Assembly: GCA_025357215.1 (NCBI GenBank)
Contig: JANXPR010000126.1
Coordinates: 1 to 42,568 of the forward strand
Length of the DNA stretch: 42,568 nt
Origin: Acidobacteriaceae bacterium
Lineage (GTDB): Bacteria > Acidobacteriota > Terriglobia > Terriglobales > Acidobacteriaceae
Direction: 5' to 3'
Program-made: the position numbers and the translations under genes
In this document: piece by piece, positions 1-42,568 of the stretch
How positions within the stretch are numbered: the stretch's first letter is position 1
Layout of the letters: each line of letters opens with the position of its first letter
The notes under the pieces: generated by a model
Seen by the model: the letters and a program-made list of their open reading frames with translations, nothing else
Database searches by the model: none
Told to the model about the DNA's origin: nothing

Positions 1-141
1 ACAGTGGCGATCGGCTACGATCTAGGTTACGTCACGGTCAACGAGTGCATCCAGGATTGGACCGGCATCGTGGACGCCGTGACCATCAACGAAATGATCC
101 TCGGGGTCGGGCTGACCGGCGAGCGGGCACATATCTTCGTG
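1..141. repeat. Terminal direct repeat (copy 1), identical to 42428-42568
   Basis: Bases 1-141 (acagtggcgatcggctacg...atatcttcgtg) read identically at 42428-42568; a single ORF continues across the junction. Confidence 0.98.
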
Positions 142-942
142 CAAAACAACCATGACGCTGTGACCATCACGTGGGGGCAGGCGGTGCAGGAATTCACCGA
201 GCGCGAGATCCCAAAATGGGAGCACCGGATGGCGGCGGCATTACCTAATTGGGATTTGCTCAATTCGACGTGCCGGGGCGCGCTGCTGTCGCTGGGCTAC
301 AATCGCGGCACAGGAGGCTTTAACTCCAGCCTCCCCAGGTACTCCGAAATGAGCAACATTAGGATTGCGATGCTCAATCAACGATTCGAGTTGATCCCCG
401 GCGAGATCAAGTCTATGGTCCGAATCTGGCCCAATGTTCCCAGCCTACAGCGGCGCAGAATCTTAGAAGCGCAGCTGTTCGCAGAGGGCCTATCGCTACC
501 GGCAGAAAAACCTATACCGATTTTTCCTCCAGCACCGCCACCACCCCCAACGCCGGCCAAAGCCGGCCCAACAGGAGCTCTGCCCATGGGCGACACCATC
601 ACCGAAATCGAGACCGTGGTTTCCGAAGTCTCAAAGTTCCTCCCGACGATCGCCGGCATCGTGGGCGCGTTCGTGCCGGGCGCCGGCGGGCTGCTCACGA
701 TGGCGAGCCCGTTCCTCGCCATCACGAATGAAATCCTATCCGCGATCGAGACCCTGAAATCTGGCGGCATGAGCCATCAATCCGCGGCCGCTGTGGTCGG
801 GGCCGTCGTCACCCATATCGGGCAGACCATCGCGGCCGCGATGCCGGTCGCTCCCGCCGCCTCGGCCTTAGCGCCGCTGGCCCCAGCGCCCGGGTCGGCC
901 CAGGCTCCCACCTCGATCCCGGCCCCGCACGAGACGCACTAA
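1..942 (+). CDS. Endolysin/muramidase-like protein, C-terminal part of wrap-around gene starting at 42317 (350 aa in total)
   Basis: In frame with 42317 start (MISPKAVSFIIAQEDGSESYYDRTEEHFDWPGGASGPT-VAIGYDLGY...); WPGGASG..IGYDLGY signature of muramidase-like phage lysins; Pro-rich linker then hydrophobic Gly/Ala-rich C-terminal domain. Confidence 0.7.
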   Translation, partial: TVAIGYDLGYVTVNECIQDWTGIVDAVTINEMILGVGLTGERAHIFVQNNHDAVTITWGQAVQEFTEREIPKWEHRMAAALPNWDLLNSTCRGALLSLGYNRGTGGFNSSLPRYSEMSNIRIAMLNQRFELIPGEIKSMVRIWPNVPSLQRRRILEAQLFAEGLSLPAEKPIPIFPPAPPPPPTPAKAGPTGALPMGDTITEIETVVSEVSKFLPTIAGIVGAFVPGAGGLLTMASPFLAITNEILSAIETLKSGGMSHQSAAAVVGAVVTHIGQTIAAAMPVAPAASALAPLAPAPGSAQAPTSIPAPHETH

Positions 943-964
943 GCCACGTTCACTAGGCGGCAAG

Positions 965-1003
965 AACCCCCGCCCGGGTCATTGACCTGGGTGGGGGTTT
1001 TGC
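965..1003 (+). terminator. Rho-independent-like terminator
   Basis: aacccccgcccgggt-cattg-acctgggtgggggtt followed by ttgcttt, immediately after the endolysin stop. Confidence 0.75.
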
Positions 1004-1037
1004 TTTATCTGGGACAAGGCGATTCCAGGGGAAGAAA

Positions 1038-1370
1038 ATGCTGCCGTCATGGATTGATCCGCACATTTCCCTGGACGGTATTGCTGCCATCATCACGATC
1101 CTGCTCGCCGGAGCGGCGGCGTTACGTCAAATGCTAACGCGATTCACCGGCATCGAAAATCAATCCAGGGCCAACGCCCACACCTTGGTGGAGCACGGCC
1201 AGAAGATCGACCGGATCGGTGATGTGATGATCCGCATGGAAAAGTCGGACGGCCGGGTCAATATGCTCGAGCAGGTACAGATCATCCAAGGCAAGCGCCT
1301 CGATGAAATGTTTGGCCTGATCATGAAGAAGATCGCCGGGATTAGCGATCTAGGAAGCGTTGGAAAATGA
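1038..1370 (+). CDS. Small membrane protein with N-terminal TM and coiled coil; lysis (holin/spanin-like) candidate
   Basis: ORF 110 aa; TM AAIITILLAGAAAL then a heptad-like region; adjacent to endolysin. Confidence 0.6.
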   Translation: MLPSWIDPHISLDGIAAIITILLAGAAALRQMLTRFTGIENQSRANAHTLVEHGQKIDRIGDVMIRMEKSDGRVNMLEQVQIIQGKRLDEMFGLIMKKIAGISDLGSVGK

Positions 1371-1678
1371 GCAAAGGCCCGATCCGTGTCAAGCTGTTGG
1401 ACGACCCGGCAGATGCCTCCTCGCCGGATTTTTCAGACAATGTTTCCAACACGATCGCGCTTCCGCCCCCCGACGTCATCGCGGCCGGCGTGAAGAAATT
1501 TCGGGAATACGCCAACCTGCATTGGCCTGCCGGCCGGGTGACCGGCACCGGCGAGCTCCAGCTTCGCAGCTTCGATCACCGCAACGATCAGATGCTCCAG
1601 ATCGCGCTCGCCATGACGTTCGTCGCCATGCGGCAGGCATCTCGAGGTCACTGGATCCAGCAACCCGAGAGCGGCTGA
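1367..1678 (+). CDS. Hypothetical protein (position suggests terminase small subunit or packaging accessory; not established)
   Basis: 103 aa ORF, ATGA overlap with upstream gene, directly upstream of TerL. Confidence 0.6.
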   Translation: MSKGPIRVKLLDDPADASSPDFSDNVSNTIALPPPDVIAAGVKKFREYANLHWPAGRVTGTGELQLRSFDHRNDQMLQIALAMTFVAMRQASRGHWIQQPESG

Positions 1679-1739
1679 CCTGGACGCCGCGGCTTCCCAG
1701 GCCGAACCCCGTATCCCCAGAGTCCTTCCTCCCGCCGGT

Positions 1740-3545
1740 GTGGACCCGTTCCCGCGAGCGCGGTTCGAGCAATTTCTGGCGCGCGTCAAGATCCAGACCA
1801 AAGACTTTGGGTTGGTGCCGATGGATATGCTTGGCACCCAGCGCTACGTGCTCGATGAAATGGAGCAGGCGTACAACCAAGGAATCACGACGTTCTACAT
1901 TCTCAAGGCCCGCCAGCTTGGCATCACAGTGTTTTTCGTGCTGCTCGATATTTTTTGGGCAATGGAGCACTCGGGCCTGCTCGGATCGTTCGTCACTCAC
2001 ACGGACTCCAGCAAGAGCCTATTCCGAAACACCATCAAGGTTATGTTTGCGAACCTGCCAAAGACCCACAAGATGAAATGGCAGACCGAGAATCGCGACA
2101 TGCTGATTCTCGAGAACGGTTCGTTGTTCCAGTATTTGGTGGCCGGCATCAAAGAGAAATCGAAAGGTGGTCTCGGCCGATCGAGCGCCAACAACTACAT
2201 TCACGGAACCGAGGTGGCGTTCTGGGGCTCGCCCGACGATTTAAACGAGCTCTCCGCCACCATGAGCACGCACTACCGGCACCGCCTCAAGATCGAGGAG
2301 ACCACCGCCAACGGGTTCAATTTCTGGGAGGAGCGCTATCGCCTCGCCAAAAAAGACCCGACAATCTGCACAATTTTTGTCGGCTGGTGGCGCCACGATC
2401 ACTATTCGTTTTTCGATGATCACCCCTGGTTCAAGGTTTTTATGCCGCAGGGGCACGACACCCCGCTTCATATTCTCGAGCGCAAGCGCGCCCGATTGGT
2501 GCTGCAGGAATACGGCATCGAGATCAACCGCAACCAGATTGCTTGGTATCGGTGGCACCTCGAGAGCGAGGTTCAAGGCGATCAGAGCAAGATGGACGAA
2601 ATGTTCCCTTGGCTCGAGGACGACGCTTTCGTCGCCACCGGCAGCGTGTTTTTCACCAACGATTCGTTGACGCTGGCGGCCCGCCGCGCCCGGCAGCAAA
2701 AGTTCCTTCCATACAAATACATCATGACGGAGCGTTGGCAGGATACCGCCGTGGTCAACACCAAGGATCGCCGCGCCGAATTGCGGGTCTGGGAGGAAGC
2801 CGATCCGGCCGGGCACTACGTCATCGGTTGCGATCCCGCCTATGGGTCGAGCGAGGCCGCGGATCGGGCCGTGATCCATGTGGCGCGGTGCTTTTCCGAC
2901 AAGATGGTGCAGGTGGCGGAGTTTGTGTCTCCGATCATCAGCACCTATCAGTGCGCCTGGGCGCTCTGTCACTTGGCGGGCTACTACCGAAACGTCATGG
3001 TGAATCTCGAGATGAACGGCCCGGGCGAAGCCGTGTTCAACGAAATGAACGCGCTGCGGACCCAGACCAACGAAATGGTCTCGCAAAATCACCAAGGCAA
3101 AGAGCAGAACGATCTGCGCTTGGTGCTGAACCTGATGCGGCACTTTCTCTACAAGCGCGCCGATACCATGAGCGGATCGCTGGCGTACCAGTGGCGAACG
3201 TCTGGATCAAACAAACCGCCGATGCTTAATTCGTTCAAAGACAGTTTCGAGCTACGAAGGTTCGTCCTCAATTCGATGCCGCTAATCGAGGAAATGAAAA
3301 CCATCGTGGTGGATGGAGGCCACATCGCGGCGGAAGGCAACAACAAAGACGATCGGGTCATGGGGGCGGCGCTGGCGCATGAGGCATGGCGCAAGTGGGT
3401 ACAGCCACGGCTGCGGAACATGGGGCTCACTTTCGAGCGAGCCTACATGCAATCGATCGGCGCCGGCCCCGACCAAGCGCAGCGCATGGCGATCGACTAC
3501 CTACGCACCCAGAAGATCACCCTTAACGAGCGCGAGGATTTGTGA
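1740..3545 (+). CDS. terL: Terminase large subunit
   Basis: 601 aa; Walker A-like KARQLGITVF, nuclease-type GCDPAYGSSEAADRAV motif, size and position. Start uncertain (frame open upstream to about 1680). Confidence 0.9.
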   Translation: MDPFPRARFEQFLARVKIQTKDFGLVPMDMLGTQRYVLDEMEQAYNQGITTFYILKARQLGITVFFVLLDIFWAMEHSGLLGSFVTHTDSSKSLFRNTIKVMFANLPKTHKMKWQTENRDMLILENGSLFQYLVAGIKEKSKGGLGRSSANNYIHGTEVAFWGSPDDLNELSATMSTHYRHRLKIEETTANGFNFWEERYRLAKKDPTICTIFVGWWRHDHYSFFDDHPWFKVFMPQGHDTPLHILERKRARLVLQEYGIEINRNQIAWYRWHLESEVQGDQSKMDEMFPWLEDDAFVATGSVFFTNDSLTLAARRARQQKFLPYKYIMTERWQDTAVVNTKDRRAELRVWEEADPAGHYVIGCDPAYGSSEAADRAVIHVARCFSDKMVQVAEFVSPIISTYQCAWALCHLAGYYRNVMVNLEMNGPGEAVFNEMNALRTQTNEMVSQNHQGKEQNDLRLVLNLMRHFLYKRADTMSGSLAYQWRTSGSNKPPMLNSFKDSFELRRFVLNSMPLIEEMKTIVVDGGHIAAEGNNKDDRVMGAALAHEAWRKWVQPRLRNMGLTFERAYMQSIGAGPDQAQRMAIDYLRTQKITLNEREDL

Positions 3546-3856
3546 TGGCGGAAAGAGAGAAAAAATATCTAGGCGATATCGGCTGGGCGATCGACGCCAT
3601 GCGGATGGGCCGCAAGGTGCGCCGCCTCGGGTGGAACGGTAAAGGCATGTGGCTGGCGCTATCGCCCGGCAACGACGGGCTGCCGGCCAAGAATTTCTGG
3701 TCCGACGCCGCGGCTGAGTTCGCCAAGGGCCAGCCGGGCGGAAGGGCGAAAGTCCTTCCGTGCATCATCATGAAAACCGCGACCGGGGAAATCCTGATGG
3801 GGTGGTTGGCATCCCAGACCGATCTCCTCGCCGCCGATTGGGAGGAAGCGATATGA
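3542..3856 (+). CDS. DUF2829 / Thoeris anti-defence Tad2-like protein
   Basis: 104 aa; AIDAMRMGRKVRRLGWNGKGMWLAL...CIIMKTATGEILMGWLASQTDLLAADWE matches the DUF2829 consensus. Confidence 0.85.
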   Translation: MMAEREKKYLGDIGWAIDAMRMGRKVRRLGWNGKGMWLALSPGNDGLPAKNFWSDAAAEFAKGQPGGRAKVLPCIIMKTATGEILMGWLASQTDLLAADWEEAI

Positions 3857-4179
3857 GCGAGAGAAGCGAGCAGGAGATCGAGAAAGAGATTCAAGCAAAG
3901 GGCCTGAACGCCCCGCGCCTGACGCAGGAGATCATCGACTCCATGATCGAGGCGGCGGCATACCACGTTTTTGAAGGCACTACGCTTACAGTGTGCTGCC
4001 TGACACTCCAAAACGGCTTCAACGTGATCGGCCATTCAGCGGCCGCGAGCCCGGAGAATTTCGATCGGAAGATCGGAGAAAGCATCGCGTTCATGAAGGC
4101 ACGTGAGAAAATCTGGGAGCTCGAGGGCTATCTGCTCAAGCAGAGCTTGTGGGTCAGAATGAAGAAGGGGCGATTATGA
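3853..4179 (+). CDS. N4 gp49/Sf6 gp66-like (phage Gp49) family protein
   Basis: In-frame ATG at 3853; LTQEIIDSMIEAAAYHVFEGTTLTVCCLTLQNGFNVIGHSA...REKIWELEGYLL is the family signature. Confidence 0.85.
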   Translation: MSERSEQEIEKEIQAKGLNAPRLTQEIIDSMIEAAAYHVFEGTTLTVCCLTLQNGFNVIGHSAAASPENFDRKIGESIAFMKAREKIWELEGYLLKQSLWVRMKKGRL

Positions 4180-4493
4180 GCGAGGAGGCAGCATCAGCCG
4201 GCGTCCCGATCGTCGCCCGCAAGCGTGAGCTCGATCCGGTCGAGGAGATTGCGGATTACATTTCGCGAAGATGGTTCCAGCAACTAGCGCCGATCCGCAC
4301 CTGTTGCTGGCGCTGCCGCACCGATAGCCCGGTGGTGCATGTCCCGATGGGCACGCTGGCCTTTGGACAAAGAGTCGGTCGCCTCGAGCGGGACATAACT
4401 CCAGACGTGCAACAGGCGTTCGACAAGATCGGCTGGAAATTCCAGCACAAGCGGTCCTACTGCCCGCAATGCAAGGGACTTGGGAGCACGTGA
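4176..4493 (+). CDS. Hypothetical protein with two Cys pairs (zinc-ribbon-like)
   Basis: CCWRC ... CPQC; ATGA overlap with upstream gene. Confidence 0.6.
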   Translation: MSEEAASAGVPIVARKRELDPVEEIADYISRRWFQQLAPIRTCCWRCRTDSPVVHVPMGTLAFGQRVGRLERDITPDVQQAFDKIGWKFQHKRSYCPQCKGLGST

Positions 4494-4834
4494 CACAAGA
4501 ACAGATCATCAGGTGGTTTCGGCGCTTCCAGCACGACCCTATGTTCCGCGACGAAAACGGTTCGCGGACCATCCCGATAGTATGCCTCTGCAACTTTGCC
4601 GACGTCGCGCCGCAGCACGTCTACATGCTGATGCGCGGCGAAATATCTCTCACCGAGAACTACAACAACAGACTTTCCTACGCGATCGGCTGCGTCGAAA
4701 ACGGTCTCCGCTTCACCCGGCGCCGGAAAGTGTACGAGGTCACGTGCGCGCCTGGATTCAAGCCGCAGAGCTTTGAGCAGATGCCCCGCTACGAGCCTCC
4801 AAAACCGCGACCGGGCAGGAGGGCGGAGGCGTGA
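4490..4834 (+). CDS. Hypothetical protein (HTH-like)
   Basis: ORF with GTG start overlapping the upstream stop (alternative start 4469); basic, helix-rich region. Confidence 0.5.
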   Translation: MTQEQIIRWFRRFQHDPMFRDENGSRTIPIVCLCNFADVAPQHVYMLMRGEISLTENYNNRLSYAIGCVENGLRFTRRRKVYEVTCAPGFKPQSFEQMPRYEPPKPRPGRRAEA

Positions 4835-5322
4835 TTGTCAGGAGTTGGTGTTGCTTAAATAAGCACTGTCTTAACGTGTTCGACATGGCGGATGCGGATC
4901 ACCCCCCATGCCCGACGTGCGGCGGCCTGCGCGTCAAGTGGGTGCCGCGGCCGATCGCCATCCGGTCGGAAGCCACCAAGCGGGCGGATCGCACCGTGAC
5001 GCAGCTGCAGGAGACCTACGGGGACAAGAATTTCCGGAGTCCAGTGCGCCATGAGCGCATGGCCCCAAAGGTCAATCCGACCGTCACCCCGGGCAAGAGC
5101 ATGACGTTTTCGCCGGCCGGGATGCCGGGGTGGAAAACTGAGGTGCCACTTGACGCCAACGGGGCTCCTGCTTCCATCTGTGCGCCTACCGGGGTGTCGG
5201 CGCCGCTCACCATTAAGGGCCTGGAGCAGAAAGTTCCGGTCGATAAGCGCAGCCCGACCAGCCACGGCTCGAGACCAAAGTACGAAGGCAGCTGGCGGCC
5301 GCCGGGGGGAGTTCCGAAATGA
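4831..5322 (+). CDS. Zinc-ribbon (FmdB-like) containing hypothetical protein
   Basis: N-terminal C...C-x12+-CPTCGG; overlaps both neighbours by a few nt. Confidence 0.55.
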   Translation: MIVRSWCCLNKHCLNVFDMADADHPPCPTCGGLRVKWVPRPIAIRSEATKRADRTVTQLQETYGDKNFRSPVRHERMAPKVNPTVTPGKSMTFSPAGMPGWKTEVPLDANGAPASICAPTGVSAPLTIKGLEQKVPVDKRSPTSHGSRPKYEGSWRPPGGVPK

Positions 5323-7046
5323 TCATTCCGTTGGGAAAACAAAAAGGCGGCCGCGCGCGCGATGACCGGATCGATGAGATCCTGGGAATTTGCCTGTCTT
5401 CAAAACGCGACCGAGATGCGCTCTACCAGAACCGCAAGCGCTATTTCCTGTTCGGTGGAGGAGACCTAACCTCCGACGTAAAATACAATCGCCTGCAGGC
5501 CCACACTGATCTGGTTTCTTCGTTCCTCTATGCGCCGGATCATTGCCGCTACAACATCGCGGCTCCGCGCAACGCAACGGATGAAATCGTGGCGCAATGC
5601 ACCGGACTCGAGGATGAGTGGAACGAAGTGTTCCGCGACTCCGGCTTGGCCTATCAGTACGCGGAGGGCGTGCTGTGGTCGCTAGTTTTCGATTCAATGT
5701 TTATCAAGCTGGGCTGGAACAACGCCCGCTCCGATCTATTCGGTAAGCTGTTTTCGCCAAGCAACTTTGCGGTCTACGACGACTCCGAGCCTGATCTCGA
5801 CTCGCAGGAGGCGTTCGTTCACTCATATTCGCTGAATTGGGACAACGCGGTCCAACGGCTGCTTCGCGCCGGCAAAAAACCGTTCATCAAAAAGATGACG
5901 CCGCGCCCCGGCAACATCATGGACGACATGCCGGCGGTGCTCGCCAACTTGATCATTAATTCGACCGGCGGGCCGAACCTGATGGGTAACATGACGGGCC
6001 GAGCCAATATGGATTTCGAGCCGCACGCCACTTACCAAGCAAACTCCCACAACCCCATGGTCAGGTTTCATGAAGTCTGGGCATGGGACGACGTAAGCGA
6101 GGATTACGCGATCTTCACGTGCTGCGATGGCGTCGATGGAGTGCTGTCGGATAGCCGAGAGACCATCGAAGCGATGGCGAAAGCCGACAAAGGGCCGTCG
6201 CGCGACCGCTACAAGGGCAAGAGCAACATATTTCTCGAGAACGAGCATCCGTTCATTCACATCAAACCATACGGTCTCTATGATTTCTTCTGGGGTGAAG
6301 CTCACGTCGATCGCTTGATCCCGCTGCAGGTGTGGACCAACGAGCGACTCCAGCAAATTTCCGACGTGCTGGAGCGCCAGATCGACCCCGCGAAGGTGTT
6401 TTCTGGCTTCATGGGACTCACCGACGAAAAAGCCGATGCTTTGGGCGGTCCAAACACATGGGTTTACGACATGGTTCCGGGCGCCAAGGTCGAGGAATTG
6501 AAGCCGATCATGCCGGATGATCTTTTTCGCGAATTCAACGAGATCGGAGCCATCTTTTTGGAGGCTTCCGGGCTAACCGAAACCGTAACCGGGCAGGGGA
6601 CTCAAGGCGTGCGCGCGAAGGGGCACGCCAAGCAGCTGGCGATGACAGGATCGGGGCGAATCAGGAAGGTCGCGGTGGGCCTCGAGCAGTCGCTTTCCAA
6701 GCTCGGGGACGTCGGAATCAAGCTAGTGCAAAAAAATTCTGCGGAGCGGTTCAAGACCGACGCCGGCCAGGAAATGGTGGCGGCCCTGATGGCGGTCGAT
6801 AAGCTGAAAATCCGGGTGGCGGGTCACTCGCACTCGCCGCTGTTTGCCGATGAAAGCAAGGAGCAGGCGGCGGCGCTGTTCAAGGCTCAGGCCATCGATC
6901 GCGAAATGCTGGTCAGGATGCTTAACCCGCCGAACGCCGATAATATGATCCACGCGCTGCGCAAGCGGGTTAAGGCGGAGCAGGCGCAGGCTAAGGAAAG
7001 GGCCGCACAAGGCATCAAAGACAAGGCAGGAAGCAAAGCTGCTTGA
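5319..7046 (+). CDS. Portal protein
   Basis: 575 aa, position after TerL, podoviral portal-like composition (IPLQVWTNERLQQISDVLERQID..., GLTETVTGQGTQGVRAKGHAKQLA). Confidence 0.85.
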   Translation: MIIPLGKQKGGRARDDRIDEILGICLSSKRDRDALYQNRKRYFLFGGGDLTSDVKYNRLQAHTDLVSSFLYAPDHCRYNIAAPRNATDEIVAQCTGLEDEWNEVFRDSGLAYQYAEGVLWSLVFDSMFIKLGWNNARSDLFGKLFSPSNFAVYDDSEPDLDSQEAFVHSYSLNWDNAVQRLLRAGKKPFIKKMTPRPGNIMDDMPAVLANLIINSTGGPNLMGNMTGRANMDFEPHATYQANSHNPMVRFHEVWAWDDVSEDYAIFTCCDGVDGVLSDSRETIEAMAKADKGPSRDRYKGKSNIFLENEHPFIHIKPYGLYDFFWGEAHVDRLIPLQVWTNERLQQISDVLERQIDPAKVFSGFMGLTDEKADALGGPNTWVYDMVPGAKVEELKPIMPDDLFREFNEIGAIFLEASGLTETVTGQGTQGVRAKGHAKQLAMTGSGRIRKVAVGLEQSLSKLGDVGIKLVQKNSAERFKTDAGQEMVAALMAVDKLKIRVAGHSHSPLFADESKEQAAALFKAQAIDREMLVRMLNPPNADNMIHALRKRVKAEQAQAKERAAQGIKDKAGSKAA

Positions 7047-7137
7047 GGTGGCACTAGCGCAGCACATCGAAGGTGCTATTCTCTGAATTGCAAAAGCAAA
7101 CCACCCGAGTTAACGGGCAACCAAGAGGAGCAGCACC

Positions 7138-7173
7138 ATGGCACGACGTCATCGTCGGAGTCGCCGCAAGTAA
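7138..7173 (+). CDS. Tiny Arg-rich peptide MARRHRRSRRK (11 aa)
   Basis: ATG at 7138 preceded by aagaggag SD; TAA at 7171; followed by a terminator at 7215. Below ORF-caller size limit. Confidence 0.5.
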   Translation: MARRHRRSRRK

Positions 7174-7214
7174 GCGGCCCATACACATCGGTTTTCTCCA
7201 AGGTTAAGCACTTG

Positions 7215-7241
7215 CCCCGGCCTACGCCGGGGTCTTTTTTT
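7215..7241 (+). terminator. Rho-independent terminator
   Basis: ccccggc-ctac-gccgggg then tcttttttt. Confidence 0.9.
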
Positions 7242-7329
7242 GAGTGATTGATGAGTTCGTTGTCTGACCTATCACTAGACGACAAAAAATAATTGGGAAT
7301 ATCTGGCGGTGTAATTGAGGGATTCCTTG

Positions 7330-7767
7330 ATGCCACCGCCGTTTGGAATGAAGCCACCGATGACCGCCGGAGGTCAATTGCCGGGGCGTCCTACGCTTCC
7401 AGGCAACCCAGCCGGCGGACCAACGGGGCCAGGATCTTCACCGGCGCTTTCTCCAGGCGACGGAGCCGGAGCCGAAGCTGCCGCCGATGCTACCGTAAAG
7501 AGCGCGCTTCCTGTGCTGCATAAGGCGCTGCTTTCGTACCCGGTCGGATCAAAGAAATATTCTGGTTTGTTGAACGCGCTTCGCGCCTTGACGGCGAATT
7601 TCGGCAAGGAAGAAACCGCCGCCCTGACGCCGGCAGCGGGACAGCAGATTCAGCAAGCCGCCCGACTCGGCGGCGGCATGGCTGGTGGGGCTCCACCTCC
7701 GGGTCTCGCTCCGAGACCCGGAGCCGGCGGCCCAGAAATCCAGGGAATGGAAATTCCCGGCGATTGA
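7330..7767 (+). CDS. Pro/Gly/Ala-rich protein; scaffold or head accessory candidate
   Basis: ORF between portal and capsid genes; SD gaggg upstream. Confidence 0.55.
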   Translation: MPPPFGMKPPMTAGGQLPGRPTLPGNPAGGPTGPGSSPALSPGDGAGAEAAADATVKSALPVLHKALLSYPVGSKKYSGLLNALRALTANFGKEETAALTPAAGQQIQQAARLGGGMAGGAPPPGLAPRPGAGGPEIQGMEIPGD

Positions 7768-7799
7768 TTGTTTGGAATTGGTCGGAAGGAGTGTCGATC

Positions 7800-7991
7800 A
7801 TGAGCGAGTATTTGAAGCCCAAGGTCTCCAGCGGAGACATGAGCGAGCGCAAGCGCAAGAACGGCATGTTTCAGAACACGGCGCCCTATCCGCAACTCGG
7901 GGGCTTTTCCAGCGCCTCCAAGGTCCCCGAGCCGGATAGGCCGCTGGCGCTCGAAAAAGGCGATCTGGTCCGCAAGGGAAAGCCGATCTGA
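7800..7991 (+). CDS. Hypothetical protein
   Basis: ATG at 7800 with ggaaggag SD; ATGG-overlap with next gene. Confidence 0.6.
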   Translation: MSEYLKPKVSSGDMSERKRKNGMFQNTAPYPQLGGFSSASKVPEPDRPLALEKGDLVRKGKPI

Positions 7992-8317
7992 TGGCGGATA
8001 TTCGCGGCGATTTCAAGGGACCGACCCAGCCTCCCGAGAGCGCTGTAAATCCACTCGGAGAGGAAGTGAAGCGCGACGGCGGCGGCTACAAGGGGCTGAC
8101 CGACACGACCGTTCCGATCCCGCGCAACATGGTCGATTTCATCCCGGCTGGGAATCTTAGGCGCGAGGTGCAGGCCGAGCAGTATTCCAACCCGCGCGGT
8201 TGGCCCGGCCTCGCCGGTATCGAATTCGGAACAACGGCAAAAAAGCCGTTCCTGCAGAAAGAGGACGACGCCAAGGTGGAAAAGTCCCGTCACATGTCAC
8301 GTACCGGAAAACCATAA
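7991..8317 (+). CDS. Hypothetical protein
   Basis: 108 aa ORF in head module. Confidence 0.6.
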   Translation: MADIRGDFKGPTQPPESAVNPLGEEVKRDGGGYKGLTDTTVPIPRNMVDFIPAGNLRREVQAEQYSNPRGWPGLAGIEFGTTAKKPFLQKEDDAKVEKSRHMSRTGKP

Positions 8318-8336
8318 GCAACAAGGAAAATGTGAC

Positions 8337-8834
8337 ATGCCTGATCAGAAAACAGTTATGGACGTCGGCGCGCTCGCCCTCAAGCTCGCCGGAAATCCAA
8401 AGACCCGGGGTACTTTTCTCAGACAGGTTGCGGCGATTGATCCCACCTATCGCCTGCCGGCCGACGTGCAGCTTGCCGATCTCAAAAATGAGATCAGGCG
8501 CGACAAAGAGAACGACAAGATTCATCGGGCCGCGGAGGTGTCGGCGGCGCGCGAGAACCAGCAACGCGCCAAGCTGCTCGAGCACGGCCGATACTCCGAA
8601 GATCAGGTCAAGGAGATCGAAACCGTGATGAACAAATACGGTCTCCGGGATTACGAAGCCGGCAGCAAGCTATACGCAGCCGACACCGCTCCGGCGCGAC
8701 CGTCCAACCGAGACCGTCCACGTCACGGCCAGATCTGGGAATTTCCCGATCTGCCGGGGCTCCTGCAGAACCCGGAGAAAGCGGCCAACGACGCCGCCTA
8801 TGCCGTGCTTGACGAAATGCGCGCCGGTAGGTGA
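8337..8834 (+). CDS. Hypothetical protein, charged/coiled-coil; scaffold candidate
   Basis: 165 aa ORF immediately upstream of the capsid gene. Confidence 0.55.
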   Translation: MPDQKTVMDVGALALKLAGNPKTRGTFLRQVAAIDPTYRLPADVQLADLKNEIRRDKENDKIHRAAEVSAARENQQRAKLLEHGRYSEDQVKEIETVMNKYGLRDYEAGSKLYAADTAPARPSNRDRPRHGQIWEFPDLPGLLQNPEKAANDAAYAVLDEMRAGR

Positions 8835-8857
8835 ACCAAACGTGATAGGAGGCTAAC

Positions 8858-9865
8858 ATACCCCAATTTGGCCAGGGCATAATTCCCGCTCAGGGAGCGA
8901 TAGCCGCGGAGCTCGCGGCCGTCACTCGTCGCGCGTTCTTGCCGAAGGTCTTTATCCAGCTTTGGAAATCGACCCCTTGGATGGCCGCGATGCTGTCGCA
9001 TGCGCAAGTCGCCACCGGCGGCCTCTCCCCCATCACGGTGCCGTTGCAGGGCAACCCGATGGTCACGATCCAGAACATGGGATACGACGGATCATTCAAC
9101 CAGCCCGGCGTGACCCCGGGAATCCAGAACGCCGAATTCAACCTCAAGGGCTACCTGACCGCGATCCCGTTCCTGGGACTCGAGGGCTTGGTGCAGCTGG
9201 ATTACAGCGTGGTGCCGCTGATCGAAGCGCGCATGAATGACGCCACCAACGTCACGCTCGATCGTTTCTCCACCGACATGTACAACAACCTGACCAACAC
9301 TCAGTCCATGATCGGGTTGCCGGCCGCTATCGATGACGGCACATTCGCTGCCAACTACGGCGGCTTGAGCCGTACCAACAACACGTTCTGGAAATCAACC
9401 TACGTCCACAACGGTGCTCCCACCACTCCTACGCGCAACCTCATGCTCCAATATATCAGCCAAGTAACGAAGGTTACGGGCGAGATTCCCAAGATGGGCC
9501 TTATGGGCTTCGGGACATGGACCAATCTGGCGCAGGATTTCACGCCCAACGAGCGCTATGTGGTCACGCCGAATCAGCCGTTTGGCGAGGGAAAGGTGGA
9601 AGCGCTGTTCCGAGCTCTCGACGTCGCCGGCGTGCCTTTCTATCCAGACCCGTATTGTCCAGAAGGCACCCTCTATCTCCTCAACACTGACTACCTCTCG
9701 CTCTATGTCCATGAGCGGGCTTCCTTCTACTTTACTGGTTTCGAGAGCACGCTCGCCAACGGGCAATTCGGCTACATCGGGGCGCTCTTGACGTTGCTCG
9801 AAATGGTGGACGTCAAGTGCAAGGCGCACGGCAAGTTCGATAACCTTGCGTTCCTGAATATCTGA
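8858..9865 (+). CDS. Major capsid protein; apparent ATA start
   Basis: ORF track starts at TTG 8939, but the frame is open and coding-like back to 8858 (PQFGQGIIPAQGAIAAELAAVTRRAFLPKVF...); AGGAGG at 8847-8852 is 5 nt upstream of ATA 8858; in-frame TAG at 8846 excludes earlier starts. Capsid by size and position. Confidence 0.75.
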   Translation: MPQFGQGIIPAQGAIAAELAAVTRRAFLPKVFIQLWKSTPWMAAMLSHAQVATGGLSPITVPLQGNPMVTIQNMGYDGSFNQPGVTPGIQNAEFNLKGYLTAIPFLGLEGLVQLDYSVVPLIEARMNDATNVTLDRFSTDMYNNLTNTQSMIGLPAAIDDGTFAANYGGLSRTNNTFWKSTYVHNGAPTTPTRNLMLQYISQVTKVTGEIPKMGLMGFGTWTNLAQDFTPNERYVVTPNQPFGEGKVEALFRALDVAGVPFYPDPYCPEGTLYLLNTDYLSLYVHERASFYFTGFESTLANGQFGYIGALLTLLEMVDVKCKAHGKFDNLAFLNI

Positions 9866-9867
9866 TC

Positions 9868-9906
9868 TCGGCGCTGCGGCGCAATGGATGGCGCGAGAAG
9901 CGCCGA
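9868..9906 (+). promoter_or_regulatory. Intergenic hairpin (processing/attenuation candidate)
   Basis: TCGGCGCT(9868-9875)/AGCGCCGA(9899-9906) between capsid and next gene, no U-tract. Confidence 0.45.
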
Positions 9907-9921
9907 CACTAGGAGTCTGAC

Positions 9922-11148
9922 ATGAGAATCGGTGGCGTATTTCCGCTCAACCAAGCCGGCACCTTCCCGTTGTCCCTGCCGGGCGGGGCGTATTCCTACC
10001 TGCCGCCGGGAAATTACCTGCTCACGCTTGGCGGTCAGACCATCTTGCAGTGGTGGGATCCGGTGCAAAGCGGCTGGCGCAACGCCTCCACCCCCGGAGC
10101 CCCGACGTTCGCGGTCTCGATCGACGGCTACAACTACCGCCTGATCAATATGTCAGGAATCGTGCAGGGCGCTTCGATCATCACCCCGGGTACCACCGGC
10201 GTGAACGGCATCGGTCCGACCACCACCGGCACGACGGTTACGTTCGCGGCCCCGGCCGCCGGCATCACCGCCAAGGGTTACGTGGTGATCGGCGGAGCCG
10301 TGGGCGCCGCGGGCGGCGCCGCCACCGTGACGCAGGCGGGCTCTGGCTACCTCACCGCGCCGCTGATCCTGATCGACCCGCCGCCCTACGGCGGTATCCA
10401 GGCGACCGCGGTTGCGGTGCTGACCGCGGCCGGCGCGATCTCATCGGTCACTATGGTCAACCCCGGTGCCGGCTATCTCGCGGTGCCGAATTTCTACGTG
10501 GTGCCGCAGTTCTTCGATTATCCGGGGGCTCCGACGCTCCCGGGCGGCGCCCCCCAGGCGGTCAACTTCCCGCCCGGGCAGTTCGTCAACATGCCGCCGC
10601 AAAACTTCATGCAAGGGCTCACCCAGGCGTTTCCGACCACCGGCGGCGCCCTGATCACCAGCCCGGCGCTGGCCGGCTCCGGCACCCTGACCGGTATCGT
10701 GATCACCGACTACGGGGCGGGCTATCTGGGCTCCGCCATTCCGGCGATCACGTTCGCGGGCGGCACGCTCGCGGGCGGTGTGGCCGCCACCGCCATCATG
10801 TCCATGTCGCTGCTCACCCTGACGGGTGCCACCGGCGTAGCCTACACGATCGGCAACGTGTGGGAGAGCTCGCTGGGCCTCCTGACCCCTGCCGTCGCAC
10901 CGCCGATCACGACCGCTTACGTGAACAACAACTGGCTGCAGCCGCGTCCGGCTCGCGGCGTGCTCACCTCCACGGTCGGCGCGCTGACGATGGAGGATCC
11001 CGGATTCGGCTTCCAAAAACTTCTGGTCGCGGGTAACTTCGGCGTTGCTCAAGGCACCACGATCGCCACCACCACGATCGTTTTTTCCGCCATCACCATG
11101 GGCGGCATCAACGACACGTCTATCGTCCAGGCCAACGTAAGCGAGTAG
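9922..11148 (+). CDS. Virion protein with two GSGY/GAGY-type repeats
   Basis: 408 aa; ATVTQAGSGYLTAP..., SSVTMVNPGAGYLAVP..., GIVITDYGAGYLGSAIP; strong aggag SD. Confidence 0.65.
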   Translation: MRIGGVFPLNQAGTFPLSLPGGAYSYLPPGNYLLTLGGQTILQWWDPVQSGWRNASTPGAPTFAVSIDGYNYRLINMSGIVQGASIITPGTTGVNGIGPTTTGTTVTFAAPAAGITAKGYVVIGGAVGAAGGAATVTQAGSGYLTAPLILIDPPPYGGIQATAVAVLTAAGAISSVTMVNPGAGYLAVPNFYVVPQFFDYPGAPTLPGGAPQAVNFPPGQFVNMPPQNFMQGLTQAFPTTGGALITSPALAGSGTLTGIVITDYGAGYLGSAIPAITFAGGTLAGGVAATAIMSMSLLTLTGATGVAYTIGNVWESSLGLLTPAVAPPITTAYVNNNWLQPRPARGVLTSTVGALTMEDPGFGFQKLLVAGNFGVAQGTTIATTTIVFSAITMGGINDTSIVQANVSE

Positions 11149-11157
11149 GGGGCTTCG

Positions 11158-11523
11158 ATGGAAGATCGCGAAACGCTGGATCGGCTGGCTACCGCCCGCC
11201 GCGCCGCCTACGAATCAGCCCCTCGAGACAGCAACCACCACATCGAAGCCGCGATGGTGGCGGCTGTTGTGCGAGAAATGGACGCTGGCGGCGCCAGCCC
11301 ATCGGTTGAAGCCGACAGCCCCTTGCTCGAGGAGAGGGTGGCGGAGCTCACCAAGAGGATGGACAGGGTGGAGGCGGCTCTGGTAGAGGTGACCGAAGCT
11401 CTATCCGCGCTGGTCGCTCAAGTTTCTACCCCGGACACACACAAGGAACCCGAAGATGGAGCAGAATCCGGATCAGGAGCTCGACCAGCCCCAGGTGATG
11501 AACTGCAAGATCTTGAATCGTAA
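11158..11523 (+). CDS. Hypothetical coiled-coil protein
   Basis: 121 aa ORF, SD tagggggc; LLEERVAELTKRMDRVEAALVEVTEALSALVAQV. Confidence 0.55.
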   Translation: MEDRETLDRLATARRAAYESAPRDSNHHIEAAMVAAVVREMDAGGASPSVEADSPLLEERVAELTKRMDRVEAALVEVTEALSALVAQVSTPDTHKEPEDGAESGSGARPAPGDELQDLES

Positions 11524-11896
11524 CGATTTTACGATCTCGGATCGCTTCGACGGCGTGCCATACGTGTTCGAGACCAATCATCCTGTGTCGGTGCCGATCG
11601 ACGCGGCGAATCATATCTTTGGTTGGTTCCCGGGCGTGGACAAAGAGATCGTCAAGCGCCACGTGCAGAAGAGATTCGGCTGGAACACGCCCGATATGGT
11701 GAAGGAAGGCCAGCACAACAGGTTTTTCGGTCAGATCGAGATTACGCCGATCATGTACCGGATGGTGCCTGTCGAGGTGGACGACGAAGGCTTGCCGGTC
11801 GAGTTTGTCACCAGCTCCGATGAGCGCCGCCCGCGCGGTCCAAAGACCAACAAGCTCTTGCAGGCGGCGAACGAGGCTCTCGGAGCCGGAGCGTAA
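11456..11896 (+). CDS. Hypothetical structural protein
   Basis: 146 aa; overlaps upstream ORF in another frame; SD aagga. Confidence 0.6.
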   Translation: MEQNPDQELDQPQVMNCKILNRNDFTISDRFDGVPYVFETNHPVSVPIDAANHIFGWFPGVDKEIVKRHVQKRFGWNTPDMVKEGQHNRFFGQIEITPIMYRMVPVEVDDEGLPVEFVTSSDERRPRGPKTNKLLQAANEALGAGA

Positions 11897-11922
11897 TCCA
11901 GCGCGGAGCAGGCGGGTGACAA

Positions 11923-12831
11923 ATGCTCCTATCGGATTACATTTCTCAAGTACAGGAGTTGGTCCACGATAGCTCTGGGATCGATTACACCCAGACTGAA
12001 ATGACCAACTTCGTGAACAACGCCCGCAACCGCGTGGCGCTGGATTTTCACTGCATTAGGACGCTTTTTGCTCCCCTGACCACGATCGTTGGTCAGGAAA
12101 TTTATCCCATGACCGGGGGCATAGGCGGAGCCATAGTCACGAACGGCGGGTCTGGATATTCGTCTGCCCCGACGATCGGCTTCGCTCCCGTCAACCCCAT
12201 TCTCGGCGTAACCGCCACCGGCTTCGCCGTCATGAGCGGAACGGCCCCGAATATGACGGTCTCCTCCATCGCGATGACGAATTGGGGCTCCGGCTACACG
12301 GTACAGACGGGAGCTATTGTCATCGCCGGCGGAGGCGGCTTAGGTGCTGCCGCAAACGCCCTCACGATGATCAACGTGATGGATAACGTGTCGATCGCAG
12401 TGATCAACGGCACCCAGCGGCAGACGCTTCTTTGGTGGCCTTTCAGTAAGTTTCAGGCTTTTGCCAGGGCCAATTCCACGGTCTCTGGTCAGCCTGTTGT
12501 GTGGAGCAACTACACCGAACAGAATAGGATTTTTCTTTACCCGGCGCTGCCGGATCAAAACTACGTGCTCGAGATCGATGCGGTTATCGGCACCGCCACG
12601 CCGCTGGTGAGCATTACGGACGCCGACACGCAGATCCTTAACCCGATGGCGGATTGCGTGCAGTTTTACGCGGCTTTTCTGGCGCTCTTGAAGCTGCAGA
12701 ATTTCGAGCAGGCCGAGTACATGAACAAAAAGTACGAAGCCCGCCAGATGAAGATCCAGCTTACCCGGCAGACCGTCCGAAACCCTAACGTCTATCAGAA
12801 TAATTGGCGGCGCCTGCAGAGAGGAGGCTGA
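11923..12831 (+). CDS. Head-tail adaptor-like protein carrying an inserted GSGY-repeat domain
   Basis: MLLSDYISQVQELVHDSSGIDYTQTEMTNFVNNARNRVALD adaptor-like N-terminus; NGGSGYSSAPTIGF...TNWGSGYTVQTG insertion; then INGTQRQTLLWWPFSKFQAFAR. Confidence 0.65.
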   Translation: MLLSDYISQVQELVHDSSGIDYTQTEMTNFVNNARNRVALDFHCIRTLFAPLTTIVGQEIYPMTGGIGGAIVTNGGSGYSSAPTIGFAPVNPILGVTATGFAVMSGTAPNMTVSSIAMTNWGSGYTVQTGAIVIAGGGGLGAAANALTMINVMDNVSIAVINGTQRQTLLWWPFSKFQAFARANSTVSGQPVVWSNYTEQNRIFLYPALPDQNYVLEIDAVIGTATPLVSITDADTQILNPMADCVQFYAAFLALLKLQNFEQAEYMNKKYEARQMKIQLTRQTVRNPNVYQNNWRRLQRGG

Positions 12832-12832
12832 T

Positions 12833-14599
12833 ATTCCTTCTCCTCCGATCAGCACAACGCAAAAAGCAACCAAAAGCTATATAGCGTATCGTGGCTTCAC
12901 CACCATGAACACGCAAAGCTCCCGAGAGGCGCTTCCTGCCAATGAGCTCGCTTGGTGCGAAAACCTGCAGATCGTAGGACCCAACCAACTTGTGTCGTGT
13001 CAGGCTCCGGCGGCTCCGATCGCTACTTTGCCGGGTGAAACCATCGTCTCTCAATGGTTCGCCAACTACACGCCGCCCGGCGGGATCGCGACCGACTACA
13101 TTATTTGTTTCTGTCAGTCCGGAGCCGGCTACCAAGTCAACGCCATTACGGGGGCGTTTGTAAAATTTGCCGTCGCGGGGACATTTTCCAACGCCCCCGA
13201 CATGACGGTGTGGAGCTCGCAGCGAATCCTGATAGCGGACCCGACCGCCGGATACTGCACCTGGGACGGGCTGACGTTCGTACAGTCAGGAGGGGTCTCT
13301 CCCAGCTTCGTCATCACCAACGGAGGATCAGCCTATGGGGCGCCGCCTGTGGTCACGATTTCGGGCGGCTCCGGCGGCGGGGCTACCGCGCACACTGTCA
13401 TCACTGGCGGCGTGGTTACGTCGATTGTGCTGGACAATGCGGGTGCGGGCTACAAGGCGGGAGATACCCTTACGCTCACTTTTGCCCCTCCCTCTACCAC
13501 GGTGGCGACGGCGATTGTTTGGCCGATTCTGGTTTTCAACCCCACCACACTAGCCATCTATGCAGGCCGGGTGTGGCTCGCCGGCGGAAGAATCTTGGAG
13601 TGGACCGGAACCAAGGGCTACGATGACGTCAACAGTGCTGACGCCGCAGGGTCAACAACCATCAATGACGCAGATCTTGTGCACTTCATTACAGCATTAC
13701 GTTCCCTCAACAACTTTTTGTATATCTTTGGTGACAGTAGCATCAAACAAATCGGCACCGTCACCGTGTCCGGAAGCGTCACGATCTTTAACATAGTCAC
13801 GCTTTCATCCGACCAGGGCACGACTTTCCCGCGGGCGATTGCGTCATACAATAGGCTAATCCTTTTTGCGAACAAGGTAGGGGTGTACGCGATCCTAGGA
13901 GCATCGGTCGAAAAAGTATCCGACCAGATGGACGGGATCTTCTCGAATCTCGATTACAGTCAGCCGCTACAGACAGCGGTGCAGGATTTGCATACGTCGC
14001 TGCACACATTCTTGTTGCTGGCCCGATATCGGGATCCCGCCAAGGGCGTTACCCGATCCTTGATCATGTGCTTTTACAAGAACCGTTGGTTCGTCGCCAG
14101 CCAGGGCAATAATCTAACCTCTATGACAACGGCGCCGATCAACGGGGTGATCGATACGTTTGCTTCGTCGGGCAGCGACGTCACGCAGATTTTCCAGGCC
14201 AATACGCCGGTTTCGGTGCTGCTTCAAACAGCACTCAGCGACAACAACTCGCCTTACATGGGAAAGCGCGCCCTGCGCTGTGCAATCTCGATTTTCTCGA
14301 CCGTGTTTGCCACCGTCACGGTCGCGATAGATACCGAGAATGGGTCTATTCCGCAGAATTTCTCCACCGGAATCCCTGTGCAGTGGGTCAATAATGCGAA
14401 TCAGCCTGTACAGTGGCAGAACAACGCTCTGCAAAATGTTAATTGGGTAACGGCGGGATTCCTTTATCAGAGGCTTCCGGCCGCCGGCACCGGAATCTTC
14501 CTCGGTATGTCGCTTAGTGGGACCTTCACCGGAACGCTTAACGGTTTGGTGCTCGAATATCAGGACGCCGCCGTCATGGCATCCAGAACAGGGGCCTAA
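12833..14599 (+). CDS. Tail/virion protein with GSAY/GAGY repeats; apparent ATT start
   Basis: ORF track starts at 12905 ATG, but the frame is open from ATT 12833 (PSPPISTTQKATKSYIAYRGFTTMNTQSSREALPANELAWCENLQI); GAGGAGG 12821-12827 is 5 nt upstream of the ATT. Confidence 0.65.
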   Translation: MPSPPISTTQKATKSYIAYRGFTTMNTQSSREALPANELAWCENLQIVGPNQLVSCQAPAAPIATLPGETIVSQWFANYTPPGGIATDYIICFCQSGAGYQVNAITGAFVKFAVAGTFSNAPDMTVWSSQRILIADPTAGYCTWDGLTFVQSGGVSPSFVITNGGSAYGAPPVVTISGGSGGGATAHTVITGGVVTSIVLDNAGAGYKAGDTLTLTFAPPSTTVATAIVWPILVFNPTTLAIYAGRVWLAGGRILEWTGTKGYDDVNSADAAGSTTINDADLVHFITALRSLNNFLYIFGDSSIKQIGTVTVSGSVTIFNIVTLSSDQGTTFPRAIASYNRLILFANKVGVYAILGASVEKVSDQMDGIFSNLDYSQPLQTAVQDLHTSLHTFLLLARYRDPAKGVTRSLIMCFYKNRWFVASQGNNLTSMTTAPINGVIDTFASSGSDVTQIFQANTPVSVLLQTALSDNNSPYMGKRALRCAISIFSTVFATVTVAIDTENGSIPQNFSTGIPVQWVNNANQPVQWQNNALQNVNWVTAGFLYQRLPAAGTGIFLGMSLSGTFTGTLNGLVLEYQDAAVMASRTGA

Positions 14600-14600
14600 A

Positions 14601-14954
14601 ATTCCGATCTTTTTCCATGATACGGTGCTACCGAAAGACCCGATAGGTTTTTCGATCTGGTTACAGGAGCACTATTTAGAGCACGTGCAGTTCGTGACGC
14701 TGTTTCAGAAAAAGACGCCGCCGATTTTTATTCCTGATTATAATTTCGCGTTGTGGGAGGATGACAAAAAGGTAGTGAGCTCTTGGCTTGAGTCGCACGA
14801 AGCGGCTCATGTGGCGCTTCGTGCAAACACCGGGGTATCTGGTATAAATCTAGCCGACGTCGATTTGGCGAAGGAGGAAGAATGGTACACATGGATGGAC
14901 GATCACGCGGACGAGCACGCCCTGATCAGATCGGTGCTGGGGATCAATACTTAG
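14601..14954 (+). CDS. Hypothetical protein; possible ATT start
   Basis: (M)PIFFHDTVLPKDPIGFSIWLQEHYLEHVQFV; aGGGG 6 nt upstream of ATT 14601; only other upstream start (GTG 14517) lies deep in the previous gene. Confidence 0.55.
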   Translation: MPIFFHDTVLPKDPIGFSIWLQEHYLEHVQFVTLFQKKTPPIFIPDYNFALWEDDKKVVSSWLESHEAAHVALRANTGVSGINLADVDLAKEEEWYTWMDDHADEHALIRSVLGINT

Positions 14955-14962
14955 ATTTCGGG

Positions 14963-15415
14963 GTGGAGTTTTTTACCAAAGAGGCCATTCCGACGGCAAT
15001 TCTGGAGGCGCACCATGCGGAGGTCGGGGTGCTCAAGGGCACTCTCGATCTCATGCCGGATTGGGCGCAGTACGAGCTCCTGCAGGTAAAAGGCGAGCTT
15101 ATTTTCATAACCGCCCGCAGCAATAGAGCCCGCGTGGCCGGCTACATGCTGGTGATCCTCCGGCCGCACCTGCACTACGCTGGGGCCAAAGTCGCTTATG
15201 ACGACGCGCACTACCTGACGCCAAAATATCGCGGCGGCGGCTGGGGCAAGAAAATGATCCAATACGCGGAGCGTAGAGCTAAGGCGTATGGCGCTAAGGT
15301 TTTCTCGATGCGGACCAAGGCCGGCGAGCACAATCACGGATACATTTTCGAGTCGTTAGGCTATAAGCTGACCGATCTTGTTTATTTGAAGGATCTGACA
15401 GATGGCCCTCCTTGA
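14963..15415 (+). CDS. GNAT-family N-acetyltransferase
   Basis: TPKYRGGGWGKKMIQYAERRAKAYGAKVFSMRT...FESLGYKLTDLVYLKDL; acetyl-CoA binding loop. Start codon uncertain. Confidence 0.75.
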   Translation: MEFFTKEAIPTAILEAHHAEVGVLKGTLDLMPDWAQYELLQVKGELIFITARSNRARVAGYMLVILRPHLHYAGAKVAYDDAHYLTPKYRGGGWGKKMIQYAERRAKAYGAKVFSMRTKAGEHNHGYIFESLGYKLTDLVYLKDLTDGPP

Positions 15416-15587
15416 TGTGGTGGAGTTGCAGCCCGGAAAGTGGGCCGTCATGATGGGGGAGGATGTCTGCGTTCAAGACCTATCCAACGCTCAGGCTTGG
15501 CGGTGGGTCGATCGCCATCTAGGTGAATCGGTATCGAGAAGCGAGAGCGTCGGCGAGTGGATCTGGCAGGAGAAGCTAAATGCGTGA
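15402..15587 (+). CDS. Small hypothetical protein
   Basis: 61 aa ORF with gaagga SD, overlaps both neighbours. Confidence 0.55.
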   Translation: MALLDVVELQPGKWAVMMGEDVCVQDLSNAQAWRWVDRHLGESVSRSESVGEWIWQEKLNA

Positions 15588-17226
15588 TCTCTGGGCGTGG
15601 GGATGGGAGCCGTCTTGGTTGCTTTGTTCCGCCGACGATGACGACGACGGGAGTAGCTCGAGCGCCGGCGATGATGACGACGACGGCAGCAGCAGCAGCA
15701 GCAGTAGTAATAGCTCCGACAGCGGCAAAGACACCTCCGGTACAGACACCTCCGGTACAGACACCTCCGGTACAGGCACCTCCGGTACAGACACCTCCGG
15801 TACAGACACTTCCGTTACGGACACTTCCGGCAAGGACAGCCCGGCCGATGGCCTGAGCGGCGGCAATTTCACCGAAACCAGCGGCCCTGGTGGCGGCACT
15901 GGTCCCGGCCCGGGAGGGGGACCCGGCAGCGAGGGCGGCGTGTCATCGGACACCGCCAGCGCGCTTGACGCCGTCGCCTCCGGCCCCGCGGCTGGATTCT
16001 CTGGTGGCTTCGGCGGTGTGACGTCGGCGCAAGACGCTCTCTCGGGTCTCGATAGTCCCGTCGAGCAAGCCTTGGGCCTCGCGGCCGATCCATCAGCCAT
16101 GATGGCAAGCAATATGGCGGTCGGCCCCAATATCACGCTCGATAACCCAGGCGATCCAAGTATCACGCTCGATAACCCCAACGATCTCGAGACCGTGCAA
16201 AGCCCGTTTGACGCCACCGGGCTGCAGAACGCTCCGGTGGAGGGCCTGAATTCCCCATTCGGAGCCGGTCCGGGCATGGTCTCCGGCGTGCAATCGGCTG
16301 ACGCTCTCTCCTCGTTGGATAACCTCACCTCGATCGGCACCATGACGGCGCCCGGGAGCCTATCCACCGGGGCGCCCGCTACCTTGGCCGGCGGCGTGGT
16401 TGGAGGCATGACTCCTGGGAGCGCACTAGGAGGGCTCAACTCACCGTTCGGGGCGAGTCCTGACGCCGCCAACCCGACGCTGGCGGCGAACGCCGCTGGC
16501 TTCAACGCCGGCTTGGACCAAGGTTTGGCGCCAGATCCGGCGTGGACCAATCCTGCCAACATGAACAATGATCTTGGTCCCCTGGGTACCTTCCCGGCAA
16601 CAGGAGCGCTTGCGGATTCAGTTCCACTCCCTACCGACAGACCCGCCACCGCGCCTCTCGCCGGTGGCGGCAATCCGGGTCCTGGATTAGACCCAAGCCC
16701 CGGTCCTGGGGCCGTCAAGGTAAGCGATGGCAGCTTTAACAGCCTCGACGCGCAGGCCGGGCCGCCCGCCTCTCCTGGGCCTTCCCAGGTCACTGGCGGG
16801 CCTAATCCCGACGCCAGCCCGAGTCCTATTTCGGACACAACGGCCCCAAGCCCTGACCCGGGAACCAGCGTCCCCCAAGGGGTCGCGGATGCGCTGGCGG
16901 GAGCAGACAGCACCGGGAGCTCCACCGCGCCCGGATTCCCGCTGGCCTCCCAGATCGTCGCCCCGATTCCTTCCGGGCCACCGAACCCGCCTCCGACTGC
17001 CCCTGACGGCGGCAACTTTAACGTCGAGAACGGAATCTATGGCGCCCCTACGTTCGCCGGCGACGTAAGCGGGCCGCAGATCGGTGGCGGCGGGTCGCAG
17101 GCCACCCCAACCTCACCGGATGGGTCAATAACGGTCGGTAACACAGACGTAGTGCAGACGGCCGGCGACGGCGGCAACTACAATTCCGAATCCGGGATAT
17201 ATGATGCTCTGAACAGCGCTTCTTGA
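15580..17226 (+). CDS. Low-complexity acidic/Ser/Thr/Pro/Gly-rich virion protein
   Basis: 548 aa; DDDDDGSSSSAGDDDDDGSSSSSSS then seven DTSGT-type pentapeptides; strand consistent with operon. Confidence 0.6.
   Translation: MRDLWAWGWEPSWLLCSADDDDDGSSSSAGDDDDDGSSSSSSSNSSDSGKDTSGTDTSGTDTSGTGTSGTDTSGTDTSVTDTSGKDSPADGLSGGNFTETSGPGGGTGPGPGGGPGSEGGVSSDTASALDAVASGPAAGFSGGFGGVTSAQDALSGLDSPVEQALGLAADPSAMMASNMAVGPNITLDNPGDPSITLDNPNDLETVQSPFDATGLQNAPVEGLNSPFGAGPGMVSGVQSADALSSLDNLTSIGTMTAPGSLSTGAPATLAGGVVGGMTPGSALGGLNSPFGASPDAANPTLAANAAGFNAGLDQGLAPDPAWTNPANMNNDLGPLGTFPATGALADSVPLPTDRPATAPLAGGGNPGPGLDPSPGPGAVKVSDGSFNSLDAQAGPPASPGPSQVTGGPNPDASPSPISDTTAPSPDPGTSVPQGVADALAGADSTGSSTAPGFPLASQIVAPIPSGPPNPPPTAPDGGNFNVENGIYGAPTFAGDVSGPQIGGGGSQATPTSPDGSITVGNTDVVQTAGDGGNYNSESGIYDALNSAS
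15730..15834 (+). repeat. 15-bp coding tandem repeat (7 units)
   Basis: gacacctccggtaca repeated; translates DTSGT x3, GTSGT, DTSGT, DTSVT, DTSGK. Confidence 0.95.
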
Positions 17227-17245
17227 GCGCGCACAGGAGGGGCAC

Positions 17246-18442
17246 GTGGGCTTCGACGTTGCAGCAATCGGCTTGGGGCAGCTATTCGGCTTTGGTGACG
17301 TAGCCGCGGTGGGTGGCGAGGTGTCGGCCTACCTTGGATTCGGCGCGGCCGATGCGGCGGCCGCTGGAGCCACCGACGTTGGCCTTGGCGTAGGCGCTGA
17401 TGCGGTGGCCGGGACTGACGCAGCTTTGGGGGTCGGTGCAGTGGCGGCCGATGTGGGGGCTGGCCTGGGCGCTGCGGATGCCTTTTCTGGGGCTGGTGTG
17501 GTTTCGGGAGCCCTCGAATCGGCCGGCGGCGGCTTCGCGACCGACACAGCCGCCGCCACCGCGGCAGGGACCGGCGAAGTGGGAGCCAGCGCCAGCCTGC
17601 CGGGCGCCGGCACGATCGACGCCGCGAGCGCGCTTGCTGGCTCTCAGAACATCGACGCCACCCTCGGGGTCGAATCGGCGGTCCCTACCGCCGACAGCGG
17701 CGTCACCACGGCCGCCGCGGCGCAGGCTGCAAACCCGGGAATCGGCGGGGCATCCCCGATGGGGCCGGGAATGGGCGGGGCGACGGCGATCGGGGAGCAG
17801 GTGCCGGCTGCGGCCGCGACCGAAGCTGCCGCGCCGGCAGGCGATATGCTTTCCGGGATTGGCGACAAGGCGGGCTCGCTTCTCGGCAACAAAGCCGTGC
17901 AGATGGGGTTGCCGCTCGGCGTGCTGGGTTATGATCTCTTGAAGGGGCCGCCGCCGCTGCCGTCCAATGCGATCTCAGCCATTAATGGCGCGCAGCAAGG
18001 CGGGCAGAATATCCCGCTGTTCAACCAGACCGCCGCCACCGATCTCAACCTTGCCAACAATTTCCAGATCAGCCCGGCGCAGGCGGCTTCCATCAACACA
18101 TGGAAGCAGAATCAGTACAATGCGCTTTATCAGCAAATCGCCAACCAGGGGAACGCCAACCCAGAATCGACGTCTGAGTGGGTACAGGGCAAAAACCAGA
18201 TCGACCAACAGGCGCTCTCCCAACAGACCCAGATGGTCAGCCAGCTGATAACTACCGCGTTCCAGGCGGCCGGCGCCGCGAATTCCGCCACCTCGCAAAT
18301 GGACAATACGCTGATGCAGGCAGCGCAGCTGCAAATCCAGCAAGATAATGCGTTCCAGCAATCGGTGTCGTCGGCCCTGCAATCGTTTGGGCTGATCGCT
18401 GCCCTTAGTGGCAAGTTCGGGAATTCTGGAGCAACAGCATGA
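17246..18442 (+). CDS. Gly/Ala-rich then Gln-rich protein; ejection/internal virion protein candidate
   Basis: 398 aa; GTG start with aggagggg SD; upstream of two other ejection-like proteins. Confidence 0.6.
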   Translation: MGFDVAAIGLGQLFGFGDVAAVGGEVSAYLGFGAADAAAAGATDVGLGVGADAVAGTDAALGVGAVAADVGAGLGAADAFSGAGVVSGALESAGGGFATDTAAATAAGTGEVGASASLPGAGTIDAASALAGSQNIDATLGVESAVPTADSGVTTAAAAQAANPGIGGASPMGPGMGGATAIGEQVPAAAATEAAAPAGDMLSGIGDKAGSLLGNKAVQMGLPLGVLGYDLLKGPPPLPSNAISAINGAQQGGQNIPLFNQTAATDLNLANNFQISPAQAASINTWKQNQYNALYQQIANQGNANPESTSEWVQGKNQIDQQALSQQTQMVSQLITTAFQAAGAANSATSQMDNTLMQAAQLQIQQDNAFQQSVSSALQSFGLIAALSGKFGNSGATA

Positions 18443-19920
18443 TCGGGGATGATCAGACGTTCGATGAGCGGGCCGGCGGCATGTTCGATCAACCGTTTGC
18501 AGAGCGGGCCGGCGGCATGTTCGATCCGGGCGCGGCTGATCCGCAAGACCAAGGCGGCGGAGCTCCGTCATGGCTGGCCGATGCTTCCGCGGTGCCGCCC
18601 GGTGCGGCCGCGGCGCTTAACGGCGCCCAAGGCGGGGGCGTGTCGGCTGATCCGCGCCTCGATAAATTGCAGGGGGAGTTTGACCAGCTACGGACTGATC
18701 GCCGCGCCGCGCTCGATCCTCTGTACAAGCAGGCTCACGACCAGATCGAGCAGCCTAGTCCTCAGATTCCACAGATGGAGAAATCCCCCAAGGCCCCAAC
18801 CCAACAGATCGGCCAAGGCGCGATGGAATTCCTGCAGGTCGCTACCGTTTTCGGGGCGCTTGCTGGATTACTGGCGCGGCGCGGCACCACTACCTCGCTC
18901 AATGCTTTTGGTGCCGCCATCAAGGGGTTCACCGAAGGAAACCTGGAGGTTTACAAATCAAAATACGAGGAGTGGAAAGCCGCCACCACGGAGGTTCTAA
19001 ACAACAATCAGCAAAAGCTGGATCAGTATAATATGATCTGGAAAGACAAAAAAATGAACCTCGACCAGAAGATGGAGGAGATCAAGCTGGTCGCATCTCA
19101 GTACGGCGATGAGATCACTTATAATCTCACGGCTCAAGCTAACTACACCGCCGCGGTTCAAGCGATCGAGAAGCAGCGGGAGTTTCAGTGGAAGATGCAA
19201 CAAAGCACGGACAAAACGGTACGCGACCAAACAGCTTTGATGAGCAAGCTTCAGGACAAGCAAGACAAGAAGGATGAAATCAAAACGGTTGGCGACGGCA
19301 TTATTTCAGGGCTGCAAGACCCGAAAACTACCGGGCTTTACAGCAACCAACTTCCGCTCCGCGCGTATTTGACAAAACAGGGCTTCAACCAAGCCCAGGC
19401 GGAGCTCCAGTGGAGGGCCGCCGAAAAGCAAGTCACGTCGCAGAATGGACCCCAACAAGGTCGGTTCTTTGGTCTCGCCAAGGGCGTTGACAGCAACATC
19501 GATCGCGTGTTGGAGCTTTCAAAGCAGATGGACCTATCCGGGATGGGTCCGTGGAACACCGCGAAGCTGGAATATCTCATAAAGACCCGTGGAAACACTC
19601 CAGAGGGAAGGCTGGCGACCCGCTACATAACGGCGGTGGCGGACCTCAAAGAGCCTCTTGCCCAGCTTTCAAACGGGGCATACGCCCCGACTGAATCATC
19701 GTGGGTGCAGGCAAACAAGCAGGTGAACAGCGATTACGGCGTGAAGCAGCTGGCTGATTCATTGGATGAGGTTAAGCGATCGATTAAATTCCGGGTGAAC
19801 GCCATCAAGTCGATCGGCGGGTTACCGCCAGGATCGGAAAACCGCTACGCTTCTCCGGCCACTACGGAGGAGCCGCCGAATAAACCAGCGGCGCAGCAAG
19901 ACCCATTGGGAATCAGGTGA
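18439..19920 (+). CDS. Coiled-coil internal virion/ejection protein candidate
   Basis: 493 aa; ATGA overlap with upstream gene; duplicated ERAGGMFD motif at N-terminus. Confidence 0.6.
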   Translation: MIGDDQTFDERAGGMFDQPFAERAGGMFDPGAADPQDQGGGAPSWLADASAVPPGAAAALNGAQGGGVSADPRLDKLQGEFDQLRTDRRAALDPLYKQAHDQIEQPSPQIPQMEKSPKAPTQQIGQGAMEFLQVATVFGALAGLLARRGTTTSLNAFGAAIKGFTEGNLEVYKSKYEEWKAATTEVLNNNQQKLDQYNMIWKDKKMNLDQKMEEIKLVASQYGDEITYNLTAQANYTAAVQAIEKQREFQWKMQQSTDKTVRDQTALMSKLQDKQDKKDEIKTVGDGIISGLQDPKTTGLYSNQLPLRAYLTKQGFNQAQAELQWRAAEKQVTSQNGPQQGRFFGLAKGVDSNIDRVLELSKQMDLSGMGPWNTAKLEYLIKTRGNTPEGRLATRYITAVADLKEPLAQLSNGAYAPTESSWVQANKQVNSDYGVKQLADSLDEVKRSIKFRVNAIKSIGGLPPGSENRYASPATTEEPPNKPAAQQDPLGIR

Positions 19921-21668
19921 TGGACGATCAGCAACCCGCCGCCCCCAAGCTGTCGATGCAGGATATCCGCTCGAAATTTCCGCAGTACGGAGACATGTCA
20001 GACGACAAGCTGGCGGACTCCCTGCACGAGAAATTCTACAAGGACATGCCGCGCGATCAGTTCAACGCCTCGATCGGCTTTACTCCGGAGCCGTTTGATC
20101 TCGAGAAGATGGCAGCGCAGAATCGCTCTGACGTGATGGGCAACGTCAAGGCGATAGGCCGCGGCGTCGAGCTCGGGGTGGAGGGGCTGGCGGGCCTGCC
20201 GGGCGACGTCGAGCGCTTGGTTGGGTCGGGCGTAAAATGGGCAGGCCACAAGCTCGGGCTCAAGGATCCGCCGGAGGGCTCCGATCGATACGCCATGCCA
20301 AGCTCGGAGGATATCGGAAAGCAGCGCGAGAAGGTCACCGGAAAATTCGATGAGCCCAGCACCACCTCGCAAAAGTACCTGCAATCGGTCGGTGAATTTC
20401 TGCCTTACATTGCGCAGCCGGAAGCAGCGGCGCTCAAGAAAGGCGGCCAGAGCGTCATCCGGAACGGCGTCAAGACCACCACCAACCAGATCGCGGCGAC
20501 CAGCGCTGACAAGCTGGGCACCCGCGTTGCTGGCGCGGTGGCGGGCGGCGTTGGCTCGGAAGCTGCCGGCGAAGCAGCGGAGGATACCGGCTATGAGGGG
20601 TTGGCTCGCGTGGCGGGTGGCGCGGTCGGCGGAGGCTTAGCCGGCAAGATCGAGAAGATGATCGCGGACGGCAGCACCAAAAGCATGCTCAAGGCCGGCG
20701 ATGAAATCAAGGCAGCGTCCAAGCAGGGTTACGACGTGCTGCAGAATAACCCGACCACGATTAACCCGGCGCTAGTCAACAACCTTCATACGGTGGTGGA
20801 CGCGGCATTTAATCAGCGGTGGTTTTCGGAAGTCACCGCGCCAGCCACCTATCGGACCATGAAGGATTTTGAGCGCGCCAACCGGCGATGGACGATTGGC
20901 GACGTCATGGGGCAGTACGAACGTCTTGGAAGGATTGTCCCGGGAGGTTCGATTTCGGCGCAGGACGCGGAGGCGGCGCGGCTCCTGCGAGGTGAGATTC
21001 TGGATTGGCTCGATACCAACGTGCAAGGCGTCAAGCCGCAGATCAAGGAAGCGCTCGGTAATTGGTCGATGCACAAGAAGATCGAGGAAATGGAAAAGGT
21101 GATCGAGGTAGGTCGAGATCGAGCGGCCGTTTCCGGCACCGGCGCCAACGTGCAGAACACGCTCCGCCAGGAGCTCAGAAAGATTCTCAATAACGACAAG
21201 CGGCTTCGCGGCTACCCACCGGAGGTGATCGCCCAGATGGAGCAGGCCGTTACCGGATCGTTCATGCAAAATATCGCCCGCTTTGGCGGAAGGTTCGCGC
21301 CGACCGGGCTGCACTCCAGCGCCTTCACGCTGGCGCTGGCGCTGCACTCTGCCCCGATGGCGGTGGCTGGCGCCGCCACCGGCTACGCGAGCAAGAAACT
21401 CGGAGATTTCCTGACGCACCGCCAGATCGAGGATATTATCGTCTCGCTCGAGCAGCACGCTCCATCGAACGCCGGCGCGACCGCGCGCCGCCAAAACGTC
21501 ATGAGCCGGGTAAGCGGCCTGCCGGCGCAGGGTGCTGCCCGCGGCGCGGTCGCGGCGGAGCAGCAACAGAACACGACCAACCCACCGGGCGGCCCGCTTC
21601 GCGTCACGGTCAACCCGCGCTATGATCCCCAGGCCCGAGACTCGGCCCTGGAGAACGCCAGCCCATGA
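19917..21668 (+). CDS. Internal virion/ejection protein
   Basis: 583 aa; FPQYGDMSDDKLADSLHEKFYKDMPRDQFNASIGF motif recurrent in podoviral internal virion proteins. Confidence 0.65.
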   Translation: MMDDQQPAAPKLSMQDIRSKFPQYGDMSDDKLADSLHEKFYKDMPRDQFNASIGFTPEPFDLEKMAAQNRSDVMGNVKAIGRGVELGVEGLAGLPGDVERLVGSGVKWAGHKLGLKDPPEGSDRYAMPSSEDIGKQREKVTGKFDEPSTTSQKYLQSVGEFLPYIAQPEAAALKKGGQSVIRNGVKTTTNQIAATSADKLGTRVAGAVAGGVGSEAAGEAAEDTGYEGLARVAGGAVGGGLAGKIEKMIADGSTKSMLKAGDEIKAASKQGYDVLQNNPTTINPALVNNLHTVVDAAFNQRWFSEVTAPATYRTMKDFERANRRWTIGDVMGQYERLGRIVPGGSISAQDAEAARLLRGEILDWLDTNVQGVKPQIKEALGNWSMHKKIEEMEKVIEVGRDRAAVSGTGANVQNTLRQELRKILNNDKRLRGYPPEVIAQMEQAVTGSFMQNIARFGGRFAPTGLHSSAFTLALALHSAPMAVAGAATGYASKKLGDFLTHRQIEDIIVSLEQHAPSNAGATARRQNVMSRVSGLPAQGAARGAVAAEQQQNTTNPPGGPLRVTVNPRYDPQARDSALENASP

Positions 21669-21937
21669 ACGCTTCGCCGCCGTTTGACTTTGACGCTGAC
21701 GCAATAGCTGACGCAATAGAGGTGGCGGCGCCGATCGTGGTTCCTAAGCCGGCCAAGGCACCGAAAGAGCCCAAGGATCTGTCAGAGGTGCTGGAGCTCG
21801 CGATCCGAAAGGTGCTTCGCGACAAGGACACCAAGCCGGCCGATCGGGTGAAGGCTATCGAGGCAGGCACCAAGCTCCTGTCAATCAAGCACAAGATCGA
21901 AGGTGGAGGGAACGATGGAAACTTCTTCGGCAAGTAG
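21665..21937 (+). CDS. Hypothetical protein
   Basis: 90 aa ORF with ATGA overlap. Confidence 0.6.
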   Translation: MNASPPFDFDADAIADAIEVAAPIVVPKPAKAPKEPKDLSEVLELAIRKVLRDKDTKPADRVKAIEAGTKLLSIKHKIEGGGNDGNFFGK

Positions 21938-22367
21938 GGAGCTCCCGGAGGGCGTGACGCAGGGCGATCTTTACGACGGCCCTGTGGTGGTTCCGCTCAA
22001 GCCGGCCGCGCCAGCACCGCCGGCGGCAGCGTCATTGGTGACCCCGATCCCGGAGGTTGATTTGACGCCGGGGTCAATCGAATGGCGATCCGGGCCAAGG
22101 CCACCCGGGTATCATCCCGCCGGTGAGGTGACACCTGTTGCTGATCTCAAAAAAAGCTATCCTGCGGTCTTGACGGCGGCGCTGGACGTGCTGAACGCCC
22201 GCCTCCTGGGACTGATCGCGGTAGTGGCGGCTTGCGCGATCTGGGGGTTTGCGGTCTACGATCCCACAACCCAGCGAATCGCGGCCGCGAGTCTTTTCAG
22301 TCTGACGGCGCTGTTGCCGCTGATCGTGCTTTACTGGAAAGCCGGCGTGACCGGCGGAGGGGGTTGA
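21915..22367 (+). CDS. Two-TM membrane protein (holin-like candidate)
   Basis: C-terminal helices LLGLIAVVAACAIWGFAVY and IAAASLFSLTALLPLIVLYW. Confidence 0.5.
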   Translation: METSSASRELPEGVTQGDLYDGPVVVPLKPAAPAPPAAASLVTPIPEVDLTPGSIEWRSGPRPPGYHPAGEVTPVADLKKSYPAVLTAALDVLNARLLGLIAVVAACAIWGFAVYDPTTQRIAAASLFSLTALLPLIVLYWKAGVTGGGG

Positions 22368-22368
22368 T

Positions 22369-22809
22369 ATGAAAATCAGGGAATCTTTCACGTTCGTTTT
22401 TGGGTTGCTGTTCGGCGCGGCTCTTTTGACGGCCCTCGGCTCGCTCGAGGTGCGCCACGCCAAGGGGCAATCCACTTTCGCCGGCCCGAACGTGTACGCC
22501 TACACCGCCGTCACCACGGCCCAGGTCATCATCGGCGCCAACCCGACGCGGCACGCGCTGCAAATCTGCAATCCGGGAGCGGCCAACATTCTGTGGATCG
22601 CGCCGCAGAACGTCCCGATCGGCGGCAACACCGGAGCTCTTACCGCTCTAATCGTACCGTCCGCGAACGGCGCCGGCACCGTGGGCGTGCCTGTGACCGC
22701 CGCCGGCACTGTGCCGTGCTTCGCGCCGCCGGTGAACGCGCCATCCATCGGTGCATCGTGGTCGGGATTTTCGACCACCACGCCGGTTACAGTATACGAG
22801 TGGCCGTAA
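22369..22809 (+). CDS. Secreted/virion beta protein with N-terminal hydrophobic signal
   Basis: MKIRESFTFVFGLLFGAALLTALGSL; C-terminal TTPVTVYEWP similar to 23264 product. Confidence 0.55.
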   Translation: MKIRESFTFVFGLLFGAALLTALGSLEVRHAKGQSTFAGPNVYAYTAVTTAQVIIGANPTRHALQICNPGAANILWIAPQNVPIGGNTGALTALIVPSANGAGTVGVPVTAAGTVPCFAPPVNAPSIGASWSGFSTTTPVTVYEWP

Positions 22810-22819
22810 GGATCGAGCC

Positions 22820-23260
22820 ATGTCCAACCGTCTAGGGACGCCTCAATCGGCGCTGCGTGCGACCGCGATTGTTGCCGCGGTCACTAACCCGACCGCCCTC
22901 GGCGCCACACTGACGCTGCCGTTCGGCACCGCTCAATGGCAGGCGGTTTTGTCGCTGGCGTTTATCTGGGTGGCGAGCGCCACGGTCGGGAGCCGCTTGA
23001 TCAGCGTGCTGATCAAGGACGCCAACAATAATATCATTTGGCAATCGCAAGTCGCCACCGCGCTGGTCGCCTCCACCACGTTGAATGGATTTCTGGGTGG
23101 AGCCGTTCCTAACACCAACTCGGCCGGCCCTCCCATTACGTATTACGCGCCGCTGCCGTTCGATCTGCCTATTCCGCCAGCCGCGGTCATTGAGGTGATC
23201 GACACGGCATCGATCAGCGTTGCGGACACGTGCTCGATCGCGGCTATCATTTCGGGGTGA
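22820..23260 (+). CDS. Virion/tail protein
   Basis: ORF from ATG 22820 with ggatcgag upstream. Confidence 0.55.
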   Translation: MSNRLGTPQSALRATAIVAAVTNPTALGATLTLPFGTAQWQAVLSLAFIWVASATVGSRLISVLIKDANNNIIWQSQVATALVASTTLNGFLGGAVPNTNSAGPPITYYAPLPFDLPIPPAAVIEVIDTASISVADTCSIAAIISG

Positions 23261-23263
23261 GAA

Positions 23264-23572
23264 ATGGGCACCTACCCGTCGCCGGCATCGATCAAGACGC
23301 CCAACGTCGGCAATGCCGCCAGCGTCCAGATCGCGCCACCTAATCTCGGACGTGTCGCGCTGTACGTGTTCAATCTCAGCGTCAATGTGATCTGGCTATC
23401 GCCAACTGTCAGCACCGATCAGACGCCGCTTGCGGCTCTCGCGAATGGCGTAGGCTCGATCCCGATTCAGCCGGGTGCTGGATTGGTGTTCCAGAATTGG
23501 AACGGCGCCATGAACGCCATCGCTCAGGCCGGAGCAACCAACGCCGTGAGCGTGTGGGAATACTATCCGTGA
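23264..23572 (+). CDS. Virion/tail protein, possible paralog of 22369 product
   Basis: 102 aa; GRVALYVFNLSVNVIWLSP ... TNAVSVWEYYP. Confidence 0.55.
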   Translation: MGTYPSPASIKTPNVGNAASVQIAPPNLGRVALYVFNLSVNVIWLSPTVSTDQTPLAALANGVGSIPIQPGAGLVFQNWNGAMNAIAQAGATNAVSVWEYYP

Positions 23573-24177
23573 CCGCCCCGATTGGCCCAACCCAGCTAGT
23601 GACCCCGTTTCCCGGATTGGCATTTCAGGGATTGATGCATCCCGGCTACGTTGCCGGTAGATATTACTTAGGCACACTGATGGGAGGTGGTGCTGGTGGC
23701 GTTGCCTTCGTCGCGAACCTGACCTATTTTTCTCCATTCGCAGTATTTCAGAACAGGAATTTTTCTGCACTTGCCATTGACGTGACGGTGTCGGGAACAG
23801 CCAACAATGCTCAATATGCTGTTTACAGTAATGTCGGCGGCGTCCCGGCAAATCTGGTAGTCGATGCTGGACTCGCGACCGGAGCAAACCCGCTGCAAAG
23901 CACTGGCATGAAGCCAAGCGCTGCCGCGTGCGCCCTATCGGCTGGGTTTTATTGGATGGCTGTTGTCCTGGATGGAACCGCAACGATCAGCGCTCTTTCC
24001 GCTAATCAGGTTGGTTTGATTTCGCTAATGGGTTCATCTGTTGATCTGGTTGCTCCCGACAGTGCCATAACCGGCACTTTGGCTTTTGGAGCCTTCCCGG
24101 CGGTTGCCTTTTCTGGCGCAATGGGGGCGCTAACCTATGTAACCACCGCGAATCCCGCCGTGAGTCTGCGCGCATGA
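23569..24177 (+). CDS. Tail/receptor-binding-like protein
   Basis: GTGA overlap start; MHPGYVAGRYYLG...; located in tail module. Confidence 0.55.
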   Translation: MTAPIGPTQLVTPFPGLAFQGLMHPGYVAGRYYLGTLMGGGAGGVAFVANLTYFSPFAVFQNRNFSALAIDVTVSGTANNAQYAVYSNVGGVPANLVVDAGLATGANPLQSTGMKPSAAACALSAGFYWMAVVLDGTATISALSANQVGLISLMGSSVDLVAPDSAITGTLAFGAFPAVAFSGAMGALTYVTTANPAVSLRA

Positions 24178-24187
24178 GCTTCGCCAC

Positions 24188-25516
24188 ATGACATGGCCCA
24201 CCACATTCGGCGCGATCGCTGGCGGCAATCAGCCGTTGTCGCTGTTCGATACCATGTTCCAGCAAGTGGCGGCGATCAGCACGATCCCATCGAGCGCGGT
24301 CGGCACTAACGCTATTTCGCTGACGCCTCTCGTGAATTGCCCGACGCTTTCCGCGTACAATGAGCTTTGCTCTTTTCGGTTTCGCGCGGTCGGCGCCTCC
24401 ACCGGGTTGGTCACAGCGCAATTCAATGGCCTCGGGCTCCTCCCGGTCTATCACGCGGACGGCGTGACGCAGGCGACCACTGGCGACATTCTGAACATCA
24501 GCGAATATGTCCTGACATTTAGTCAGGCGCTCAATGCCGGTGCCGGGGGTTTCTTCCTCGAGTCGCCGGGGTTGGCTCCTGCCAGCGCATCGGTGGTTGC
24601 AGCCATCGCCACGCCGGGCGGGAGGCTTACGTTTCAGAGCGCCGTCCCGGTGATGTCGGCCAACCAGCTTAACCAGCAAACGCTGTTTTACGCGCCGTAT
24701 TCAGGACCATTCATTGCGCTCTACAACGGCACCACGATTCAGTCTTACCAGTTCACGGCAAACAACGCTGATCAGGTAGGATTATCGATCGCGATGGCGG
24801 GCAGCGTCAACTGGCCCTCCGGCACCATGTTCGACGTGTTCGTGACCTTGGTGGCAGGCGTCGTCACGCTTTGCTCGCTGGCCTGGACCAACACGACCAC
24901 GCGCGCGACCGGGCTCGCGATCTTCGGCGGCTTCCTGACCAACACTTCAATCATGACGGCGCGAACCACCGCCGGGACGATCGCGGTTGCGGCCAATCAA
25001 GGAACATGGGTCGGATCGTTCTTCGCTTCTGCAAATGGTACGTCGCAGTGGCAATTCGGCGGCTCGGCCAGTGGCGGAACGGCTGGATTGTTCTACCTCT
25101 ACAACTACTACAATCAAGTGCTGGTTAACTCTGTTATCACCGATAGCGGGGCGACCTATAATTACACCAGCGCGAGCGTGAGGCAGGCAAGAGCCAGCAC
25201 CGGAAACGGCTTTACTTACGTCCAAGGATCATCGGAAAGGGCGGCACTATTTGATTATGTAACCAGCATGGGATTCGGTGTAGCTACAAGCATTGCTAAC
25301 CTCGGTATCGCAATCAACTCAACCACCGTATTCAACGCGGTTAGCTCCATAGTTGACAACTCAGCCACAAGCAATAATTGGTCAACAACAACTCATTATG
25401 GGGCAGCGTCAACAGGATTAACCACCGCCAACGCCCTGGAGCAGACCCAGGTTGGAGGAACCCAGAACTTAAACTTTAATTCAAACAACAAATTCATAGG
25501 TCATATATGGCTGTGA
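24188..25516 (+). CDS. Tail fibre/structural protein
   Basis: 442 aa in distal tail module; FGAIAGGNQPLSLFDTMFQQVA... Confidence 0.65.
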   Translation: MTWPTTFGAIAGGNQPLSLFDTMFQQVAAISTIPSSAVGTNAISLTPLVNCPTLSAYNELCSFRFRAVGASTGLVTAQFNGLGLLPVYHADGVTQATTGDILNISEYVLTFSQALNAGAGGFFLESPGLAPASASVVAAIATPGGRLTFQSAVPVMSANQLNQQTLFYAPYSGPFIALYNGTTIQSYQFTANNADQVGLSIAMAGSVNWPSGTMFDVFVTLVAGVVTLCSLAWTNTTTRATGLAIFGGFLTNTSIMTARTTAGTIAVAANQGTWVGSFFASANGTSQWQFGGSASGGTAGLFYLYNYYNQVLVNSVITDSGATYNYTSASVRQARASTGNGFTYVQGSSERAALFDYVTSMGFGVATSIANLGIAINSTTVFNAVSSIVDNSATSNNWSTTTHYGAASTGLTTANALEQTQVGGTQNLNFNSNNKFIGHIWL

Positions 25517-25932
25517 TCAGCAATCTGGCTGCTTACGCGGCCGTGATCTCTGCCGTCTGCCCGATCGATGGGGTGGACGGAGCCGGGGTGATTTTCTTTG
25601 CCGTAAGCGCAACGCCGGCGCAGATACAAGCCGCCAATGCGGCGGCCGCGGCCTACATTGACGTACCTCCGCAGATCGTATCGATCCAGGTCATCCTTGG
25701 TAATCTCACTGACCAGGAATACACGGCCCTGATGCAGGCCGCGACGGCGCAGATCGCAACAAAGCCCGGCTTGCACCGGGCTATGTTTTCGCAGCGACAC
25801 ATCGACCTATCAAAGCCGGCAGTGCAGACCTTGATCCAGGCCATCATTACCGCCGGAATTCTTACCGCCCAGAGGGCGCAGGTGGTGTTTGTTGCTCCGC
25901 CGATTCCAATCCCGCCGCCGGTTGCTTCTTAG
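25507..25932 (+). CDS. Hypothetical tail-associated protein
   Basis: 141 aa; last gene of the right-pointing module. Confidence 0.55.
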   Translation: MAVISNLAAYAAVISAVCPIDGVDGAGVIFFAVSATPAQIQAANAAAAAYIDVPPQIVSIQVILGNLTDQEYTALMQAATAQIATKPGLHRAMFSQRHIDLSKPAVQTLIQAIITAGILTAQRAQVVFVAPPIPIPPPVAS

Positions 25933-26192
25933 CTTTGCAGTTTCCTGACCGGCTCCGTGGACGTAAACTCCCCGCACCCGGCAGACGCTTCGACCAACGG
26001 AAAATACGCATGGACGATCGGTTGCATTTGCGCTCCCGGCTTCGTCGGATCAACAATTGACGACGCCGGCTGCACCCCAACTATAAACGGCGTGGGCGGA
26101 AACCTAATGCACGCCCCAACCGTGCCGACGCCTTGGGGGGTGTGAAAATACCGACACCCACCGCACTGGTTCACCCCGATTGCGTCTTTCAA
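25929..26192 (-). CDS. Small Cys-rich protein
   Basis: [12 protein letters not shown]...GACIRFPP...GCGEF Cys spacing. Confidence 0.6.
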
Positions 26193-27217
26193 GCTGTCTC
26201 TCCCGATTCCTGGTCGAATTCCAGCGGAGCGCCGCCGCCGTCGCGCGGATTCGCAGCCTCCGCCTCGGCCTGCTCCTGGGCAGATCGATCGGCTTGCTCC
26301 ATACGGCCGCGGAGATCATCGCTTAAGCCCTGGATGATCACCCGCTCGCGCTTGTCACGGGCCTTCCAGAATATTTTGAAAATCTCCGTGCCTCGATCAG
26401 CCGCGGCGCGCGCCAGTATCTCGAGTTGCTGGATCTGCGCGATGGTCAGCCTCTCACCCTCCGGCGAGGGGGTTGATTGCTGGGCGGGCGGCGCGGTCGT
26501 AGCCGCAGGTTGGGCACCACCCGACGCTGGCGAGCCCGCGGCCGCAGGCTTCGCAGACGCGTTGGGCTTCATCGCGTCCGCGCCGGCCTTCGGGTTGTTC
26601 TTAGCCTCATCCACCAGATCCTCGCCGCCCTGATCCATTTCGTCGGACGTGTAGAGCCCGGCGAGCTCCTGGGGGAACGCGCGGCGCAGTGCGAGCGACT
26701 CGGCACACTTGCCAAGCATTAGATCTCCGTATTTGGCCCACATAGCGGTGTAGCCGCCGGCTTTCTTAACCTGGGCGTAGGACTTCCAGCGAGCAACAGA
26801 CCACAGCGGCTCGGTGAAACCGATACGCAGCACGCCAACCTTGGCGGCCATCGGCGGCTCATCCTTAAGCCACGCATCGCACCACACCCCATCAGGACCG
26901 CACCAAAACGGACCTACCTGACCGGCATAGTGGCTTGTGCGCTCCGCGATCAGGCGGAAGCCATCGATGGACGTCTGCACGCCCATCACCTCTTTCTGCA
27001 GGTTCCCGTCCCAGCGCTTGATGGCGTAAATCTGCCGCGCGAACGGATCGAGCCCCGTTCTCCTGCATTGGTGCATGAATAATTCAAGCTCATCGTCAGT
27101 CGCGCCCTTGCAGATCGTACGCTTGATCAGCGCCACCTGCTCGGGATTGAAGGTCACGGTCGGGGCCTGCATCGGCGGCGGCGCCGCGTGGGCCTTGGTT
27201 AGCTCGGTTCCGGTCAT
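26189..27217 (-). CDS. bet: Phage recombination protein Bet (Redbeta/RecT family)
   Basis: [29 protein letters not shown]...[15 protein letters not shown]...[24 protein letters not shown]. Confidence 0.93.
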
Positions 27218-27220
27218 AAT

Positions 27221-27628
27221 TCACTCCACGTCGTTGGTTGCAAAAGTCACTACATCGATCCGCTTGCCAAGGCTTGCTGCCGCGATCTCGATTTTGATTG
27301 TGTCTATAAAGCCTCTCGCCAAGAGCAGGCGAGCCCTCGCCGTCGTGTTACTGATCGTCCCAGCCTGCATTTCGTCAAGGGTTTTTTGAAAGAAAGCACG
27401 AAGATCGCAGGTGTTTTTCATTATCGACATTGATGTGTACCCTCTCGTTCTGATGTAGAAAGCGAATTCCAAAGCGCGGCGACTTAGCTGCACGTACAGC
27501 CATTGCAGCAAATAATCATTTTTGATTTTAGCGGACATCCAGGCCCCGGAGGGTTCTCGGCTATGCTCAAGTAGCCTTACAAATCTAGCGTATCGCTTTG
27601 CCCCAAGAAAATCCGCGCGCCAGCACAC
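27221..27628 (-). CDS. Hypothetical protein; start uncertain (27430 is a good alternative)
   Basis: ORF 135 aa; ATG at 27430 has gagaggg upstream. Confidence 0.5.
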   Translation of the reverse strand: MCWRADFLGAKRYARFVRLLEHSREPSGAWMSAKIKNDYLLQWLYVQLSRRALEFAFYIRTRGYTSMSIMKNTCDLRAFFQKTLDEMQAGTISNTTARARLLLARGFIDTIKIEIAAASLGKRIDVVTFATNDVE

Positions 27629-28416
27629 TACTCATCCTTTCTCAGTGACAAGCGACCGGCCCGGTCGCGGGTGATCCGCACGCCATGCCCGAAGCACTTT
27701 AAGTCCTCGGGTTGCACCATTGCCTTGAGGGCCTTTTGGGCATCGTCGCAGCGATCAGAGGCGTCTTTCGTGGTCAACCACTCGATCGCTTGGTGCGCCC
27801 AATGATTGTTGGTGTTCATGTCGCGCACGGTCTTGGGGATGATCGGCGGGCCGATCGGGGCGATCTCCACCGGCAGCATCCGCATATCGACGCACATCAT
27901 AAAGTGCTCTGCTCGCTCAAACATCAGCTTGGTGTACGGCTCATTGCACGGCACATACTCGACTATCGGCTCGTTGGCCCCCATGATCACCGAGAGCGCG
28001 CATTGAGTGGCCCGGGTGCAATCCATCTGCCATTGCATCTGCGGCTGGTAGCGATCGATGATCGTTTCCATTGGCTCGCGGCCGCCGACGTGCTTGCACT
28101 CCACCGGGCAATTCAGGTTCGGATCCCAGCCGTCCAGCGTGGCAGCGGCCCACTCCAGGCCAGGGTGCCGGTACACCTCGCCGCGCGACTCAAGGACGAC
28201 GTTGTTCTTGCGTTCGTACCAATCGAGGTTGAGCTTTTCGGTCCACGACCCAAGCTGCACCGGCCACACGTGATCCAGGTTTTCCTCCTGCTCCTCCCCG
28301 ATGAATTCCCGGTAAAGACGCAACACGCCGGCCGGATCGCCCTTCATGAGTACTGCGACTCGAGAAGCCGTGAGCTTGCCGGCGCGCTTTGCTTGCTGCT
28401 CTGCGGTGAGGCTCAT
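27628..28416 (-). CDS. YqaJ/lambda-type exonuclease
   Basis: KLTASRVAVLMKGDPAG...LGSWTEKLNLDWYE...AATLDGWD...VECKHV; start ATG 28416 with gaagga SD. Confidence 0.88.
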   Translation of the reverse strand: MSLTAEQQAKRAGKLTASRVAVLMKGDPAGVLRLYREFIGEEQEENLDHVWPVQLGSWTEKLNLDWYERKNNVVLESRGEVYRHPGLEWAAATLDGWDPNLNCPVECKHVGGREPMETIIDRYQPQMQWQMDCTRATQCALSVIMGANEPIVEYVPCNEPYTKLMFERAEHFMMCVDMRMLPVEIAPIGPPIIPKTVRDMNTNNHWAHQAIEWLTTKDASDRCDDAQKALKAMVQPEDLKCFGHGVRITRDRAGRLSLRKDE

Positions 28417-28543
28417 TTGGTGTCCTTCGGTTCTGGTTTCGGTCGGTGGGTGGACGGCGGCGCTCAGCCCGCCGCCGTCCTTCTGCACGATCTGCAGCAA
28501 CGTCATGGGCACATGAGGCATTAGTTTTGTCACCGGGGAGCTC

Positions 28544-28771
28544 CTATGCGGCTGATCTCCGCCGCACGCGGCGGCTTAGGTTTTTCATGATATGCTTGAC
28601 GTGCGCCAGGGTTGGTCCGTAAGCTGGCGGCCCGAATTGTTCCCAGGCAATGATGGTCGTGCGGGTCACATGGAAGTGCTTTGAAAACTCCAGCTGCGTC
28701 TCGCCCAACGCTGCACGAAGATCACTGATCTTACGCGCCATCGGATCGTATTTCCGTTTCGGTTTTACCAC
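28544..28771 (-). CDS. Small XRE/Cro-type HTH regulator
   Basis: ISDLRAALGETQLEFSKHFHVTRTTIIAWEQFGP; divergent from the early operon. Confidence 0.75.
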   Translation of the reverse strand: MVKPKRKYDPMARKISDLRAALGETQLEFSKHFHVTRTTIIAWEQFGPPAYGPTLAHVKHIMKNLSRRVRRRSAA

Positions 28772-28810
28772 GTGTCGATGCTCCGGTGCGCCCCGTAGTT
28801 TCCGCTTCGC

Positions 28811-28840
28811 TTGACAGTCCTATGTGGTTCTGATTTGAAT
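28811..28840 (+). promoter_or_regulatory. Candidate sigma70-type promoter in divergent switch region
   Basis: TTGACA 28811-28816, 18-nt spacer, TTGAAT. Confidence 0.45.
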
Positions 28841-28855
28841 GTCAATCGCTGACAT
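28839..28855. promoter_or_regulatory. Palindromic operator site 1: ATGTCA-atcgc-TGACAT
   Basis: 17-bp inverted repeat recurring at 40453 and (variant) 39249. Confidence 0.75.
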
Positions 28856-28870
28856 GGCGGGGGCCTGCCT

Positions 28871-29914
28871 TTGAAAACTTATACGCTGTACGTCGATCAG
28901 ACCGGGGCGCGTATCCCCCTCAAGCGCATTATCTGTGATCTCGTTGGCCACGCCCCGGAGGGCTTGTGCGCCACTGAAATTATCGATCGCCTCTATGGTG
29001 GCTGTGAGCATGGTGGCCCAGACGACGCGCGCAATTGCGTTCAACAATCGATCTACTGGATGAACCGTGACCTTGCAGCGGTTGATCAAGTGATTCGTCA
29101 ACGGAGCGACCGCGCGCAAAATGAGCCATATAATCTTCGTCGCATTTCCACCGGCAACATTTGGTTGCTGGTCGGGGCGCCGATTAAGTATTTCTCTTTG
29201 AGTGCAGCGACCTCGAATCCGGATTTCGCGATCGGGTTTAGGTGCGCGTTGTGTGGCCGCCGCGGTGAGGCGGGCGATCTTTGTGCGCCGGTAATCGAGA
29301 AGCGGGCCAACAAAAAGGGGGGGGTATCCATGATAACTTGGACAGACAAGGCGATCAGGACTCTAAAAGAACAGGTAGTCAAGGGTGCGATGGCGCGCGA
29401 TGTAGCGGTGATGATCGGCATCTCGCGCAATGCCATCATCGGCAAGGCGAGTCGGCTAGGGCTGCGGTGGGCTCTATCTGACCGGGTATTTCTTTCGGCC
29501 GAGGAGCAGATCGAGCAGCGCAACAAGCAGCGACGTGAGTCGCGCGCCCGCGCCGGCGTCAAATCGCGCGGTCCTCGACGGTCCTACGGCAAGCGCCAGC
29601 CCGGCGCCAGCCCGGCTGCGGCCATGGTGCGCGCGCCGCCGCCGGTGCCGCCCCTCATGAAGCAGATCACGTTCATGGAGCTCGAGGCGGGCTCCTGCAG
29701 ATTCCCGGTTGGGGTCTCGGCGGTGCTTTATTGCGGAGTGACGGCCGATGACGGTCACCCTTATTGCGGCTGGCACCGGCGGATCGCCACCGGCCGATCG
29801 CAGCCGCGGGACCCGCTTGCCATCAGCCAGCGCACGCGTGTCAAGCGCCAGGAAATGATCCGGCTTGTCCGTGATAGCTTGAAAGAGGGCGGCGGTGCCC
29901 ACACCCATCGCTGA
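28871..29914 (+). CDS. gcrA: GcrA-family cell-cycle regulator with N-terminal extension containing a Cys4-like motif
   Basis: GcrA domain from 29330: MITWTDKAIRTLKEQVVKGAMARDVAVMIGISRNAIIGKASRLGL ... ITFMELEAGSCRFPVG...YCGVTADDGHPYCGWHRRIA; N-terminal 153 aa in same ORF (TTG start 28871). Confidence 0.85.
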   Translation: MKTYTLYVDQTGARIPLKRIICDLVGHAPEGLCATEIIDRLYGGCEHGGPDDARNCVQQSIYWMNRDLAAVDQVIRQRSDRAQNEPYNLRRISTGNIWLLVGAPIKYFSLSAATSNPDFAIGFRCALCGRRGEAGDLCAPVIEKRANKKGGVSMITWTDKAIRTLKEQVVKGAMARDVAVMIGISRNAIIGKASRLGLRWALSDRVFLSAEEQIEQRNKQRRESRARAGVKSRGPRRSYGKRQPGASPAAAMVRAPPPVPPLMKQITFMELEAGSCRFPVGVSAVLYCGVTADDGHPYCGWHRRIATGRSQPRDPLAISQRTRVKRQEMIRLVRDSLKEGGGAHTHR

Positions 29915-30449
29915 CATGGTGCAGCAGATGCTTTCCGCCGGCGTGCCTCACGAATTGATCGTGCTGGCGGTGCGCACGGCGGAGCGGTCGGCGCAGCCGA
30001 TCGACGAAACCGCCGAAAACCGCCGGGCTTGGGACCGGGAGCGCAAGCGGGAGAGTCGTCGTGTCCACCCGATTCCACCCGATGTCCACCCGACAGAGAC
30101 GGTTACGACTATCTCGGACAGAGCGGAGCAGGAGCGGCAGCTGTTCATGCGGGGCCGGCAGCTGTGCGGCGCTAGCGCCGGCGGCATGATCGCCAACCTG
30201 CTCCGGTCCCGGGGTGGCGACGTCGCGCTCGCCCGGGCCGTGATCGAGCTCGCTGCCACGAAACACAGCCCGCGCGAATACATCGCGGCCGCCACCAAAG
30301 GAGCCCCAAATGGCAGAGCACTCCCAAGCCCTCATACCCAGGAAGGCCGACGCGCTAGGACCAGCGAAGCCCTCGGGAAACTCAGGGAAGCCGCAAGCAG
30401 CCCAGATGATCGACCGCCTCTTGAGCGGCTATGGGGGGATGATTCGTGA
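29895..30449 (+). CDS. Hypothetical early protein
   Basis: 184 aa; overlaps both neighbouring ORFs. Confidence 0.55.
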   Translation: MPTPIADMVQQMLSAGVPHELIVLAVRTAERSAQPIDETAENRRAWDRERKRESRRVHPIPPDVHPTETVTTISDRAEQERQLFMRGRQLCGASAGGMIANLLRSRGGDVALARAVIELAATKHSPREYIAAATKGAPNGRALPSPHTQEGRRARTSEALGKLREAASSPDDRPPLERLWGDDS

Positions 30450-30912
30450 TCTCCCGGATCCGGAGGGCTACATCGCCAACCTGATGACGATCGTGTGCGG
30501 GTTCGCCCTGGAGGACGCCCAAGCCGGGTGCGAGCACTGTGCCACGCACTGCCAGTTCCCCCCGACCCGGTTTGAGCTCCACAAGGCATGTGAGGCGAGC
30601 CGCTCGCGGCGCATGACCACGGCGGCGCGCGCCCGGCGGGTTGAGGCCCAGCTGGATGACCGGGACCGCCTCGAGGCGCCGCGGCCGCCGGTGCAGAGCG
30701 TCGAGGAGGTGCGCGCCGAAATGCGCGGCAGGGGGCTGCGCATGCTCACCGGCCGGCCCGGCGATCGACCGCACCGAGAGACGCCCTTGAGCGTCCAGAT
30801 CAAGCTGGGGCTCTCTCAAGAGGAATGGGACGCCATTCCGGCCGCCCGGCCGGCCGGCGAGTGGGACCGGCTGCAAACGAAGCACCGCAAGGTGGAGCGG
30901 GGGACCACATGA
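30310..30912 (+). CDS. Hypothetical early protein
   Basis: 200 aa; aaaggag SD 6 nt before ATG. Confidence 0.6.
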   Translation: MAEHSQALIPRKADALGPAKPSGNSGKPQAAQMIDRLLSGYGGMIRDLPDPEGYIANLMTIVCGFALEDAQAGCEHCATHCQFPPTRFELHKACEASRSRRMTTAARARRVEAQLDDRDRLEAPRPPVQSVEEVRAEMRGRGLRMLTGRPGDRPHRETPLSVQIKLGLSQEEWDAIPAARPAGEWDRLQTKHRKVERGTT

Positions 30913-31298
30913 AGCTGACCCCACACGGCACCCCGCACGCCGGCGGCGGGAACCTCGGCACGCTGCAGCTATTCTCCGTCGAGGACGTGCTGAACCATCC
31001 GGCCGCGGTTGCCGGGTATCATCACCGGCTGGCCGGCGAGGATTTCCACCCGATGTACGAGACGTGCAATCCCGGAGAGCAGAAATGCTACGAGCTCGGC
31101 CGCGCGATGGCGGTAATCTTCGGCCCAGGCGCTTATTATGCGTGCATCAACAAGGAATTGGCGGTGACCGCCCAGGCGCTTTCCCGAATGTGTAGAGCGA
31201 CGGCAGTAGGCGATGCCCATCCGACGTTGCTTGCAGAGCAGCGATCAGATCCCGCGCGCTATGCAGCGAAATCAGCGCTCCCAGCAAGAGATCGATAG
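30909..31298 (+). CDS. Hypothetical protein
   Basis: ATGA overlap; 129 aa. Confidence 0.5.
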   Translation: MKLTPHGTPHAGGGNLGTLQLFSVEDVLNHPAAVAGYHHRLAGEDFHPMYETCNPGEQKCYELGRAMAVIFGPGAYYACINKELAVTAQALSRMCRATAVGDAHPTLLAEQRSDPARYAAKSALPARDR

Positions 31299-31632
31299 GG
31301 TCAGGAATCGAGGTTCTGCCGCTGGCGTAGTATTGCGCCTGCCGGACGCTCACCCCGAGAAGCGCCGAAGCGTCCTTGGTGGACCGGGCTCCCAGCCCGA
31401 TGATCGCCGTGCGGTACTGCTCGGTGGTCATCTTGCTGGGGATAGGCCGCTCATGCCGCTGCGGCGGGCCGTCGTCGGGCGGCTCATCATCAGGTGGCTC
31501 TGTCAACGGAAAAATAGGTAGGGGGGTTGTTTCCGTTTCACGTGAAACGTCGTCGCCTACCTCCTGATCCGGCGTCAGAGGGTACTGTTGGGGGCGAATC
31601 AGGTCCGAATCAGGAACTTGGTCGGTTTCCAT
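31147..31632 (-). CDS. HTH-containing DNA-binding protein
   Basis: MTTEQYRTAIIGLGARSTKDASALLGVSVRQAQYYASGRTSIPDPI resembles HTH; acidic/Pro-rich N-terminus. Confidence 0.6.
   Translation of the reverse strand: METDQVPDSDLIRPQQYPLTPDQEVGDDVSRETETTPLPIFPLTEPPDDEPPDDGPPQRHERPIPSKMTTEQYRTAIIGLGARSTKDASALLGVSVRQAQYYASGRTSIPDPIDLLLGALISLHSARDLIAALQATSDGHRLLPSLYTFGKAPGRSPPIPC
31535..31548. promoter_or_regulatory. parS-like palindrome GTTTCACGTGAAAC
   Basis: 14-bp perfect palindrome identical to the core of the chromosomal parS consensus (tGTTTCACGTGAAACa); lies in the 31147-31632 ORF (DVSRETE). Confidence 0.7.
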
Positions 31633-31800
31633 GGGCGATTTCCTTTGATGTAACCAGTAACGTCAAAGCCGCGGGGCGGCACATTCGGTCAGATTTTTGC
31701 AGTAATGTGCCGCTTACGTCATCACGAGTAGCAATGGGGCTGCGGGCATGGGGACTTGGGGCGCCAGATCGGCAGGATCCGCACCGGACCCAAAGCGGGT

Positions 31801-31878
31801 CCCGGAAACTCCCCGGGGGTATTAGTGAACGTTCGGGGTTCCGGAAACACCCCGTAGGTCTTAGAGAACGTCCCGAAT
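31801..31878 (-). repeat. Imperfect 39-bp tandem duplication
   Basis: cccggaaactccccgggggtattagtgaacgttcggggt / tccggaaacaccccgtaggtcttagagaacgtcccgaat. Confidence 0.75.
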
Positions 31879-32043
31879 CCATCCCAAGGGGCCGGGTCGG
31901 CGTAGTACCAGAAAAAGTCGCGGCGGGCCGCGGGCGCCGCGGGCCGCGGTGACGGCGAGCACCGCCAGCACGGCGGCAAGCGCACCGCCCGCCGGCCGAA
32001 GCCAGCGGGCGCGCGAGGGGCGGCGGCTCACTATGGCCACCAT
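31861..32043 (-). CDS. Small membrane protein
   Basis: MVAIVSRRPSRARWLRPAGGALAAVLAVLAVTAARG...; single TM. Small-ORF call, moderate. Confidence 0.35.
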   Translation of the reverse strand: MVAIVSRRPSRARWLRPAGGALAAVLAVLAVTAARGARGPPRLFLVLRRPGPLGWIRDVL

Positions 32044-32162
32044 GAGGCTAGGAGCGTCCACCATAAGCCCAGATTCTCCATAGCCTCATCGGGAGGGGTG
32101 AGCGTCAAGAACCCACCGGCTTGCGCCGCCGCGATCGGTAGCCACCATGCGCGGGCGATCAT
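32031..32162 (-). CDS. Small protein, Trp-rich, membrane-associated candidate
   Basis: MIARAWWLPIAAAQAGGFLTLTPPDEAMENLGLWWTLLASWWP; ATGA overlap with upstream mini-ORF. Confidence 0.4.
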   Translation of the reverse strand: MIARAWWLPIAAAQAGGFLTLTPPDEAMENLGLWWTLLASWWP

Positions 32163-32263
32163 AGCGCCACCGCCAGCACAATGACGATCGCGGCCACCAG
32201 GACGCACGATAGCGCGAAATCCAGGATGACGCCGTTTGAGTAGCGGTGCACGCGCGGGCTCAC
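32159..32263 (-). CDS. 34-aa single-TM miniprotein
   Basis: VSPRVHRYSNGVILDFALSCVLVAAIVIVLAVAL; GTG start overlapping upstream gene end, ATGA overlap downstream. Confidence 0.45.
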   Translation of the reverse strand: MSPRVHRYSNGVILDFALSCVLVAAIVIVLAVAL

Positions 32264-32754
32264 GATTGCACCTCGGAGGCTTCAAGATCAGCCATACGCC
32301 TCATATCAGCAAGCGCCGTGGCGTTGTCCTCGAAAAACCGAACCGGAGAAATCGGCAGCAGTGACGAACTAGCATCGTATATTTTCATCGCCGCCAATGG
32401 CGTATCATAGAAGCGCTCCAATGCCTTACCGGCTTCGCCAGCCATCGCCACGACCCACCCGGCGCGGCAATGTGTGTTCTGGCAAGTGTGCCAAGTATCC
32501 ATCCCGAGGGCACCGGGCTGCGATGCGGCTGCGTAGACGGTTTGATGTATATCATCGATCGTTGGCACCGGCGGGGGCACAGACGCCGCGACAACGGGCG
32601 CGGCGTTTTTTAGGCCCGAGCAGCCCGAGCAGTCCGAGCAGCCCGAGCAGTCCTTTAGGCTATCCAAGGCTGCCTTTGCGGCGGCCTCATCACCCCAATA
32701 CTCGACAGAACATCGATTGCCTTTGTCGTCCTTGATCCACGTATCCATAGCCAA
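32260..32754 (-). CDS. Cys-rich protein with CSGCSDCSGCSG repeat
   Basis: DCSGCSDCSGCSGLKN plus DTWHTCQNTHCRAGWVVAMAGEAG signature seen in rhizobial/phage proteins. Confidence 0.65.
   Translation of the reverse strand: MAMDTWIKDDKGNRCSVEYWGDEAAAKAALDSLKDCSGCSDCSGCSGLKNAAPVVAASVPPPVPTIDDIHQTVYAAASQPGALGMDTWHTCQNTHCRAGWVVAMAGEAGKALERFYDTPLAAMKIYDASSSLLPISPVRFFEDNATALADMRRMADLEASEVQS
32615..32653 (-). repeat. 9-bp coding repeat (cccgagcag)
   Basis: Four consecutive cccgagcag/tccgagcag units encoding CSG/CSD. Confidence 0.85.
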
Positions 32755-32836
32755 TTTTTCCTTTCGAGAGCCGGCAGGATCGCCGCCAGGACGGCGCCAG
32801 TGCGTTCTGGCACCGGGGCCGCCCTAGCTCCACCTG

Positions 32837-33169
32837 CTAGTGATTCCCTTCCCACGATGCTCCGCCATCGTGGCTATGCACGGTGGCGCGCTTGTCCACT
32901 GATCGGCCGGAGAGTAATTCAGCCTTGGCGATGGCCGCACGCGCCAAGGCGCTCCCGGTGGCCATGATCCGCCGATAGGCGCATGCGTCCGTGATCTTGC
33001 GACCTTGCAGGTAACCCGCGCCAGTGAACGTCACGGCGCCTTGCGGCCCCACAACGACTCGCGCCTTGCCGCTCGCGAGATCGCGCGATAGCTGCTCCAG
33101 GGTGTCCCGGACGGTCTTTGTCCGGGTCTCCTGGGACTCGTTTGTTTCCCTCTGATCAGTGCACGCCAC
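32837..33169 (-). CDS. Hypothetical protein
   Basis: 110 aa ORF. Confidence 0.5.
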   Translation of the reverse strand: MACTDQRETNESQETRTKTVRDTLEQLSRDLASGKARVVVGPQGAVTFTGAGYLQGRKITDACAYRRIMATGSALARAAIAKAELLSGRSVDKRATVHSHDGGASWEGNH

Positions 33170-33173
33170 GGCG

Positions 33174-34043
33174 CTAATCCTCTAGCTCGAAAGCGAAACG
33201 CGCTTGCGGCGCCGGAGCCGGCACGGACTCTTGATCGCGCTGCTCGCGCTCTAGTTCTACCTCTTGCTCGAATTCCTCTTGATCAGCCGCCGCGGCTGCC
33301 TCCCCTTCCGACATATCCACTGCCCGAGTCGCCTCGGTGACAACGGCCGCGGGCGCGGTATCGTCATCCGTGTCGAGAAACGCCGTTCGGGCGTTCTGAA
33401 TCTGGTTGATGCAAACCAGATCAATCTCGATTGCGGCCGACTCTCCGGCTTTGACGATCTCGCGGGCGCTTTTGCGGGCGGCGTCGATCGCTGATTTCAC
33501 GCGGGCGCTGGACTCTGGAGAAAGCATCGAAGCCAGCCCGCGCGCCTTCGTGCAGGCTTCCCGGATCTTACCCGGGTCGAGCGTGCGCAGGCCCGACTCC
33601 ATTTGCGCCATCAGGTCTGACACTTCGGAATTAATCGAGCGTATCGCTTGTTCGTCATCGGACGAGACCTGCCCGGCGATCATGTAGATTCCGACCTTGG
33701 TAAGCGTAGCGCTGCGATTGAATTCTGATGCAAGCCTATTCGCTTCTGTGAAAACGATTTCTAGTTGGTCGGCGCGATCGGCAGGGCAAAGCAGACCGAA
33801 GGCGCTTTGAGCGCAGACTCCGACGATCATGCCGCGCGCTTTGGAGCGAACCTTAATGGCGGCTTCGTGTTCCACCGGATCGGTGACGGTTCGCTCTGTT
33901 TCCCATTTGGCGATTTGCTCGCCGGTAGAAATCACGTGCTCCGCTACAAGCTCGCGCTTGTCATAGGACACATTACCCGAGACTGTGGTCTTGAGCGAAA
34001 CCAGAATTCCCGGGCGCAAAGTGCTAGTTTTAAGAGTCATCAT
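33174..34043 (-). CDS. Hypothetical early protein with acidic C-terminus
   Basis: Start at ATGATG 34043 inside the 307-aa ORF; coiled/helical. Confidence 0.6.
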   Translation of the reverse strand: MMTLKTSTLRPGILVSLKTTVSGNVSYDKRELVAEHVISTGEQIAKWETERTVTDPVEHEAAIKVRSKARGMIVGVCAQSAFGLLCPADRADQLEIVFTEANRLASEFNRSATLTKVGIYMIAGQVSSDDEQAIRSINSEVSDLMAQMESGLRTLDPGKIREACTKARGLASMLSPESSARVKSAIDAARKSAREIVKAGESAAIEIDLVCINQIQNARTAFLDTDDDTAPAAVVTEATRAVDMSEGEAAAAADQEEFEQEVELEREQRDQESVPAPAPQARFAFELED

Positions 34044-34240
34044 AGTGTGATTCCTTTGGGTGAAGTGGGGTTTATATTTTCGCCAGAGCCGTTGCAATCA
34101 AGGCAGGTTTCGCGGCGCCCGTTCTTGTCGTCGATTCCGGTCCCTTCGCATGTGTGGCATCTTACATCGTAAACGTCATTCACCTCATTTTCGAGACCGA
34201 GTATCTTGGCGACATAATCAGCCGCTACGTCTAAATCCTG

Positions 34241-34345
34241 TTAGTCGCCGTCAAAATGAAATTTGATTGCGACAAGCAGGGCGATCATTTCGGATTCCAT
34301 CCGCTCAAAATAAGCGGGCGAACCGCGCTCTAGTTGATTGTTCAT
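34241..34345 (-). CDS. 34-aa miniprotein
   Basis: MNNQLERGSPAYFERMESEMIALLVAIKFHFDGD; N-terminus resembles other MNN* genes in the block. Confidence 0.4.
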   Translation of the reverse strand: MNNQLERGSPAYFERMESEMIALLVAIKFHFDGD

Positions 34346-34359
34346 GGCTATGTTCCTTT

Positions 34360-36021
34360 TTAGATATCGACAGAACGGCTTGCGGTGGCGGTGGGTGACA
34401 CGGTTTCCGGGGCACCTATCGAAGCGAGCCGCGTCCGCCCGGTGGCCCAATTGCGCAGCCTGTTGATTCGCTCGGAGGCGGTTTTTGCGAGCGGGACAAC
34501 GGTGGAAGCCGCGCGAATCAGATCGGCGGGAGATATCTCGCGGGCGCCGTCTGCAAACGCTTCAAACATTACATCTGGGACAAGCGCCGCGATCTCGCTC
34601 CCGGTGAAACCATCGCAAGCGGTCGCAATCCGGTAAAGCGCGGGCGCCTTTGGTCCGCGCAATTCTTCGATATCGCGGCCATGCTGGCGCAGTGCCGCGA
34701 GCAGGATTTGGCAACGTTCGTTCTGGTTTGGTAGATCAATCCACCAAATTTCGTCGAACCGCCCCTTGCGCAGTAATTCCGCCGGCAGCGATTCCACGTC
34801 GTTTGCGGTGGCAATGACAAACGCTTCACCGCGACGATCTTGCATCCACGAAAGCACTGCACCCAAAGCATCAGAGGACACGCCGCCATCGGAAGCCCCA
34901 GACGTTGCGCCTTGCAGCGATTTCTCGATTTCATCAAACCAGACGACACACCTTCCGATTGCTTCGATAACCCGAAATGCCTTGCGCAGATTGCCCTCTG
35001 ACTCGCCGACAAATTTTGATTTCATGGCGCCAAGGTCCACCTTAAGCAGTGGCACGCCCCATGCGGTAGCAATCGCCTTTGCGGTAAGGGATTTTCCGCA
35101 ACCCGGAATGCCACCAAGCAGGCACCCTTTTGGTGCCGGCAACCCATAGGCCCGCGCCTTGGCGGAGTAGGCGCTCTTGCGAGCAACCAACCAAGATTTC
35201 AGATTCTCGAGTCCTCCCACTGCCTCGAGTCCACCCGGCAGCGGATCAAACCATTCGAGAATTTTTTCCCGCGAGATCACGCGCTTTTTTTCGTTCGCAA
35301 TCGCGGGCGCGTCCATGCGCTTGTGCTGCACAATGGATTTCGCGAAACACGCCGCGGCTTCGTCCCCAGACAATCCCACCGCGGCATCGATGGCAGCATC
35401 CCGCACCCCATTAGGCGCCGCTATTGCCCGGAACGGCCGTGACGTGTCGGGCACGGTCTCGCCGGCTTCGTTCTTCGTGTTGTGATATTCCGGCAGCGAG
35501 CCGATTGCCGCATCTAGGATTCCCGCGATCTCCTCCCGGTCCGGCATCGGCCAATCTATGACGGTAGCATGATCGGCGAGCTCCGGCGGCACCTCTGCGC
35601 TGGGCGAAATGATCATCACGGCTTGCGCAGATGATCTCCCAATACCCGGAAGGAGTCGCGCTAGGTTCCGCAGCTGGCGCAGCGTCACAACGTTCTGCGG
35701 ACCCGCCAGCCACGCCGGCAGGTCGCGCATGATCCAGGCGCCGCGTTCTGGCGCCCCGGTGGCTTGCGCCCGCTCCGCGATGAAGGCCAATTGCTCGCCC
35801 GGATCATAAGACCCGATATTCTGGCGCTTGCCGTCAATGCCGGTGACACCCTGGGCAACGTCCCAGCACCGCGGCACGTACGCGGCCGCGGCCGCGGCTT
35901 CGATCAGGTATCGCTCGACTCGGGCTTCTTCCTTAGTGACGATCCACAAGAGCGGATTACGTGCCCGGAGCAAGTGGGCAATGTCAGCCGCGACGGTCTG
36001 GGATTTAGTGGTGGTAGTCAT
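34360..36021 (-). CDS. AAA+ ATPase (FtsH/Cdc48/Ycf46-like)
   Basis: GGIPGCGKSLTAKAIA Walker A, CVVWFDEIEKSL Walker B, ATANDVESLPAELLRKGRFDEIWWIDLP sensor/SRH region. Confidence 0.9.
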   Translation of the reverse strand: MTTTTKSQTVAADIAHLLRARNPLLWIVTKEEARVERYLIEAAAAAAYVPRCWDVAQGVTGIDGKRQNIGSYDPGEQLAFIAERAQATGAPERGAWIMRDLPAWLAGPQNVVTLRQLRNLARLLPGIGRSSAQAVMIISPSAEVPPELADHATVIDWPMPDREEIAGILDAAIGSLPEYHNTKNEAGETVPDTSRPFRAIAAPNGVRDAAIDAAVGLSGDEAAACFAKSIVQHKRMDAPAIANEKKRVISREKILEWFDPLPGGLEAVGGLENLKSWLVARKSAYSAKARAYGLPAPKGCLLGGIPGCGKSLTAKAIATAWGVPLLKVDLGAMKSKFVGESEGNLRKAFRVIEAIGRCVVWFDEIEKSLQGATSGASDGGVSSDALGAVLSWMQDRRGEAFVIATANDVESLPAELLRKGRFDEIWWIDLPNQNERCQILLAALRQHGRDIEELRGPKAPALYRIATACDGFTGSEIAALVPDVMFEAFADGAREISPADLIRAASTVVPLAKTASERINRLRNWATGRTRLASIGAPETVSPTATASRSVDI

Positions 36022-36057
36022 TTCAGAGTCCTTTTCAGTGGCTGGTTGATTGATAGG

Positions 36058-36225
36058 TTAGAATTCTTCGGGCGCGACGGCTTCGGCTTGCTTCCGAACC
36101 GCCTCGATATGCCCCACAATATCGAGACCACATAGCCGGTTGAATCCCGGGTTATGGATTTCATCGAGCGCCTTCGCGAGCGCCTTGTGCATTGTGCGGT
36201 ACGATTCTAGTTGTCGGTTATTCAT
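36058..36225 (-). CDS. 55-aa hypothetical protein
   Basis: MNNRQLESYRTMHKALAKALDEIHNPGFNRLCGLDIVGHIEAVRKQAEAVAPEEF; not in ORF track (below 60 aa). Confidence 0.5.
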   Translation of the reverse strand: MNNRQLESYRTMHKALAKALDEIHNPGFNRLCGLDIVGHIEAVRKQAEAVAPEEF

Positions 36226-36229
36226 GGTT

Positions 36230-36412
36230 TCATTCTCCGTTGGTTGGGTCTTGTAGTATTTCGATCAGGTCAAGTTGCGCGGCGTCATCAGAGAAGAGTC
36301 CATGATCGCACGGTTTTTGTGGGTAAGAGGGCTTGAAGCCCTCCCTCCATTTGCGCTCCGCCAGCGTTTTCTGATCGGCGGCGAGTGTGGGCAACGGGAT
36401 CAGAACGGACAC
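36230..36412 (-). CDS. Small hypothetical protein
   Basis: 60 aa ORF in tight operon spacing. Confidence 0.45.
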   Translation of the reverse strand: MSVLIPLPTLAADQKTLAERKWREGFKPSYPQKPCDHGLFSDDAAQLDLIEILQDPTNGE

Positions 36413-36666
36413 GACTCACCCTCCCCAACATCGCCTAACGTGACGATCGCGGCTTGCCGGGCGTCGGCTTCGATGTCGAGCACAATGGCGGCGATGATCT
36501 CATAACCGAGATCGCTAGCGTTCATGCCCTGAGTCCGAAAACGCCGCAGGGTGTCGGTCATGACGGGCCGCGGCCGGCCACCGGACGTTCCCTTGGCGCG
36601 GTGGTGTTCCTTCGCCGCGTTCATGCGGGCGATCGGGTCGAATGTCTTATCGGTGAAAACAGTCAT
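36400..36666 (-). CDS. Small hypothetical protein
   Basis: MTVFTDKTFDPIARMNAAKEHHRAKGTSGGRP... Confidence 0.5.
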   Translation of the reverse strand: MTVFTDKTFDPIARMNAAKEHHRAKGTSGGRPRPVMTDTLRRFRTQGMNASDLGYEIIAAIVLDIEADARQAAIVTLGDVGEGESCPF

Positions 36667-36697
36667 GGGTCTGCTCCGCAGTGCGCGTTGTCCCGGA

Positions 36698-37006
36698 TTA
36701 TATGCAAACCACAATGGCGGCGCCTGGAAAGCGCTCCGCCATATCCCGGGCAACGGTTTCGGCTGTTGCTGAGGGTCCGAACGGCAGCGGGATCGGCTCA
36801 CCGGCCGGCATGACGTGTCCGCCATCACTTTTCACAATCCCGGAGAATTCGGCTGACCAGCCTTGGCGCCGATCGCGCACTAGCGTCACACTGCCTTTTG
36901 TCAGTTGGGCTGCAAGGATTGCGTTCAGGGCGGCTGTTTCAGCCAGCAAACGGCGGAGGTTTTCCAGGTAGTTTGCGGTTTCCAAGATGCTCATTTTCAG
37001 TGCCAT
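36698..37006 (-). CDS. Hypothetical protein
   Basis: MALKMSILETANYLENLRRLLAETAALNAIL... Confidence 0.5.
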   Translation of the reverse strand: MALKMSILETANYLENLRRLLAETAALNAILAAQLTKGSVTLVRDRRQGWSAEFSGIVKSDGGHVMPAGEPIPLPFGPSATAETVARDMAERFPGAAIVVCI

Positions 37007-37219
37007 TTTGTGGGCCTTTCTGTCGCTTGTCCCGGGTGCGGCCGGGTGCCGTTTGCCAGCTGGCAAGGGCCAGCATAACGGCGCAACCATTGCGCGGTAA
37101 ACCGTAAATAACCGGAAATATCCTCACAAACCCGTAACGAATCACCCTGAAATAGGTAAGCATCACTGATCAAACAGCCTTATTATTTCCCTCATAAAAT
37201 CAGCTATTTACGACCCCCC

Positions 37220-37525
37220 TTGACAGACGCTTTTTTCGAGCCGCCCCTCGCGCGGTTCCGCCCGGGCGCATCTCCCCACGTGCTTCCCCTTCGGAAGCCG
37301 CAGCGGCCGGCAGGCGCGGCGAGACCAGCGCCAGCGATCCATATCCTCCCGGATGACCGCTTCCTGACCTACGCGGAATTGAGAGGGTTAAAACTCCTCC
37401 GGGATAACGCCAATCGGCTTCGATTGGACCCCCCGGTAGGGCCGCTGACTCTCTGGAAAGCAGCCCAGCTTGTGGCACGAAGGATATTCCACACCACATT
37501 TGGTATTGAAACTAGTTTCCGATAA
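37220..37525 (+). CDS. Hypothetical small protein
   Basis: ORF 101 aa; ILPDDRFLTYAELRGLKLLRDNANRLRLDPPVGPLTLWKAAQLV. Confidence 0.4.
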   Translation: MTDAFFEPPLARFRPGASPHVLPLRKPQRPAGAARPAPAIHILPDDRFLTYAELRGLKLLRDNANRLRLDPPVGPLTLWKAAQLVARRIFHTTFGIETSFR

Positions 37526-37753
37526 TCCTTTGTTATCGTTAGTGAATTGAGAGAATATTCCATATATGTTAGTTATGCGAACGGAGAGCGTGCGTAAGTA
37601 GGGCTTACCCATTCTCGCGCGCGCGTGCGGCGGAGGCGCCCTGGGTCCGGGCCAGACGTAGACAGGCGCCCCCCTGCCTGCACCCCAAAAATCCGTACCG
37701 AGACGCACCTTTATCCCGTTGACATTTTCCCTGCGCCATTCAATCTGCGGTGC

Positions 37754-38395
37754 ATGTCCTACGCTCATAATTTCAATGATCTCGGGGGGCAGGTGTTTGG
37801 TTGCCTGACCGTTGAGGCTGAGACTGACGGGCGCCATAGCGGGCATGTGTTGTGGCGGTGCCGGTGTGAGTGCGGGGCGGAGGCGGCGTGGCTGGCTGAG
37901 AAGCTGCGCCGGCTCCCGAAATGTTGGCACCGGCCGTTCTGGTCGATTGCTGGATCGAGGTGCTGGGACGCGATGATCCATCGCTGCTACAATCCGAAGC
38001 ACATCAACTATCCGAGCTACGGCGGGCGCGGCATTACGGTGTGCGATCGTTGGCGGGCGAGCTTCCACGATTTCATTGCCGACATGGGGCCGCGGCCGAG
38101 TGCCCGGCACTCCATCGATCGGTGGCCGGACCAGCAAGGCAACTACGAGCCTGGGAATTGCCGGTGGGCCACGCCGCCGGAGCAGAGCCGCAACCGAACC
38201 GACAACGTGTCCGTCGAATATCAGGGCGAGACCGTGCTGGTGGTGGATCTGGCGGCGCGGCTCGGGTTGAACTATGCGGCGCTCAGGGGCCGCCTCCGGA
38301 TGGGCTGGGGGCTCGAGCGCGCCATTACGCAGCCGGTGCGGCGGTACGCTTCCTTTGCGGCCATCTTTGGCCCCGTTATGGAGAAATCCCCATGA
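37754..38395 (+). CDS. HNH endonuclease (phage/homing type)
   Basis: HRCYNPKHINYPSYGGRGITVCDRWRASFHDFIADMGPRPSARHSIDRWPDQQGNYEPGNCRWATPPEQSRNR. Confidence 0.85.
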   Translation: MSYAHNFNDLGGQVFGCLTVEAETDGRHSGHVLWRCRCECGAEAAWLAEKLRRLPKCWHRPFWSIAGSRCWDAMIHRCYNPKHINYPSYGGRGITVCDRWRASFHDFIADMGPRPSARHSIDRWPDQQGNYEPGNCRWATPPEQSRNRTDNVSVEYQGETVLVVDLAARLGLNYAALRGRLRMGWGLERAITQPVRRYASFAAIFGPVMEKSP

Positions 38396-38523
38396 GTAAG
38401 GATTGGCACGATCTCGACACCGGGCCGACGCTGGGGAGCGTGCTGCGGGCGTTTGGGTTTTTGCTCGGCGCCGCGGTCGCGTTGATCGTCGTGTTCGGGA
38501 TTGCGGCGTTGGTGCTGCGGTGA
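38392..38523 (+). CDS. 43-aa single-TM protein
   Basis: ATGA overlap; MSKDWHDLDTGPTLGSVLRAFGFLLGAAVALIVVFGIAALVLR. Confidence 0.55.
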   Translation: MSKDWHDLDTGPTLGSVLRAFGFLLGAAVALIVVFGIAALVLR

Positions 38524-38669
38524 TCAGCTGGGTGCGCTACGTCCATGAGGGCAGGGTCGATCGCTACCTCGAGCTCGGTTGGATGATCCGCGATTGCATG
38601 TACCGCGGCGAGTTCATGGTGATGCTGATGGCGTGGCCGTGCGGCTGTCCGATGGTGGAGCCAAAGTAA
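38520..38669 (+). CDS. 49-aa small protein
   Basis: GTGA overlap; VISWVRYVHEGRVDRYLELGWMIRDCMYRGEFMVMLMAWPCGCPMVEPK. Confidence 0.55.
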   Translation: MISWVRYVHEGRVDRYLELGWMIRDCMYRGEFMVMLMAWPCGCPMVEPK

Positions 38670-38678
38670 TGAACGAAG

Positions 38679-39131
38679 CATGCTTATCCGGTTGACGCAC
38701 ACAAACGCGCGGACCTACTAGATGTTGATGGAGAATAACGATGTCGAAATTTGACAACGTGTCGTGCAGTCAATGTGGACTGGATTTTGGCCCCGGCGAT
38801 CACGGCTATTCGCGCTGTCGCGATCACATGAGGAAAGCGCCAACCGAATATGTGGATATTGTTTTCGACGGGCCGCCAGGGCCAGTGTCCGGACGTTTTA
38901 TCGAGGTTGAGAACGATCAAGGTGTGAGCATTAATTTTGGCGAATGGGTGTGCCGTCCTGATGGATACTGGACACTTCGGATATGGGAGCAACGTCACAC
39001 TCATGTTGCTGGAACGACGGTCGGAAAGGACATTGATGAATGTGCTAGGTGTGGCCGTGACATTCGTCATTCTGTCCATGCCAGTCAGTAACACAAGATG
39101 TGGGACTGTGTGCGTCAACCGGATAAGCATG
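38679..39131. mobile_element. 453-bp transposase-less insertion cassette (MITE/MIC-like)
   Basis: 25-bp perfect TIRs 38679-38703 (catgcttatccggttgacgcacaca) and 39107-39131 (reverse complement); 8-bp direct repeats gaacgaag at 38671-38678 and 39132-39139. Confidence 0.92.
38741..39091 (+). CDS. Cassette cargo: zinc-ribbon-like protein with phage-type DGPPGPVSGRFIEVEN domain
   Basis: 116 aa; CSQCG...C, CARCG...H pairs; IVFDGPPGPVSGRFIEVENDQGVSINFGEWVCRPDGYWTLRI. Confidence 0.75.
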   Translation: MSKFDNVSCSQCGLDFGPGDHGYSRCRDHMRKAPTEYVDIVFDGPPGPVSGRFIEVENDQGVSINFGEWVCRPDGYWTLRIWEQRHTHVAGTTVGKDIDECARCGRDIRHSVHASQ

Positions 39132-39248
39132 GAACGAAGATAAGTTGACGCGGGCGGAGAGGATCAGGCTTGAGGCGCTGGCGCGCGTTCAAGGTATGGC
39201 CAGCATCACGCCGAATTCCATCAATGAAATGCTGGAGAGGCTACGGTA

Positions 39249-39265
39249 GTGTCAGGGATTGACAC
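39249..39265. promoter_or_regulatory. Palindromic operator site 3: GTGTCA-gggat-TGACAC
   Basis: Same TGTCA-N5-TGACA core and spacing as sites at 28839 and 40453. Confidence 0.6.
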
Positions 39266-39368
39266 CGGCGGGCGTGAGGTGTAATCCATTTGATGGCGGG
39301 CGGCGGCTATCGCTCATCCCGAAGCCGCGGCGAGCCCAATCAGTCGGGGCGGGGGGTCCAACACCGTT

Positions 39369-39587
39369 ATGGTTGACACAAAAGCCTACCCGCCTCGACT
39401 GAGGGCTTCCAAACCAAAGTCGCCGCGTAAGCGGACGGGGCGCAAGGTTCATGCTCCGCGCTTCCACGGCTGCGGCGTCGATCTGTTCGCGACCGGCCAG
39501 CACTCCGATCCGCGCATGCGTCTCACGCTGGCCGATATCAAGGCGCAGTATCCGTGGCTCGCTGAAATCGGCAAGGTGTTCCGGTGA
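39369..39587 (+). CDS. Small basic hypothetical protein
   Basis: 72 aa ORF following operator site 3. Confidence 0.5.
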   Translation: MVDTKAYPPRLRASKPKSPRKRTGRKVHAPRFHGCGVDLFATGQHSDPRMRLTLADIKAQYPWLAEIGKVFR

Positions 39588-39673
39588 GGCTGAGTCCGCT
39601 CACGCGGATCGAACAGGTGCCGCTATGGATCCTTTTGGCGATTATCCTCCTCCTCGCTTGGTTCGGGCCTTGA
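39584..39673 (+). CDS. 29-aa single-TM miniprotein
   Basis: GTGA overlap; VRLSPLTRIEQVPLWILLAIILLLAWFGP. Confidence 0.45.
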   Translation: MRLSPLTRIEQVPLWILLAIILLLAWFGP

Positions 39674-39849
39674 CGGGCGCCGCGGCCGCGATCTTGTTCG
39701 TCGGCTCCTGGTTGCTCGGCGCCAGCGTGACCCAGATCATCGGCTTCGCGCTCGCCGGCGGGGCCGGGTTCTTCCTGGCCTGGATGCTGATCGATGAAGC
39801 GCTGTGGCGACAGAGCCACCCGGGCGACGACTACGACGGTCACTGTTGA
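39670..39849 (+). CDS. Two-TM membrane protein (start TTG 39670 or ATG 39625)
   Basis: LTGAAAAILFVGSWLLGASVTQIIGFALAGGAGFFLAWMLIDEALWRQSHPGDDYDGHC. Confidence 0.5.
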   Translation: MTGAAAAILFVGSWLLGASVTQIIGFALAGGAGFFLAWMLIDEALWRQSHPGDDYDGHC

Positions 39850-39960
39850 CGGAGACCGCGCGTGAGAAAACACGATGATCCCGTCAAATCGTGGCACACC
39901 CAACAAGCGCGCCGGCGGAGCGCACGCGATCAACCATTGATCCTACATCGGAGAAAACCA

Positions 39961-40293
39961 TTGCCCAAAGCAAAGTCCACGCACATCACCCCGACTGTCG
40001 GCCGGATCGTTTATTTCTTCGCCACCGTCAATCCAGGCTGGGGCGACCATGGCGACGTCACGACCCCGCGCGCCGCGATCGTCGCCAAGGTCTACGATGA
40101 CGGCAGCCTTAACCTCTTAGTGATCGACCGCAACGGTGCTCCCCATCCGGTGGTGGCGGTCGAGCTCGTGCAGGATGGCGAGAAGCCCACCGGAACATGG
40201 TGGTGCGAGTGGATGCCGTACCAGAGGGCGGTGGCGGCCGGCCAGATACCAGCTACCCAGCACGCAACGCCGCAGAAACCCTTGCCAGCCTGA
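39961..40293 (+). CDS. Phage hypothetical protein
   Basis: TTG start with cggagaa SD; TPTVGRIVYFFATVNPGWGDHGDVTTPRAAIVAKVYDDGSLNLLVIDRNG. Confidence 0.65.
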   Translation: MPKAKSTHITPTVGRIVYFFATVNPGWGDHGDVTTPRAAIVAKVYDDGSLNLLVIDRNGAPHPVVAVELVQDGEKPTGTWWCEWMPYQRAVAAGQIPATQHATPQKPLPA

Positions 40294-40338
40294 CCCGTCA
40301 GGGTTACACCTCGATTCGCTAGGGTACGGACCACCTGG

Positions 40339-40382
40339 GCCGGAGGCGGCTTGCGAATGGCGGCTCGCCTCCGGTCTTTTTT
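40339..40382 (+). terminator. Rho-independent terminator
   Basis: ccggaggcg(40340-40348)/cgcctccgg(40366-40374) followed by tctttttt. Confidence 0.85.
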
Positions 40383-40396
40383 GATGGGTGGTTGTC

Positions 40397-40425
40397 AGCG
40401 GTTCAAGTCCGCGCACACTCCACCA
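40397..40425 (+). other. Orphan tRNA 3' end (T-arm to CCA), attP-like remnant
   Basis: agcggTTCAAGTccgcgcacactccaCCA; canonical UUCRANY T-loop and CCA; no matching 5' acceptor (ggagtgt) upstream. Confidence 0.6.
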
Positions 40426-40452
40426 AATCCCCCTTGCAAAGCATTTCGCACT

Positions 40453-40469
40453 ATGTCATAGGCTGACAT
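40453..40469. promoter_or_regulatory. Palindromic operator site 2: ATGTCA-taggc-TGACAT
   Basis: Identical arms and spacing to 28839-28855. Confidence 0.75.
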
Positions 40470-40531
40470 TGACGGCGGGGCCAGTAAGCCCCCAGCCCAA
40501 GCCGGATTAGTTCCGGTCGCCTCGCCGTCAA
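40469..40531 (+). ncRNA. Candidate structured leader RNA (multibranch)
   Basis: Outer stem TTGACGGCG(40469-40477)/CGCCGTCAA(40523-40531); inner GGGC/GCCC and CCGGA/TCCGG hairpins; directly upstream of the 40544 CDS. Confidence 0.4.
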
Positions 40532-40543
40532 CAGGGGCTCTCT

Positions 40544-40735
40544 GTGAACAGCGATCTAAAACTGATCCGCGCCACCATCCACCGCTCGGTGATGCCGAAT
40601 TGGTCGGGCGTGCGCGTCACGATCTCAGGGCCGCGCGAGCTCCTGGATCAGATCATGGTGCTGGGGCGCGACGGCTACATGATCGTGACACCGCCGCCGG
40701 GTTTACGATACCGGGCACCAAGCCGATCACCCTGA
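40544..40735 (+). CDS. Small hypothetical protein
   Basis: 63 aa GTG-start ORF. Confidence 0.5.
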   Translation: MNSDLKLIRATIHRSVMPNWSGVRVTISGPRELLDQIMVLGRDGYMIVTPPPGLRYRAPSRSP

Positions 40736-40765
40736 AACCTCCAACCACAACAAAGGATTCAAAAC

Positions 40766-41134
40766 ATGCTCACTTGCGAACGCGCTGATCACATCGCCTC
40801 CTCGATCGCAGACGCCTTTGCGGGTCTGCCGTCCATCATGAAGGACATTCGCGAGACCCTGCAGGACCGCGAGGCCCTGATCGTAGAGCTTGACGACAAG
40901 ATCAGGACCATCGACACCATGAATGTGCTGGTTGCTGATCTGCGGCATCAGATCAGAGAGCTCCAGGACCGGATGCACGAGTATATCGAGCACAACGCCA
41001 AGCTGGAAAACATTATCATGTCGGCCGGGCGGGCGCTCTCGAGCTCCGAGTCGTTCGTCAGCGCCGCCAGATCATTGGTGCCGCCGCCGGGGCACAGCAC
41101 CCGAGAATTGCCAACCGTTGACGTTCTGGATTAG
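40766..41134 (+). CDS. Coiled-coil hypothetical protein
   Basis: 122 aa; long heptad-like helix. Confidence 0.6.
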   Translation: MLTCERADHIASSIADAFAGLPSIMKDIRETLQDREALIVELDDKIRTIDTMNVLVADLRHQIRELQDRMHEYIEHNAKLENIIMSAGRALSSSESFVSAARSLVPPPGHSTRELPTVDVLD

Positions 41135-41146
41135 TTTCGCGAGTAG

Positions 41147-41250
41147 ACCCGGAGCCGTCCTTTCCTCGGCTTACTACCCGGCGGGTCGGGACGAAAGGTA
41201 GCCTCGGGGACTCCGGGTTTAGCTGACCCGTCAAGGCTACTGACGCCGGG
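41147..41250 (+). ncRNA. Candidate structured/regulatory leader RNA with mutually exclusive helices
   Basis: acccggag/ctccgggt, cccggcg/cgccggg, cgggtc/gacccg, gtagcc/ggctac, some crossing; 137-nt intergenic leader before the 2OG oxygenase gene. Confidence 0.4.
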
Positions 41251-41273
41251 ACCAATTCAAGCGAGGGCGACTG

Positions 41274-42320
41274 ATGCCTGCCGTGATCGATGATTTCTTG
41301 CCGGCGGATGCCTACCGCGAGCTCCGCGAGTACGTGCAATCGCAGCCAATGCGGTACGGTGCCAAGTCGAACAGTCAAACAGACCCTCATGGGCACTGGA
41401 GTTGGAAGCCGATCCACGACAACCAGAAGAATCTCGCGGATCTGACTCTGACGCTGCCGCCCTTGCTGTTGCGGACCTTTAACCGCGTAAAGCTGCACGC
41501 CGCACTCGGGCAAGATCCGGTGGTGATTCGCTGCTACGCGAACGGCTACACCTACGGCACTGACGGATATTTCCACACCGACAGCGATCGGCACGACGAA
41601 AAAACCGTGATCCTGTTCATGTGCGAAAAGTGGGATCCGGATTGGGCCGGCGAGACCGTATACGGTAAGCCGGAGGACGGGGCCGTCCTTCCGTACCCCA
41701 ACCGCGCCCTGATCATTGAATCGAACCAACCCCACGCCGCCCGCGCGGTCTCGCGCAAATGCACGGCGCTGCGCACCACCCTCATGTTCAAGACCCGGCC
41801 CAGGCGATCTGAGGGATTTGAACGCCTAAGCGAATGGCTGGTCGCCAAGGGGGCGCTGAAATTCAAGCACGCCAAAGGCACCCTGCACGATCACCTGTGC
41901 CGAGTGTTTCAGCTGCTCTATGATCGTGGTCATGGTGGCATCGATGTGTTCTACGCCGGCGGGCTGCATAGCATTTATGGAACCAATGCGTATCAGTCTC
42001 AGCTGATTGTCCCAACCCCGATCACCCGCGGCGAGGTAGCGGATCGCTTTGGCAAGGAAGCCGAGTCGCTAGCTTATTTGTTTTCGTGTGTCGACCGACC
42101 CGGGACGCTGGAAAGTCCCGCGTGGAGCTCGCCGGAGGAAAGCCACCTCCTGATGCGGCACGATCAGAAAATGAGCGTAAGCAAAGACCAGCTTCGTAAT
42201 CTCCGCCTGATCGAGTGTGCCAACCTCGCGGATCAGGATTCCCTGACACCAGAAAAATGGCCGGTGCTGCACAGTATTTGGAAACTGCAAGGCATTTGGA
42301 ATCAGAAAGGAACCTCATGA
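41274..42320 (+). CDS. 2OG-Fe(II) oxygenase fused to an HD-like (DUF6817-type) domain
   Basis: YFHTDSD (HxD) ... NQPHAARAVSRKCTALRTTLMFK distal His/Arg; C-terminal HDHLCRVFQLLYDRGHGGIDVFYAGGLHSIYGTNAY...GKEAESLAYLFSCVDR. Confidence 0.8.
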   Translation: MPAVIDDFLPADAYRELREYVQSQPMRYGAKSNSQTDPHGHWSWKPIHDNQKNLADLTLTLPPLLLRTFNRVKLHAALGQDPVVIRCYANGYTYGTDGYFHTDSDRHDEKTVILFMCEKWDPDWAGETVYGKPEDGAVLPYPNRALIIESNQPHAARAVSRKCTALRTTLMFKTRPRRSEGFERLSEWLVAKGALKFKHAKGTLHDHLCRVFQLLYDRGHGGIDVFYAGGLHSIYGTNAYQSQLIVPTPITRGEVADRFGKEAESLAYLFSCVDRPGTLESPAWSSPEESHLLMRHDQKMSVSKDQLRNLRLIECANLADQDSLTPEKWPVLHSIWKLQGIWNQKGTS

Positions 42321-42568
42321 TCTCCCCCAAAGCGGTCTCCTTCATCATCGCACAGGAAGATGGCAGCGAGAGCTATTACGACCGCACGGAGGAGCATTTC
42401 GATTGGCCGGGCGGCGCTTCCGGGCCGACAGTGGCGATCGGCTACGATCTAGGTTACGTCACGGTCAACGAGTGCATCCAGGATTGGACCGGCATCGTGG
42501 ACGCCGTGACCATCAACGAAATGATCCTCGGGGTCGGGCTGACCGGCGAGCGGGCACATATCTTCGTG
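42317..42568 (+). CDS. Endolysin N-terminal part (continues at position 1)
   Basis: ATGA overlap with oxygenase; reads in frame through the repeat into 1-942. Confidence 0.75.
   Translation, partial: MISPKAVSFIIAQEDGSESYYDRTEEHFDWPGGASGPTVAIGYDLGYVTVNECIQDWTGIVDAVTINEMILGVGLTGERAHIFV
42428..42568. repeat. Terminal direct repeat (copy 2)
   Basis: Exact copy of 1-141; indicates a circular contig. Confidence 0.98.

Follow-up and report, generated by a model that had tools for sequence, protein, structure and literature searches.

The cassette and the phage that carries it

The window, i.e. the whole stretch of 42,568 nucleotides that was analysed, is a phage contig as judged from its genes for terminase-like, major head, RecT and RecE-like proteins, and because of an exact 141-bp terminal repeat (window positions 1-141 and 42428-42568) it probably represents the whole circular genome of a phage (42,427 bp) and not part of the bacterial chromosome of its bin. 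Next to an HNH gene it harbours an element of 453 bp (38679-39131), whose 25-bp ends form perfect inverted repeats with 403 nt between the arms. The features of the locus are the following:

37625-38395: HNH gene beside the cassette, upstream
38523-38669, + strand: small upstream ORF of 48 aa, its stop overlapping the start of the interrupted ORF
38669-38678, + strand: 5' segment of the 39-codon ORF that the element splits, the ATG overlapping the upstream TAA
38671-38678, no strand: left copy of the target-site duplication, GAACGAAG, 8 bp (from sequence)
38679-38703, + strand: left terminal inverted repeat, CATGCTTATCCGGTTGACGCACACA (from sequence), consisting of an outer part of 15 nt, CATGCTTATCCGGTT, near-invariant family-wide, and a variable inner block, GACGCACACA
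38692-38721, + strand: putative promoter TTGACG-N18-TACTAG, beginning within the left repeat (from sequence)
38722-38754, + strand: short leader ORF with the predicted product MLMENNDVEI, overlapping the cargo start
38741-39091, + strand: cargo gene for a protein of 116 aa with Cys pairs (ORF and PHROG match)
39107-39131, - strand: right terminal inverted repeat, identical to the left one in reverse complement (100% complementary; from sequence)
39132-39139, no strand: right copy of the target-site duplication, GAACGAAG (from sequence)
39140-39249, + strand: 3' segment of the 39-codon ORF that the element splits

The perfect inverted repeats at 38679-38703 and 39107-39131 and the 8-bp direct repeat abutting them, as reported in a preliminary description of this DNA, are exact, and at up to three mismatches the 25-mer has just two matches within the window, with 0.00 expected from 100 shuffles. 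That the cassette holds no transposase, only the 116-aa protein with its Cys pairs, is likewise borne out by ORF and profile scans of the 453 bp, and a search of the entire contig revealed no IS1595-type transposase either. Deletion in silico of the element together with one copy of the repeat reproduces the uninterrupted ORF of 39 codons (MNEDKLTRAERIRLEALARVQGMASITPNSINEMLERLR followed by a stop) with its ATG overlapping the upstream TAA that had been described; in the occupied state this putative frame stops after 8 codons.

The search for related phages with an empty 39-codon gene, which had been recommended in the same description, was unsuccessful. No homologue of the restored putative ORF was found at the loci of the relatives or by tblastn in phages, and both the cassette ends and the ORF are absent from all 40 fetched relatives of a neighbouring ATPase gene. 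As the relatives of the phage that lack the cassette thus also lack the interrupted ORF, none of these 40 offers an orthologous empty site for the insertion in the window. In the case of another insertion (L014 compared to L025), the target has a paralogous copy that is uninterrupted. L119 compared to L051 was also considered as an empty site and was rejected, L119 having 82 other bases at the respective place.

The C-terminal half of the cargo protein (residues 36-83) matches phrog_28893 (E 1e-17), a family of unassigned function, and a relative of the protein is encoded at 48 viral loci, so that the earlier designation of this half as a common phage accessory domain holds. The closest relative, a phage gene at locus L279, has no ends of this type. 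Elsewhere on the contig, the 348-aa protein encoded at 41274-42320 is named 'DNA endonuclease V' in PHROGs, a name that looks doubtful as Pfam gives DUF6817 and a weak match to 2OG-Fe(II) oxygenases.

A family of cassettes in viral contigs

An exact 20-mer of the end occurs in 12 stretches of IMG/VR and a looser end pattern in at least 120. Since 9 of the 11 exact-20-mer loci fitting the looser pattern were recaptured among 120 stretches, 111 of them new, the total number of IMG/VR stretches carrying ends of the window type can be estimated at about 147. Pairing based on the ends alone yielded, among the matches listed, 89 distinct elements of 207 to 2150 bp, of which 67 are flanked by a perfect 8-bp duplication, compared to only two of 890 controls in which the right side had been shifted; about a quarter of the end pairs in this list have no duplication. 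With 71 of 97 elements among the matches listed having a longest exact duplication of exactly 8, the length distribution peaks sharply at this value. The duplications are AT-rich (36% G + C as compared to 57% in the flanks) and more palindromic than the flanking 8-mers (1.44 vs. 1.02 matching pairs, reached in none of 5000 resamplings).

Within the ends, conservation is near-complete over the outer 15 nt and moderate in an inner block (positions 18-24), from which we infer that the outer part may be the site of transposase action and the inner part may serve its binding. The motif CTAGATGT of the putative promoter stretch lies near one end in 30 of 97 elements according to a motif count.

With respect to gene content, the 97 distinct elements among the matches listed comprise 82 with neither a transposase nor TnpB, 12 with a transposase of the IS1595 family and three with TnpB, so that 85 carry cargo other than an IS1595-family transposase. 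The expectation that these ends would elsewhere flank a transposase or other cargo thus proved right on both counts, with 12 and 85 of the listed elements, respectively.

DNA methyltransferases are enriched among the cassette cargos. Methyltransferase motifs were found in the main ORF of 10 of the 85 elements without an IS1595-family transposase but in none of 74 control ORFs (Fisher's exact test, p 0.002), where the controls are size-matched ORFs drawn by a mechanical rule from non-cassette parts of the same loci and may include non-genes, and where related cassettes are incompletely independent of each other. Among the matches listed, PHROG families of DNA methyltransferases were assigned to several cargos and to no control, and PADLOC recovered mainly methyltransferases. 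Other cargos match NADAR (two), RNA ligase (two) and Lar restriction alleviation proteins (one), and further matches are MazG-like, PAPS-reductase-like and to nucleoside deoxyribosyltransferases. Most cargos of the family, that of the window included, have no assigned function.

The TnpB-like genes reside within the same ends in place of other cargo (L097:654-1789, L110:9803-10938 and L122:3703-4850), and the two such elements that were scanned contain PF01385 and PF07282. None of the three has a target duplication, in contrast to 63 of the 82 other cassettes, and their TnpB-like genes apparently have N, N and D at the usual position of the RuvC-II glutamate. No Rfam match was found in L097, L122 or the window.

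The transposase of the full-length relatives

The transposase of the 12 phage elements has about 345 aa, and most of these elements also hold a passenger gene. PF12762 (DDE_Tnp_IS1595) and PF12760 were found in the two members scanned. In an alignment of the 12 proteins, which are 60-74% identical to the first sequence, D156, D236 and E299 are invariant, and we take these residues as the putative catalytic triad. A profile of the transposase found 79 viral loci, some of which had already been counted, and at 49 of them paired ends with a perfect 8-bp duplication are present; in 56 of 69 elements analysed at least 350 bp precede the transposase gene, leaving room for a passenger.

The nearest named insertion sequence is ISAcr1 from Acidiphilium, with 67% identity to the phage transposase, ends CTTGCCTATCCGGTTGACTCCCATA and CTTGCCTATCCGGTTGTTACCCACA (in short CTTGCCTATCCGGTT...) and an 8-bp duplication, GAATCAGC. 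The left ends of the autonomous phage elements, for example those of L198 and L211, differ from that of the window at only 2 of 25 positions. Full-length elements with ends of this kind plus an 8-bp duplication, for which a search had been advised, are thus found among the phage elements of IS1595 type, and comparison of the sequences supports an ISAcr1-like member of IS1595 as the cognate transposase family. No autonomous element with exactly the inner end sequence of the window was found, nor was a transposase-bearing element with the inner ends that are most frequent among the cassettes, the pair TAGACACACA/GCCACACACA (L004-L126); cross-recognition must therefore be assumed. A closely matching transposase is encoded in 12 of the 50 viral records bearing these ends, some of which may be fragments, so that the proportion of transposase-less records may be too high.

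Distribution in phages and bacteria

In the genomes of about 85,000 species, the stricter end pattern was found at just two loci. The broader pattern was found in 2 of 385 genomes in the class of locus L128 (titled Alphaproteobacteria), one of them being the genome of L128 itself, and in the bin of the window plus 1 of its 199 relatives. As the ends are nearly absent from the bacterial genomes scanned, ends of the CATGC type are essentially phage-borne in these collections. The bacterial ISAcr1 has ends that start with CTTGC, as against mostly CATGC in the phage relatives. ISAcr1 and L128 suggest alphaproteobacterial hosts. In the genome of L128, an alphaproteobacterial MAG (G051), the contigs C79, C192 and C209 bear these ends, C79 and the contig of viral locus L009 being one and the same.

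The host bin contains 13 matches to the IS1595 family, the best of which is 36% identical to the phage transposase, and ends of the window type are absent from those copies that were checked; two near-matches of the end pattern (C167 and C575) lie on contigs without such transposases. A search of 50,697 annotated phage records found neither the cassette nor a close transposase; the best transposase matches in them are only 27% identical, and the family is therefore apparently unrepresented there. Searches with cassette DNA gave only short matches inside the cargo domain in annotated phages and, in plasmids, only a short stretch of no evident meaning.

Signs of mobility within one population

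A cassette of 365 bp occurs in two phages (L020 and L052) with 98.1% identity at unrelated sites and with different duplications. Passengers also recur across types of elements: a C5-methylase gene is present in the transposase-bearing L031 as well as in the transposase-less L055, L065 and L080, and the passenger of L033 is seen again in the 319-bp element of L022. In a 117-kb phage contig (G010, IMGVR_UViG_3300050119_000104; loci L275-L278), 26 end matches accompany a single transposase, and at least five near-identical copies of 235-242 bp, two of them identical, are flanked by five different duplications. These MITE-like copies are a burst inside one phage genome.

Some elements vary at a single site. 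L119:5011-6983 is a composite cassette that combines several cargos, that of L038 among them, and with about 1973 bp occupies the place where L016 (68-807), L029 and L051 have a 740-bp element; the ends and one cargo are common to both, and an internal copy of the subterminal motif CTAGATGTTG divides two modules of the composite. L005:5707-6226 and L010:6322-7072 represent one cassette at one site, and their difference in length (520 vs. 751 bp) lies in the number of short repeats in the cargo gene.

Relation to known mobile elements

The window element has inverted repeats around a non-transposase gene and a target duplication, contains or adjoins no transposase, and has a related full-length element with similar ends. 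By the published sequence criteria (PMC3913671, PMC3129680) it would accordingly be classed as a mobile insertion cassette. The preliminary description had come to the same reading, which gains from the 97 elements with these ends among the matches listed and from the cassette found at differing sites. Beyond its notion of a phage moron packaged between transposon ends, what emerged is a large, mostly phage-borne population and not one moron.

The model case is MIC231 of Bacillus cereus, a mobile insertion cassette mobilised by IS231A (PMC3913671, PMC3129680). Both have a cargo gene replacing the transposase between IS ends, a target duplication and a related full IS. However, MIC231 belongs with the IS231 family and resides on bacterial replicons, whereas the family described here belongs with IS1595, resides in phage genomes and carries dozens of cargos, and its movement in trans is putative.

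Lacking a transposase of its own, the window element is not an insertion sequence but a non-autonomous derivative. Its autonomous phage relatives have the IS1595 hallmarks of PF12762 with PF12760 and a perfect 8-bp duplication (at 49 of 79 loci), and they share these domains, similar ends (TATCCGGTTGAC...) and the duplication length with ISAcr1. In contrast to them, ISAcr1 is a plain IS of 1080 bp, whereas the phage relatives mostly have passengers and the window element does without a transposase. The name transporter IS is given to IS1595 members that carry passengers (Siguier 2009, as far as cited in PMC3129680), which the phage family resembles in having passenger genes between IS1595 ends and room for them in most transposase-bearing elements; unlike transporter IS, most members of the family, the window element among them, are wholly without a transposase.

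Absence of a transposase and movement in trans are also traits of MITEs, and the 235-242-bp members in G010 fit the MITE definition, but the window element is not a MITE because it carries a protein-coding gene, the 116-aa cargo with its PHROG match. MITEs in viruses are reportedly the subject of a preprint by Nadal-Molero from 2024 (cited in PMC11389934), and its families may overlap with the cassettes described here.

MPME1 and MPME2 of mycobacteriophages are, according to the part of PMC3029335 considered, likewise ultra-small elements (MPME1, 439 bp); they have inverted repeats and target phage genes for insertion, but their insertion adds 6 bp of unknown origin by the left repeat, in contrast to the 8-bp duplication on both sides here, and no comparable cargo range is described in that part of the source. 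The inverted ends and the duplication also argue for transposition over an integron gene cassette with attC and integrase. In the open-access literature, no report of IS1595-type cassettes in phages was found. The phage cassette family is thus apparently unreported, the novelty lying in its scale, its phage-biased distribution and its cargo and not in the kind of element.

Mode of movement and alternative explanations

With a probability of roughly 0.93, the window element is a non-autonomous cassette of an ISAcr1-like branch of IS1595 that lives mainly in phages, moved by a transposase acting in trans, as we infer from homology. An IS1595-type DDE transposase whose gene lies on an autonomous element in a co-infecting phage, in a prophage or in the host would bind the ends, excise or copy the cassette and join it to an 8-bp staggered, AT-rich and weakly palindromic target in another phage genome, where the cassette might be kept because its gene helps the phage, as DNA methyltransferases and other likely counter-defence genes among the cargos may do.

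The alternative that survives best, unlikely as it is, assumes a decayed and no longer mobile relic, i.e. an IS1595 element with a passenger from which a deletion in this phage removed the transposase. The passengers common to cassettes and transposase-bearing elements make loss of the transposase a plausible origin, and a matching transposase is absent from the contig and a close one from the bin. However, the perfect 25-bp repeats together with the perfect 8-bp duplication suggest that the element inserted recently and as it now is; elements without a transposase are in the majority, 82 against 12 with one, among the matches listed; and the presence of a gene-bearing cassette at a second site with 98% identity is not what deletion in place would yield.

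It is highly improbable that homologous recombination or a homing-type nuclease moved the cassette and that the ends are mere recombination sites. The phage does encode RecT and RecE-like proteins, an HNH protein adjoins the cassette, and some elements without duplication could stem from recombination at their ends, but 8-bp duplications of varied sequence are not created in this way, and matching transposase-bearing elements exist. A chance or hairpin-type inverted repeat (a terminator or a pair of recombination sites) around an ordinary phage gene, for which one could cite cargo relatives such as L279 that are ordinary phage genes without these ends, was rejected as having a vanishingly small probability in view of the 67 of 89 pairs with a perfect duplication against 2 of 890 controls among the matches listed, the dozens of unrelated cargos with 8-bp duplications within these ends and the zero end matches expected by chance in the window.

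Implications for phage evolution

Given the mosaic nature of phage genomes, it is an old question by which route individual accessory genes, or 'morons', come to lie at non-homologous sites. The cassettes provide a concrete moron carrier with defined ends, a transposase family, an 8-bp signature and dozens of cargos in environmental viral contigs. More broadly, environmental phages, with hosts that are perhaps alphaproteobacterial, might draw on a pool of single-gene cassettes that ISAcr1-like transposases would move in trans during co-infection and that would spread counter-defence genes, a proposal to which we give even odds. If true, this pool would be a phage counterpart of integron cassettes, spreading DNA methyltransferases, NADAR, RNA ligase and Lar-type restriction alleviation genes, and counter-defence genes would thereby pass between otherwise unrelated phages. 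If the methyltransferase bias holds, the cassettes would offer a route for anti-restriction genes to circulate among phages.
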